From assembly GCA_029262315.1 (NCBI GenBank), contig JAJCZP010000153.1, forward strand, positions 1 to 50,907: DNA of 50,907 bases. Direction: 5' to 3'. How positions within the stretch are numbered: position 1 is the stretch's first letter; the number at the start of each line of letters is the position of its first letter. The notes under the pieces were generated by a model, which saw only the letters and a program-made list of their open reading frames with translations, was not told the origin of the DNA and ran no database searches. Positions 1-50,907 of this stretch are shown one piece after another. Source of the stretch: Deltaproteobacteria bacterium (GTDB lineage: Bacteria > Desulfobacterota > Binatia > UTPRO1). The translations under genes were made by a program, and so were the position numbers.

Positions 1-45
1 GGTCGGGTGGGGTGCGCCGCGGGGCCCGCCCCCCGGGCCCCCGCG

Positions 46-68
46 CCCCCCCCCCCCCCCCCCCCCCC
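46..68. repeat. 23-base C homopolymer at contig edge
   Basis: An uninterrupted run of 23 C lies in a very G/C-biased first 120 bases. Four GACC units follow at 85-100. No gene is visible before position 125. A long C/G homopolymer at the very start of a sequence most often reflects an assembly or sequencing artefact, so bases 1-124 should not be trusted. Confidence 0.8.
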
Positions 69-124
69 GCGGCCGCGATACCCCGACCGACCGACCGACC
101 GCCCACCCGCGCGAGCCCCCCCCG

Positions 125-625
125 CTAGGTATGGACAACGCGCGCCGGAGCCGACTCCGCTCTACGCACACGCCGGCCGCTACGGCATTCCGCACACACG
201 CCGTACAATTCCATCTTGTGACGGCTGATCACGAAGCCGAGCTTCTTCGCGACCGCCTCCTGCAGGTCTTCGATCTCGTTGTTGGTGAACTCGACGATCT
301 TGCCGCACTTCTCGCAAATCAGGTGATCGTGATGGTGCTCCTGCTCCGCGTTCTCGAACCGCGCCTCGCCATCGTGGAAATGCCGCTCGGCAGCGAGACT
401 ACACTCGCGCAGCAGCCGCACCGTCCGATAGACGGTGGCGTAGCCCACGCGTGGGCTGATCGTGCGCACCTCGTTGTAGAGTTCCTCGACGCTGATGTGC
501 CGGTTGGTCGCAAAAAAGACCCTGGCGATATCGTCACGCTGCGACGTCGATTTGAGGTTACGCTCCTTCAGCGCTCGTTTGAACGCGGCAAAACGCTCGT
601 CCTGAATACGAGAGCGAACGCCCAC
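125..625 (-). CDS. fur: Fur-family ferric uptake regulator
   Basis: This is a metal-sensing repressor of iron or related metal-homeostasis genes, acting in the cytoplasm as a DNA-binding dimer. The 166-residue protein has a winged-helix region around residues 15-85 with the recognition segment VGYATVYRTVRLL. It is followed by the metal site HHHDHLICEKCGKIVEF and a C-terminal CAEC pair that can complete a structural zinc site. I place the start at the GTG at 625. A GGAGG lies 8 bases upstream, and the upstream gene stops 4 bases before. The open frame continues further upstream, but that part lies inside the preceding gene and is low-complexity. The two genes look co-transcribed. Fur versus Zur/PerR cannot be decided from sequence alone. 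Confidence 0.88.
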   Translation of the reverse strand: MGVRSRIQDERFAAFKRALKERNLKSTSQRDDIARVFFATNRHISVEELYNEVRTISPRVGYATVYRTVRLLRECSLAAERHFHDGEARFENAEQEHHHDHLICEKCGKIVEFTNNEIEDLQEAVAKKLGFVISRHKMELYGVCAECRSGRRVRRAESAPARVVHT

Positions 626-629
626 CGCC

Positions 630-1025
630 TCAGCCTCCGGACTCGGCAACCGGCGCGGCCTCCACGTCCGCGGAGCCGGAGTCTGGTTGGCTCGGTGCCG
701 CGACCCCCTCCGCATCCGGAAGCGCGGGAGAAGACGCGGCCGGCTGCATCGCGGTGAGCTTCGCTCGCAACACCGGAGAGAGGAAAACCCGCTCGTGATC
801 CCGATCGGCCAACGCATGACACAGGATCTCGATACGATCGCGGCCCGGCAGGCGGCGATCGATCACGACCACAGTGCGATCACCGACGCGGCAGACGCCG
901 CTCCGGGCGCGATAGCCTACCTCTCGCAGGATCTCCTCCTCACGCACGTCGAGCCCGACTTCGCCCGCCGCACGCTTGAGTTCCTCCAACATTCCCACCA
1001 CCTCAGCCGAGTCCTTGCGCTTCAT
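630..1025 (-). CDS. conserved-looking hypothetical protein upstream of fur
   Basis: This 131-residue soluble protein has no signal peptide or membrane segment. Residues 1-90 look folded: a helical start, then the strand-like segment GDRTVVVIDRRLPGRDRIEI, then a helix containing LCHALADRDHERVFLSP. The last 35 residues are Ala/Pro/Ser-rich and probably disordered. It ends 4 bases before the GTG of fur, so the two are translationally linked. I do not recognise the family and assign no function. The start at 1025 is the only good ATG, although no strong ribosome binding site is visible. Confidence 0.6.
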   Translation of the reverse strand: MKRKDSAEVVGMLEELKRAAGEVGLDVREEEILREVGYRARSGVCRVGDRTVVVIDRRLPGRDRIEILCHALADRDHERVFLSPVLRAKLTAMQPAASSPALPDAEGVAAPSQPDSGSADVEAAPVAESGG

Positions 1026-1062
1026 GGCACGGAATCATAGAGGTAAACCGTAGGCCGAGTCC

Positions 1063-1905
1063 ATGATCAAGAGCATCTTGGTTGCACTCGACGGGTCGGC
1101 GCACTCCCATGCCGCGAGCCGCTATGCGGTGTGGCTAGCCGAACGAATGCAGGCGACCGTGCGTGGACTCCACGTCATCGACGTCGTCTCGATCGAGGGA
1201 TCCGGGTCATTCCTACACGACGTCTCGGGCTCGCTCGGCTTCGAACCGTACCTCGATTTCTCTTCGAAGATGCGCGAGGTCCTGCACGAACGTGGGCGCA
1301 TCCTCCTCGACGGCTTCCTCGCCCAGTGCAACGAGCACGGCGTGCGTGCCGACGTGCATCTGGGCAGCGGTATCGTCGCCAACGAGATCTGCGAGCACGC
1401 GCTCACCGCCGACCTCGTCGTCGTCGGACACCGAGGCCTGAACGAGCGATTCTCCACCGGCCTGCTGGGCGGCACGACGGAGAGCGTGACCCGGAAATGC
1501 CCGAAACCCGTCCTCGTCGTTCCGACCGAGTTCGCCCCGATCACCCACCCGCTCCTGGCCTACGACGGAAGCGAGCGCGCGTCCGCGGCGATGCACCAAG
1601 CGGCGGAACTCGCCTCCGCGCTGGAACTCCCCCTCACTGTCCTGCATGCGAGCAAAGACGATGCCGCCACGGGTCGTACGCTGGACGAAGCACGCCGCTA
1701 TCTCGACACCTACGACCTCGCGGTCGAGTGCATCGCCCGCACCGGCCATGCCAATGAAGCGATCGTCGAAGTCATCACGAGCGCGGATCACGACCTGCTG
1801 GTCATCGGCGCCTACGGCCACGGCCGCATCATCGAGATGGTCCTCGGCAGCACGACCGAGTACGTCCTCCGAAACACCTCCGCCCCAGTCTTCCTCTGCC
1901 GCTAG
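1063..1905 (+). CDS. universal stress protein, tandem UspA domains
   Basis: This cytoplasmic stress-response protein probably binds ATP. The 280 residues contain two UspA domains, about 1-150 and 155-280. Each begins with a strand and a D-G-S turn (VALDGSAHS and LAYDGSERA). Each ends with the nucleotide-loop pattern G-x2-G-x9-G-(S/T): GHRGLNERFSTGLLGG in domain 1 and GAYGHGRIIEMVLGST in domain 2. Both loops look intact, so ATP binding is likely in both halves. The gene is divergent from the fur pair with only 37 bases between them. Its targets are unknown. Confidence 0.92.
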   Translation: MIKSILVALDGSAHSHAASRYAVWLAERMQATVRGLHVIDVVSIEGSGSFLHDVSGSLGFEPYLDFSSKMREVLHERGRILLDGFLAQCNEHGVRADVHLGSGIVANEICEHALTADLVVVGHRGLNERFSTGLLGGTTESVTRKCPKPVLVVPTEFAPITHPLLAYDGSERASAAMHQAAELASALELPLTVLHASKDDAATGRTLDEARRYLDTYDLAVECIARTGHANEAIVEVITSADHDLLVIGAYGHGRIIEMVLGSTTEYVLRNTSAPVFLCR

Positions 1906-1926
1906 CCGCTCCCCAGAAACAACGAA

Positions 1927-1953
1927 GGCCCGCAGCCACCGAGGCTACGGGCC
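1927..1953. terminator. hairpin after the universal stress gene
   Basis: GGCCCG (1927-1932) pairs with CGGGCC (1948-1953). An inner GCC/GGC stem surrounds a 5-base loop, with one mismatch. There is no T tract on the plus side; the minus side is followed by a T-rich stretch. It lies between convergent genes and may be a weak bidirectional terminator. Confidence 0.4.
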
Positions 1954-1987
1954 CTCCGGAACTCTCTCGACAATCGCGGGCCAGCCC

Positions 1988-2030
1988 AAAAAAGCGGGAG
2001 CCCCTGCAGACCGCGCTCTGCAGGGGCTCC
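1988..2030 (-). terminator. Rho-independent terminator of the DUF1329 gene
   Basis: A perfect 14-bp stem (1997-2010 with 2017-2030) closes a 6-base loop. Read on the minus strand it is followed almost directly by six T (complement of 1988-1993). It lies 53 bases beyond the stop of the DUF1329 gene. This is the clearest terminator in the window. Confidence 0.9.
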
Positions 2031-2082
2031 GTCCATCGGAGCACGGCCGCTCCGCGGCCGCGCGCACGGGGACAAACAGAAA

Positions 2083-3345
2083 CTAATGCCCGGAAGAAAT
2101 CAGCTCGGCAATCGTGAACTGGTCTTCGTCCGTACCCGCCCCGTCACCCTGCGACCAGTACCACCCTGGCTCACCGGGGAAGCGGTGGCTGGGCAGTGAC
2201 GCCTTGGTCGCATGTTCGAGCTGCATGTCGATCATGGTGATGGACGGGATGAGCACCGTCAGCTCATCGTACGTCAATGTCGAGCCCGGATAGGCTTGCT
2301 TCTTGTGCTGGTAGTTGTTGATCCAGATCTTCCAGAGCTCACCCGCGCGGTCGTACATGTCGGAGTAGGCGCACTCGAACGTGCTCTTGTCGAGATACAA
2401 TACCCGCTTCGAGAACGCGTACTGCGGGAGCTTCGAGATTCCCTCGAGAATGTAGCCATCCCGCTCTTCCCACTCGCCCTGGAACGCCCAGTCGGCGGCG
2501 CCTTCGACCCACTTCACGGGAAAGTTCTCCGTGTGCATGGCCGCAAGGATCTTCTTCTCCCCAAGGAACTTCCAGTCCATCCACGCGATCTGGCCAGCGT
2601 AGCCACCGTAGCTGTCCTGGTCGGTATCCTGCCCGAAGAGCGCATCGGAACGCTGCGCCGACGAGAGACGACGAACACGACGCAGTGACGGCAGATACAG
2701 CCAACTATCGTCCTGCTTCGCGGGATCGAGATAGCGGTAGTACGTGAACCCGACGCCCTTCAGATCGAACGGCTCGATGAGCGGATGGAGGGTTTCCTTG
2801 TACTCGAAGCCTTCCTTGTTCGGCCACTCCGGCTTCGGATCGTTGTAGAGACGTCCGACGTAGCGCAGCCGGCGGAAGTGATCGATCAAGAAGTGCCGCT
2901 CGACCTGCAGCGGACGGTCCTTCGAGATCGGACCCGTATCAGCGTCGAAGTTCTTGAGCGCGAGATCTTCCTCGAAGTTCGGCCGGAAGGCGAAGTTCCA
3001 CATCAACTTCAGCGCAACCTGAGGATCGCTGGTATCGGTATTCGGAAACGGGAAGCCCGCGACGTAGCCCGTCACGCCACCCGCGTCCGCCAACTTGACC
3101 TGGGACGAGTACTTCTCGGTCGCCTCGAGGTACGCCTTCTTCACCGGCGTATCTCTGGTCTCAATGATGTCCATCGGGAGCCCGTACTGGATGGCCCAGT
3201 AGAGACCCGGCGAGATCATGTCTTTGACGGAGTCGACGTTGGCGGCGGTGACCTTGTCACCCGGCTTCACATCAGCCAGAGCGGGACCCGCCGCTACGAA
3301 CAGGGCGAATGCGGCGACAAGGATCCTAGTGCGCGTATGACGCAT
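2083..3345 (-). CDS. DUF1329 domain-containing exported protein
   Basis: This is an exported protein of the DUF1329 family, which is related in fold to outer-membrane lipoprotein-sorting (LolA/LolB-like) proteins. Members are often found beside RND transporters and lipid or hydrocarbon metabolism genes. The 420 residues start with a Sec signal peptide (RTRILVAAFALFVAAGPALA, cleavage after ALA), then the long family domain with conserved stretches YYRYLDPAKQDDSWLYLPSL and RVRRLSSAQRSDALFGQD. I chose the ATG at 3345, seven codons into the longest frame, because AAAGGA sits 8 bases upstream. It is a single-gene unit with its own promoter (3402-3431) and a strong terminator. The substrate is unknown. 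Confidence 0.88.
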   Translation of the reverse strand: MRHTRTRILVAAFALFVAAGPALADVKPGDKVTAANVDSVKDMISPGLYWAIQYGLPMDIIETRDTPVKKAYLEATEKYSSQVKLADAGGVTGYVAGFPFPNTDTSDPQVALKLMWNFAFRPNFEEDLALKNFDADTGPISKDRPLQVERHFLIDHFRRLRYVGRLYNDPKPEWPNKEGFEYKETLHPLIEPFDLKGVGFTYYRYLDPAKQDDSWLYLPSLRRVRRLSSAQRSDALFGQDTDQDSYGGYAGQIAWMDWKFLGEKKILAAMHTENFPVKWVEGAADWAFQGEWEERDGYILEGISKLPQYAFSKRVLYLDKSTFECAYSDMYDRAGELWKIWINNYQHKKQAYPGSTLTYDELTVLIPSITMIDMQLEHATKASLPSHRFPGEPGWYWSQGDGAGTDEDQFTIAELISSGH

Positions 3346-3401
3346 GGCGACATTCCTTTCTTCCACGAAACCGTAGGCGCGTGATGGGGAGAACCAGCTT
3401 C

Positions 3402-3431
3402 CTGATACGCCCGGCGGACTATCGGTGTCAA
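3402..3431 (-). promoter_or_regulatory. sigma-70-type promoter for the DUF1329 gene
   Basis: On the minus strand a consensus -35 TTGACA (3426-3431) is followed after 18 bases by TATCAG (3402-3407), a 4/6 match to the -10 box. Transcription would start about 50 bases before the ATG at 3345. The consensus -35 suggests strong housekeeping expression. Confidence 0.65.
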
Positions 3432-3475
3432 CGGACGGGCAAAGCCAGAGTGGGGGATCCGCTAGGCTGCGCGCG

Positions 3476-4117
3476 TCAACCCTCGGAATGATCCCTCTCA
3501 GGCGGCTCGACCTGCTCGTTCCGAAGCCGGGCCAGCCGCTCCTCGAGCTTCTTGATGGAGCGCTCGATGCGCCGAATTTCGTGTTGCACGGTGGGATGAG
3601 CCGTAATCCTACCCACCGACGACTTGATCCGCTCGTCGATCGATTTCTGTAGGGCCTCGAGCCGCCGCTGCGGACCGCTCATGAGATCGTCTAGAAACCC
3701 CTTGCCGTCAGCGCCTTCGTCGCCACGATCGCCACCGACCGCCCCTGCGACGAACTCGGAAACCCGCCGACCGGCCTTTTCTCCGATCTCGCCGATCGCC
3801 TCGACGCCCTTGCCCACACGCGAACGGATCTCGGCAATCGTTTCCTCTCCGCCCTGCACCAACTCACGAAGTAAGCCGATCGACAACACGCTCGAGTGAT
3901 TCTGCACGTTCGACCGCTTCTCCTCTTCGAGGATGATCTGGGCCAACGTCACCGCCGTGAGGTCGTCACCATTCTCGTTGTCGACAACCCGCACGTCGCT
4001 GCCCTCACGCACGAGGCGCGCAATCTCATCGAGCGTGATGTAGCGGCTGTCGAGCGTATCGTAGAGCTTCCGATTACCGTATCGCTTGATGAGTCTCGTG
4101 CCGTTCGGCTCGCTCAC
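3476..4117 (-). CDS. phaR: polyhydroxyalkanoate synthesis regulator, PhaR-type
   Basis: This is a DNA-binding repressor/phasin-type regulator of polyhydroxyalkanoate granule formation. Residues 8-68 form the PHB/PHA accumulation regulator DNA-binding domain, with the hallmark segment LIKRYGNRKLYDTLDSRYIT followed by DEIARLVREG and VVDNENGDDLTAVTLAQII. The second half (213 residues in all) is charged and helical, with a predicted coiled coil near the C terminus (RRIERSIKKLEERLARLRNE). A glycine-rich linker lies around residue 125. No PHA synthase gene is in this window, so the target genes must lie elsewhere. It follows the YjbQ-family gene by 12 bases on the same strand, probably as one transcript. 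Confidence 0.88.
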   Translation of the reverse strand: MSEPNGTRLIKRYGNRKLYDTLDSRYITLDEIARLVREGSDVRVVDNENGDDLTAVTLAQIILEEEKRSNVQNHSSVLSIGLLRELVQGGEETIAEIRSRVGKGVEAIGEIGEKAGRRVSEFVAGAVGGDRGDEGADGKGFLDDLMSGPQRRLEALQKSIDERIKSSVGRITAHPTVQHEIRRIERSIKKLEERLARLRNEQVEPPERDHSEG

Positions 4118-4129
4118 TGGCGTGGCTCC

Positions 4130-4519
4130 TCAATCGCCGGACACACGCAACAACATGTTGCGCGCACGCGGCCCGTCAAACTCGCAAAGATAGATTGCTT
4201 GCCAGGCCCCGAGCATCAGCCGCCCATCGTCGACCAAAACATGCTCGGAGGGACCCACGAGGGCGGACAGGACATGCGCGACCGGGCTCTCCCCCGCCTT
4301 TTCAACCTGCCCCGGAACCGTCTTGAGCAGCTCTTGCAGCATGTCGTGACGCCCACTGGAGTCGCTGTTCTCGGTGATGGCAAGTGCCGCCGTCGTATGG
4401 GGCACGAACAGATGGCAGACCCCGCGCGCCACCCCGGCCTCTTTCACCACGCGACGAACTCCGGCAGTGACATCAACCATCTCCATGGAAGATTCCGTCT
4501 CGATCTTGAGGGTCTGCAC
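4130..4519 (-). CDS. YjbQ/UPF0047 family protein (first copy)
   Basis: This small single-domain protein of the YjbQ (UPF0047) family is often annotated as a secondary thiamine-phosphate synthase; its physiological role is not firmly known. The family landmarks are present: FVPHTTAALAITENSD near residue 45 and LVDDGRLMLGAWQAIYLCEF-DGPR near the end. The length of about 129 residues is normal. No ATG is in frame at the start. The choice is between GTG at 4519 and TTG at 4522, and I prefer GTG. A second, clearly different copy lies at 25012. Confidence 0.85.
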   Translation of the reverse strand: MQTLKIETESSMEMVDVTAGVRRVVKEAGVARGVCHLFVPHTTAALAITENSDSSGRHDMLQELLKTVPGQVEKAGESPVAHVLSALVGPSEHVLVDDGRLMLGAWQAIYLCEFDGPRARNMLLRVSGD

Positions 4520-4570
4520 CAATTGACGCGCAGTACCATACGCCGCACTGCGTAATCAACCTTCGCACCA

Positions 4571-4589
4571 TTACGGAACAGGACCGTAA
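4571..4589. promoter_or_regulatory. 19-bp inverted repeat between divergent genes
   Basis: TTACGG and CCGTAA form perfect 6-base arms around a 7-base spacer. The repeat sits in the 156-base gap between the YjbQ gene (minus) and the nitrilase gene (plus), a typical place for an operator. No regulator can be assigned, and chance occurrence is possible. Confidence 0.35.
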
Positions 4590-4675
4590 CCGCCTGAAAA
4601 CATGAGCCATCAACGGGCTAACCCCCTGGTAGCGCTCGGTTGTCGGTAGGAAGCCCTCTGGTACACTCCGGCCCG

Positions 4676-5497
4676 ATGGAACCCTTTCTGGCGGCCGCGG
4701 TCCAGCTGACGTCCGGTTCCGACCTCGACGCCAATCTGCACGCCGCCGACGCTCTGGTGCGGAGTGCCGTCGCACGCGGTGCCCGCCTGGTCGCGCTCCC
4801 CGAGCTCTTCGCCTGGCGCGGCGAGCGCGCCGCCGAGAAAACAGCCGCGACTCCCATCCCGGGGCGGGTAAGCGAGTTCCTGCGCACGCTCGCCGCCGAA
4901 CTCCGGATCGTTCTGATCGGAGGCTCGTTTCTCGAACGGGGCTCCGACGCCGGCAAAGCGTTCAACACCGCCCTGGTCGTTGATACCGATGGCTCGATCC
5001 GCGGCTCCTACCGAAAGATCCATCTCTTCGACGTCGATCTCCCCGACCGCGTTTCGGTACGCGAATCCGACACGCGCGATCCAGGACACGACATCGTGAC
5101 CGCGCACACCGCGGTCGGCACCATTGGGCTCAGCGTGTGCTACGACCTGCGTTTTCCCGAACTCTACCGAGCACTCACCGGGGCCGGCGCGACCGTGCTC
5201 GCGGTGCCGGCATCGTTCACGTTCTTCACAGGAACCGCGCATTGGGAGACGCTGCTCCGCGCACGGGCAATCGAGAATCAAGCGTACGTCATCGCCCCGA
5301 ACCAGACCGGGATGGCGCCGAGCGGGATCGCCGACTACGGTAATTCCATGATCGTCGATCCGTGGGGAACGGTCCTCGCGCGCGCCGCTGACGGCGAGCA
5401 GATCATCCTGGCCGAGATCGATCCCGCGTACGTCGCCCGCATCCGTGCGGAAATGCCCTGTCAGCGACACACGCGCCTGCCATTCCCAGCCGCATAA
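4676..5497 (+). CDS. carbon-nitrogen hydrolase (nitrilase superfamily, Nit-type)
   Basis: This is an amidase of the nitrilase superfamily. The overall pattern is closest to the Nit1/Nit2 branch (deaminated glutathione or omega-amidase), though the substrate is inferred. The 273-residue protein has the full Glu-Lys-Cys triad: E43 in LVALPELFAW, K114 in YRKIHLFDVDLP and C155 in LSVCYDLRFPELYR. The ATG at 4676 gives the normal family N terminus (beta strand AAAVQLTSG). The 12 extra codons upstream look non-coding. It ends 13 bases before the moeA start, so the two genes are probably co-transcribed. Confidence 0.9.
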   Translation: MEPFLAAAVQLTSGSDLDANLHAADALVRSAVARGARLVALPELFAWRGERAAEKTAATPIPGRVSEFLRTLAAELRIVLIGGSFLERGSDAGKAFNTALVVDTDGSIRGSYRKIHLFDVDLPDRVSVRESDTRDPGHDIVTAHTAVGTIGLSVCYDLRFPELYRALTGAGATVLAVPASFTFFTGTAHWETLLRARAIENQAYVIAPNQTGMAPSGIADYGNSMIVDPWGTVLARAADGEQIILAEIDPAYVARIRAEMPCQRHTRLPFPAA

Positions 5498-5510
5498 GAG
5501 GAGCCGAGAC

Positions 5511-6788
5511 ATGCCCCGACGTTCAGCCGCCGACCCTCACACGGGAGGTCCGAGCCGCTTCCCCCTCGTCAGCTGCGAAGACGCCTTGGCAAGCCTTCAC
5601 ATCTTCGGGCCAGTATCGACCGAGGTGATCCCTGTGGAAGAGGCGACGGGCCGGGTCCTGGCCACCGACGTCCGTGCGTCTCTCGACGTACCGCACTTCG
5701 CGCGTTCCTACATGGACGGCTACGCGGTCCGAGCACGCGACACGCGCGCCGCATCGCCCAGTCGCCCGGTGTCGCTGCGGATCGCCGGTGCCGTCGAGAT
5801 GGGACACAAGCCGCCCGGACGCGTCGGCCGCGGTGACGCGATGCGTATCCCCACGGGCGGTATGCTCCCGGCAGGCGCGGACGCCGTCGTCATGGTGGAA
5901 CACACGCAGGAGCCGGACGATGCCACGGTCTCGATCGAGCGCGCGGCGGCGGCCGGCCAGCACGTCATGCGTCGGGGCGAAGACGTCCGCCGCGGACAGA
6001 TCGTCCTCGGCAAGGGTCGACGCTTTCGGGCTCACGATGTCGGCGCGCTGTCGGGTGTCGGGTTGTCGCGCGTCCGAGTGTTTCGGCGACCGCGGGTGGC
6101 GGTCATCGCCACCGGAGACGAGATCGTCCCGCCCCACGTCCGCCCCGGGCCCGGTCAGGTGCGGAACGTGAACCAGTACGCGCTCCGCGCAATGATCGAA
6201 GCCGAGGGTGGCCAGCCGGTCGACCTCGGGGTCCTGCCCGATCGCCGGCCCGTCATCCAACGCGCACTCGAGCGCGCCCTCCGCGACGCCGATCTGGTCC
6301 TCATGTCGGGCGGCAGTTCCGTGGGGATCAAGGATCACACCCCGGCCGTCGTCCGTGCCGTACGAGGCTCGAAGATTCTCGTGCACGGCATCCGTCTGAA
6401 ACCCGGGAAGCCGACGCTCATCGCGCGGGCCCGACGGAAGCCCATCCTCGGACTCCCCGGGAACCCCACCTCGGCGCTGGTCATCTTCGAGCTGTTCGGC
6501 GTTCCACTCCTGCGCCGCCTTGGCGGTGAGCCGCTGGCACAGGCCTTCAGCCCCCGCCATCAACGCGCGGCTCGGCTCGCCACCGCCATTCAATCACAGG
6601 CGGGGCGCGAAGATTGGATTCGCGTGGCGCTCGAAGAAACGCCGCGCGGCGATCCCATCGCCCACCCGGTTACCGGAGGCTCAGGCGAGATCTTCAGCTT
6701 CGTCCGCGCCGACGGCATGGTACGCATCCCACCGAAATCACGGGGGCTAGCGGCACGGACGTCGGTCCAGGTCCGGCTTCTCGGGTAG
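5511..6788 (+). CDS. moeA: molybdopterin molybdenumtransferase MoeA
   Basis: This enzyme inserts molybdate into adenylyl-molybdopterin to complete molybdenum cofactor. The 425 residues show the MoeA domain order. The N-terminal region has SYMDGYAVRARD and the IPTGGMLPAGADAVVMVE segment. The MoCF-type domain has VAVIATGDEIV, then LVLMSGGSSVGIKDHT and the GLPGNPTSALVIFELF loop. A C-terminal beta domain follows. The start at 5511 is supported by GAGGAG 7 bases upstream. Other moco genes are not in the window. It follows the nitrilase gene closely. Confidence 0.94.
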   Translation: MPRRSAADPHTGGPSRFPLVSCEDALASLHIFGPVSTEVIPVEEATGRVLATDVRASLDVPHFARSYMDGYAVRARDTRAASPSRPVSLRIAGAVEMGHKPPGRVGRGDAMRIPTGGMLPAGADAVVMVEHTQEPDDATVSIERAAAAGQHVMRRGEDVRRGQIVLGKGRRFRAHDVGALSGVGLSRVRVFRRPRVAVIATGDEIVPPHVRPGPGQVRNVNQYALRAMIEAEGGQPVDLGVLPDRRPVIQRALERALRDADLVLMSGGSSVGIKDHTPAVVRAVRGSKILVHGIRLKPGKPTLIARARRKPILGLPGNPTSALVIFELFGVPLLRRLGGEPLAQAFSPRHQRAARLATAIQSQAGREDWIRVALEETPRGDPIAHPVTGGSGEIFSFVRADGMVRIPPKSRGLAARTSVQVRLLG

Positions 6789-6816
6789 CGCGCCGTTTGA
6801 CCCACCCAAGGCGAAC

Positions 6817-6846
6817 GTAGCACCCACGCCATCGCTCGGGCGCTAC
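6817..6846. terminator. hairpin between convergent moeA and pyrF
   Basis: The arms 6817-6825 and 6838-6846 pair over nine positions with one A/C mismatch around a 12-base loop. No T tract follows on either strand. It is a weak candidate for a shared bidirectional terminator. Confidence 0.3.
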
Positions 6847-6850
6847 GCGC

Positions 6851-7603
6851 TCAACTCGGAGCGCGGGAAGCGAAGGCGGTGGCCATCTCGTCTGCGAGCG
6901 CCTGGGCGGCTCCGCGGGGGTCTGGCGCGTCACGGATCGGACGCCCAACCACGAGATAGTCGGCGCCCGCGTGAATCGCATCAGCCGCGGTCATCACGCG
7001 CTTCTGATCGTCCCAGCTGCTGGCTGCCGGTCGGACGCCAGGCGTCACGATTACAAAGTCCTCGCCGCACGCACGCCGGATCAGTCGTGCCTCGTGTGGC
7101 GAGGCAACCACGCCCGCCATACCGTTCGAAACGGCCAAACGGGCAAGCCGCTCGACCTGCCTCGGCACACCGCTCGATATCCCGAGCTCCCGCAATTCCG
7201 CTTCCTCGAGACTGGTCAGGACGGTCACCGCGATGACGAGCGGCACCGGACGCGCCTCGTTCGTACACGCGGCGGCCACGGCCTCCGCGGTCGTGCGCAT
7301 CATGGCGGCACCGCCACCGGCGTGCACGTCGAACATCCGCACGCCGAGCCGCACGGCCTCAACACCCGCGAGCGCCACGGTCTGTGGAATGTCGTGGAAT
7401 TTCAGGTCGAGAAAGACCGCGCCGCCGCGATCATGGACCCGGCGCACGATGTCGGGCCCGGCGTGCACGAAGAGCTGCTTCCCGATCTTGAACATGCCGA
7501 CGACACCGGCGAGGGCATCGATCAGTGAGTCGGCCGCCGCGACCGTGTCCACGTCGAGGGCGACGATCAGGCGCTCCGCTGCGTCCGCGGGCGGCGGAGG
7601 CAT
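6851..7603 (-). CDS. pyrF: orotidine 5'-phosphate decarboxylase
   Basis: This enzyme catalyses the last step of UMP synthesis, OMP to UMP plus CO2. The 250-residue TIM barrel has the catalytic D-x-K-x2-D motif in FLDLKFHDIP, the early substrate strand IVALDVD, and the phosphate-binding end VVTPGVRP followed by DYLVVGRPI. The length is normal for the bacterial short form. The ATG overlaps the proS stop by one base (TGATG), indicating translational coupling in an rpoD-proS-pyrF run. Confidence 0.95.
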   Translation of the reverse strand: MPPPPADAAERLIVALDVDTVAAADSLIDALAGVVGMFKIGKQLFVHAGPDIVRRVHDRGGAVFLDLKFHDIPQTVALAGVEAVRLGVRMFDVHAGGGAAMMRTTAEAVAAACTNEARPVPLVIAVTVLTSLEEAELRELGISSGVPRQVERLARLAVSNGMAGVVASPHEARLIRRACGEDFVIVTPGVRPAASSWDDQKRVMTAADAIHAGADYLVVGRPIRDAPDPRGAAQALADEMATAFASRAPS

Positions 7604-9330
7604 CAGAACCCGGCGAGCCCTTCGCGAACGAGAGCGGCGATGCGCGCCACGGCCTCGTCGACGGGAATCTCGGTGGCGTCGGCGTCGCGCCGCTGCTTCA
7701 ACTCGACGGCGCCGCGCTCGAGCGCACGGGGCCCGACGGTCACGCGCAGCGGGTAGCCGATCAGATCGGCATCCTTGAACTTCACCCCGGGACGCTCGTC
7801 CCGATCGTCGAGCACGACCTCGACCCCGAGCGCCAGGAGTTCATCGTACAGCCGCTGTGCGGTAGTCCGCAGGCGCTCCTCGGCCCACTTGACGGGGACG
7901 ATGACCACCTGAAAAGGCGCCAGCGGCAGCGGCCACACGATGCCCGCGTCATCGTGATTCTGTTCGATCGCAGCCGCCATCGTACGGGTCACGCCAATGC
8001 CGTAAGTCCCCATCTCGAGCGGGCGCTCGTTGCCCTCGGCGTCCAGCACCGTGGCATTCAGAGCCGTGCTGTACTTGGTCCCGAGGTAAAAAACCTGTCC
8101 CACCTCGATCCCGCGCTGGAGGGTGACCCGCCCCTCGCACCGGGGACAGGCATCGTCGGTCTCGGCAACGCGGAGGTCGGCGGCGACGACATCAGGGAAA
8201 TCTCGCGCCTGGTCCACACCGGTCAGGTGCGTGTCCGCCTTGTTCGCACCCGTCACGGCGCCCGAGATCCCGACGAGCGCATGATCGGCGACGATCCGCA
8301 CGGCGCGGACAAGGCCGATCGGCCCGGCAAAGCCGACGGGAGCTCCGGTCGCGGCTTCCACTTCAGCTTCGCCGGCAAGCGCGACGGTCTGGGCTCCGAG
8401 CGCGTCTTTCAATTTCGGCTCGGAGAGCGTGTGATCGCCGCGCACGAGTACCACCACCGTCTCGCTTCCGTCGACGATGTACAGCAGCGTCTTCACGAAC
8501 CGATCCGCGGACAGCTTCAGGAAGGTCGCCACCTCCTCGATCGTGCGCTGGCCCGGCGTCGCCACGTCGGCCAACGCCGCGGGCGCCTCCACGCGCGCTG
8601 CGGGGGTCGGCACGCCGATCCCCGCCTTCTCGATGTTGGCGGCGTAGTCGCACTGCGTACAGCTGACGATCGCGTCCTCGCCCGACGCGGCCAGCACCTG
8701 GAACTCGTGCGAACGACTGCCGCCGATCGCCCCGGTGTCAGCCTCGACCGGGCGATACTGCAACCCGCAACGATCGAAGATACGCCGATAGGCCGCGAAC
8801 ATCGCGTCGTACTCGCGCTCGCAATCCTCCCGATCGAGATGGAAGGAATAGCCGTCCTTCATGATGAACTCGCGGCCCCGCATCAGGCCGAAGCGAGGCC
8901 GCACTTCATCGCGGAACTTGACCTGGATCTGAAAGAGGTTGAGAGGCACGTCCCGATAGGAACGAATCTCGCGGCGCACGAGATCAGTGACAACCTCCTC
9001 GTGCGTCGGCCCGAAGCAGAACTCGCGATCGTGCCGATCCTTGAACCGTAGCAACTCTTTCCCGTATCGATCCCAGCGGCCACTCGCCTGCCACAACTCG
9101 GCGGGACAAACGGCAGGAAGAAGAATCTCCTGCGCACCGGCGCGCGTCAGCTCCTCGCGCACGATCTGCTCGACCTTGCGCAGCACCCGCACGCCGAGCG
9201 GCAAGAAGTCGTAGATGCCGCGCGCAACCTGGCGAATCATGCCCGCGCGAAGCAGGAGCTTGTGGCTCACGACCTCCGCCTCCGCGGGAACCTCACGGAG
9301 GGTGGGCACGAACATTCTCGTCAATCGCAT
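7603..9330 (-). CDS. proS: prolyl-tRNA synthetase, bacterial type
   Basis: This class II aminoacyl-tRNA synthetase charges tRNA-Pro. The 575 residues include motif 2/3-type regions (FGPTHEEVVTDLVRREIRSY, FRDEVRPRFGLMRGREFIMK and YGIGVTRTMAAAIEQNHDD). An INS editing domain lies at about 225-385 between motifs 2 and 3, typical of the long bacterial form that clears mischarged Ala-tRNA-Pro. A C-terminal anticodon-binding domain starts near VVIVPVKW. GAGGA sits 6 bases before the ATG. The gene lies 56 bases downstream of rpoD and overlaps pyrF. Confidence 0.96.
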   Translation of the reverse strand: MRLTRMFVPTLREVPAEAEVVSHKLLLRAGMIRQVARGIYDFLPLGVRVLRKVEQIVREELTRAGAQEILLPAVCPAELWQASGRWDRYGKELLRFKDRHDREFCFGPTHEEVVTDLVRREIRSYRDVPLNLFQIQVKFRDEVRPRFGLMRGREFIMKDGYSFHLDREDCEREYDAMFAAYRRIFDRCGLQYRPVEADTGAIGGSRSHEFQVLAASGEDAIVSCTQCDYAANIEKAGIGVPTPAARVEAPAALADVATPGQRTIEEVATFLKLSADRFVKTLLYIVDGSETVVVLVRGDHTLSEPKLKDALGAQTVALAGEAEVEAATGAPVGFAGPIGLVRAVRIVADHALVGISGAVTGANKADTHLTGVDQARDFPDVVAADLRVAETDDACPRCEGRVTLQRGIEVGQVFYLGTKYSTALNATVLDAEGNERPLEMGTYGIGVTRTMAAAIEQNHDDAGIVWPLPLAPFQVVIVPVKWAEERLRTTAQRLYDELLALGVEVVLDDRDERPGVKFKDADLIGYPLRVTVGPRALERGAVELKQRRDADATEIPVDEAVARIAALVREGLAGF

Positions 9331-9386
9331 CGCGATCCTCGACTGCCCCTCATGTCCGGCGCGCTACCGCGGCGAGCGTCGCCAGC

Positions 9387-11459
9387 TCAGGGGGCTTGGG
9401 CGAAATTCTCGAGCCCTTTGGCCCGCGACGGATTGCGGAGCTTCCGCAGGGCCTTCGCCTCGATCTGGCGAATGCGCTCGCGTGTCACCTGGAAGCGCTG
9501 TCCGACCTCCTCGAGGGTGTAGTCGGACTTCTCGCCGATACCAAAACGCAATCGGAGGATCTGCTCCTCGCGCGGCGTCAGCGTCGCCAGCACCTTCCGG
9601 GTTTGCTCCTCGAGCGAGAGTGCCATCGCGGCGTCTGCCGGCGAGATACTCTGACGATCTTCGACGAAATCGCCGAGCGAACTCTCCTCGTCGTCCCCGA
9701 TCGGTGTTTCGAGCGACACCGGCTCCTTCACGATCTTCAGAACCTTCCGGATCTTGTCCGGCGGCATCTCCATCTGGCCGGCGATCTCGTCCGGGGTAGG
9801 CTCCCGTCCGAGTTGCTGCACCAGATAGCGCGACGTGCGGAGCACCTTGTTGATCGTCTCGATCATGTGCACCGGAATGCGAATCGTCCGCGCTTGGTCG
9901 GCGATGGCCCGCGAGACCGACTGGCGGATCCACCATGTCGCGTACGTCGAGAACTTGTATCCGCGCTGGTACTCGAACTTCTCGACGGCCCGCATCAGGC
10001 CGATGTTGCCTTCCTGAATGAGATCGAGAAATCCGAGGCCGCGATTCGTGTAGCGCTTGGCGATCGACACAACGAGCCGCAGGTTCGCCTCGATGAGTTG
10101 GCGCTTGCCTTCTTGCGCTTTGTACTCACCGCGGCGAATTGCCGCGAAGGACTGACCGATCTCATCCTCCGACATCGCGGTCTCGCGCTCGAGCTGTCGG
10201 ATGAGCTTCCGCCCCTCTTTGATGTCGGCCACCATCTGAATGATGTAGTCGGGGCTCCGACGAATCTGAGCGCTCACCTCCTTGGCCGCACCGCGCTCCC
10301 CGCGCACGACCTTCTCGCCCAGGCGAAGAAGCTCCTTCGCGTTCTTGTTCGTCGTGTTCTCGTACTTTCGAATGCCGGCACGATAACGATCGAGCGTCGA
10401 GACGGTCTCTTTCAGCTTGTCGACGATGACGCCGATCTGACGCGCGCCGAGCGGCACCTCGGCGAGTACACCCTCGATGGACGGCTTGATCGAATCGACA
10501 CGCTTGTCGATCTTCTCGAGCTCTTTCCCCGAGAGGCGATTCTTAGCCGTCTTCGACTCCACGAGCTTCTCACGCTCGTTCACGAGACGGCGCAAGCGTG
10601 ACACATGCTTCAGAAAGGCGGTGACGCGCGCATCCTCACGATCGGGCACGGCCTCACCGTTCGTCGTCGAGCTTTCCTCCTCGTCATCCCCGAAGAGGTG
10701 ACGGCCGTCGATCTCGCCGTCGCGCAGCCGATCGCCGAGGTTCAGCACGTACTGGAGCGCAATCGGCAAGCTGAAAACCGCGCGCCGGATCTCGATCTCG
10801 CCGGTCTCGATACTCTTGGCGATGACGACCTCTTCTTCGCGCGACAGGAGCGGAACGCCTCCCATCTCCTGGAGATACATGCGGACCGGATCGGACGAAT
10901 CGCGGACCAGGGAACGATCTTCCGTCTGCCTGGGCTGCTGGGGGGTCGCTGTCTCTTCCTTCTCTTCGGGCGACCACTCCTCGTCCTTCTCGTCCTCGTT
11001 CTCGGTGAAAGGGCTCTCTTCGGTGGCCTCACTAGCGATCTCACCGTCACCAGCTCCGATGGCGGAGACGACGCCGTTGATCTCTTCGGCTGCCGTGGGA
11101 TCGGCGTTGGCGGCACCACCAGAGGCGGGCGCGGATTTGCGATCGCGCCCGATCTCGACCACCTGGCCGGTCTTCCCCTTCCCCTTACCCTTCGCCTTGC
11201 CGGTTGGATCGCCAGCCTTGGCTTTGATGACCCGCCCCGCCCCCTTGGCGGCTGCCTTCGAGCCCGCCTTGGGAACCAACTTTGTCACGGCCTTGGGGCC
11301 CGCCTTGGCTGCGGCTTTGGTAGCGGCCTTGGTAGCAGGCTTGGCGGCTGATTTGCCGCTCGCCTTCACGGCCACCTTGCTACGAGCCTTCGCAGGAGAC
11401 TTCGCAGGGATCTTTGCCGTCTTCTTCTTCGTGGGTTTACTCGCACTCTTTGTCGCCAT
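9387..11459 (-). CDS. rpoD: primary RNA polymerase sigma factor RpoD with lysine-periodic tail
   Basis: This is the housekeeping sigma-70 factor. Region 1.2 starts near residue 188 ([20 protein letters not shown]). A non-conserved insert is at about 225-440. Region 2 includes [20 protein letters not shown] and [20 protein letters not shown]. Regions 3 and 4 end with [15 protein letters not shown] and the helix-turn-helix [18 protein letters not shown]. In place of a recognisable region 1.1, residues 1-97 are Lys/Ala-rich with 27 lysines. A lysine falls at every fourth position from 4 to 72. An acidic stretch follows at about 140-170. At 690 residues it is longer than many RpoD proteins. A good promoter lies upstream at 11570-11599. 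The tail's role is unknown. Confidence 0.95.
11244..11459 (-). repeat. degenerate 12-bp tandem repeat coding the RpoD xxxK tail
   Basis: These 216 bases encode 18 consecutive tetrapeptides, each ending in lysine ([20 protein letters not shown] and so on to AAAK). The repeat is visible as a recurring complement of CTTGG/CTTTG every 12 bases. Units have drifted, so it is an old expansion or is held by selection at the protein level. Confidence 0.8.
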
Positions 11460-11536
11460 GAGCCTCCGCCGGTGGCCGTCCCATCAAGGGGATGCGAACC
11501 CGGGTGCCACCCCGGATCATCGCGGCCGGCCTTACT

Positions 11537-11550
11537 GCTCTCGCGAGAGC
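11537..11550. promoter_or_regulatory. 14-base perfect palindrome in the rpoD leader
   Basis: GCTCTCGCGAGAGC is a perfect palindrome about 13 bases downstream of the inferred rpoD transcription start and about 80 bases before the ATG. It could be a repressor site or an RNA hairpin. No regulator is identified. Confidence 0.4.
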
Positions 11551-11569
11551 AAGCACAGATGGGTGCCGA

Positions 11570-11599
11570 AGTTTACTGCAAGCCAGCGCGGCAAGTCAA
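11570..11599 (-). promoter_or_regulatory. sigma-70-type promoter for rpoD
   Basis: On the minus strand the -35 TTGACT (11594-11599) matches 5/6. After 18 bases comes TAAACT (11570-11575), a 4/6 match to -10. Transcription would start near 11563, giving a leader of about 100 bases before the rpoD ATG. Confidence 0.6.
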
Positions 11600-11694
11600 G
11601 GCAACACCCCGAAGTTATTACCAGATTTCTCTCTCCACGCTGCCCCTTGGGGCGTCTTGAGACACCGGAGCCGTTGCCCTACGGTACTTGCGGC

Positions 11695-12846
11695 ATGCGC
11701 GGCCCGCTGAACACGACCCCGGGAACTCCGACCGGGGCTCGTCAGGAACCTCCCACGGAGGCCCCGCCAAGGCCTGGGACGAGGGCTCCCGCGGGACGTG
11801 GCACGGGAACCGACCCTCCGAATCGCTTCGAGGCGCTGCATGTCGTCCCCGAGACCGATCCGGACGCCTTTCCGGACGAACCAGACCGGGCACCCACTCG
11901 GTTCTATCGCGACGCCAGCCGGAGCGTGTTGGCGGAGAACCACAGTCCCGACATCAGCTTCCGGTACAGCCTGAATCCGTACCGGGGATGCGAGCACGGC
12001 TGTATCTACTGCTACGCGCGACCGAGCCACGAATTCCTCGGTTTCAGCGCCGGGCTCGATTTCGAGCGCCGCATCATGGTGAAAGAGGACGCCCCGGCGC
12101 TCCTCCGCCGGACGTTGGCCTCACGACGCTGGCAGCCTCAGGTCGTCGCCTTGTCGGGCAATACGGACTGCTACCAGCCGGTCGAGCGACGGCTCGAGCT
12201 GACACGCAGATGCGTCGAGGTCTTCGTCGCAGCCCGGAACCCGATCACGGTCATTACGAAATCGGCGCTCGTGGCCCGGGACACCGATCTATATGCCGAA
12301 CTGGCCGCAGCCGGTGCCGCCCAGGTGGCGGTGTCCCTCACTACGCTGGACGCGGATATCGCACGACAGATGGAACCGCGCGCGGCGCGGCCGGGACGAC
12401 GACTCGAGGCGATTGCCGCACTCGCCGAGGCCGGAGTACCCACGACCGTCATGATAGGGCCCGTCATCCCCGGTCTCACCGACTCGGAGATCCCTCGCAT
12501 TCTCGCGGCGGCCGCCGCCGCGGGAGCACGCGCGGCCTCCTGGATCATGCTGCGCTTGCCACGGCCGGTCGACGCACTGTTCGACCAGTGGCTGGCCGAG
12601 CGATTTCCGACCCGACGCGAGCGCGTGCTCCATCGCGTGCGCGAAACGCGTGCCGGTCGGATCAGCGACAGCACCTTTGGCCAGCGCATGCGTGGACAGG
12701 GGGTCTACGCCGAGCAGGTCGCGGCGCTGTTCGCCGCCACCGCTCGGAAGTACGGGCTCGACCGCGTCCTACCGCCGCTCAGTGTCGCAAGTTTCCAGCA
12801 CCCGACCCGCGACACTCGCCAACTCGGCCTGTTCTCCAATGGGTGA
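11695..12846 (+). CDS. SPL-family radical SAM protein (PA0069-like)
   Basis: This radical S-adenosylmethionine enzyme is related to spore photoproduct lyase; members outside spore-formers have no firmly known substrate. The [4Fe-4S] cluster motif C-x3-C-x2-C is C99, C103 and C106 in GCEHGCIYCYARPSHE. It is followed by the family segments VVALSGNTDCYQPVER, ITVITKSALVARD and VSLTTLD. The first about 65 residues are Pro/Gly-rich and probably disordered. The ATG at 11695 is the first good start after the rpoD promoter region; the longer open frame runs antisense through rpoD and is spurious. The stop TGA overlaps the GTG start of the next gene. Confidence 0.88.
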   Translation: MRGPLNTTPGTPTGARQEPPTEAPPRPGTRAPAGRGTGTDPPNRFEALHVVPETDPDAFPDEPDRAPTRFYRDASRSVLAENHSPDISFRYSLNPYRGCEHGCIYCYARPSHEFLGFSAGLDFERRIMVKEDAPALLRRTLASRRWQPQVVALSGNTDCYQPVERRLELTRRCVEVFVAARNPITVITKSALVARDTDLYAELAAAGAAQVAVSLTTLDADIARQMEPRAARPGRRLEAIAALAEAGVPTTVMIGPVIPGLTDSEIPRILAAAAAAGARAASWIMLRLPRPVDALFDQWLAERFPTRRERVLHRVRETRAGRISDSTFGQRMRGQGVYAEQVAALFAATARKYGLDRVLPPLSVASFQHPTRDTRQLGLFSNG

Positions 12847-13574
12847 GTAGAGTCGTGCCCCGAGTTCCCCCAGACCGCCCGCCGGCAAAACACGACTGGC
12901 CGCGCATCGGACGACAGCTCGACGCGCACGGCTTCGCGCGCATGCCGCGGCTACTCGACGCCAGTGCGTGCCGATCGCTCGTCGACCTCTACGACCGCGA
13001 TTCGCTGTTCCGCTCCACGACCGACATGGCCCGCCACGGCTTCGGGCGCGGACAGTACCGCTACTTCAAAGCCCCGCTACCCCCACTCGTCGCGCGCTTG
13101 CGGCGCACGCTCTATCCTCCGCTTGCGGCCGTCGCACGCGCGTGGGCTACGCGACTCGGCCAGGATCCGGCCGCATACCCAGCGACGCTGAACGGCTTTC
13201 TCGGGCGCTGCCGGACGGCTGGCCAAACACGACCGACCCCGCTCCTACTCCGCTACGGCCCCGATGACTGGAACGCGCTCCATCAAGATACGTACGGCGC
13301 GGTGGCGTTTCCCCTGCAGGTCGCCATGCTCCTGACCGATCCACGACGTGATCATCAAGGCGGCGAGCTGATCCTGGTCGAGCAACGCCCGCGCGCCCAA
13401 TCACGCGCCACCACGGTGCCTCTCGGGCGTGGGGACGCCGTCGTGTTCACCAATCGCGAGCGCCCGGTGCGCGGCACGCGGGGCGACTACCGCGCCGCCA
13501 TGCGCCACGGCGTCAGCACCGTGACGGCCGGACAACGGCTCACACTCGGCATCATCTTCCACGATGCCGAGTGA
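12843..13574 (+). CDS. 2OG-Fe(II) oxygenase (Oxygenase-NA/DUF2086-like)
   Basis: This is a 2-oxoglutarate and iron-dependent oxygenase. The C-terminal half has the facial triad H147-x-D149 (LHQDTYG) and H222, plus R232 (QRLTLGI) for 2-oxoglutarate. The pattern resembles Pfam family Oxygenase-NA (formerly DUF2086), described as AlkB-like and linked to damaged-nucleic-acid repair. That role is family knowledge, not seen here. The GTG at 12843 overlaps the radical SAM stop (GTGA). A second GTG at 12855 is an alternative start. Length is 243 residues, and it is convergent with the reductase gene. Confidence 0.78.
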   Translation: MSRVVPRVPPDRPPAKHDWPRIGRQLDAHGFARMPRLLDASACRSLVDLYDRDSLFRSTTDMARHGFGRGQYRYFKAPLPPLVARLRRTLYPPLAAVARAWATRLGQDPAAYPATLNGFLGRCRTAGQTRPTPLLLRYGPDDWNALHQDTYGAVAFPLQVAMLLTDPRRDHQGGELILVEQRPRAQSRATTVPLGRGDAVVFTNRERPVRGTRGDYRAAMRHGVSTVTAGQRLTLGIIFHDAE

Positions 13575-13589
13575 ACCGCCGAGGCTCGG

Positions 13590-14315
13590 TCACCACTTTT
13601 CGCAGCGAACGGCGCGACGCTCGTACCCCGCGCCGCGCAGCAGATCACGAAGGCGTGTCGCGAGAGCGCCGACCGCGCAAATCCAAAAGTGCCGCGCGCG
13701 TTCGTCGTCAGCCTCGACGTAGCGCTCGCGAACGATCCGCTCCAGCTGAGGATTGTCGGCGGCGGCGGTCCCCGCCACCGCCAGCACGGACTCCCACCGC
13801 ATCCTTGGGTTGGCGCTCGCCAACTCGACAAACTCGGCGGCGTAGACCATCGGCGTCGCAGCGTTGCCCCCTTGCAGCACAACAATCGGCTGATCACCGG
13901 TCGCGAGCGCACGCCTGACCATCGGCCGCACGGGAGCGATCCCCGTGCCCTGGGCGATGAACACCAATGGCGTCGGCGGCGGCTCAGCCAGCTTGAAGCT
14001 GCCGAAGGGACCGGTGAGAACCACCTCGTCACCGGGCAGGAGCCCGAACAGATAGCCGGAGCCCTCGCCACCCGGGACCCGATCGACACAGATCTCGAGC
14101 GCGCCATCCTCTGGAGATGACGCCAACGAGTACGCACGAACGAGCGGTGGGCGGTCACCGGCTGGCAGGGCAAGCGATACGAATTGGCCCGGATCGAACA
14201 CCAGCGGGGAATCCGCGGGGAGTCGCAAAAAGAGCGAGCGCGTGTCGGACGACCAATCCCGAACGCGATCGAGGGTCACGCGGTACTCCCGTGGTACGCC
14301 GTTGGCGACCGCCAC
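13590..14315 (-). CDS. FAD/NAD(P)H ferredoxin reductase-like protein
   Basis: This flavin reductase of the ferredoxin-NADP reductase fold moves electrons between NAD(P)H and a partner such as the neighbouring ferredoxin. The 241 residues show an FAD-binding barrel with RAYSLASSPE (the R-x-Y-S motif) and the nucleotide-binding half starting at FIAQGTGIAPVRPMVRRAL. The usual C-terminal CG(S/P) pattern appears as CAVGALATRLRDLL. I start at GTG 14315, just after the ferredoxin stop. The long upstream reading frame overlaps ferredoxin and is not coding. It is the last gene of a five-gene minus-strand operon. Confidence 0.85.
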   Translation of the reverse strand: MAVANGVPREYRVTLDRVRDWSSDTRSLFLRLPADSPLVFDPGQFVSLALPAGDRPPLVRAYSLASSPEDGALEICVDRVPGGEGSGYLFGLLPGDEVVLTGPFGSFKLAEPPPTPLVFIAQGTGIAPVRPMVRRALATGDQPIVVLQGGNAATPMVYAAEFVELASANPRMRWESVLAVAGTAAADNPQLERIVRERYVEADDERARHFWICAVGALATRLRDLLRGAGYERRAVRCEKW

Positions 14316-14320
14316 CGCGA

Positions 14321-14668
14321 TCAGGCCTGGTTGATCGTGTACTTCGGGATCACGATCGTGAGGTCCCCCGTGACCACCGCTTGGCAACCGAGCCGCGAAT
14401 GCATCGTCAACCCGGGCGCGTTGTCGAGTTCGTCCGCTTCCTCTTCCTGTTGCTCGGACAGATGCTCCTCCCCGTCCTTCAAGATGACGTGACAGGTCGT
14501 ACACGCGCACTTCCCGCCACACGCGTGCTCGAGATGAATCCCGTGGCCGAGGAGCACGTCCAGAATGGACCCAGGCTCGCCATCGTGGCTGAACGGAGCG
14601 GCGGCCGGGTCGAACTCAATCGTGCGTTCGGGGTCGCCGGACTCGTAGCAGATGCGGATCCGGAGCAT
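14321..14668 (-). CDS. fdx: [2Fe-2S] ferredoxin, adrenodoxin/ISC type
   Basis: This is a soluble electron carrier. Cluster ligands are C50, C56, C59 and C95 (C-x5-C-x2-C-x35-C) in the segment EHACGGKCACTTCHV and in SRLGCQA. The C-terminal signature IPKYTINQA is very close to that of ISC-type ferredoxins. Length is 115 residues. No isc genes are nearby. It sits between the acyl-CoA synthetase and a flavin reductase gene, whose GTG starts 5 bases after its stop. It is therefore probably the redox partner of that reductase. Confidence 0.93.
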   Translation of the reverse strand: MLRIRICYESGDPERTIEFDPAAAPFSHDGEPGSILDVLLGHGIHLEHACGGKCACTTCHVILKDGEEHLSEQQEEEADELDNAPGLTMHSRLGCQAVVTGDLTIVIPKYTINQA

Positions 14669-14725
14669 GGGCCTCGTCTATCCGGCTTCCCGAGATAGGT
14701 CCATCAGTCGATACGGCGCAGGCGG

Positions 14726-16300
14726 CTACCCGTCCTGGCGAGCGCGAGCGCGGAGCTCCACTCGACGGATCTTGCCACTTACGGTTTTGGGCAGTGCGGT
14801 GACGAACTCGATCGCGCGTGGATACTTGTAGGGCGCGGTCACCCGCTTCACGTGATCCTGGATCTCCTTGACGAGCGTGTCTCCCGGGACAGCGCTGTCC
14901 CGAAGGACGACGAACGCTTTGACGATGGTTCCGCGGATTGGATCGGGCGCTGCGACGACAGCCGATTCGACAACGTCGGCGTGCTCGAGGAGAGCACTCT
15001 CCACCTCGAAGGGTCCGATACGGTAGCCGGCGGAAATGATCACATCGTCGGCGCGGCCGACAAACCATTGGTAGCCATCTTCGTCGGCGTACGCGCGATC
15101 GCCGGTGACGTACCAATCACCACGGCGGCAGGCGGCCGTCTCGGCCGGATTCTTCCAGTACTCCAGGAAGAGCGACGGGGGCCGCCCACGCACGGCCAGA
15201 TCACCGATTTCGCCAGCGGGGAGCTCGGCGCCCTGATCGTCGATCACCGCCACATCGTGCCCGGGAAACGGCAGGCCCATAGAGCCAGGACGAATCGCGA
15301 TCCCCGGTCGATTGGCGACCAAAAGGGTACTCTCGGTCTGCCCATACCCGTCGTGGATCATCAGATTGAATGCGTCCTTCCACGCATGGATCACCTCGGG
15401 GTTGAGCGGCTCACCAGCTCCTGTGCAATGCCGAAGCCGCGGCAAGGACCACCGACTGAGATTCTCCTTCACGAGCAATCGATACTCGGTCGGCGGAGCA
15501 CAGAAGACACTCACCTCGTAGCGGTCGAGCAGGTCCAACTCGCGCGCCGGATCGAAACGTCCATCGTACATGAAGACCGGCACACCCAGTGTCCACGGCC
15601 CGAACAACACGCCGTAGGCGGCCTTCGCCCACCCCGTATCGGAGGTCGTCCAGTGGAGATCGGAGCGGCGGAGGTCGAGCCAGTGCCGCCCCGTCAACGT
15701 ATGCGCAAAGGTGTAGGCGTGTGCATGGAGGACCGCTTTCGGATCCTTCGTCGTCCCCGACGTGTAGAAGCAGATCGCCGGCTCGTCGGCCCGCGTCGGC
15801 ACCCGCGTCAACGTCCGGCCGGCAGCCTGTTCCAGGGCGTGATAGTCGGACCAGCCGGGTGGCGCCGCGACCGCGATCTTCACGGTGACGTCCGGGCAAT
15901 CGCCGAGCGCCGCTTCCACCTCGTCGACGTTCGCACCCGTCGTAATGATGGTACGTGCGCCACTGTGCGTCGCCCGAAAGCGCACGTCCTTCGCACGCAG
16001 ACTTGCCGTACACGGAATCGCGAGCGCGCCGAGTTTCAAACATGCGAGGAAAGCCACCTGCCACTCGGGCATCCGAGGAAGCATGATCATGACGGGATCA
16101 CCTCGCCCAACACCAAGCCCCGCGAGCGCGTTCGCGAAGCGATCGGAGCGCTGCTTGAAATCCCAGAACGTGTGCCGCTCGCTCCGGCCGTCCTCGCGAA
16201 CATAGAGCAGCGCCATCCGACTCCGGTCCGCCGCGTAGACGTCCACGGCGTCGTACCCGAAGTTGAAGGTGGGCGGCACCGCCCAGTCGTACGCACTCAT
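14726..16300 (-). CDS. AMP-forming acyl-CoA synthetase (medium-chain-like)
   Basis: This enzyme activates a carboxylic acid to its CoA thioester through an acyl-adenylate. The 524 residues have the P-loop-type motif YTSGTTKDPKAVLH (the usual Gly after TT is Lys here), the DGYGQTE motif, TGDRAYADEDGY, and the C-terminal catalytic lysine region TVSGKIRRVELR. The architecture resembles the MACS/benzoate-CoA-ligase branch; the substrate cannot be read from sequence. Its start overlaps the stop of the ThDP enzyme by 4 bases (ATGA), so the two are coupled. Confidence 0.92.
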   Translation of the reverse strand: MSAYDWAVPPTFNFGYDAVDVYAADRSRMALLYVREDGRSERHTFWDFKQRSDRFANALAGLGVGRGDPVMIMLPRMPEWQVAFLACLKLGALAIPCTASLRAKDVRFRATHSGARTIITTGANVDEVEAALGDCPDVTVKIAVAAPPGWSDYHALEQAAGRTLTRVPTRADEPAICFYTSGTTKDPKAVLHAHAYTFAHTLTGRHWLDLRRSDLHWTTSDTGWAKAAYGVLFGPWTLGVPVFMYDGRFDPARELDLLDRYEVSVFCAPPTEYRLLVKENLSRWSLPRLRHCTGAGEPLNPEVIHAWKDAFNLMIHDGYGQTESTLLVANRPGIAIRPGSMGLPFPGHDVAVIDDQGAELPAGEIGDLAVRGRPPSLFLEYWKNPAETAACRRGDWYVTGDRAYADEDGYQWFVGRADDVIISAGYRIGPFEVESALLEHADVVESAVVAAPDPIRGTIVKAFVVLRDSAVPGDTLVKEIQDHVKRVTAPYKYPRAIEFVTALPKTVSGKIRRVELRARARQDG

Positions 16301-17991
16301 GGCGCCCCTCGCTTCCCCCGACGTGCCGCCGGCCCAACGTTGGCCTTCCGCCCCGATGCCTCGATGTACTTCTTGCTGACGGGTGAGAGATCGTGCGGAT
16401 CAACACGCGCCTCGATGATCACGAAGCTCCTACTCTGCGCCGCCGCGGCCAGCGCATCGCGGAATTCGCCGACGGTCTCGGCCACGAAGCCCTCGCCTCC
16501 CCAGTTGCGCGCGAGCTCGGCGTAGGGCCAGTTCGGAATGGTCAGGAGATCCTCCCGGTCGGTAATTGGGCGAAAGATGCCCCACCCTCCGTTGTTCATG
16601 ACGATCACGACGGGACGAAGGCCATGGCGCGGCGCGTGCGCGATCTCGCTCCCGGTCATCTGGAACGCCCCGTCGCCGCACAACACGATCGGCCGCTGGC
16701 CCGTGCCGAGCTCGGCACCAAGCGCTCCGGGCACGCCGAACCCCATCGAGGCGTAGTACCCCTGGGCGAGGTACGCACCTCCGCGACCGACCCGTACATC
16801 CAGGCCGGCAAAGAGCATGTCCCCAGACTCGGCGATGACCGACCACCCACGCCGACCGGCGAGAAAAACGTTCAGCTCCCGAAGCATGTCTGCCACACGC
16901 ACGGCCCGTGTCGAGCGAGCCGGTGGGCCGTGGAGATTGTCCGCGTAGACGACGCGCTCGCGGTGAGGCCGCAAGCGCTGGCGCGCAAGGGCGCGCAGGA
17001 AGTCGCGAATGCCGACGTCCGTATAGGTGTGGAAACTCGCCTTGACGACGTTGCCGGCGGCCCAGATCGACTTGCCGCGCGTGATACTCGGGGGCCGACT
17101 GCCGAGATTCATGTCGGTGAGCAGCGTACCGAGATTGACGACGAGGTCGGCGGCGTCGACACGGCGGCGAATCGACGGGGGACTGATCGCCCCCATATGG
17201 ACACCCATGTACTGGGGATGGTCCATTGGGAACGCCCCCTTACCGAGCACCGTCGTCATGCACGGTGCGCCCGTGCGCTCGGCCAACCGCACGATCTCGT
17301 GCGTGAGCTTGTAGCGAAACGTCTCGATGCCAGCGATCAGAGCGGGCCGGCGTGCCGCGTTCAGCCGCTGGGCGGTCTCGCGGGCCGCCTCGGTGGTCTT
17401 CCGATCGTCGGAACGTGCGAATTCCAGCTTGCCGTCCCAACGCCGGATCTCGTCCGGAACCACGATCGAGGTCTCCACCATGTCGCGATGAATCTCGAGA
17501 TAGCCCGGACGCTGCTCGCGCCACATCGTGTGCACGACCTCGTGCACCGTCTCCGCCGCCGTACGAGGATCTGCCAGGACCCGCGCCGCACACGTCAGTT
17601 CCTGATAGATCCGAAACTGCGACTCGATCTCCTTGGCCTGATGATGGATCAGCTGACCGAGCTTTCGTTCCTCCTCGCCCGGCCCTCCGCTCACGACAAG
17701 AATGGGCACTCGCTCGGAGAACGAGCCGGCGACTGGATTCACCATATTGAGGCCGCCGGCACCGTAGGTGACGCACACCACACCAAGCCTGCCGGTCGCA
17801 CGCGCATAGCCGTCGGCCGCGAATCCGATGCCCGGCTCGTGCGAGAGGGTGACGATTTTCAACCCGCGGCGGCGCCCGAACTTGAAGAACAGGTTGATGA
17901 CGAGATCGCCCGGAATGCCGAAGAGATGAGTAACGCCGATGCGCTGCAGATAGGCAACGAGAAAATCGCCCAGGCGCATGCGCGCGCGCAT
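16297..17991 (-). CDS. ThDP-dependent 2-ketoacid decarboxylase-like enzyme
   Basis: This is a thiamine-diphosphate enzyme of the pyruvate/indolepyruvate decarboxylase family. Its N-terminal PYR domain has GVTHLFGIPGD and the cofactor-activating glutamate in SHEPGIGFAADGYARATG. The C-terminal PP domain has the metal/ThDP motif LCGDGAFQMTGSEIAHAP followed by VVIVMNNGGWGIFRP. The length (about 564) is normal. The probable product would be an aldehyde from a 2-oxo acid, but lyase or synthase activity cannot be excluded. The start is ATG 17991 overlapping the previous stop, or GTG 17994. It is coupled to an acyl-CoA synthetase. Confidence 0.9.
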   Translation of the reverse strand: MRARMRLGDFLVAYLQRIGVTHLFGIPGDLVINLFFKFGRRRGLKIVTLSHEPGIGFAADGYARATGRLGVVCVTYGAGGLNMVNPVAGSFSERVPILVVSGGPGEEERKLGQLIHHQAKEIESQFRIYQELTCAARVLADPRTAAETVHEVVHTMWREQRPGYLEIHRDMVETSIVVPDEIRRWDGKLEFARSDDRKTTEAARETAQRLNAARRPALIAGIETFRYKLTHEIVRLAERTGAPCMTTVLGKGAFPMDHPQYMGVHMGAISPPSIRRRVDAADLVVNLGTLLTDMNLGSRPPSITRGKSIWAAGNVVKASFHTYTDVGIRDFLRALARQRLRPHRERVVYADNLHGPPARSTRAVRVADMLRELNVFLAGRRGWSVIAESGDMLFAGLDVRVGRGGAYLAQGYYASMGFGVPGALGAELGTGQRPIVLCGDGAFQMTGSEIAHAPRHGLRPVVIVMNNGGWGIFRPITDREDLLTIPNWPYAELARNWGGEGFVAETVGEFRDALAAAAQSRSFVIIEARVDPHDLSPVSKKYIEASGRKANVGPAARRGKRGAP

Positions 17992-18890
17992 CACGCGAAG
18001 AAGTCCTCCACATCAACCGACGAGACCTCGATCGTACGGACCTCGTCCTTCCGGTAGAACTCGAGCGACACACTGGACCCCGCGGGGCGCGACCACAGAT
18101 CCTCGTACAACTCGCGCCGGGTCGCGATGCGCCGGCGATCGACCCCCAACAGAATGTCGCCGGGGATCAGCCCGGCGACGTCGGCGGGAGCGCCCGGCAC
18201 GAGCCCGGCGACGACAACGTGCTCGCGTAGCGTATAGCAGAAGAAACCGAGCCACGCGCGCGACGCCCGGCCCTGGCGTCGACCGAACTTCAACAACTCG
18301 TCACGGTGATCGCGAAAACATGCGATCGGGATGGCGAGCGAGAAGCGGCCTATCTCGTTCAGATTGAGCGAGATGACCCCAAGGACACGCCCCTGCACGT
18401 CGACGAGCGGCCCGCCACCGAGCCCCGGATTCATCGCGCTCGCAAAGATCGCGGGATCAAGCGCGTACTCCCAGTTCGCCTCGAACGCCGTCATCGCCGT
18501 CACGCCGCCCGAGGCAACGCGCCGGCCCTCGTCTCCGACACTCGCGGCAATGAACACGTCCTCGCCGACGACCACATCGTCCGCGGGCCGGATCGGCAAA
18601 GCCGCCCACTCGGGCCCTTCCGCGCGGAGCACCGCCACGCCCGTCGCAAAGTCATGCGCCACGACGTCGGCACGGTGCTTCCGCCCGTCGATCGTCGTCA
18701 CGATCGCTTGCCGCGCCCCGAGCACGACGTAGTTGACCGTAACGATCAGCCCCGCATCATCGACGACCGTGCCGGTTCCGGCACGCTCGGCACCAAGGAC
18801 CGGTACCGACGGATGATCCTCGGGTACGGACACCTGGAGATGCACCGTGCCCGGCAGTGTCTCCTCGAGCAGGTGAACGGAGGCGTTCAT
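17991..18890 (-). CDS. HtrA-like trypsin-fold/PDZ protein lacking the catalytic triad
   Basis: The fold is that of an HtrA/Deg serine protease: a chymotrypsin-like domain (about 1-190) followed by a PDZ domain (about 205-290, GLVPGAPADVAGLIPGDILL). All three catalytic positions are changed. The His in T-N-H-V is Tyr54 (TVNYVV), the Asp in T-D-L-A-V is Gly84 (ATGVAVL), and the Ser in G-N-S-G-G is Gly158 (NPGLGGGPLVD). The surrounding sequence is well kept, so this looks like a pseudoprotease acting as a binding or scaffold protein. I see no signal peptide with the ATG at 18890. A longer start at 18977 would run into the divergent pabB. Confidence 0.85.
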   Translation of the reverse strand: MNASVHLLEETLPGTVHLQVSVPEDHPSVPVLGAERAGTGTVVDDAGLIVTVNYVVLGARQAIVTTIDGRKHRADVVAHDFATGVAVLRAEGPEWAALPIRPADDVVVGEDVFIAASVGDEGRRVASGGVTAMTAFEANWEYALDPAIFASAMNPGLGGGPLVDVQGRVLGVISLNLNEIGRFSLAIPIACFRDHRDELLKFGRRQGRASRAWLGFFCYTLREHVVVAGLVPGAPADVAGLIPGDILLGVDRRRIATRRELYEDLWSRPAGSSVSLEFYRKDEVRTIEVSSVDVEDFFA

Positions 18891-18969
18891 GGGGTGACTC
18901 GCGCACACGCCGCTGGGCGCGGCAATGTCTTGCGAGACGGAGGCGCGCTCACTATGAGGAAGAGTTCCA

Positions 18970-20340
18970 ATGCACACCCACCCGTTGACGGTCGACGTCG
19001 CCCCGTGGGTGCTGTTCCGTGCGCTCTCCCACCGGAAGCGTCCATTCTACATCGACGCCGCGCAGCCATGGGGTGAAGAGTGGATTTCCTGTATGGGATT
19101 CGGCCCACGGATGCAATTCCGGGTGGGCGCGGGCGAAGGTGCGCTTGCCGCCCTCGACGGGATCGTCGACTCGATTCGCCCCGCAGCCCGGACAACGAAA
19201 CGACGTTTGCTACCGTTCGGCGGAGGAGCCGTCGTCGCGTTGGCCTACGAAGCCAAGAACGAGGTCGAACAGCTCCCACCGCCGCGCGGTGAACGGCAAA
19301 ACGCCGCGCATCTCGTCGGCGCGGTGTACGACGCCGTGATCGCGTACGATCATCACCGGCGCGAGTATGTCGTGGCCAGTCACGAACTCGACGCCGCCGC
19401 ACTCGCTCGCTTCGCGGACGAGGTGCGCTCCCTCGCGGACGACGCAACGGCCAACGCGGACACCTCGCCGTGGTCGCGCGCGCCAGCGTCCCTTCCGATC
19501 AGCAAGGCAACCTACACGGCACGCGTCGAGCGCGCGCTGGAATACATCGCGGCCGGCGACGTCTACCAAGTGAACCTCAGCATGCCGATCGACACAGCAC
19601 TCCCGGCGTCACCGGTCGCGGTGTATGATCGCCTACGTACGATTCAACCGGTACCGTTCGGCGCATTCATCGACTGTGGCCCTGAGCAGCTGTTGTCGAA
19701 TTCCCCCGAGCTTTTTCTCAGACGTCGGGGCGACGAAATCATCACCTGCCCCATCAAGGGCACCCGCCCGCGTGGCGATTCGGCCGCCGCGGATCGGGCT
19801 CTCGCCTACGAGTTGGCCCACGACACGAAAGAACGCGCCGAGCACATCATGATCGTCGACCTCGAACGCAACGACCTCGGGCGCCTCTGCCACACCGGAA
19901 GCGTCGAAGTGGCACGCATGGGTGAAGTGACCCGACTCGCCACGCTCCACCATCTCGTATCGACGGTCCGTGGCCGCCTCCGCGCCGGCACCGGCACCGA
20001 GGCACTGCTACGCGCGACGTTTCCGAGCGGTTCGATCACGGGAGCGCCGAAGATCCGCGCGATGGAAGTCATCGACGAACTCGAGGACGGCGCGCGCGGT
20101 TTCTACACGGGAGCGATCGGCTGGGTCGATGCGAGTGGCGACCTCGACCTGAACGTCGCCATTCGGACCGCCGTGGCGCGCGACGGCCGACTCACGTACC
20201 GGATTGGAAGCGGCATCGTGGCTGACTCTTTGGCCGAGCGTGAGTACGATGAGTGCCTGCTCAAAGCCGAGGGCTTTCTTCGCGCCATCGGGCAGCCCTT
20301 CCACGACAATGCCCAGGACACGCAAGCGACCGGAGGCTGA
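18970..20340 (+). CDS. pabB: aminodeoxychorismate synthase component I
   Basis: This enzyme converts chorismate with ammonia or glutamine-derived nitrogen to 4-amino-4-deoxychorismate for folate synthesis. The 456 residues carry the chorismate-binding domain. The PIKGTRPRG motif contains the lysine that separates PabB from anthranilate synthase (PIAGT). Further motifs are IVDLERNDLGRL, PSGSITGAPKIRAMEVIDE and YRIGSGIVADS. No PabA-type amidotransferase is in the window. The gene is followed by pabC, whose GTG starts 2 bases after the stop. Confidence 0.93.
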   Translation: MHTHPLTVDVAPWVLFRALSHRKRPFYIDAAQPWGEEWISCMGFGPRMQFRVGAGEGALAALDGIVDSIRPAARTTKRRLLPFGGGAVVALAYEAKNEVEQLPPPRGERQNAAHLVGAVYDAVIAYDHHRREYVVASHELDAAALARFADEVRSLADDATANADTSPWSRAPASLPISKATYTARVERALEYIAAGDVYQVNLSMPIDTALPASPVAVYDRLRTIQPVPFGAFIDCGPEQLLSNSPELFLRRRGDEIITCPIKGTRPRGDSAAADRALAYELAHDTKERAEHIMIVDLERNDLGRLCHTGSVEVARMGEVTRLATLHHLVSTVRGRLRAGTGTEALLRATFPSGSITGAPKIRAMEVIDELEDGARGFYTGAIGWVDASGDLDLNVAIRTAVARDGRLTYRIGSGIVADSLAEREYDECLLKAEGFLRAIGQPFHDNAQDTQATGG

Positions 20341-20341
20341 T

Positions 20342-21232
20342 GTGAATCGTCCCGCCCGCACCCCACACGTTCTACTCAACGGTCGGCTGTTGCCCGCGGC
20401 GCGGGCAAAGATCTCGGCGCTCGATCGCGGCTTTCTCTATGGCGACGGCCTGTTCGAGACGCTCCGCACATACGGAGGTGAGCCCTTCGGCCTCGCGGCA
20501 CACCTCGCCCGCTTGCGCCGCTCCGCACGCGTCTTCCGAATGGACGTCCCCATTTCGCCGACGTTCTGGGAACCGCGTATCCGGCGGCTGCTCCGCGCCA
20601 ACCGCCTCGAGTCCACCGATGCCTCGGTACGCCTCACGGTGTCGCGCGGAGCAGCCCCCTTCGGCATCCTCCCGCCACGCGGCCTGCGACCCACCACGCT
20701 CCTGCTGGCCTCGGCTCTGGACCCGCGGCTCACCCGCGCGCAGTCACGCGGCGTCCGTGTGTGCTTTTTCCCCTTTCGCGTCGTCACCGCCCGCCTGCCT
20801 GGGCACAAGACGCTCCACTACCTGCCGGCCGTCCTCGGCAAAATGGTCGCGCGTCGCCGCAGCTCGTGGGAGTCGCTCTACCTCGACGCCGACGATCACG
20901 TACTCGAAGGCACGACGAGCAACATCTTCATCGTCCGCCGGGGCGCGCTCTTCACGCCGCCGCTGCACGGCGTCCTCCCGGGCGTCACCCGAAAGACGAT
21001 TGCCACGGTCGCTGCGCGCTGCGGACTCGACCTGACCGAGCGCGCACTGAAGACACGCGACCTCGACCGCGCCGACGAGATCTTCCTGACGGCTTCGACG
21101 ATCGAAGTGCTGCCGGTCGTACGCGTCGAGGGTACCCGGGTCGGCGACGGACGCCCCGGCACCGTCACCCGCATGCTCCAGGACGGGTATCGCGCTCACG
21201 TACGACGCGCACTGGCTCGCGCACGCGGCTAG
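20342..21232 (+). CDS. pabC: aminodeoxychorismate lyase (class IV PLP enzyme)
   Basis: This enzyme removes pyruvate from aminodeoxychorismate to give p-aminobenzoate. The 296-residue class IV aminotransferase fold has the start pattern FLYGDGLFETLRTYGG, the PLP lysine in LPGHKTLHYLPAVLG, and the C-terminal VLEGTTSNIFIVRRG and GVLPGVTRKTI segments. The branch (lyase versus D-amino-acid or branched-chain aminotransferase) is assigned from the adjacent pabB. The start is GTG 20342 with GGAGG 5 bases upstream. An ATG at 20340 is out of frame. Confidence 0.88.
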   Translation: MNRPARTPHVLLNGRLLPAARAKISALDRGFLYGDGLFETLRTYGGEPFGLAAHLARLRRSARVFRMDVPISPTFWEPRIRRLLRANRLESTDASVRLTVSRGAAPFGILPPRGLRPTTLLLASALDPRLTRAQSRGVRVCFFPFRVVTARLPGHKTLHYLPAVLGKMVARRRSSWESLYLDADDHVLEGTTSNIFIVRRGALFTPPLHGVLPGVTRKTIATVAARCGLDLTERALKTRDLDRADEIFLTASTIEVLPVVRVEGTRVGDGRPGTVTRMLQDGYRAHVRRALARARG

Positions 21233-21245
21233 CCGGTCACGGGCT

Positions 21246-21308
21246 GCCGCCCACCACGAGTTCGCGATTGCCACCCACTACGAACTCGCGAGAGCCACCC
21301 ACCACGAG
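21246..21308. repeat. 2.6 copies of a 24-bp tandem repeat
   Basis: Units start at 21246, 21270 and 21294, with consensus GCC(A/G)CCCAC(C/T)ACGA followed by a variable 10 bases in the two complete copies. They fill the gap between the convergent pabC and lipoprotein genes. The origin is unknown; it could be a remnant of a larger intergenic repeat. Confidence 0.75.
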
Positions 21309-21316
21309 GTGGTGGG
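21298..21316. terminator. 8-bp hairpin at the end of the 24-bp repeats
   Basis: CCCACCAC pairs with GTGGTGGG around a GAG triloop. There is no T tract. The position between two convergent gene ends makes a bidirectional terminator possible. Confidence 0.4.
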
Positions 21317-21342
21317 CTACCGCACGCGTCGAGCCGGTCGCG

Positions 21343-21792
21343 TTACAACAACAGGTACGGCGCGACCGCCATACCGACAGTGAAGAGCACCGTGAACGCG
21401 GAGAAACTCGCCGTGCCGACATCGTTCCAGAATGCCTCCGACTCGGCATCCTCATCCACCTCGAGATCGCCGGTGCCTTCGCCAAACTGCGCGGCGTCGC
21501 TCGGAATCTGCCCCTCGCTTCCGAACGCAACGTCACCGTACTGCTCCGGCGGCCCTGGAGGATCGTCGGTGAGGAGGCTCATGTCGCGATTCATGTCCTC
21601 TTCGCTCCAGGGATTCGAAGCGATCTCGCGTCGCCAGCGCGCCTCGGCTTCATCGAGGTCGCCGCTAATCGCGGCCTGGTCCTTCCACTGATCGTACGTC
21701 CGCGTCTGCTTGGCTCCGCCGCACGCACCGACCAACGCCACACACACCGCTAGATGCGGGAGCACCCGCAGCCATCCTGATCGCATCATCAT
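21343..21792 (-). CDS. small putative lipoprotein with C-terminal membrane segment
   Basis: This 149-residue protein of unknown function has an N-terminal signal ([15 protein letters not shown]) that ends in a plausible lipobox with the Cys at the cleavage site. A charged, acidic middle (about 30-125) is rich in Glu, Asp and Gly, and a hydrophobic C terminus ([17 protein letters not shown]) follows. The middle contains [20 protein letters not shown] but no known domain. I start at ATG 21792, where a G-rich ribosome binding region precedes three consecutive ATG codons. It is divergent from asnS and convergent with pabC. Confidence 0.6.
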
Positions 21793-21862
21793 TGGCAACC
21801 CCACCACCCCCAGCTATAGTCCCCGACTCGCGCTCGTACAATCCAGTTTTTGCGGGGGGCGG

Positions 21863-23152
21863 ATGCGGGTCTACGTCGACGAAGTCCATCGACACGTTGG
21901 AGAGGAAATCACCCTCAAGGGCTGGCTGTACAACCGCCGATCCTCAGGAAAGCTGCATTTTCTGCTTGTGAGGGATGGTACGGCCACGATCCAGTGCGTG
22001 GTGTTCGTCAAGGACGTCCCGCCAGAGCTCTTCGAGCGCGCCGGGCATCTCACCCAGGAATCCGCGCTGGAGGTCGTCGGGACGGTCCGCGAAGACGCCC
22101 GCTCCTCACTCGGATTCGAACTCGGCGTCCGAGAGTTCCGCGTCCTACACGACGCGGCCGAGTACCCGATCACGCCAAAAGAGCACGGCCCGGCCTTCCT
22201 GCTCGATCATCGACATCTGTGGCTACGTTCATCGCGACAGCACGCGATCATGCGCGTACGAAGCACCGTGGTCGCCGCCTGTCGCAACTACTTCGACCGG
22301 CGCGGCTTCACATTGCTCGACGCACCCGTGTTCACTCCCGCGGCCTGCGAGGGCACGACCAATCTCTTCGAGGTCGACTATTTCGGCACGCCCGCCTACC
22401 TCACGCAGAGTGGGCAGCTGTACATGGAAGCCGGGGCGATGGCGTTCGGCAAAGTGTACTCCTTCGGCCCGACCTTCCGCGCCGAGAAGTCCAAGACGCG
22501 ACGTCACCTCACGGAGTTTTGGATGATCGAGCCGGAAGTCGCTTTCGCCGACCTCGACGACGACATGGATCTTGCCGAGGATTTTCTCGTCGAGGTCGTC
22601 GGACGCGTCGTCGCCGAGCGACGACGCGAACTCGCATCACTCGAACGCGACATCGCGGCGCTCGAGCGAGTACAAAAACCTTTGCCGCGCATCCGGTACG
22701 AGGAAGCGCTGGCGACGCTTGCCGAGGCCGGCAAACCCGTCGCCTTTGGGGAGGACTTCGGCGGCGACGAGGAGACCGTGCTCTCGGAACGCTTCGATCG
22801 CCCCGTCCTGGTGCACCGCTATCCCGCGGCCTGCAAGGCCTTTTACATGAAGGTCGACCCAGAGGACGCGCGCTTGGCGCTCTGTGTCGATGTCCTCGCC
22901 CCGGAAGGCTACGGCGAGATCATCGGTGGCGGCCAGCGCGAAGACGACCTCGACACTCTCGAGAAGAGCATTCAAGCGCACGGCCTTCCCGCTGAGGCTT
23001 TCGGCTGGTACCTCGACCTACGGCGCTACGGCTCCGTGCCCCACGCCGGCTTCGGGATGGGGATCGAGCGGATGGTCGCGTGGCTCTGTGGTCTGCACCA
23101 CGTACGCGAGACGATCCCGTTTCCACGGATGCTCGAGCGGCTGACTCCCTAG
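21863..23152 (+). CDS. asnS: asparaginyl-tRNA synthetase
   Basis: This class IIb aminoacyl-tRNA synthetase charges tRNA-Asn. The 429-residue protein has the N-terminal OB anticodon domain ([20 protein letters not shown]). Class II motifs follow: motif 2 in [21 protein letters not shown] and motif 3 in [20 protein letters not shown]. The short form lacks any long insertion and does not carry the aspartyl-specific bacterial insert. Start ATG 21863 follows a G-rich ribosome binding site (GGGGGGC). The longer frame upstream overlaps the divergent lipoprotein. Confidence 0.95.
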
Positions 23153-23232
23153 CGGTTTCGGAACGAGAAGAGCGGCGCCGCACGCTCACGCCGCCCGACC
23201 TCGCGAACAGCGGCACCCCGAATCGCCGCGAG

Positions 23233-23766
23233 CTATCTCCTCGAAGAAAGAGGGGCGACGACTTCGATGAGCGTTCCCAGGGGCTGCGGGCTGGCGTCGA
23301 CGAGGGCGCCACGGCGACCGTACGCCCAATCGGCGACGGTGGACTGCAGGACCCGGCGCACGTGCGCATCGGGCTGGAAACGGAAGTAACCGTAGTGCGT
23401 GCGGCGAATCGTCGGACAGCTGCCGCGCAGGATGTGACCGAGTGGCGTCTTCTCGGCCAGCACGGCGGTGCGCACATCGGGTGCGAACGCGTCGAGTCGG
23501 AGTTCGACCGCGGCAAGCGCCAGCGGAGCGTCATCGGCGGCGCGCGTGAGGAGCACCTGACGCGCGTAGACATCGTCGCAGCGAACGCGCGCCACTACGC
23601 GAATACCCACAGTCGTATCGTGATAGCGCTCGAGTCCGAGGGTCATCTCCCGATCGTGGACGAGCACGGGAGCCACAGCGTCCGGCACGCCCACTCCCGG
23701 AATCTCCTCGACACTCGGCAGGTCCCACCCGGCGCGAAGATAGAACTGCGTGAGCGGATCCAGCAA
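23233..23766 (-). CDS. chorismate pyruvate-lyase-like (UbiC/DUF98-like) protein
   Basis: This protein resembles the chorismate lyase fold family (UbiC and DUF98), which makes 4-hydroxybenzoate plus pyruvate. The features that suggest it are a start of DPLTQFYLRAGWDL, the middle YARQVLLTRAADDAPLALAA with the typical arginine before V-L-L, and the product-site end KTPLGHILRG. Similarity is at pattern level only, so the assignment is tentative. The start is uncertain. TTG 23766 avoids overlapping bioF and gives 177 residues; ATG 23856 would overlap the divergent bioF by 26 bases. The possible substrate link to pabB and pabC is inference. Confidence 0.5.
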   Translation of the reverse strand: MLDPLTQFYLRAGWDLPSVEEIPGVGVPDAVAPVLVHDREMTLGLERYHDTTVGIRVVARVRCDDVYARQVLLTRAADDAPLALAAVELRLDAFAPDVRTAVLAEKTPLGHILRGSCPTIRRTHYGYFRFQPDAHVRRVLQSTVADWAYGRRGALVDASPQPLGTLIEVVAPLSSRR

Positions 23767-23830
23767 CGAGGATCCGATTTGACACCCTTCGAGGGAGGGA
23801 CTATCGCCCCGGCTGGACCCCTGCCCGTCT

Positions 23831-24976
23831 ATGATCGATGCTTTTCGTGACGACATCGCGCGTGTTCGTGCCGCCGGCTTGTATCGCGAACTGCGGCCGA
23901 CGCAAGGTCGTGTCGATACGTGGGTCGAGATCGAGGGCCGGCGAGCCCTCCTGCTGTGCTCGAACAATTATCTCGGGCTCGCCGGCCACCCGGCTCTCGC
24001 CGACGCCGCGGCCCGCGTGGCCCACGAGTACGGCGTCGGTGCCGGCGCCTCGCGTCTGATCTCAGGCTCGCTGGCCATCCATCACGCCCTCGAGCAACGC
24101 CTGGCCACGCTGAAGCACACCACGGGGGCGCTCCTCTTTCCCTCTGGCTATCAGGCCAACCTTGGCGCGATCTCCGCGCTCGTGGGCCATGGGGACGCAA
24201 TCTTCAGCGACGCGTTGAACCACGCCAGCATCATCGACGGATGCCGCTTGTCACGTGCCGCCGTCCACGTGTTTCCGCATCGGGACATGACCGCGCTCGC
24301 CGCACTACTTCGGGACGCACCCGCACGGCGACGACTCATCGTCACCGACTCGGTCTTCAGCATGGACGGCGACCACGCGCCGCTCCACGAAATCTGCGCG
24401 CTCGCCGCGGACACCGGCGCGATGGTCATGCTGGACGAGGCGCACGCTACGGGAGTGTTTGGTTCATCCGGCGGCGGCCTCGCCGAAGCACTCGGTGTAC
24501 ACGACGGCATCACCGTACACGTCGGCACGCTCGGCAAAGCGCTCGGCTGCGCCGGAGCGTTCGTCGCGGCGGCGCCCGCTGTCATCGAGTTGCTCGTCAA
24601 CCGCGCGCGTACGTTCATCTACACGACGGCACTCCCACCGCCGACCGTAGGCGCCGTCGACGCCGCCCTCGATATCGTCGCGCGCGAACCAGAACGGCGG
24701 GCGACCGTCCTGACGCGCGCCGCGACCCTGCGAGCGGGTCTCGAGGACATGGGGTTCGACGTGCCCCCGGGAGAAGGACCGATCGTGCCGGTCATCGCCG
24801 GCGACAGCGCACGCGCGATGGCATGGTCGCGCGCGCTTCTCGAGCGTGACGTGTTCGTTCAAGCAATCCGCCCGCCCACAGTACCGGATGGCACCGCACG
24901 GTTGCGGGTCACGGTGATGGCCACGCATACCGAGGACGATATCGCGCACGCGATCGAGGCCTTCGCCTCGCTCTAG
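23831..24976 (+). CDS. bioF: 8-amino-7-oxononanoate synthase (biotin) or related AOS-family enzyme
   Basis: This PLP enzyme of the alpha-oxoamine synthase family condenses pimeloyl-CoA or -ACP with alanine in biotin synthesis. The 381 residues show SNNYLGLAGHP, GAGASRLISGS, FSDALNHASIIDGCRLS, MLDEAHATGVFG and the PLP lysine in HVGTLGKALGCAGAF. No other bio genes are in the window, so 2-amino-3-ketobutyrate-CoA ligase or another family member remains possible. BioF fits best by length and motif wording. Confidence 0.87.
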   Translation: MIDAFRDDIARVRAAGLYRELRPTQGRVDTWVEIEGRRALLLCSNNYLGLAGHPALADAAARVAHEYGVGAGASRLISGSLAIHHALEQRLATLKHTTGALLFPSGYQANLGAISALVGHGDAIFSDALNHASIIDGCRLSRAAVHVFPHRDMTALAALLRDAPARRRLIVTDSVFSMDGDHAPLHEICALAADTGAMVMLDEAHATGVFGSSGGGLAEALGVHDGITVHVGTLGKALGCAGAFVAAAPAVIELLVNRARTFIYTTALPPPTVGAVDAALDIVAREPERRATVLTRAATLRAGLEDMGFDVPPGEGPIVPVIAGDSARAMAWSRALLERDVFVQAIRPPTVPDGTARLRVTVMATHTEDDIAHAIEAFASL

Positions 24977-25011
24977 CACACGACGGGCGCGCGCCCCCGC
25001 ACCGCGCCGGC

Positions 25012-25509
25012 TCAGGCGGCCAGGATCTGGACGGAGAGGCTGCGCTTGCGCGGACCGTCGAGCTCTACGAAGAGGATGCGCTGCCACTCGCCCAGCAGGA
25101 GAGCGCCCTCGGCAATCTGCAGCGTGACGCTGTTCCCGAGCATGATGGCTCGGAGGTGCGCGTCAGCGTTCTGACGATCGCAGTCGGAGTAGCGTGGATC
25201 GTTGTGCTTCCACTCCTCACCGCGCGGCACCAGTCGCTCGAGCATCTCCTCGATGTCTTCGAGCAAAGCCGCTTGCGGCTCGTTCACGAACACAGCCGTG
25301 GTAGTGTGCAGTGTACTCACCGTCGTGAGGCCGGAGGCGATACCGCTCGTCCGGACGAGCGTACCGATATGCTCGGTGAGGTCATGGATCTCCAGCCGCT
25401 TGCTGGTCTGTACCGTCATCGGATGCAGTGTCAGCCCACCCTGGGTGGTGTGCTCGGTTGCCCTTGTCTCTTGCCACTCGACTGCCGGTCCGTTCCCCAT
25501 TGTCCCCAT
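25012..25509 (-). CDS. YjbQ/UPF0047 family protein (second copy)
   Basis: This is a second member of the YjbQ family, diverged from the copy at 4130. Landmarks are STLHTTTAVFVNEPQAALLE, an insertion EEWKHNDPRYSDCDRQNADA absent from the first copy, and LLLGEWQRILFVELDGPRKR. I start at ATG 25509 because GGAGG lies 4 bases upstream. This adds about 30 residues before the usual family start, which would be ATG 25419 (MTVQTSKRLEIHD) with a poorer ribosome site. The cellular role is not known. Confidence 0.82.
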   Translation of the reverse strand: MGTMGNGPAVEWQETRATEHTTQGGLTLHPMTVQTSKRLEIHDLTEHIGTLVRTSGIASGLTTVSTLHTTTAVFVNEPQAALLEDIEEMLERLVPRGEEWKHNDPRYSDCDRQNADAHLRAIMLGNSVTLQIAEGALLLGEWQRILFVELDGPRKRSLSVQILAA

Positions 25510-25620
25510 AAGACCTCCCACAGCCGATGGTATGGGAAAATCCGCTCGTGGCAACGTCAGCGAGCCGGGCGTTGTCGAGCTCTAGGATCGAGCGGGCACC
25601 GGAGATGACGATGGCGTCCG

Positions 25621-26550
25621 TCAGGACGACCCCCGCCACGCACTGCGCGCCCACGCCGCGAGCAGGCAAGCCACTTTCTCCACGCGGGTCACCCGGAGTC
25701 GCGGCCCGAAGACCGCCTCGGGGCGACGTCGGATGCGGGCCAGCAACCGTTGATACACTAATCGCATGCCCTCCGCGGGCGCCAGCGCGCGTCGATCGGC
25801 CGGCACGATACCGACGCGCGCTTCGCGAAAGAGCTGAGCGGCGCGCTCACACTCGAACGCCATGAGCGCGGCAAAGGCCTCGTTCGCGACGTGGGTCGTC
25901 AGATCCCGCTCGCCATACCCGAAACGCTGCAAATCCTCTCGGGGGAGGTAGATCCGGCCACGCTCCGCGTCCTCGGCAAGGTCCCGCAGGATATTGGTGA
26001 GTTGCAGTCCGACGCCGAGCCGCTCCGCGTACGACCGTCCTGGCGCGCTTCGACAACCGAGAATGGGCAGCGCGGCAAGCCCGACGGCGGCAGCCACGCG
26101 ATGACAGTAGCCGCGGAGCTCGTCGAACGTGTCATAGCGGCGCTGCTCGAGATCCATCGCGACCCCGGCCACGATGTCGGAGAGATGCTCACGCGACACA
26201 TCGAACCGCCGCACGGTATCGGCCAACGCCACCCCAACCGGATGCGTCGGCACACCGTCGAACACCCGCGTCAGTTCACGCCGCCACGCATCGAGTTCCG
26301 TTGCTCCCTCGCCCCCCGCCCTCGCATCGGCAGTATCATCGACGAGACGACAGAACGCGTACAGCGCCTCCAGCCCACGGCGTCGCTCCGTGGGCAACAA
26401 CCGAAACAGATGGACGAAGTTGCTGCCGCTCGCCACGCCGATGGCGGTACACGCCGCATAGGCATCGGTCAGCGACGGGCGCGGACCCTGGGACGGCCAT
26501 GCCGCGACGGTGGGCGACCCAAGGGGCGGCCTCGCGGCAAACCCCGTCAC
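25621..26550 (-). CDS. hpnD: presqualene diphosphate synthase HpnD
   Basis: This trans-isoprenyl diphosphate synthase joins two farnesyl diphosphates into presqualene diphosphate, the first step of the HpnCDE squalene route. The 309 residues have both Asp-rich motifs (LVDDTADAR and LRDLAEDAERGRIYLPREDL), and early residues SNFVHLFRLLPTERRRGLEA. GTG 26550 overlaps the hpnC stop (GTGA) and has GGAG 8 bases upstream. Together with the upstream dxr and hpnC it forms an isoprenoid-to-hopanoid unit. No HpnE or squalene-hopene cyclase gene is in this window. Confidence 0.9.
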   Translation of the reverse strand: MTGFAARPPLGSPTVAAWPSQGPRPSLTDAYAACTAIGVASGSNFVHLFRLLPTERRRGLEALYAFCRLVDDTADARAGGEGATELDAWRRELTRVFDGVPTHPVGVALADTVRRFDVSREHLSDIVAGVAMDLEQRRYDTFDELRGYCHRVAAAVGLAALPILGCRSAPGRSYAERLGVGLQLTNILRDLAEDAERGRIYLPREDLQRFGYGERDLTTHVANEAFAALMAFECERAAQLFREARVGIVPADRRALAPAEGMRLVYQRLLARIRRRPEAVFGPRLRVTRVEKVACLLAAWARSAWRGSS

Positions 26551-27440
26551 GACTGGACTCCGAGCAGACTGCGAACGACCAGCCCCGCCTTCGCCCACCG
26601 TGAGAGCGTAGGGCGCACCCTGAAAATGTCGTAGTCGATCGCGGCAAGTCGCTCGAGGATCGCAAGTCCGCCACGGGCGAACAGCTGAATCTCACGCCCC
26701 GCACGGGGCTCGACCATGTCGACGAGCGGGAGACCACGCGCGAACAGCCCTCGCGCTCGCTCACACTCGAACGCCATCAACTCTCGAAACGCCGCCGTAA
26801 CGCGACGGCCGGCGAGATCGGCTTGCGAGTACCCGAAGCGTGCGAGGTCCTCCGTGGGAATGTAGACCCGCCCTTTGGCGAGGTCCCGGTCCACGTCCTG
26901 CCAGCAGTTGGTGAGCTGGAGCGCCGTGCAGATATCGTCCGCACGCGCCTGCCGCGCGCCGTCACGATACCCAAACAGGTACAGGACGAGATGCCCAACG
27001 GGGTTCGCCGAGGACGCGCAGTACCGGCCGAGCTCATCGAAAGTCCGAAACCCCGAGAAGGCGATGTCCATCCGGAATGCGGCCAGCAGCCGCTGAAACG
27101 GCTCGATGGGGATCTCGAATTGCCGAACGGTCTCCGCCAACGCCACGAAGATGGGATCGCGGGGAACACCCGCGTAGCACGCGTCGAGTTCTCGCTCCCA
27201 GCGGTCGAGCGCCGCCGCGGCTTGGCGTCGGTCGGGCTGCTCGTCCGCGAAGTCGTCGGCCGTCCGCGCATACGCATAGATGGCGGCAATGTGGCGCCGC
27301 AGATGCCGCGGCAGGAGGCGTGAGCCGATGGTGAAGTTCTCGTAACGCGCGCGGGCGATACGCTCGCACGCCGCGAAAGCGGCATCGACCTCTGACGTGT
27401 GCGCGCGCCCCGCCGATACCGCGGTAGCCGTGTCTCGCAT
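26547..27440 (-). CDS. hpnC: hydroxysqualene synthase HpnC
   Basis: This enzyme converts presqualene diphosphate to hydroxysqualene. The roughly 297-residue protein has the distinctive HpnC opening YENFTIGSRLLPRHLRRHIA, the first Asp motif YARTADDFADE, and the second in CWQDVDRDLAKGRVYIPTED. The two adjacent squalene/phytoene-synthase-fold genes with a GTGA overlap are the usual arrangement. Start ATG 27440 lies just past the dxr stop; two in-frame GTG codons (27443 and 27449) are alternatives. Confidence 0.92.
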   Translation of the reverse strand: MRDTATAVSAGRAHTSEVDAAFAACERIARARYENFTIGSRLLPRHLRRHIAAIYAYARTADDFADEQPDRRQAAAALDRWERELDACYAGVPRDPIFVALAETVRQFEIPIEPFQRLLAAFRMDIAFSGFRTFDELGRYCASSANPVGHLVLYLFGYRDGARQARADDICTALQLTNCWQDVDRDLAKGRVYIPTEDLARFGYSQADLAGRRVTAAFRELMAFECERARGLFARGLPLVDMVEPRAGREIQLFARGGLAILERLAAIDYDIFRVRPTLSRWAKAGLVVRSLLGVQS

Positions 27441-27453
27441 CACCGCCACGCGG

Positions 27454-28659
27454 TCAGGTGGCCGTGGCTGCCTGCCGGCCTCCACCTGACGCCACCGACC
27501 ACGCCGAAGCCGCCTCGCGCGCCCAGCGATCCGCGGCCATCAGCGTCTCGAGATCGGTCGCGGGCCCCCGCGGGTGCAACGCCATGACACTCCGCACGAT
27601 CTCGGGAACGTCACGGTAGGCGACGTCCTCTGCGAGGAATCGCTCGACGGCGACCTCATTGGCGGCGTTCAGCACCGCCGGCATCGTCCCCCCGGCGCGC
27701 AACGCCTGGTACGCGAGCGCGAGACACGGGAAGCGCTCTCGATCCGGCGGCAGAAACGTGAGCGTTCCGGCGGCGGGTAGATCCAGTGACGGCAAATACG
27801 AGAGCGGGAGTCGATCGGGATACGTGAGCGCATACGCGATCGGAATCGTCATATCGGGCACGGCCATCTGAGAGATCACCGAGCCGTCAATATACTCCAC
27901 CATCGAGTGCACGATGCTCTGCGGATGAACCACGATGTCGATCTGATCCGCCGGCATGCCGAACAACCAGTGTGCCTCGATGACCTCGAGCCCCTTGTTC
28001 ATGAGAGTGGAGCAGTCGACGGTGATCTTCGAACCCATCTTCCAGGTTGGATGCTTCAGCGCGTCGGCCACGGTCACGGACGCGAGCTGAGCGACCGTAT
28101 GATGGAGGAACGGTCCCCCGGACGCGGTGAGGACGATCCGACGCACTTCAGAACGGTTGTGCCCCTGGAGTGCCTGAAAGATCGCATTGTGCTCGCTGTC
28201 GACCGGGAGGAGCGCCACACCCTGTTCACGCGCCGCCTGCGTCACGAGCTCGCCAGCGACGACCAGCACCTCTTTGTTTGCCAGCGCCACGTCCTTGCCG
28301 GCCCGTGCGGCGGCAAGCGTCGGCATCAAGCCGAGTGCACCGACGAGCGCCGAAATGACGACGGTGGCCTCCGGATGGGTTGCCACCGCGAGCGGCCCGT
28401 CGACACCAACGACCAGACGCCCGGCATAGTCGGGAACACGCTCGCGGAACTCACGTGCGGCGACCTCGTCGGCCACTGAGACCAACGCGGGACCGTGCCG
28501 CCGCACTTGCGCTGCCAATCGCTCCATGTTCCGCCCCGCCGCCAACGCCACGGCGCGAAAGCGATCAGGAAAACGCTCGAGGAGCGCCAGCGTCGACACA
28601 CCCACCGATCCGGTTGATCCCAGAATGGCAACTGCTCGGCCTCGAGGCGTATCGGTCAT
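27454..28659 (-). CDS. dxr: 1-deoxy-D-xylulose 5-phosphate reductoisomerase
   Basis: This is the second enzyme of the MEP isoprenoid pathway, converting DXP to MEP with NADPH. The 401 residues contain the NADPH site AILGSTGSVGVSTLALL, the metal/substrate motifs ALANKEVLVVAGEL, PVDSEHNAIFQAL and TASGGPFL, plus WKMGSKITVDCSTLMNKGLE and HPQSIVHSMVEYIDGS. All key residues look intact. It is the first gene of a dxr-hpnC-hpnD run that feeds isoprenoid precursors into squalene. Confidence 0.97.
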   Translation of the reverse strand: MTDTPRGRAVAILGSTGSVGVSTLALLERFPDRFRAVALAAGRNMERLAAQVRRHGPALVSVADEVAAREFRERVPDYAGRLVVGVDGPLAVATHPEATVVISALVGALGLMPTLAAARAGKDVALANKEVLVVAGELVTQAAREQGVALLPVDSEHNAIFQALQGHNRSEVRRIVLTASGGPFLHHTVAQLASVTVADALKHPTWKMGSKITVDCSTLMNKGLEVIEAHWLFGMPADQIDIVVHPQSIVHSMVEYIDGSVISQMAVPDMTIPIAYALTYPDRLPLSYLPSLDLPAAGTLTFLPPDRERFPCLALAYQALRAGGTMPAVLNAANEVAVERFLAEDVAYRDVPEIVRSVMALHPRGPATDLETLMAADRWAREAASAWSVASGGGRQAATAT

Positions 28660-28813
28660 CGGTCAGCGTCCGTCAGAGAGCCACCGCCGCGCGGATGCAA
28701 AAGCCACCGAGCACCACCAACGGGGAGCAGTCGATCCCTGTCATAGCGCAAATGGAACTGTCGGGGGAATCCAAACCCCGCGAGGCTCCCCAGCCTCACA
28801 CGACTCACCCAGG

Positions 28814-30997
28814 TCAGGGGTTTTTGGGCGCGGGCACACGTGCGCGGGCCCGGGGCGCTGGCGGCAGAAGAGGAGGCTGCCGTCGGCGCGCTCGATTGAG
28901 ATTCTCCCGAGCGAGTGGTGACTGCGGCGTCAGCTTCACCGCCGCTTCGAACGCCCGCACGGCGCCACCCCACTCCCCCACCTGCGCACGGGCGATCCCG
29001 AGCAGGCTCAAGACCGAGGCGTTTCCAGGCTCGAGCGCGGCGGCCATCGACAACGCGTGCACCGCCTCAGCCGGCCGCCCAGCGCGCAGCCGAAGCCGAC
29101 CAAGCTCCTCATGGATCCGCGGCTCGTTCGGCTGCTCGACGATGGCCCGCTCGAGGAGTGAATTCGCCTCGGAGAATCGCCCGAGGTGGCCGTACACCCA
29201 CCCGAGATTCCGGCGCACGTGCGTATTCTGCGGGTCTTTCGCGTTGGCTCGCTCGAGGACGAGACGCGCTTCCTCCCACTCACCCAGCAAGCCGAGAATG
29301 GATCCCAACGTGTTCAGCGCCGTGAGATCGTCACCTCGCACCGCACGACGAAGCACCGCCAGCGCCTCCTGCGAACGCCCTACGCTCGCGTACGCCCAGC
29401 CAAGGTTGGTGCAGACGGCACGCGCGGTGTCTGGGTCGATCCATCGCCCTTGCCCCTCGACCAGGGCCTGCGCGATCTCGAGTTGCTCGAGCGCGTCCTG
29501 CGGTCGCGCCTGCCCCAGCAGCAGCGCCCCGAAGGTGGCCCGGGCCACGGGGTCCGTCGGCGCGAGCCCGACCGTCCCACGCGCGATCACGAGGGCTTCG
29601 GCGATCCGTCCCACACGCCCATACACCCGACTCAGCGCGATGCGTACCGCGGGATCATTCGGCGAGCGCTGCCACGCCAACTCGAGCGCAAACACTTCGG
29701 CGGCCGTGACGCGCGCGGCACGCAGGTGATCTCCCTTGCGCGTATAGCTCGCGGCAAGCTCGCGGAAGACACGATCTTTGTTCGGCGCCGCCGCCAGGGC
29801 ATCACCCCAGAGCACGGTCGGATCGCGCCAGTCATGATTCCGACCAGAAGCTGTCGCGGCGAGGGTCGCGACGAGCACCGCGGCGCCAAGCAGCACGACC
29901 GTACGACGCGCGCGATGCGCCAGCCCGGCACCGGCCAACGCGGTCAGCACGGCGAATCCCGCGACACTGAGATACATGCGCCGCTCGGAGACCAGGTCGG
30001 CAAGCGGCGCGAACGTCGATGTCGGCACGAGCGCGAGAAGCGCGAAACCCAACCAGAACGCCGCGGCGCGCCGCTTTGCCGCGATCAACCACATCAGGAG
30101 CGCGACGATGAGCGTCCAGCCAAGGACCGGCAGGAATAGCGGCACCCCGATCGTCCACTCATAGTCGATGGATTGGTGGATTGGCCAGATCAGCAACTCG
30201 AAGTAGTGCCAGGTAACGCCGAGCTGCGCACGAAAGTACTCGAACGGCGAGATACCCAGATTCAACAGCGCCCCCGGTTGCATCCGCGTCACAAGGAGCC
30301 AGGCAAGGATGCCCCATGTCGCGACCGTACCGACGTGCAATGGCCAGCGGGTCGAGCGCGACACCGGTGGCGCGCTCTCACCACCGAAGGCAACGAATGC
30401 GATGCGCGGTCGGGGAAAGAGTAGGTGCGTGAACCATGCGAGCGCGAGAGGAGCGACCACCATCGTCGGACTGGTCCCCATACCAAGCGCACACGTCACA
30501 ACAGCACCGAGCCACAACAGCACCCGCCACTGGGCATACGCCTGTCCGAGTAGAGCCAGCTCGAGCATGGCCAGCAACCAGCACGCGGCCAACACCTCAC
30601 TCCGCCCGCTCACCAGCGTCACCGCCTCCGTCTGCAACGGGTGCACCAGAAAGATCATGGCGGCCCACCAGGCGACCCAGGTCGCACGCGCGAACTCGGT
30701 TCGCGAAAGCAGGAGACTCCTACGCACGATATCGTAGAGCAACAACCCGCAGGCGATATGCAACGCGAGGTTCGCCAGATGGTAGCCGAACACCGACAGG
30801 CCGCCGAGCGCGTAGTTCAGCGCGTACGTCCACTCGAGCACGGGCTGGGCCGCGCTGAAAGGCGCCGGCCAGAGTTCTCGAATCCTGAGGTTGCTCTCGA
30901 TAGCCGCGCGATCATGAAACACGAACGGCACGGTGAACGTGTTGGCGTAGACTCCGAGTGCCGCCGCTACGAGCGCCGCGATGCGAACCACGGTCAT
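28814..30997 (-). CDS. TMTC-like multispan membrane protein with TPR repeats (copy 1)
   Basis: This 727-residue membrane protein resembles the TMTC family, which in eukaryotes are O-mannosyltransferases with a GT-C-like membrane domain and lumenal TPRs. About ten hydrophobic segments fill residues 1-410. The rest is TPR repeats (for example LGWAYASVGRSQEALAVLRR) ending in an Arg/Pro-rich tail. Shared landmarks with the next gene include LVHPLQTEAVTLVSGRSEVL and SERRMYLSVAGFAVL. The first-loop acidic pair seen in copy 2 (YDD) is FHDR here, with one acid replaced by Arg. Function is inferred from family and topology only. It is coupled to copy 2 by an ATGA overlap. Confidence 0.75.
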   Translation of the reverse strand: MTVVRIAALVAAALGVYANTFTVPFVFHDRAAIESNLRIRELWPAPFSAAQPVLEWTYALNYALGGLSVFGYHLANLALHIACGLLLYDIVRRSLLLSRTEFARATWVAWWAAMIFLVHPLQTEAVTLVSGRSEVLAACWLLAMLELALLGQAYAQWRVLLWLGAVVTCALGMGTSPTMVVAPLALAWFTHLLFPRPRIAFVAFGGESAPPVSRSTRWPLHVGTVATWGILAWLLVTRMQPGALLNLGISPFEYFRAQLGVTWHYFELLIWPIHQSIDYEWTIGVPLFLPVLGWTLIVALLMWLIAAKRRAAAFWLGFALLALVPTSTFAPLADLVSERRMYLSVAGFAVLTALAGAGLAHRARRTVVLLGAAVLVATLAATASGRNHDWRDPTVLWGDALAAAPNKDRVFRELAASYTRKGDHLRAARVTAAEVFALELAWQRSPNDPAVRIALSRVYGRVGRIAEALVIARGTVGLAPTDPVARATFGALLLGQARPQDALEQLEIAQALVEGQGRWIDPDTARAVCTNLGWAYASVGRSQEALAVLRRAVRGDDLTALNTLGSILGLLGEWEEARLVLERANAKDPQNTHVRRNLGWVYGHLGRFSEANSLLERAIVEQPNEPRIHEELGRLRLRAGRPAEAVHALSMAAALEPGNASVLSLLGIARAQVGEWGGAVRAFEAAVKLTPQSPLARENLNRARRRQPPLLPPAPRARARVPAPKNP

Positions 30998-32940
30998 GGC
31001 ACGGCCCCGAGGCGCTCGCGCACAGGCGCGAGCGCCACATCGCCCGGGAACCGGGCCTCCGCTCGGGCGAGCGCCGCATGCGCAGATGCCTGGTCACCAG
31101 CCGCGGCATACGACGCGACCAACCCCGCGGCCATCCGCACATGCGCGGTCGCCACGGGCTCGTAGACGGCGATCGCACGCACGTAGTCCCGCTGCGCATG
31201 CAAGAACGTGCCGTAGTTCATCCGAATCTGTAGCGAGCCTGGCTCGGCCGCAAGCGCCGCCTCGTACGACGCACGCGCGGCGTCGACCTGGCCCGCGCGG
31301 AAAAGGGTATTGGCGAGGTTCATGTGCAGCCCAGCGCGGCCGGGCTGATAGACGAGGGCCTCGCGGGTTCGCTCGATGGCAACCGCCCAATTGCCCCGCC
31401 GACTCTCGACGGTGGCCAGGTTCATGATCGCATCGACGAAGTCGGGCTTGGCGGCGATCGCCCGCTCATAGGCGTGCGCCGCCGCATCGAGATCGCCGGC
31501 CGACACCAGCGCGTTGCCATAGTTGTGCAAGGTCGCGACATCGTCGGGCAGAATCGTCAACGAACGTTCGAAGGCCCGGCCGGCCTCCGCGTGCCGTCCG
31601 AGATCGGCGAGCACGCCCCCAAGCTCACGATGACTTCGCGCCGAGCGCGGCGCTTCACGAACCATCGCCGTAAAGAACGTCTCGGGATCGTGCCACACCG
31701 GATTCCGCGTCACGGTCCGGGCACCATACAAGCCCACGAGCACGAGGAGCGCTACGAGAAACACCGGCGAGAACCGCCGCGGGTCGCCCGTGGATGGTTC
31801 GCTGCCAGTCAGAGACGCGAGAAGCGCGGCCACCATCAGGCATGCACCCGCTGAGGGGAGATACACCAGGCGTTCCGCCATGATCGTCCCGATTGGAAAC
31901 GCGACGTTGGCGATCAAGGCGAACGTAAGGCAGAGAAAACCGAGACCGAACGCGAGCGCTGGCAGCCGCGCCCGGCTCCACCAACCAACGACGGGAACGG
32001 CAACCAGGATCGCGAGACCGGCCAGGAAGCCCACGTCGAGTGGTGACGTAATCGCACCTATCTGATCGTACGAATAGTCTGCGGCCAACTGCAATGGGGC
32101 GGCAAGACGCCAGGCATAGCGCCCGATGACCGCGATGGTCGTCAGCATCCGCGGACCGAGCGGCAGCGTAACCAGTGGATTGTCGAGAGGCTGCGGGCCG
32201 GGCGCGCCGGGCCCGATGATCGTTTGCCGCAAAGCCACGTAGACGAGAACGGCGAGGAGAAGTGCTCCATAGCGTCCCGCGTGACGCCACAGCGTCGCAC
32301 GGGGGCCCGCGGCGTCTCGGGGGTAGAGCAGGTCTGCCCAGACGAGCACGGGCAACAGCGTAACCGTATTCTCTTTCGCGAGCAGGCCGGCGAAGAAGAC
32401 GACAACTCCGCCACCATCCCACAGCACGCGACGGGAACGATCGGCGCGCAGGAAACACAACCATGCCAGGAAGAAAGCCGCTGCGGCTAACAACTCCGAC
32501 CTGCCGACGACGCTCGCGACCGCCTCCGTATGCACGGGGTGGGCGGCAAACAGGAGCGCAGCGCCGAGCGCCGCCGGGCCGCTCCCCGTCACGCTGGCGA
32601 ATACCGCAACGATGAGCACGCTCACCCCGGCATGCAGCGCGACATTGACGGCGTGATAGCCCCACGGCTCCAGATCGTGCAGCGCGTGATTCACCGCAAA
32701 GGTGGCGGTCGTGATCGGCCGCCACCCCCGACCGTGCCCAGCCCGCCACCACGATGGCGTCGTGAAGATCTGCCCGAAATCCTCGTCGATGACGACACGG
32801 TTCCGGATGATGGCGTTCGTGTCGTCGTAGATGAGCGCGCCGCCGAGACTGTTCAGGTAGAGGACCGCGGCCACGGTGGCGACTAGCGCGGCGCCAGTCC
32901 AGGTCCACGGCGGCACCGCCACCTCCCACCTCGCGCTCAT
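30994..32940 (-). CDS. TMTC-like multispan membrane protein with TPR repeats (copy 2)
   Basis: This 648-residue homologue of the downstream gene keeps the TMTC landmarks better: LIYDDTNAIIRN (the acidic first loop, D39 and D40), RPITTATFAVNHALH, AAHPVHTEAVASVVGRSELL and GLLAKENTVTLLPV. About ten membrane spans end near residue 400. Roughly six TPR units follow, for example VATLHNYGNALVSAGDLDAA. It is probably a polyprenyl-phosphate-sugar-dependent glycosyltransferase acting outside the inner membrane; the donor and acceptor are unknown. The TPR part would face the periplasm and bind the acceptor protein. Confidence 0.78.
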   Translation of the reverse strand: MSARWEVAVPPWTWTGAALVATVAAVLYLNSLGGALIYDDTNAIIRNRVVIDEDFGQIFTTPSWWRAGHGRGWRPITTATFAVNHALHDLEPWGYHAVNVALHAGVSVLIVAVFASVTGSGPAALGAALLFAAHPVHTEAVASVVGRSELLAAAAFFLAWLCFLRADRSRRVLWDGGGVVVFFAGLLAKENTVTLLPVLVWADLLYPRDAAGPRATLWRHAGRYGALLLAVLVYVALRQTIIGPGAPGPQPLDNPLVTLPLGPRMLTTIAVIGRYAWRLAAPLQLAADYSYDQIGAITSPLDVGFLAGLAILVAVPVVGWWSRARLPALAFGLGFLCLTFALIANVAFPIGTIMAERLVYLPSAGACLMVAALLASLTGSEPSTGDPRRFSPVFLVALLVLVGLYGARTVTRNPVWHDPETFFTAMVREAPRSARSHRELGGVLADLGRHAEAGRAFERSLTILPDDVATLHNYGNALVSAGDLDAAAHAYERAIAAKPDFVDAIMNLATVESRRGNWAVAIERTREALVYQPGRAGLHMNLANTLFRAGQVDAARASYEAALAAEPGSLQIRMNYGTFLHAQRDYVRAIAVYEPVATAHVRMAAGLVASYAAAGDQASAHAALARAEARFPGDVALAPVRERLGAVP

Positions 32941-32994
32941 CGACGTTCGACTAGCAGAAGGCGAAGGAGGCGCGAAGCCCCCCGCGCCGTGGGG

Positions 32995-34578
32995 CTACTC
33001 AGCGCCGCGCCGCGTCCCCCACGCCGTCAGGACGAGCGTTGCGGCAGCGGTGCGTTCGGCACGCTGCGCTCCACCCACACCCTCGCCCGTCATCTCGAAG
33101 GGCCCAAGCCCGCCGAACCAGAGATCCTGCCGAACGAGCCCAACTCCCGGCGCGTACGACGAGAGGACGCTCAGCGTGTCACCCTGCACGCACGCCACCT
33201 GCGTACACGGCGCGAAGAAGCGACCATCCGCGCGCACCGAGGCATCGAGCGCGGTAATTCGGCAGCTGCCGCCGGCGTCTTCCCATACACTGCCGGACTC
33301 GATCGGCGTCGGGAGAACGTAGATCTCAGCGCTCGACGGCCCCTCCCGACTACGCACGAGACCATCGGCACGAACCTCGAAGTGCTCCTCGCGCGCGATC
33401 AGCTCGCGCTCGGGCACACCGTCATCGTCGAACCGCCCGTCATGGCGGGCCTGGCGCGTCCGCAACACAACGCGTCCCGCGTGCTCGGAGCGCACTTGCC
33501 AGCGCTCGACAGCGGAGACGGCGCCCCCGGCAGTACGTTCCTCATACGCCCACCAGCGGCCGACCGTCAGTGGAAGGAGCCCGCCTCTGCCAGTGGCACT
33601 CGGCGCGGACACCGCCGGATCGGGCGCCCCATCCCACACGAACAGCTCAGTGTCGGGATGAAAGGCGGCCCAGGCGAACCAAAACGCATAGGTTGCGGGC
33701 ACGGGCGTGCCGCTCCCGGTGCGCACACTGGCGGTGTCGCTTGCCGCGTCGTAGCTGAGGGTCAACGCGTGCCCCGCCACTTCATCGCGGACAGGCCCTT
33801 CGAGCCGAACAAGCTCCAGGAATGGATACGCCTTGGCGACGCCATCGAGCACGACGCCGACGACCCATTCCTTGGGCGCACGGCGAGTATCCTCGTGCGT
33901 CACGGGAAACATCAGCGTCGGAACGTCCGCGTAGCCGAGATACGGGTCGCTCGCGTAGTCGCGGTGGTAACCCGTGTCGCGCGAGAGCACCGTCGTCGTT
34001 GGATGGTCGGTCCGCCACCGCGTCCACGTCGTGAGCGTCAGCGGCAGCGACCGGAGACGCGTGCCCGCCCGTGGGCCGGTGACGGCTTCCATCCGAAGCT
34101 GCGACCACAATCCATCGTCGGCGCGGTCGTACATGAGGACATTGCTCTCGAAGAGCGCCCCGGACACCCCGAACTCGAGGGTCGTCTCGCCAACGCGGCG
34201 GTCGAATGCGACCCCCGACCCACACAGCGGACAGTAGGTGATGAGAAGCGGCGTCCCGCCGACTTCGTCGTTCACGAGCTCGTGCCAATTGAGGATGCGA
34301 AGCGGATACGCGCGAGCCTCGTCCCCGAACGCCACCCCCAAAACACGATCGCCGGGTCGGAGATAGGGCGCCGCATCCGCCGCGAGCACCGCTGGCGCGA
34401 CGAGCGCCGGAATGCCGTCCTTCCCCGGGCCGCCGGACGCGATCTCTCCGACAGGAATCGTGCTCGGCTCGAGTACGAACTGCAGACGCAGGGGCCGTCC
34501 AGGGACGCCGACGATCGCCACCGCCCCAAGAAAACCGGCGATAGCCAGCAGGACCCCTAGACGTCGGCTCATCCTCAT
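32995..34578 (-). CDS. DUF3179 domain-containing exported protein
   Basis: This exported protein of unknown function has an N-terminal hydrophobic signal or anchor (LGVLLAIAGFLGAVAIVGV). The DUF3179 domain follows at about 60-310, with the hallmark LITYCPLCGSGVAFDR and VGVVLDGVAKAYPFLEL. An additional C-terminal region (about 335-527) has Trp/Tyr-rich strands and four cysteines at CRIT, APCTQVACVQGD. That part is not in the core family and may bind a ligand. The CPLCGS cysteines suggest metal or redox chemistry. It is transcribed in the same direction as the TMTC-like genes, 54 bases upstream of copy 2. Confidence 0.82.
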   Translation of the reverse strand: MRMSRRLGVLLAIAGFLGAVAIVGVPGRPLRLQFVLEPSTIPVGEIASGGPGKDGIPALVAPAVLAADAAPYLRPGDRVLGVAFGDEARAYPLRILNWHELVNDEVGGTPLLITYCPLCGSGVAFDRRVGETTLEFGVSGALFESNVLMYDRADDGLWSQLRMEAVTGPRAGTRLRSLPLTLTTWTRWRTDHPTTTVLSRDTGYHRDYASDPYLGYADVPTLMFPVTHEDTRRAPKEWVVGVVLDGVAKAYPFLELVRLEGPVRDEVAGHALTLSYDAASDTASVRTGSGTPVPATYAFWFAWAAFHPDTELFVWDGAPDPAVSAPSATGRGGLLPLTVGRWWAYEERTAGGAVSAVERWQVRSEHAGRVVLRTRQARHDGRFDDDGVPERELIAREEHFEVRADGLVRSREGPSSAEIYVLPTPIESGSVWEDAGGSCRITALDASVRADGRFFAPCTQVACVQGDTLSVLSSYAPGVGLVRQDLWFGGLGPFEMTGEGVGGAQRAERTAAATLVLTAWGTRRGAE

Positions 34579-34617
34579 ACTGAGAGAATATGCCCGAGGA
34601 CGGCGGCGGTTACGGGA

Positions 34618-36009
34618 TCAGAACTGGAAGTAGATGAATGGCCGGCTGCCGCTCGCCCCAAGCATGGCAATCGCCAAGATACTGCCCGTAACCCAGAGAA
34701 TGCGCATCGGCCACCCGACGCGTTGCAGCAGATCGTCGTCGTAGTTCCACATGAACGACGCCAGATGGCCAAGAAAGAACACGGCAATGAATCCGAGCCA
34801 GGCGATGGGCAAACCCCCACCGGGCGCCCAGGTGAAGAGACGCGTCACCATGATGCGTACCTCCTCGAGCGTCTGGGCGCGAAAAAAACAGATCGAGGCA
34901 ATCCAGTAGACGTAGTTCGCCAGCCACCCGAGGAACCGCTTCCCGGTAAAGTCTGGCAGCGACCAGGTCTTGCGCCGCATGAAGATCATGTACCCCGTCA
35001 CCAACAAGCCGCTGTTGATCCCCCAGATAACGAAATGCCACGCAGCACCGTGCCAGAGGCCGATCAGCACCCACATGGTCATCATGCTGCACGCGAAGCG
35101 GAAGTCGCTCTGGTTCCAGCCACCGAGCGGGCGAAAGACATAGTCCGCGAACCACGAGCCCATCGTGCGGTGCCACGACAGGCGCTGCAGCAACGGGTTC
35201 CATTTCAACAAGGGATAGTCGAAATTCTTCGGCAGCTTGAAGCCGAAGAAATGCCCGATGCCCTGGGCCATCTCCGAGTAGCCCGAAAAGTCACAGTAGA
35301 TCTGAATGGCGAACGCCATCGCGCCCATCCAGATCGCCGCTCCACCAAAGGCCGCCGGATCGCCAAACACCTGATCCGCGATGATCGCGAAATTGTCGGC
35401 GACCACCACCTTCTTGAACAGCCCCGCCAAGAAGAGCTCGATGCCGCGCAGAATCTCGTCCTCGCGAATAGGCTCGGTACGCCGAAGCTGCGGCAGGAAC
35501 TGCGAGGCGCGCAGAATCGGCCCGGCGACCAACTGCGGAAAGAACGTGACGTACAACGCGAAATCGAGGAAGTTCTCGCTCGGCTTCGCGGCGTCCCGAT
35601 AGATGTCGATCGTGTAGGACATCGTCTGGAACGTGTAGAACGAAATCCCGAGTGGAATGACGACGTTGAGGTAGAACGGCTCGGGATCGATTCCCGACAC
35701 GAAGGCGACGTTGTCGAGGAAGAAGTTCCCGTACTTGAAGTAGAAGAGTACGCCGAGATTCCCGAGCAGGCTGACACCAAGGTACGCACGCCGCGCGGCG
35801 AGATTGGTGGTCTTCGCCATGCGCCCGCCGCAGACGAAATCGAGTCCGGTCGAGAACCACAGCAGCAGAACGAAGGGCGGGTTCCAGCTGGCGTAGAAGA
35901 CGTAACTCGCGAACAGCAGGAAGGCGTGCCGCGCGCGCCCGCGGAGCAGCGTCCACAGGAGCAACACGATCGGCAGAAAGATCGCGAACTCCAGACTATT
36001 GAACCGCAT
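34618..36009 (-). CDS. MBOAT-family membrane O-acyltransferase (AlgI-like)
   Basis: This multispan acyltransferase transfers acetyl or another acyl group to an exported polysaccharide. The 463 residues carry the AlgI/PatA-type landmarks: FNSLEFAIFLPIVLLLW, GISFYTFQTMSYTIDIYR, FPQLVAGPILRASQFLPQL, SWHRTMGSWFADYVFRPLGG and the catalytic histidine in IGLWHGAAWHFVIWG. About ten membrane segments are visible. It lies just downstream of an SGNH-type gene, a common pairing in which MBOAT passes the acyl group to a periplasmic transferase. The polysaccharide is not identified. Confidence 0.9.
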   Translation of the reverse strand: MRFNSLEFAIFLPIVLLLWTLLRGRARHAFLLFASYVFYASWNPPFVLLLWFSTGLDFVCGGRMAKTTNLAARRAYLGVSLLGNLGVLFYFKYGNFFLDNVAFVSGIDPEPFYLNVVIPLGISFYTFQTMSYTIDIYRDAAKPSENFLDFALYVTFFPQLVAGPILRASQFLPQLRRTEPIREDEILRGIELFLAGLFKKVVVADNFAIIADQVFGDPAAFGGAAIWMGAMAFAIQIYCDFSGYSEMAQGIGHFFGFKLPKNFDYPLLKWNPLLQRLSWHRTMGSWFADYVFRPLGGWNQSDFRFACSMMTMWVLIGLWHGAAWHFVIWGINSGLLVTGYMIFMRRKTWSLPDFTGKRFLGWLANYVYWIASICFFRAQTLEEVRIMVTRLFTWAPGGGLPIAWLGFIAVFFLGHLASFMWNYDDDLLQRVGWPMRILWVTGSILAIAMLGASGSRPFIYFQF

Positions 36010-36044
36010 CCTCCGCCTCGCCCCGTGGCCTTACCGTGCCGTAC

Positions 36045-36965
36045 CTAGAGCACGTCGCGCAAACGCGTCGCTACCACCTGCGTCACGAGCGCACTGCCGA
36101 CTGCGTTCATGTGCGACTGATCCCCGAAGTGCTCGACCTTCAGCTCAGGCAAGTCTTCGTTGGTAATGAAGACAAGGCCCTCCTCACGCACGATCGTCTC
36201 CAGGTACTCGCGAAACGGTGCCGTACGCGTGGCTGGCACCAGCAGCTTCATGAGCGGGTGGACCGGCGACTCCATCAGGACCAGCACGCCGCCATTCTCG
36301 CGCATCCGGCGCGCCAGGTAGCGAATCGCCCGGGTGTTGGGATTCGGATAGACGACGGGGTCGCGCGAGCGCATCCAGCCGACGATTGGTCCGAAGTCGC
36401 CATGGCGCATCGCCCGCAAGCGCCCCCGCATGTAGCCCCGGCGGAGTTCGGCCCAGTCGGTCGTTTCGAGATAGACCCGGAGCGACTGCTGCAGCACCCA
36501 GCGATGGCGGATCAGCACGTGGGATTGCGCCGCCAGCCCCATGAGATGGAAGCTCGGCTCGGCCAGCACCTCGTCCAGAGTGAACATCGAGGGTGCGGCC
36601 CGGACATCGTACACATTGACCCCGGCGTAGTTGATCTGGTCGCGGGTGCCGTACGGGCTCACGACCAGGATTGCGGCTTTGGCGTCGATATCGAGGATCG
36701 CGTTCGCCAGGAAACCGAACGACACCGTGTTGGAGCCGCCAATCGTGATCGGAATGAAATGGCGCTCGGGAAACCGCCCTTCGAACACGAAGGGATCGAG
36801 CGAGGCCAGCGCCGTGCTGTCTCCCAGAATGACGACGTTCCCCGGATCGGGGTCGGTGGTCCGCAGGCGCGCCTCGACGCGATACGAGTCGAGTTGATTC
36901 GGCGGGAACTCCCGAACGACCCATTCCCAGTGAGGCCGATAGTGCACGAAGGCCCGATCCACCAC
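36045..36965 (-). CDS. SGNH-like periplasmic acyltransferase/esterase, N terminus unclear
   Basis: This is the probable periplasmic partner of the MBOAT gene. The GDST nucleophile motif is at residues 49-51 (VILGDSTALASLD, nucleophile S50) and the catalytic D282-x2-H285 is in FGDQSHMNAVG. The only standard start in frame is GTG 36965, yet the frame upstream encodes a clean hydrophobic anchor (RLRLLLLILGGPILLLGVV, 36966-37016). An ATG at 37038 would provide a normal start but is in another frame and meets a stop after seven codons. Either a non-AUG start is used or a one-base indel exists. Length from 36965 is 306 residues. Confidence 0.75.
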   Translation of the reverse strand: MVDRAFVHYRPHWEWVVREFPPNQLDSYRVEARLRTTDPDPGNVVILGDSTALASLDPFVFEGRFPERHFIPITIGGSNTVSFGFLANAILDIDAKAAILVVSPYGTRDQINYAGVNVYDVRAAPSMFTLDEVLAEPSFHLMGLAAQSHVLIRHRWVLQQSLRVYLETTDWAELRRGYMRGRLRAMRHGDFGPIVGWMRSRDPVVYPNPNTRAIRYLARRMRENGGVLVLMESPVHPLMKLLVPATRTAPFREYLETIVREEGLVFITNEDLPELKVEHFGDQSHMNAVGSALVTQVVATRLRDVL

Positions 36966-37040
36966 CCCGAGGAGGAGGATCGGGCCGCCGAGAATCAGCA
37001 GGAGCAGCCGGAGTCTAGCCAGAGATCCGACTCGCCATGC

Positions 37041-37616
37041 TTAGAATGGGGAGTTCAGAAGATTGAAGAAGCAGCTGCCGTTGCCGATGCCTCCCGGACC
37101 GGTAAAACAAGCCGGGGTGTCGAACGGAACGTCGGCGCAATCGCCGAGGCACGCGTCCTCCAACGCATCACAGCATTCCTGTGCGTGCACGCGATCCGCA
37201 TTGCGACAGTCGCTGATGAAATCCTGATCGTCGTCGACCGAGTCGCGACAGTCGTCGCGCTCGCCCTTGTCCTCCAACGTCGAGCAGGCCGTGCGCAGGA
37301 GCGACGACCATTGGGCCCCGCCCTTGCTGCCACAACTCCTGGACTGCTTCGCGATGTCGCGACAGGTGCTCCGGAATCGAGTGCAGATGTCTTCGCATTC
37401 GTCTTCATCGCCGCTGCCAACGAGCTCCCCGAGCGCGGCCTCGCCGTACAGGTCGACGGCGACCGAAGGAGGAAAGCAGCCCCCCGAAGACGCAGCCGTA
37501 CTGAAGGTCCCCTCGGCAAAAGGACCGAATGGGTCGCCCGCAAGCGATACACTGGCGAGGCCAGCGGTGACGACTGTGACGAACAGGGCGGAAGCGAGTA
37601 GATGACGGCTATTCAT
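37041..37616 (-). CDS. secreted 14-cysteine protein, copy A
   Basis: I do not recognise this 191-residue protein. A Sec signal peptide (LLASALFVTVVTAGLASVSLA) is followed by FSTAASSGGCFPP and a cysteine-rich domain with 14 cysteines. Their spacing, between the second and twelfth cysteine, is 3, 6, 9, 15, 11, 13, 10, 0, 6 and 3 residues. It ends CFTGPGG then CFFNLLNSPF. Even cysteine number and export suggest seven disulfides. The acidic, helix-rich composition (DKGERDDCRDSVDDDQDF) resembles a compact helical repeat. AGGAGG lies 8 bases before the ATG. The next gene upstream is paralogue B. Confidence 0.8.
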   Translation of the reverse strand: MNSRHLLASALFVTVVTAGLASVSLAGDPFGPFAEGTFSTAASSGGCFPPSVAVDLYGEAALGELVGSGDEDECEDICTRFRSTCRDIAKQSRSCGSKGGAQWSSLLRTACSTLEDKGERDDCRDSVDDDQDFISDCRNADRVHAQECCDALEDACLGDCADVPFDTPACFTGPGGIGNGSCFFNLLNSPF

Positions 37617-37665
37617 GAGGCGAACCTCCTGGTGACTGGTCTCGTGGCGTAGGGTCCGATTGGCT

Positions 37666-38262
37666 CTAGAAAGTGGAGTTAGCGAGGCTGAACCAGCAGC
37701 TGCCACCGGCGTAACCTCCGGGGCCCGTAAAACACGCCTGGTGATCCCAGGGAGCATAAGGCTCGTCGAGGCAGTCCTTCAGGCAAATCGTGCGGTGGTT
37801 CTCGCAGCAGCCTCCCGCGCGCTGACGATCCGCGTCGGTACAATCCTTGACGACGTCCTGTAAGAACTCCGTTTCGTCCTTGCAGCTATTGCGATCGCCC
37901 TTGTCCTCGAGAGTACCGCACACCGTCTTGGCCAACTGGGTGAACTTACCGCCGCCGCGGTTCTGACAAGTGCGAGAGATCTTGGCGATCTGGTCGCACG
38001 TGTCGACAAACTTGTCGCAGATCTTCGCGCACGCCTCTTCGCTGTCGTCCCCGCGGTGGAACGCCAACTCCGATCCGGCCTCGAGATACATGTCGACAGC
38101 TGCCGACGGAGGAAGACATCCACCCGACGATGCCGCCGTGGAGAACGTATCGGACACGACGTCTTCGGGACCGAACGGCGTGCCGGCCTCGGTAGGGACA
38201 GACGAGATCGTAAACGCGAGCGCGAATGCGCACATGGAAGCGAGCAGTAGACGGGAACGCAT
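37666..38262 (-). CDS. secreted 14-cysteine protein, copy B
   Basis: This paralogue of copy A has 198 residues. The signal peptide is SRLLLASMCAFALAFTISSV and so on to TEAG. Then come FSTAASSGGCLPPSAAVDMY and 14 cysteines whose spacing from the second to the twelfth is identical to copy A. The end is CFTGPGG and CWFSLANSTF. The ribosome-binding leader (CCAGGAGGTCCGCCTC then ATG) is nearly identical to that of copy A, which points to a recent tandem duplication. The function is unknown. It is likely extracytoplasmic and disulfide-stabilised. Confidence 0.8.
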   Translation of the reverse strand: MRSRLLLASMCAFALAFTISSVPTEAGTPFGPEDVVSDTFSTAASSGGCLPPSAAVDMYLEAGSELAFHRGDDSEEACAKICDKFVDTCDQIAKISRTCQNRGGGKFTQLAKTVCGTLEDKGDRNSCKDETEFLQDVVKDCTDADRQRAGGCCENHRTICLKDCLDEPYAPWDHQACFTGPGGYAGGSCWFSLANSTF

Positions 38263-38334
38263 GAGGCGGACCTCCTGGTTGAAGTGCTGTCTAGTTCCGA
38301 CGACTGGGAAGACGCGATCGTTTACCATCGCAGT

Positions 38335-38358
38335 CCCTTGTTCTGCAAGGGTTTTCTT
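38335..38358 (+). terminator. orphan terminator-like hairpin, upstream of copy B
   Basis: CCCTTG pairs with CAAGGG around a 5-base loop and is followed on the plus strand by TTTTCTT. No plus-strand gene precedes it, so it may end an unseen small transcript, act as a leader structure for copy B on the other strand, or be chance. Confidence 0.3.
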
Positions 38359-38517
38359 GCCGGTCAGCCCCTTCCGATGGTGATACCGAGGGGCCGGGAA
38401 GCGATCCGCTTCGCACCGCGCCGGCAACGTAAGTAGCTGAAATTAGGCCCGATGCACGCTCATCATGGTTCAAGATCGCCAGTGGACTTCCCGGCTGATC
38501 GAGCCGATAAGTGTGGC

Positions 38518-39021
38518 ATGCGAACGCGCGCGAACCCAGGCTCGATGTTGTCGATCCTCGCCCTCGCCGGACTGCTGTGCGGCTGCGCCGACGGCGGCGA
38601 GTCGGGCGCGACAAGACTGGAGCGCCTCGAGGCCCGCCTCGACCGGTTGGACGAGCGCCTGACGCGGGCGGAAGGCCAACTCATCACGTCGGCCGCCGAT
38701 GTGGCCCAGCGGGAGGTTGCCGATGATGCGAATCCCGGCCTCGACCCCGAACGCCTCAGCTCAGTACTTCAGGGCATGGATCCCGAACGCCGCGAGCGCC
38801 TGCGCAAGCAGTTCCGGCAGATGCGAGGCCGTTTGGACAAACTGCGCGAAGGTGCGGACCTGACCGCGAAGCCGGGGACACCGGAGTTTCGACGTGCCCT
38901 CGTGCTCGAGATGATGCGGCGCTCCGGTCCGGGGGCACGGCTGCTTCGCCAACCGGACACGCAGCCAGACCCCACCACCGAGGATGGAGAGGCTACCGCG
39001 AGCGACGCGCCGCGGGATTGA
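38518..39021 (+). CDS. small coiled-coil lipoprotein
   Basis: This 167-residue protein of unknown function has a lipoprotein signal (MLSILALAGLLCGC) with a lipobox LCGC. A coiled coil follows directly (RLERLEARLDRLDERLTRAE, leucines at heptad positions). A second helical region (MDPERRERLRKQFRQMRGRL) and an acidic/polar tail follow. It lies on the opposite strand within the 14-cysteine cluster, between copies B and C. It could be a periplasmic spacer or a partner, but I see no direct evidence. The start at ATG 38518 is the first that gives a proper signal peptide. Confidence 0.7.
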   Translation: MRTRANPGSMLSILALAGLLCGCADGGESGATRLERLEARLDRLDERLTRAEGQLITSAADVAQREVADDANPGLDPERLSSVLQGMDPERRERLRKQFRQMRGRLDKLREGADLTAKPGTPEFRRALVLEMMRRSGPGARLLRQPDTQPDPTTEDGEATASDAPRD

Positions 39022-39048
39022 CCTCCGACCGCGTCGCGGGAATGGGCG

Positions 39049-39600
39049 TCATTCCGGCGTGTTCATGAAGTCGAAGAGGCAGGTGCCGCGGGTGAAGCAC
39101 TGCTGGATGTCCACTTCGTGCTCTTGCGTGCACGACTCGAAACACGCCGGGTAGTTGTTGTCGCAGCAATCACGCGCAGCCAGCGAGTCCTCGATGATGC
39201 ACGATCGGAGGTCTGCTCTGAAGTCGTCGGCGCCGCGGCGACAACTGCGCCGGTCGTTCCGGTTGTCGATGGTGTTGCAGACATCCGTAATGAGCCCGGC
39301 GATGGCGCCGGCCGTTCCAGAGTTGCAGGTACGACTCATGCGGACGATGCGCCGGCACTTCCTGACGTGACTACGACAGAGAATATCGCAATCACGGTCG
39401 AGGTTCTGAGGACTTCCCTCGCTGAACGGGAAGCCCTGCGCCCAGAGATCGGCACCGAGGGTGGGCGGCAGGCAACCGCCGGAGGTCGACGAACTCGTGC
39501 TCGGGACCGGGCCCGCCTGCGCGCTCGGCCCGAGACCGGCAAAGATCGCCACGGCCACGACCAACGATGCTGCGATGATGGCGCGCATTTGCTTCGTCAT
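39049..39600 (-). CDS. secreted 14-cysteine protein, copy C
   Basis: This is a third, more diverged paralogue of 183 residues. The signal peptide is RAIIAASLVVAVAIFAGLG then PSAQA. It is followed by SSTSGGCLPPTLGADLW and 14 cysteines with the same spacing (3, 6, 9, 15, 11, 13, 10, 0, 6 and 3) as in A and B. The last two cysteines are closer (5 rather than 11 residues apart). The end CLFDFMNTPE matches the NSPF/NSTF ends. This copy is Arg-rich rather than acidic. AGGGGGA precedes the ATG. Sequence identity outside the cysteines is low, so the cysteine framework is what is conserved. Confidence 0.8.
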   Translation of the reverse strand: MTKQMRAIIAASLVVAVAIFAGLGPSAQAGPVPSTSSSTSGGCLPPTLGADLWAQGFPFSEGSPQNLDRDCDILCRSHVRKCRRIVRMSRTCNSGTAGAIAGLITDVCNTIDNRNDRRSCRRGADDFRADLRSCIIEDSLAARDCCDNNYPACFESCTQEHEVDIQQCFTRGTCLFDFMNTPE

Positions 39601-39775
39601 GATTCCCCCTAAGAGCAAGAAAACTGCGGCGCTACGTTCGGCTGGCCCTGCGCCAACCTCCGCTGAACTACCATCTAGCCCCCCGCATGCGCAACGATGG
39701 AGCCAGGCACGCCGGGCCTGCCGATTCTGACAGACCGCCCCAGCTGCGCCGGGATGGCACAGCCCAGAGCGGCGG

Positions 39776-40933
39776 TCACTCCCGGGGAAGGGTCGCCACA
39801 AGAACGCGCAGCACGTTCTCGCCAAGCACCTGCCGTACGGTCGACTCCGGGAGACCGGTCGCCAGGAGAGCCTCGGTCACTCGGGGGAGACCGGTGGCAT
39901 CAAATCCGGTCGTGACCGCACCATCGAAATCGGCACCGAGCGCGGCATGATCGGCGCCGACCAATCCGATGATGTGGGCGACAGCGCGCGCGACGTCGGC
40001 GGGAGCGGTCCCGCATACGGCCGTCTCCCACATTCCGACCCCGATCACGCCATCGCCGGCGGCAATCGCCCGCACTTGATCGTCGCTCAGATTGCGGGCG
40101 TTGTCGCACGTCCCACGCACGCCCGTATGCGACACGACGACCGGCCGATCGACGGCCGCGAGCACGTCGGCAATGGTTGCAGGCGAGGCGTGCGCCAGAT
40201 CGACCACCATACGGCGGCGCGCCATCTCGGCGATGAGCGTTCGCCCTTTCTCGGTGAGCCCCCCCTTGGCGAGCCCGTGCGCCGAACCGGCGAACGCGTT
40301 GTCGAAAAAGTGCGCGAGCCCGATCATGCGCACGCCAGCGTCGAACAGCCGCCCGACGTTCGTCGGGTCGCCCTCGAGCGCGTGCGCGCCCTCGATCGCG
40401 AGCAGGCCGCCGACGACGCTCGGATCGCGCCGACGCTCGGCAACTAAGCGGGTCAGATCCTCCCGAGTACGAATCGGCAGGAGCGTCCCCCCGGCCGCAT
40501 CCACGATGCGATCGAAGCGTGCGGCTTGATGCAGCGCGCGCTCGAGCCGACTCGTCCACGTCCGGAGCGGCCACCCGTGCGTGACGGCGAGCAGCGTCAC
40601 CATGTCGGGCCACCGAGGGTCGGTGCGGTCGATGTTGGCGCCGAGCGGAACCTGCGTCACCAGTCCGAAGACCTGCAGCCCGACGCCGCCCGCGCGCAAG
40701 CGCGGCAAGTCGACATGCCCCACCGTCGCACGCTTCGTCAGATCGCGACCCCAGAGGAGTGGGTCGGCGTGCAGGTCCACGACCATGGCCGACGCCTGGA
40801 GCGCACGTGTCCGCTCGGACGGAGGCACGCCAGGCCCGGCAACGACTCGGTTTAGGAACCGCTCCACCTGACAGCCGACGATCGCCACCCCGGCGAGGAA
40901 CACCAGCGTCCCGATCAACCACGCCCTCCTCAT
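39776..40933 (-). CDS. lipid-anchored M19 membrane dipeptidase
   Basis: This zinc dipeptidase of the renal dipeptidase family cleaves dipeptides or dehydropeptides, or related amides. The 385 residues have a lipobox ending at C21 (FLAGVAIVGCQ), so the enzyme is membrane-anchored outside the cytoplasm. Metal ligands are visible: H-x-D in VVDLHADPLLW, E in AIEGAHALEG, and H in DLAHAS and in VVSHTGVRGTC. The substrate-site GADFDGAV follows. ATG 40933 has AAGGAG 7 bases upstream and is preferred over the ATG six codons earlier. It is the last gene of the sulfatase operon. Confidence 0.92.
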   Translation of the reverse strand: MRRAWLIGTLVFLAGVAIVGCQVERFLNRVVAGPGVPPSERTRALQASAMVVDLHADPLLWGRDLTKRATVGHVDLPRLRAGGVGLQVFGLVTQVPLGANIDRTDPRWPDMVTLLAVTHGWPLRTWTSRLERALHQAARFDRIVDAAGGTLLPIRTREDLTRLVAERRRDPSVVGGLLAIEGAHALEGDPTNVGRLFDAGVRMIGLAHFFDNAFAGSAHGLAKGGLTEKGRTLIAEMARRRMVVDLAHASPATIADVLAAVDRPVVVSHTGVRGTCDNARNLSDDQVRAIAAGDGVIGVGMWETAVCGTAPADVARAVAHIIGLVGADHAALGADFDGAVTTGFDATGLPRVTEALLATGLPESTVRQVLGENVLRVLVATLPRE

Positions 40934-40957
40934 AGCCACGCTCCTTCCCACGGCGAT

Positions 40958-42307
40958 TCAGTCGACATAGCCGAGCACGCGCAAGCGCGCACGCTCGACC
41001 TCCGTCAGCGGACGCACGCGCGCCGGTGACCGTCCCGCCAACACCCCGCGCATCCGTCCCGCCAGATCCGCGCTTCGCGCGCGCTCGCGATCGGCGAGAT
41101 TGTCGTGCTCGCCCGGATCCGCCGCGAGATCGTAGAGCTCGTCGTCGGCGCTCTTCGACCGGATCAACTTGTACTGTCCCGCGCGAATGGCTTGGCGTTC
41201 GTTGAAGTGATCGGCCTCGCTCAGCACGAGCTCGGGCCACACCGCCGCGCCATCGGCCAACAGCGGTAGGAGCGCGTGGCCGTCGAGGCCGTCGGGCACG
41301 GGAACACGCGCGAGGGCCAGCATCGTGGGCATGATGTCGGCCAGGCTGACCATCGCGTCGACGACGCGGCCCGCCGGGATACCCGGACCACGCACGATCA
41401 GCGGCACGTGCAGGACCTCCTCGTAGAGCGTCCGCCCGTGCAAGAAACCCCCGTGCTCCCGAAACTCCTCACCGTGATCGGACGTGACGACGATCAGCGC
41501 GTCCTCCCAGATCCCACGCCGCACGAGTTCGTCGAAGAGCTCGCCGAGACGCGTGTCGAGCTGACGGATCTCCGCGTCGTACAGACGTTGGATTTGTTCG
41601 ACCTCGTGGGGCTGCATCGTACGCCCCTGACGGGTGGCGATCAGACTGTCCGTCTCACCCGGTTCCAGATCGGGCCCCGCACCGAACATCCTCGCGAAAC
41701 GCGGCTCGGGCGCGTAGTCACTGTGCACGTCGTAGTAGTGCAAGAGAAGGAAAAACGGGGCCTCCGGCGGGAGCCCGCCGAGCCATGCCAATGCGGCGGC
41801 GTTGATGTCGGCCGCACGATTGAGCACCCGCGGCCCAGAACGACCATCCTTCCTTTCCCACTCGATCTCATCGTAGTGCTCGAAGGTCGATTTGCACCGC
41901 TTGCACGGCAGCACCAGGTCACTCGCGACAACCGCCGCGGTCCGAAAGCCACGCGCCCCGAATTCTTCGGCAAGGGTCCGCACGCCGGCACGCAGCTCCC
42001 GACCCACCTCGAACACTCCGTGCCGGCTCGGGTAGAGCCCGGTAAGCATCGAGGTGTGCGAGGGCGGCGTCCAGGGCGAGCTGGCCGAACAGCGCGCAAA
42101 CAACACCCCGTCGGCGGCGAACGCGTCCAGGACCGGGGACGTCGGACGCGCGTAGCCGTACGCTCCCAGTCGGTCGGCGCGGAGGGTATCGATCGAAATT
42201 AAGATGATGCGGTTGACCGGGTGCGGCGGCTCGTCCCCAACCCCAGGCGTGCAAGCCGAGAGAAGCACCGCGCCGAGCAGTGCGCACCATGCCGATCGCC
42301 GCGTCAT
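40958..42307 (-). CDS. sulfatase-superfamily lipoprotein, Thr at the formylglycine site
   Basis: This is a member of the alkaline phosphatase/sulfatase superfamily, anchored by a lipobox (VLLSACTPG). Metal-site landmarks are ISIDTLRADRLGAYGY, VTSDHGEEFREHGGFLHG and the AGQYKLIRSK end. At the formylglycine position the usual C-x-P-S-R is T80-P-P-S-H84 (WTPPSHTSMLTG). Cys/Ser and Arg are both absent, so formylglycine maturation cannot occur. A threonine nucleophile is found in phosphotransferases such as LTA synthase, so a phosphoester or phosphotransferase activity is possible. Length is 449 residues, and it overlaps the upstream homologue by 4 bases (ATGA). Confidence 0.85.
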   Translation of the reverse strand: MTRRSAWCALLGAVLLSACTPGVGDEPPHPVNRIILISIDTLRADRLGAYGYARPTSPVLDAFAADGVLFARCSASSPWTPPSHTSMLTGLYPSRHGVFEVGRELRAGVRTLAEEFGARGFRTAAVVASDLVLPCKRCKSTFEHYDEIEWERKDGRSGPRVLNRAADINAAALAWLGGLPPEAPFFLLLHYYDVHSDYAPEPRFARMFGAGPDLEPGETDSLIATRQGRTMQPHEVEQIQRLYDAEIRQLDTRLGELFDELVRRGIWEDALIVVTSDHGEEFREHGGFLHGRTLYEEVLHVPLIVRGPGIPAGRVVDAMVSLADIMPTMLALARVPVPDGLDGHALLPLLADGAAVWPELVLSEADHFNERQAIRAGQYKLIRSKSADDELYDLAADPGEHDNLADRERARSADLAGRMRGVLAGRSPARVRPLTEVERARLRVLGYVD

Positions 42308-43812
42308 TCTTCGCCCACGTAGCCGAGGGCGCGAAAGCGCGCCCGATCGACTTCGGAGAGCGTGCGCTGCCGTGCCGGGCGGCGCGGCCCCAGACCTGCG
42401 CGGAGACCGGAGAGACGTTCGGCCAAACGACGCCGGACCTCAGGAAAACGCGCCGCGACGTCGGTCGCCTCGTCCTCGACGCGGTACAGGCGACCCGCGC
42501 GCTCGTCCGGTGTTGCGCCAACCACGTACTTGTAGTCGCCCTCGACGATACCATGACGCTCGACCGCTGCGCCGCCGAGGTTTGCCAGGTAGGCGACGCG
42601 CCCAGCCTCGGGTCCGGCGTCCGCGAACACATCGCGGCCGCTCCCGGCCCCCGCCGGGACATCGCCGAGCACGCCAAGGAGCGTCGGCAAGACATCGACG
42701 AGCGACACCACGTCATCGCGGCGCGACGGCCGCATTCCTGGAGCCACGACGACGAGTGGCACTCGCACCAGCGGCTCGGTCAGATACTCTCCGTGCGCGA
42801 ACCAGTAGTCGTGCTCACCGAGCCCCTCACCATGATCGGCGGCAAACACGATCACCGCGCGCTCACCGAGGCCACGGTCGCGCACCCCGGCCAGCAAGTG
42901 CCCGACGTGCTCGTCGAGGTAGCGCACCTCGGCATCGTAGCCGCTGCGATAGAACGCCACCTCCCGCTGACCGTCCACGACCTGGTACCCAGGCAAGCCA
43001 CCGATACCACGGTCGCCCAACGCGAGCGGCAGGAGGGTCGTACCACCCTCGACGCCACGCTCGCGCTCGAGGTAGCGCGCGCGCAGGGCCTCGGGCGGCG
43101 TATAGGGTCCATGCGGATCCTGGTAGTGCACCCAGAGGAAACAGGGTGCGCCCGCGCTCGCACAGCCATCGAGAGCCGCCAACGCGTCGGCCGTCGTCGC
43201 CTTCGCGATGCGCTCGGGCCGGCGTCGGACAGCTTCGAGTTGCGGACAGCGATCGTCGTACTGATCGAAGCCACGGTCGACGCCCGACGCGCGTCGGAGC
43301 ACGTAGTTGCTGACGACCGCCGATGTCCGCCACCCGGCTGCGCCGAGCCGACTGGCCAGCGTCGGCACACCGTCTGGCAACCCCGACTCGTTGGTCCAGA
43401 TCCCGAGCGCCTCCGGATAGCGACCCGTCATGAGCGCCGCAACGGACGGCACCGTGAAGGAAGCCGGCGCGTACGCGCGCCCGAACACCACGCCGTCAGC
43501 GGCCAAGGCGTCGATATGCGGCGTCAGCGCACGCTCACTTCCGTACGCGCCGAGGCGATCGGCGCGCAGCGTGTCCACCGTAATCAGTAACAGCAGATTC
43601 GGCCGCAACACGGGCTGCTCGCACCCCACGACCGCCAGCAATCCGACCAGCGCCGTCAGCAGCACCGTCCGGGCGTGCGAACGCGACGCCCCGCCGTCGG
43701 CCCACGCCGCACCTCGGCGTATGGACCGCGCGGGCCGGGAACGATCCGCACGGATGCCTCGCGCCAAGCCGTGACCGTCCGTGCCGCGCACGCGACACAC
43801 GCGCGTCACCAT
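42304..43812 (-). CDS. second sulfatase-superfamily lipoprotein
   Basis: This is a paralogue of the downstream gene. It starts at ATG 43812, overlapping the DUF2804 stop (GTG 43809 is an alternative), which gives 502 residues. A long, Arg-rich n-region precedes the signal LLTALVGLLAVVGCEQ with lipobox Cys64. Metal-site landmarks are ITVDTLRADRLGAYGS and FAADHGEGLGEHDYWFAHG. The formylglycine site reads T120-V-P-S-V124 (SFTVPSVAALMTG), again Thr with no Arg. The C-terminal tail L-(T/S)-E-V and LGYV is shared with the paralogue. The substrate is unknown. Confidence 0.82.
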   Translation of the reverse strand: MVTRVCRVRGTDGHGLARGIRADRSRPARSIRRGAAWADGGASRSHARTVLLTALVGLLAVVGCEQPVLRPNLLLLITVDTLRADRLGAYGSERALTPHIDALAADGVVFGRAYAPASFTVPSVAALMTGRYPEALGIWTNESGLPDGVPTLASRLGAAGWRTSAVVSNYVLRRASGVDRGFDQYDDRCPQLEAVRRRPERIAKATTADALAALDGCASAGAPCFLWVHYQDPHGPYTPPEALRARYLERERGVEGGTTLLPLALGDRGIGGLPGYQVVDGQREVAFYRSGYDAEVRYLDEHVGHLLAGVRDRGLGERAVIVFAADHGEGLGEHDYWFAHGEYLTEPLVRVPLVVVAPGMRPSRRDDVVSLVDVLPTLLGVLGDVPAGAGSGRDVFADAGPEAGRVAYLANLGGAAVERHGIVEGDYKYVVGATPDERAGRLYRVEDEATDVAARFPEVRRRLAERLSGLRAGLGPRRPARQRTLSEVDRARFRALGYVGEE

Positions 43813-44840
43813 TTCGCGTAGTGATCTTCGGTCAGCCCGTACACGTCGCGCACCGCGAGCGTGCGCCCCTGGTAGCGGATCGTCCCCTCGAAGCGGCCGA
43901 GGAAATGACGGAAGTTGGTCGCAAGTACCAGGGCGTTCGTGCGCTCCGCATGGCACTCTTCGGGATGGAACCGCAGGTCGATCGCACCGTCGAACGAACG
44001 GATACTCCAAGGCGCGGTGGGATCGTCACGATCGAAATCGAACCTCGCAAGATCGACCTTGCCGAGCGCGCCTTCCACCCAGCAGCAATTCTCCGTCACG
44101 CTGGTCTCGTTGACCCCACAGGAGAGGTTGAGGCCGATCCGCTCCCCCGTCTCCGCCCGCCCGGAGAAACACGCCCAGCGCCAAAACGTCTCGCGACGCA
44201 TGTACCCCGCCGAGTAGTCATGATGCGCATGGGCGTCGACCGCCGCCAGGTCGTACTCGCCGAAGTCGCAACGCACCTGCCCGGCGAGCGGCACGCCCGC
44301 CGCCTTCTGCGCGTACACCCAGCCACTGATCCCCGCCTGCGTGCACAGCGCCATCGGCTGAAACGCGGGCTGGTCCTCTGAAAACACCGCGTCGATGTCC
44401 AGGCCCGCGTCGACCCGCGCCACGAGACGCTTCGTGGCCGGTCGGTCCGTAGCCGTCATCTCGACCGATACCCCACGCGCCCGAAACGAGGTCGTACCGC
44501 TGACCGGCGACAAGCTCGACGTCACACCACGCGCCAACGGGACACGGAAACTGTAGCGGCGGATGCTCCGCGTCGCCGGCTGATACACGTAGAGGAATGC
44601 CAGCGCGACGAACCGCATGTCGGCGATCGCGCATCCGAACATCAGCTCGGAACTCATCCCGCCAAAATACTGGAACTGTCGAAAGCGAGCCCGCTTGCCG
44701 AGCATGCCCACCCGCCGCCCCATCGGCGACCGATAGTCGTAGTCGAGGTAGTTGATGCGCCGCACCGGCCCAGGAAAAATCCCGAACTGCGGCAAGCCGT
44801 TCGGCTTCACGAGCGCAGAAAGATCCATGGCTTCGCTCAT
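43806..44840 (-). CDS. DUF2804 domain-containing protein
   Basis: This 344-residue soluble-looking protein is of the DUF2804 family, whose function is not known. Conserved pieces are PNGLPQFGIFPGPVRRINYL, GVNETSVTENCCWVEG, the HHDYSAGYMRRETFWRWACF block and the end DVYGLTEDHYAKW. There is no signal peptide. It is the first gene of an operon with two sulfatase-superfamily proteins and a dipeptidase, and its stop overlaps the next start. The beta-rich composition fits a lipid- or sugar-binding fold (calycin-like), which is inference. Confidence 0.85.
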   Translation of the reverse strand: MSEAMDLSALVKPNGLPQFGIFPGPVRRINYLDYDYRSPMGRRVGMLGKRARFRQFQYFGGMSSELMFGCAIADMRFVALAFLYVYQPATRSIRRYSFRVPLARGVTSSLSPVSGTTSFRARGVSVEMTATDRPATKRLVARVDAGLDIDAVFSEDQPAFQPMALCTQAGISGWVYAQKAAGVPLAGQVRCDFGEYDLAAVDAHAHHDYSAGYMRRETFWRWACFSGRAETGERIGLNLSCGVNETSVTENCCWVEGALGKVDLARFDFDRDDPTAPWSIRSFDGAIDLRFHPEECHAERTNALVLATNFRHFLGRFEGTIRYQGRTLAVRDVYGLTEDHYAKW

Positions 44841-44930
44841 TCAGCGCCCATCCCGACGGGTCTCTGATAGTCAGCTTGCCTGTGATAGTTCAAGGAGTTG
44901 GCGCATCGCCGATGTAGCGAGAATCACGAT

Positions 44931-45374
44931 ATGGCCGAAGTTCGACACCGAGTCGGCATCCGAGGCGACGCCGACCAGATCTATCAATGCCTGATTCAAC
45001 CGGACAGACTTTCTGGTTGGTGGGCGTCCGAAGCGAGCGGAGAGCCGAAGGTTGGGGCAATCTTGCGACTCGGGTTCTCTGGGCTCGCCGTACTTTGCTT
45101 CAGCATAAGGGTTCTCGATGCGCCCAAGACCTTCGTCATGGAGTGCGTAGATGGTCCCGGCGCCTGGCTACATTCCGAACTGCATTTCGACCTGCACGAT
45201 GACGGCGAGCAAGTATCCGTGACCCTGACGCATCGCAACGCGGCCGCCCAAGACGACGATTTCCTCTACTTCAACACGAAGTGGCCTTTGTACTTACTCA
45301 GCCTCCGCGATCTCATCGAGTCCGGAAGCGGGCGCCCCTATCCGCGCGACATCAAGATCCATGTCGGGGACTGA
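44931..45374 (+). CDS. SRPBCC/AHSA1-like domain protein
   Basis: This small START/Bet v1-like (SRPBCC) protein has 147 residues. It starts RVGIRGDADQIYQCL and has the typical P-D-R-L-S-G-W-W segment (IQPDRLSGWWASEASGEP). Middle strands and the C-terminal helix WPLYLLSLRDLIESG complete the fold. These domains bind hydrophobic ligands in a cavity; the ligand is unknown. It is the first of three short plus-strand genes that look different in base composition from their surroundings (lower GC by eye). Start ATG 44931 is chosen by alignment with family length. Confidence 0.8.
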   Translation: MAEVRHRVGIRGDADQIYQCLIQPDRLSGWWASEASGEPKVGAILRLGFSGLAVLCFSIRVLDAPKTFVMECVDGPGAWLHSELHFDLHDDGEQVSVTLTHRNAAAQDDDFLYFNTKWPLYLLSLRDLIESGSGRPYPRDIKIHVGD

Positions 45375-45397
45375 TCTCGACATGCAGAGGAGTCGTG

Positions 45398-45802
45398 ATG
45401 CTCATTGCTGGTGGATGTTTTTGCGGCGAAGTTCGATACGCAGTCTCCGAGCCGCTCCGTCGAGCCCGAAGCTGCCACTGTTCGCGATGCCGCAAGGCAT
45501 TTAGCGGGGCAGGCTCAGCCTACGCCGAGATCGAGCGCGGAGCATTCTCATGGACGACAGGTGAAGAGAAGTTGGTCACCTATGAAGCCACACCCGGATG
45601 GGGACTGCAGTTTTGTGGAACCTGCGGCTCTACACTCTGCGGGATCCACGACGGTGACATCCACGGGGTCACACTCGGTTGCATAGACGGCGACCCCGGC
45701 CTCGAAATCGCGATGCACATCTTCGTCGGCTCGCGAGCCCCATGGGACCACATAGGTGGCGACGCCCCCCAGTTCGAAGCCGGCCCGGGGTCGGCGAGTT
45801 AG
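45398..45802 (+). CDS. GFA/CENP-V family zinc-binding protein
   Basis: This 134-residue protein of the glutathione-dependent formaldehyde-activating (GFA/CENP-V) fold binds zinc through Cys ligands. The three motifs are GGCFCGEVRYA, SCHCSRCRKAF and QFCGTCGSTLCG. Despite the family name, many members have no shown formaldehyde activity. GAGGAG lies 6 bases before ATG 45398. The gene follows the SRPBCC gene with 23 bases between. Confidence 0.9.
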   Translation: MLIAGGCFCGEVRYAVSEPLRRARSCHCSRCRKAFSGAGSAYAEIERGAFSWTTGEEKLVTYEATPGWGLQFCGTCGSTLCGIHDGDIHGVTLGCIDGDPGLEIAMHIFVGSRAPWDHIGGDAPQFEAGPGSAS

Positions 45803-45854
45803 GAAAAGCTCGCTTCTACGAACTCTACTGGATGATGCGAAAGACAGAGGCCAC

Positions 45855-46922
45855 ATGAGAGTTCTCGCCCTGGGAGGCGTCGTAGGCCCGGTCCTGTTCT
45901 CTCTCGTCGTACTCTACTCTGCGACCTTGAGGCCGGAGTACAGCCACATCACCAACTTCATAAGCGAGCTTGGAGCGAGCGGCACGTCGCATGCCTCGCT
46001 GATGAACTACGGAGGGTTTCTTCCCGGCGGAATTCTCCTCGCTGGGTTCGGACTGTCACTGCGGCGGTTCCTGCCGCCGAGCCGCTCTACGCTGGCGGCA
46101 TCTTTTCTGACTACGGTATTCGGCGTAGGCATCGCGCTTTCCGGACTCATCTCGTGTGATCCTGGGTGCCCTCAGGTCGGCGGCACGACCGAGAACTTCA
46201 TCCACGACAAGATCGCGCCGGTCTCGTTTCTCTGTCTGATCGCGGCCACCGCAATCCTCAGCGTGCAGTTTCGCAGCCTTCCTACGTGGCGGTCGCTGTC
46301 CGTGTACTCGGGCGTCACCAGCCTGGTTGCCTTCCTCCTTCTCGTAACACTCGTCGGCTCGCTCGAGACGAGAGATCTCACGGGCCTCTGGCAGCGTCTC
46401 ATGCTTGGCACCTTCTTCCTTTGGACCGCGGTCGTCGGGTTGCGAGCGTTTCGTGGCGAGCCGCTTGTCGATGACACGTCAGTTCCCGAACCAATGAGAG
46501 ATGCCTGGCATATCGACGTCCATCGGGGGTCGTTGCCAGCACTCCTCGAACCCAGCGAGATGGTTGCCGCCGTCTTCAACATCGGCATCGAGGCTCTGGC
46601 GAAGGGAGACGTAGTCCAGACTCCCTTCGGGAAGTTCTACACGGACGAGGTGGCCTCGGAACCCGAGCGACGCTTCGCCCTCCTCCACACCTGGGCCCCC
46701 GGCTCTACAGCGCGCTTCGCCCTCGAGGCGCGCCGCACTGATAGTGGCCCCTGCGAGGCCGTGCTGTACAACTCGGTTCATCCGACGAGCTGGTTCGGCA
46801 AGCTGTACTTCAGGGCAATCCAACCAGGCCACAACATCGTGATGCATGTGGCATTGCGCCGCCTCGCGCATGCCGCCGTCCTGGGAACCAAGCCCACCTC
46901 AGGCGCCCCTCACGGAGCTTAG
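45855..46922 (+). CDS. DUF998-DUF2867-like fusion protein
   Basis: The first part (1-195) is a multispan membrane domain resembling DUF998: GPVLFSLVVLYSATLRPEYS, ITNFISELGASG and CPQVGGTTENFIHDK, with about six hydrophobic segments. The second part (about 210-355) is soluble and resembles DUF2867: PMRDAWHIDVHRGSLPALLE, VLYNSVHPTSWFGKLYFRAI and HNIVMHVALRRLAH. I see no stop or frame change between them, so it looks like a genuine fusion of a membrane and a soluble domain. The function of both domains is unknown. Start ATG 45855. Confidence 0.7.
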   Translation: MRVLALGGVVGPVLFSLVVLYSATLRPEYSHITNFISELGASGTSHASLMNYGGFLPGGILLAGFGLSLRRFLPPSRSTLAASFLTTVFGVGIALSGLISCDPGCPQVGGTTENFIHDKIAPVSFLCLIAATAILSVQFRSLPTWRSLSVYSGVTSLVAFLLLVTLVGSLETRDLTGLWQRLMLGTFFLWTAVVGLRAFRGEPLVDDTSVPEPMRDAWHIDVHRGSLPALLEPSEMVAAVFNIGIEALAKGDVVQTPFGKFYTDEVASEPERRFALLHTWAPGSTARFALEARRTDSGPCEAVLYNSVHPTSWFGKLYFRAIQPGHNIVMHVALRRLAHAAVLGTKPTSGAPHGA

Positions 46923-47311
46923 AAGAGCTCCATGAGGATCTGAACCTCGGCGAAGAGCCCGACGACGAAAACGAGGGTGCGCACGAAGGGGATGCCGAGC
47001 GTGTAGACGGTGAAGTGGGCGACGCGTGACGCGAAGAACACGGTCGACCAGAGGGCGGTGGTCGCGTTGGCGTGGCCCGACACGTGCGCGACGAGCACGA
47101 GAATCGCGAACGGGCCGATGTTCTCGATCATGTTCGCGTGTGCACGTTTGGCGCGGTCGACCCACGTCGGCATCTCGTAGTCGGTGTCACGGTTGCTCAG
47201 ACCCCAGGCGAGCGCGCCGGAGATCGGCGCGTAGCCGGAGATGTAGATATTCGGAATTGCCAGGGCCAGCACAGCACACCACGTCAGCATCCAGAGGTCG
47301 GTCGTCATCAT
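46919..47311 (-). CDS. MAPEG family membrane protein
   Basis: This 130-residue four-helix membrane protein belongs to the family of membrane-associated proteins in eicosanoid and glutathione metabolism. The signature RAKRAHANMIENIGPFAIL carries the Arg, His, Asn, Glu and Asn residues of the glutathione-binding helix. In bacteria these proteins often handle hydrophobic electrophiles with glutathione. It is the last gene of the HxlR-GST-SDR-MAPEG set, 15 bases after the SDR gene. The gene shares a 4-base end overlap with the convergent DUF998 gene. Confidence 0.9.
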   Translation of the reverse strand: MMTTDLWMLTWCAVLALAIPNIYISGYAPISGALAWGLSNRDTDYEMPTWVDRAKRAHANMIENIGPFAILVLVAHVSGHANATTALWSTVFFASRVAHFTVYTLGIPFVRTLVFVVGLFAEVQILMELF

Positions 47312-47326
47312 TTCGTTCCCCTTTCG

Positions 47327-48055
47327 TTAAAACGCTTCTTTGTATGGGCGCAGGTCGAGCTCGAGCGTCCACGCGGTTCGGGGCTGCCTGTGCAGCATCC
47401 ACATCGCATCGGCGATCGCATCCACCGACAGCATGCCGTCCTCACCGAGAAACTCCCTGGCCTCGGGGAAGCGCGAGTTGACTTGGTTGCCATTGACGGC
47501 GCCGTCGATCACGACGTGCGCGACGTGGACGCCCTCTTTGCTGAGTTGGCGGGCCAGCCCGTGGGCGATCGCGCGCTCCGCCGCTTTCGCCGAGGCGAAG
47601 GATATGAACGGCGGCCGCGCGCGCATCGAGGCCGTCGCGCCGGTGAAGATCACGGTGCCCCCGCCGTTCGGTGGGATGCGGGCCACCACTTCGCGTGCGA
47701 GCAGGAGCGCCCCGAATGCGCAGACGCGCCAGTCGCTCTCGAACTTCTCGTTCGTAATGTCGGCCAGCTCCGCGGGGAAGTTGTTGCCGGCGTTGTGCAA
47801 GAGGAAGCGGGGCGGGGCGCCGCCCTCTGTTGCGACGGTCTCGAAGATGCGCGTCATGTCCTCCGGAACCGTGCAGTCAGCGACGATGGGGATTGCGGTG
47901 CCCCCTGCCGCTGAGATCTCCGCCGCGACGGCGTCCAGGCGTTCTTTCGAGCGTGCGACCGGAAATACGCGCAGCCCTTCGCAGGCGGCGCGACGACACA
48001 CGGCCGCCCCGACGCCTTCACGTGCTCCCACCCCGATGACGAGTGCGTTGTCCAT
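47327..48055 (-). CDS. short-chain dehydrogenase/reductase with Phe in place of catalytic Tyr
   Basis: This NAD(P)-binding Rossmann protein of 242 residues has the cofactor loop GVGAREGVG, the HNAGNN motif and the active-site serine at S143 (FTGATAS). The catalytic Y-x3-K reads F153-x3-K157 (SFASAKAAE). The Tyr is therefore missing, which should reduce or change ordinary oxidoreductase chemistry. Variants with Phe exist in some SDR subfamilies. It lies between GST and MAPEG genes, 12 bases after GST, and so probably acts in the same pathway. Confidence 0.88.
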   Translation of the reverse strand: MDNALVIGVGAREGVGAAVCRRAACEGLRVFPVARSKERLDAVAAEISAAGGTAIPIVADCTVPEDMTRIFETVATEGGAPPRFLLHNAGNNFPAELADITNEKFESDWRVCAFGALLLAREVVARIPPNGGGTVIFTGATASMRARPPFISFASAKAAERAIAHGLARQLSKEGVHVAHVVIDGAVNGNQVNSRFPEAREFLGEDGMLSVDAIADAMWMLHRQPRTAWTLELDLRPYKEAF

Positions 48056-48067
48056 GAGTCTTCTCCT

Positions 48068-48715
48068 TCAGGCGCCGCGGCCGAGCGCGGCGTTGTCTTC
48101 GGCGATGAGGTCCTGAAACGTCTGGCGGCCATGCATCCGTTCGACGAAGGCAGCGAGATGCGGATACGTCGCGCCGTCTGGCAGGGAGTCGGCATGGCGG
48201 AGGCCGACCATGATCGCTGCGACGGTGACGTCGGCGATCGAGATCTTCTCGCCGACGAAAAACGTACGATCCGCGAGCTGCGAGTCGAGATACGCGACAT
48301 ACTGCGGCATCTTCTCGATGGCCGCGGCCAACGCGTCCTCGTCCACCGGCTGCTTCACGAGCGGCCGGAGGACCTTCTGGGTGAAGATCGGGCCCTCGAC
48401 GTTGGAGAAGAGCGCGGCCGCGTACTCGCAGATCCACAGCGCTTGGGCGAGATCCGCTGCCTCCGCGGGGAAGAACGCGGGCGTCGGATAGAGTTTCTCG
48501 ACGTAGGCGCAGATGGCCAGCGAGTCGGGGATGGTGACCCCGTCGTGTTGCAGCACGGGCACCTTGGCGAGTGGGCTGATGGCCAGGAACTCCGGCTTCG
48601 GGGTTCCCATTGGGAAATAGGGGTCTGCTTCGTAGGGGATCTGCTTCTCCGTCATGATCACGCGTGTGCGCTTCACCCAGGGCGAGACGCTGATGCCTGT
48701 CAGCTTGAAACCCAT
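48068..48715 (-). CDS. glutathione S-transferase
   Basis: This soluble GST of 215 residues has the thioredoxin-like N-terminal domain (VSPWVKRTRVIM, KVPVLQHDGVTIPDSLAICA with the cis-Pro and Ser of the glutathione site). The all-helical C-terminal domain has the cap motif KISIADVTVAAIM. It conjugates glutathione to electrophiles; the class and substrate are undetermined. Start ATG 48715 has GAGGAGG 6 bases upstream. It lies 173 bases downstream of the hxlR-type regulator, with a palindrome in the gap. Confidence 0.92.
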   Translation of the reverse strand: MGFKLTGISVSPWVKRTRVIMTEKQIPYEADPYFPMGTPKPEFLAISPLAKVPVLQHDGVTIPDSLAICAYVEKLYPTPAFFPAEAADLAQALWICEYAAALFSNVEGPIFTQKVLRPLVKQPVDEDALAAAIEKMPQYVAYLDSQLADRTFFVGEKISIADVTVAAIMVGLRHADSLPDGATYPHLAAFVERMHGRQTFQDLIAEDNAALGRGA

Positions 48716-48748
48716 GCACGGCCTCCTCTTCGGTTGTCGTAGATGCTT

Positions 48749-48773
48749 AGTGAGTCTTGAAAGTGAACTCACT
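48749..48773 (-). promoter_or_regulatory. candidate operator upstream of the GST gene
   Basis: AGTGAGT and ACTCACT are perfect 7-base arms around an 11-base spacer. The dyad spacing suits a dimeric winged-helix repressor such as the neighbouring HxlR protein. It lies 34-58 bases before the GST start codon, where it would cover a promoter. The assignment to that regulator is inferred from position. Confidence 0.45.
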
Positions 48774-48888
48774 CTTAATGTGCCCCCCGTGTCCACGCAA
48801 GAGGGCCAAAGTCCCCTTTTGTCGGGGAATCCCCATGGCAGCGGCGCGGGCTCGATCGATCGAGTGGCGCCGTGGAATGTCGGGCGGC

Positions 48889-49392
48889 TTACGCCCGGCG
48901 ACGCGAAGGGCGCAGGGGGCGCCGCGTGCGCTTGCGGTCGCGCGCCCAGGATCCGGGGCGCGGGCGGCCCTCTATCTCGAGGCCGAGCGGCTGATTGCAA
49001 TGTGTGCAATGCAGCCGGGCGTGGGTCCGCTTACCGCACGCGCTGTGCACGAGCGGGAACGGTGGACCCTTCCCGTCATCGAGCCAGCGATCACCCCATT
49101 CCTGCAACGTGAGCAAGACCGGCAGGAGATCCAGGCCCTTCTGGGTGAGGCTGTACGTGTATCGGGGTGGGTTGTCCTGGTACGGCTCGCGGTCGAGTAC
49201 GCCGTCCTCCACGAGCTTTACGAGTCGCTCGGATACGATCGCGCGGCTCGCACCGACGCCTTCGAGGAACTCCTCGAATCGAGTCGCACCGCCGAACGCC
49301 TCCCGCAGCAGCAGCGGCGTCCAGCGATCACCCACGACGGCGAGTGTGCGCGCCACGGAGCACGCCTGGCTACCAACCTCGTTCCACTTCAT
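48889..49392 (-). CDS. HxlR-family winged-helix regulator
   Basis: This 167-residue regulator of the HxlR family typically acts as a dimeric repressor of adjacent detoxification genes. The winged helix spans about 10-100 (VVGDRWTPLLLREAFGG, SRAIVSERLVKLVEDGVLDR and YTYSLTQKGLDLLPV). The C terminus has cysteines at SACGKRTHARLHCTHC that could bind zinc or sense electrophiles. An Arg-rich tail follows. Start ATG 49392 begins MKWNEV, the usual family start; the upstream frame runs through a different remnant. The regulator sits before GST-SDR-MAPEG on the same strand. Confidence 0.88.
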   Translation of the reverse strand: MKWNEVGSQACSVARTLAVVGDRWTPLLLREAFGGATRFEEFLEGVGASRAIVSERLVKLVEDGVLDREPYQDNPPRYTYSLTQKGLDLLPVLLTLQEWGDRWLDDGKGPPFPLVHSACGKRTHARLHCTHCNQPLGLEIEGRPRPGSWARDRKRTRRPLRPSRRRA

Positions 49393-49505
49393 GCTCACGA
49401 GTCTAGTTGTGGCGGAGTCTGCGCGTTTCAGCAAGTCTGGAAACAGTACTGACTTCCCAAGCTCCTGGCAGACCAGGGGCGGGGACCGCCGGCGTCGAGT
49501 CCCGC

Positions 49506-49640
49506 TCAGTCCGACTTCGCCCGCAGGAGCTCCGGCTCGTTGTTCTGGAACGTCGAGTAGGTGGCCTCGAAGCATACGCCGTCCGACGTCGTCAGTCGCG
49601 CCGTGACTGGCACGTTGGGGCTGATGGAAGCGCGCCGCGG
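49506..49640 (-). pseudogene. remnant of a C-terminal coding end
   Basis: Directly after the TAG of the amidohydrolase gene, the same frame stays open for 44 codons to a TGA at 49506. It reads like a natural protein end: SPNVPVTARLTTSDGVCFEA then TYSTFQNNEPELLRAKSD. No start codon or ribosome site gives a whole gene. It looks like the surviving 3' end of a deleted gene, or an extension lost by the stop. The parent family is unknown. Confidence 0.4.
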
Positions 49641-50907
49641 CTAGTCGTTCAGCCAACCCTCGGGCGTGCGGATCTCGCCGTTCTTCATGACGTAGCGCGG
49701 GTTGCGCAGCGTCCCCATGCCGGCCTCGAGCGGATCGGCGTCGAGGACGACGAGGTCGGCGTACATTCCCGGCGCGAGTGTGCCGATTTCAGTCTCTCGC
49801 TCGATCACTTTCGCGGCCTTGGACGTGGCGGCCAGGATGACGTCCGCGCGCGGGATGCCGGCGGCCTCCAACAGCTCCATCTCACGGATCGATCCGACGC
49901 CATGGAACATGACCGTGAACACCGGCCAGTTGCCCATGTCGGCCCCCATCACGACGTTGATCCCCGCCTCGTGCATCCGTCGGACGGCGTCGCTCACGTT
50001 GGTAAGCTGTTCTCGCGCGATGTCCTCGTTGAAGACGAAGGACGAGAGCAGGCGGGCAAGCCAAGCCGGAATCCACCAGGGACTGTTCATCTCGGCGATG
50101 CTGGCCATCATGCGCTCGGTCATCTCGTCGTCGGCGACGGTGGCGCGTTGCTTGTCGGGAACCAGCCGTACGATCCAGGGCTCGTCCAGGCGCTCCTTTT
50201 GGTACGGGAGCATGATCATGTCGAAGACGGCCAACGTGGTGATCACGGTCGCGCCGGATTCCTCGAGCTGCGCGAGCATGTTGTCGGTCAGTCTCGAGTT
50301 CGAGAGGCCCGGGTGCACGAGCACGTCGGGCTTGGCGTGCATCGCAAGCTCGAACTCCGGTCCGTCCATTGCGTGCGCGAACACGCGCGTCCCGAGCCGG
50401 TCGGCGGCTTCGCCGATGTACGTGAGCTGTGCTTCGTCGAAGACCTCGAGCGCGGGCACCGGCCCGAAGCCGTTCTCGATCGCGAGCTTGAGGCCCACCG
50501 GCTCAAGGTCGCGAGCCTCTTCGATCAAGCGATCGACGAGCGTCAGGTCGTCGCCGATCGGCGGCATCGGGTCGAACGATCCCTTCGAGGTATCGAACCG
50601 CGTGCCGTATCCGCCCTCCGGAGTGAGGAACGGTGACAACCCTTCGATGCGCGGGCCGAGATTGGTCTTGCGGACGTGGCCGCGCAGGTCGTTCAGGGTC
50701 GAGGGCCCGGCGGCGGTATCGAGGACGGCCGTCACCCCGGCCGCGACGTACGCCCGCAAGATCTGCAGGCGCGCGGCTTCGAGCTCCTCGAAGCTGTCGC
50801 CGCGCAGGCTGCCGCCGGGAACGGAACGAAGGTGCGTGTGCAGATCGATCAGGCCCGGGATGACCGTCGTGCCCGAGCCGTCGACCACCTGGGCACCGCC
50901 CGCGGTG
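49641..50907 (-). CDS. amidohydrolase family protein, 5' end cut by window edge
   Basis: This metal-dependent hydrolase of the amidohydrolase/imidazolonepropionase-like superfamily runs off the right edge, so its N terminus is missing. Over 420 residues are visible. They include the metal H-x-H in GLIDLHTHLRSVPGG, later metal or active-site histidines in RVFAHAMDG and DVLVHPGLSNS, the Asp in VVMGADMGNWPVF, and the C-terminal GTLAPGMYADLVVLDADPLE that completes the beta sandwich. The substrate is unknown; many relatives cleave cyclic amides or peptides. The stop is TAG at 49641. Confidence 0.9.
   Translation of the reverse strand, partial: TAGGAQVVDGSGTTVIPGLIDLHTHLRSVPGGSLRGDSFEELEAARLQILRAYVAAGVTAVLDTAAGPSTLNDLRGHVRKTNLGPRIEGLSPFLTPEGGYGTRFDTSKGSFDPMPPIGDDLTLVDRLIEEARDLEPVGLKLAIENGFGPVPALEVFDEAQLTYIGEAADRLGTRVFAHAMDGPEFELAMHAKPDVLVHPGLSNSRLTDNMLAQLEESGATVITTLAVFDMIMLPYQKERLDEPWIVRLVPDKQRATVADDEMTERMMASIAEMNSPWWIPAWLARLLSSFVFNEDIAREQLTNVSDAVRRMHEAGINVVMGADMGNWPVFTVMFHGVGSIREMELLEAAGIPRADVILAATSKAAKVIERETEIGTLAPGMYADLVVLDADPLEAGMGTLRNPRYVMKNGEIRTPEGWLND

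Follow-up and report, generated by a model that had tools for sequence, protein, structure and literature searches.

Which constraint keeps the cysteines of three secreted proteins at identical distances while little else of their sequence is shared, and what could such proteins do outside the cytoplasm? The three genes that raise this question, here called A, B and C (Table 1), lie on the minus strand of the window, the whole stretch of 50,907 nucleotides that was analysed. We consider it probable (roughly 0.6) that they belong to an undescribed family of exported proteins with a predicted disulfide-stapled helical hairpin and, by our interpretation, act at the cell envelope as binding or structural elements and not as enzymes.

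Gene copies and their shared cysteines

According to a preliminary description, the products of all three genes have a signal peptide, an (S/T)SGGC(F/L)PP motif and exactly 14 mature cysteines; this and the coordinates given there we can confirm. The motif reads SSGGCFPP in A, SSGGCLPP in B and TSGGCLPP in C, and putative signal peptide cleavage sites, judged by eye, fall between SLA and GD in A, TEA and GT in B, and AQA and GP in C. The proteins of A and C have 14 cysteines in total; that of B has 15, one of which lies within the signal peptide and leaves 14 in the mature protein. From Cys 2 to Cys 12 the ten gaps measure 3, 6, 9, 15, 11, 13, 10, 0, 6 and 3 residues, the same in all three copies.

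The statement that copy C shares little else likewise holds. Between A and C all 14 cysteines are kept, as against 43 of 163 other aligned residues (26%; binomial p about 8e-9), and non-cysteine identity amounts to 25% between B and C and 46% between A and B. Overall identity is 50% for B versus A and about 31% for C versus either A or B. Four cysteines of the window copies lie beyond the core described below, two of them in helix 2 (C137 and C148 of A) and two in the C-terminal tail (C170 and C182 of A); the tail pair occurs in the window copies only among the members compared.

Within the cluster A and B form a close pair, in which B lies upstream of A at a distance of about 50 nucleotides, and in which AGGAGG stands just 5' of each ATG. 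C is set apart from B by a lipoprotein-like open reading frame on the plus strand (38452-39021, +). This frame is divergent from B and convergent with C, contains LLCGCADGG and a coiled-coil-like segment, and has no Pfam match. Promoter and terminator scans gave no signal above shuffles.

Neither A, B and C nor the cores of the wider family have a credible match above the curated cut-offs of Pfam and NCBIfam, and PADLOC and Rfam returned no match. Against PDB sequences the family profile found no significant match, the best being saposin A at E 0.18, and no description of the family was found in the open-access literature. By these sequence comparisons none of the libraries searched contains the family yet, in agreement with the initial failure to recognise a named family.

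Table 1. Positions of the three genes, their predicted parts and the adjacent gene pair in the window.
Feature	Position	Strand	Remarks
Gene A, exported 191-aa protein	37041..37616	-	14 mature Cys; AGGAGG at 37625-37630
A, signal peptide, residues 1-26	37539..37616	-	by sequence; cleavage site inferred
A, helical-hairpin core, C1 (res 47) to C10 (res 160)	37137..37478	-	predicted
A, C-terminal tail with extra Cys C170/C182 (CFTG...GSCF)	37044..37136	-	
Gene B, exported 198-aa protein	37666..38262	-	14 mature Cys; AGGAGG at 38271-38276
B, helical-hairpin core, C1 (res 49) to C10 (res 164)	37771..38118	-	predicted
Gene C, exported 183-aa protein	39049..39600	-	14 Cys
C, helical-hairpin core, C1 (res 43) to C10 (res 157)	39130..39474	-	predicted
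Putative SGNH/AlgJ-like partner gene, downstream of A	36045..36965	-	uncertain start, the frame being open to 37040; no Pfam match
MBOAT O-acyltransferase (AlgI-like), next in run	34618..36009	-	PF03062, E 1.4e-16

Ten-cysteine core of a sparse family

A profile built from A, B and C detected three more members in the same genome (L007, L008 and L009), and another genome from this class contributed two. When genome and viral contigs were searched for the cysteine framework as a DNA pattern, most hits were low-complexity poly-Cys reads; among the matches listed there was one true relative, L060, from 'Deltaproteobacteria bacterium isolate Ww264', which the tree labels Myxococcota. Whole-genome searches seeded with these relatives gave further members, although divergent ones may escape the first pass, and at least 37 members from eight genomes have been read. 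The family is sparse, with members in 3 of the 148 genomes searched from the class of the window and in 5 of the 91 from that of L060. Even samples of two phyla (395 and 379 genomes) yielded two borderline matches only, G020 (E 3.7e-5) and G662 (E 4.6e-6, with two internal stops), neither of which is counted here. No genome listed for one sample recurs in the other, so that the window and L060 probably come from different phyla. A peptide-pattern search of genome contigs from A, B and C found no match, nor did tblastn against plasmids (P0001) and phages (P0003).

Two candidates from genomes of the window's family, L269 and L270 (E 0.006-0.007), were also left uncounted: their C-x3-C elements come in another order. 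The gene at L269 (1429-2319, +) encodes an exported protein of 296 residues with two repeats of a different helical cysteine-rich pattern, possibly another stapled-helix family.

The fixed framework of 14 cysteines in the preliminary description stands for A, B and C, to which it is confined. Constant across the wider family is a core of ten cysteines, C1-(17..31)-C2-3-C3-6-C4-9-C5-15-C6-(8..13)-C7-25-C8-6-C9-3-C10, whose spacing is kept in the relatives from other genomes with rare shifts of one or two residues; nine members have C2 shifted upstream (gap 8-11). The number of mature cysteines is even in every member read. In a set of 34 members it is 10 in 25, 12 in five, 14 in three and 8 in one, and three members found later have 10 each. 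The protein with eight cysteines (L301 1684-2196, -), encoded beside the MBOAT gene of genome G538, lacks exactly C6 and C7 and is shorter in the C5-C8 stretch, the tip. Gain and loss of cysteines in pairs is what disulfides lead one to expect. No column other than the cysteines is invariant, and most have an entropy of 2-3.5 bits, which makes a catalytic site unlikely. The net charge of the core spans -16 to +7 across members, gene A being strongly acidic.

Tandem clusters are also present elsewhere, as a run of five genes in G538 (C173) and one of three in G545 (C247). In the tree A, B and C are grouped (support 90/91), while the other three members of their genome group with those of G545 (88/71); this split suggests that the two subtypes are either old or transferred. 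In L060 (72-1190, -), L271 and L272 the core sits behind an N-terminal Ig-like extracellular segment, the Ig match lying below the Pfam cut-off. The C termini of L277, L278 and L337 are extended in a similar way, by about 100-120 residues with a VGVNYEDLVP-like start.

Predicted hairpin and disulfide ladder

The spacing of the core is a palindrome, 3, 6, 25 (9+1+15), n, 25, 6, 3. In an antiparallel hairpin the positions of facing residues sum to a constant; the opposite course of the two helices would explain why the gaps are mirror images, and their role in setting the hairpin's register why they do not vary. The predicted rungs of A (74-160, 78-156, 85-149 and 111-123) each sum to 234. Among the 36 members with complete C3-C10, the sum C6+C7 is equalled within one residue by C3+C9 in 35, by C4+C8 in all 36 and by C2+C10 in 26, figures which, like the palindrome, are not independent of homology. 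The last number is lower because nine members form the subgroup with displaced C2 and one (L016) is off by 2.

An AlphaFold2 model of the L060 core (pLDDT 87.8, pTM 0.71), from an alignment that included the window sequences, to which L060 is about 20% identical, has helices at 10-19, 30-71 and 76-122. It forms a long antiparallel hairpin in which four predicted pairs each sum to 152. The model of full-length B is of lower confidence (pLDDT 52 overall, about 55-83 in the core); its helices resemble those of the L060 model, and its C-terminal tail is drawn as a low-confidence beta-hairpin. Computed independently of AlphaFold, hydrophobic residues fall on the same helix face as the cysteines. 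In helix 1 the non-cysteine hydrophobicity peaks at 100 degrees per residue, -16 degrees from the cysteines (p 6e-4); in helix 2 the offset is -14 degrees, the signal being weaker (p 0.016) and its strongest period not helical.

We interpret C2-C10, C3-C9, C4-C8 and C6-C7, which share one register, as a predicted disulfide ladder, and by elimination C1 is predicted to pair with C5. C137 and C148 of A lie in one helix and cannot bond each other. The core would then consist of a short N-terminal helix and a long antiparallel alpha-helical hairpin held by nested disulfides, four of them across the hairpin and the fifth, C1-C5, tying down the N-terminal arm. Such staples would fix a rod of two helices of 40-47 residues, so that almost every other residue could vary. 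The earlier proposal, an extracellular fold rich in disulfides and strongly constrained in structure, is supported and can now be given a specific form; homologues keep the core spacing around a variable tip loop, the pairing itself being predicted.

With the L060-core model Foldseek found generic three-helix bundles, none of them significant (best E 0.57 in PDB and 0.16 among the viral models of BFVD), and a fold search with the low-confidence B model gave generic helical matches only, with Z at most 7. The top VIA-align match, domain I of ribosome recycling factor, has Z 10.3 (rmsd 2.5 over 99 residues) and falls below the level of about 13 that separates helical bundles from chance; it shares the three-helix arrangement but is a cytosolic protein without a cysteine ladder. 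The defining feature of CHCH proteins is a pair of CX9C motifs on antiparallel helices; the family has a single CX9C in its core (C4-C5), and helix 2 lacks the partner.

The copper storage protein Csp1 is an exported helical bundle with many inward-facing cysteines, and the cysteines of Csp proteins bind Cu(I) as thiolates. A metal store of this kind, in which many cysteines line a helical bundle, seems very improbable for the present family: its members are also helical and exported, with many cysteines toward the interface, but their strictly even cysteine counts, the paired absence of C6 and C7 in one member and the precise cross-helix register fit disulfides instead of thiolates. No such Pfam match occurs in any member, and the DUF326 model matched none of those tested.

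The pairing of disulfides in saposins is nested, as is the pairing predicted here, and the saposin A alignment, the sole match of the family profile to PDB sequences, pairs C4, C6, C7 and C8 with four of the saposin's six cysteines, with almost the same gaps, the inner 25-n-25 coming close to that of saposin A. The nested disulfides and the hairpin might accordingly belong to an opening, lipid-binding or membrane-acting protein, a reading that we regard as unlikely. An E value of 0.18 is at chance level, and the SapB model has no match at E<=0.1 in 34 members. Saposin-like proteins have six cysteines and four helices, whereas the family core has ten cysteines and is modelled as an extended hairpin, in a straight three-helix arrangement, with no saposin among the fold matches listed for the L060 core. 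Proteins with saposin-like folds, moreover, need not bind lipid (PMC13041983).

A likeness in principle exists to the alpha-hairpinins, plant antimicrobial peptides of the pattern CX3C-X(4-20)-CX3C, which form an antiparallel helix-loop-helix with nested disulfides and in which the cysteines are often the sole conserved residues (PMC11591084). The A/B/C family resembles them in its outer CX3C...CX3C, and would do so in its hairpin with nested disulfides if the predictions from the register and from the model of a relative (pLDDT 88) are right. It differs in the distance between the two CX3C elements, which is 4-20 residues in alpha-hairpinins, about 80 in the family and 77 in A, where further cysteines stand in between; the core spacing that defines alpha-hairpinins is absent. 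Alpha-hairpinins are plant peptides with 4-6 cysteines, whereas the family is bacterial, with 8-14 cysteines and a core of 120 residues. No sequence relation between the two was found. The general principle, two antiparallel helices held together by nested disulfides, is already known from alpha-hairpinins.

Gene neighbourhood and possible roles

The gene order in the window is B-A-SGNH-MBOAT, the assignment of the gene at 36045..36965 as SGNH/AlgJ-like being inferred from its pairing with the MBOAT gene. In G538, a distant genome, the order on one strand is member-SGNH-MBOAT-member-member, the opposite strand carries a further two members, and the SGNH-like and MBOAT proteins are 34% and 54% identical to those of the window. 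Since each of these two genomes has one copy of the SGNH homologue, we estimate a chance adjacency of roughly 0.1-0.3% per genome. These arrangements are compatible with members acting as clients or partners of the pair, e.g., as acylated secreted proteins or as anchors of an O-acylated surface glycan. However, the homologue is found in two of the eight member-bearing genomes and missing from six, and in G537, which carries it twice, a family member was not found; the link is therefore suggestive and local, and we judge this reading to be rather improbable as an account of the family. We attach a similarly small probability to a broader form of it, in which the family would be a new bacterial superfamily of exported disulfide-ladder hairpins that in some genomes are acylated or glycan-anchoring clients or partners of MBOAT/SGNH.

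A neighbour common to all members was sought and none was found, nor is any common to most, the other surroundings being unrelated; the proposed envelope role consequently rests on the signal peptides, the fusions and the two MBOAT loci. Sulfatase genes lie near members in two genomes (window 40958-44010, -; L312 8687-10189, -). In the window's genome an exported protein of 756 residues with EGF-like and beta-propeller repeats (L293 5512-7782, -) is encoded beside L007, and an open reading frame with a tandem VTVGVA repeat (L007 60-425, +) is likewise found near that member.

The proteins could also be secreted antagonists of other cells, i.e., antimicrobial peptide-like proteins, inhibitors or effectors. 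They are exported, occur in tandem copies and have very variable surfaces with core charges from one extreme to the other, and alpha-hairpinins, with the same outer CX3C...CX3C, inhibit trypsin, ribosomes and fungi (PMC11591084). We nevertheless consider such a role unlikely as well, given that the family proteins are far longer than alpha-hairpinins, that gene A is strongly acidic, that no gene for immunity or dedicated secretion could be recognised next to the window copies, and that PADLOC gave no match.

We favour a stapled helical hairpin that acts as a rigid extracellular binding or envelope scaffold and not as an enzyme, as suggested by the good conservation of the cysteines only. As stable modules beyond the cytoplasm, the proteins would serve in binding or in structure at the cell envelope or around it, and tandem multiplication would have led to diversified surfaces. 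Of the functions listed in the preliminary description, the data favour a binding domain or surface component over a toxin-like effector or inhibitor, without deciding between them.

If this interpretation is correct, a nameless cysteine pattern gains a physical reason, its mirror-image gaps being the rungs of an antiparallel helical hairpin. The constant-sum rule makes relatives findable by pattern at identities below 20%, and both pairing and structure can be tested directly. A bacterial scaffold that is rigid, can be exported and accepts substitutions at almost all remaining positions would be of interest for the design of binding scaffolds and also for studies of the exoproteome of uncultured bacteria.
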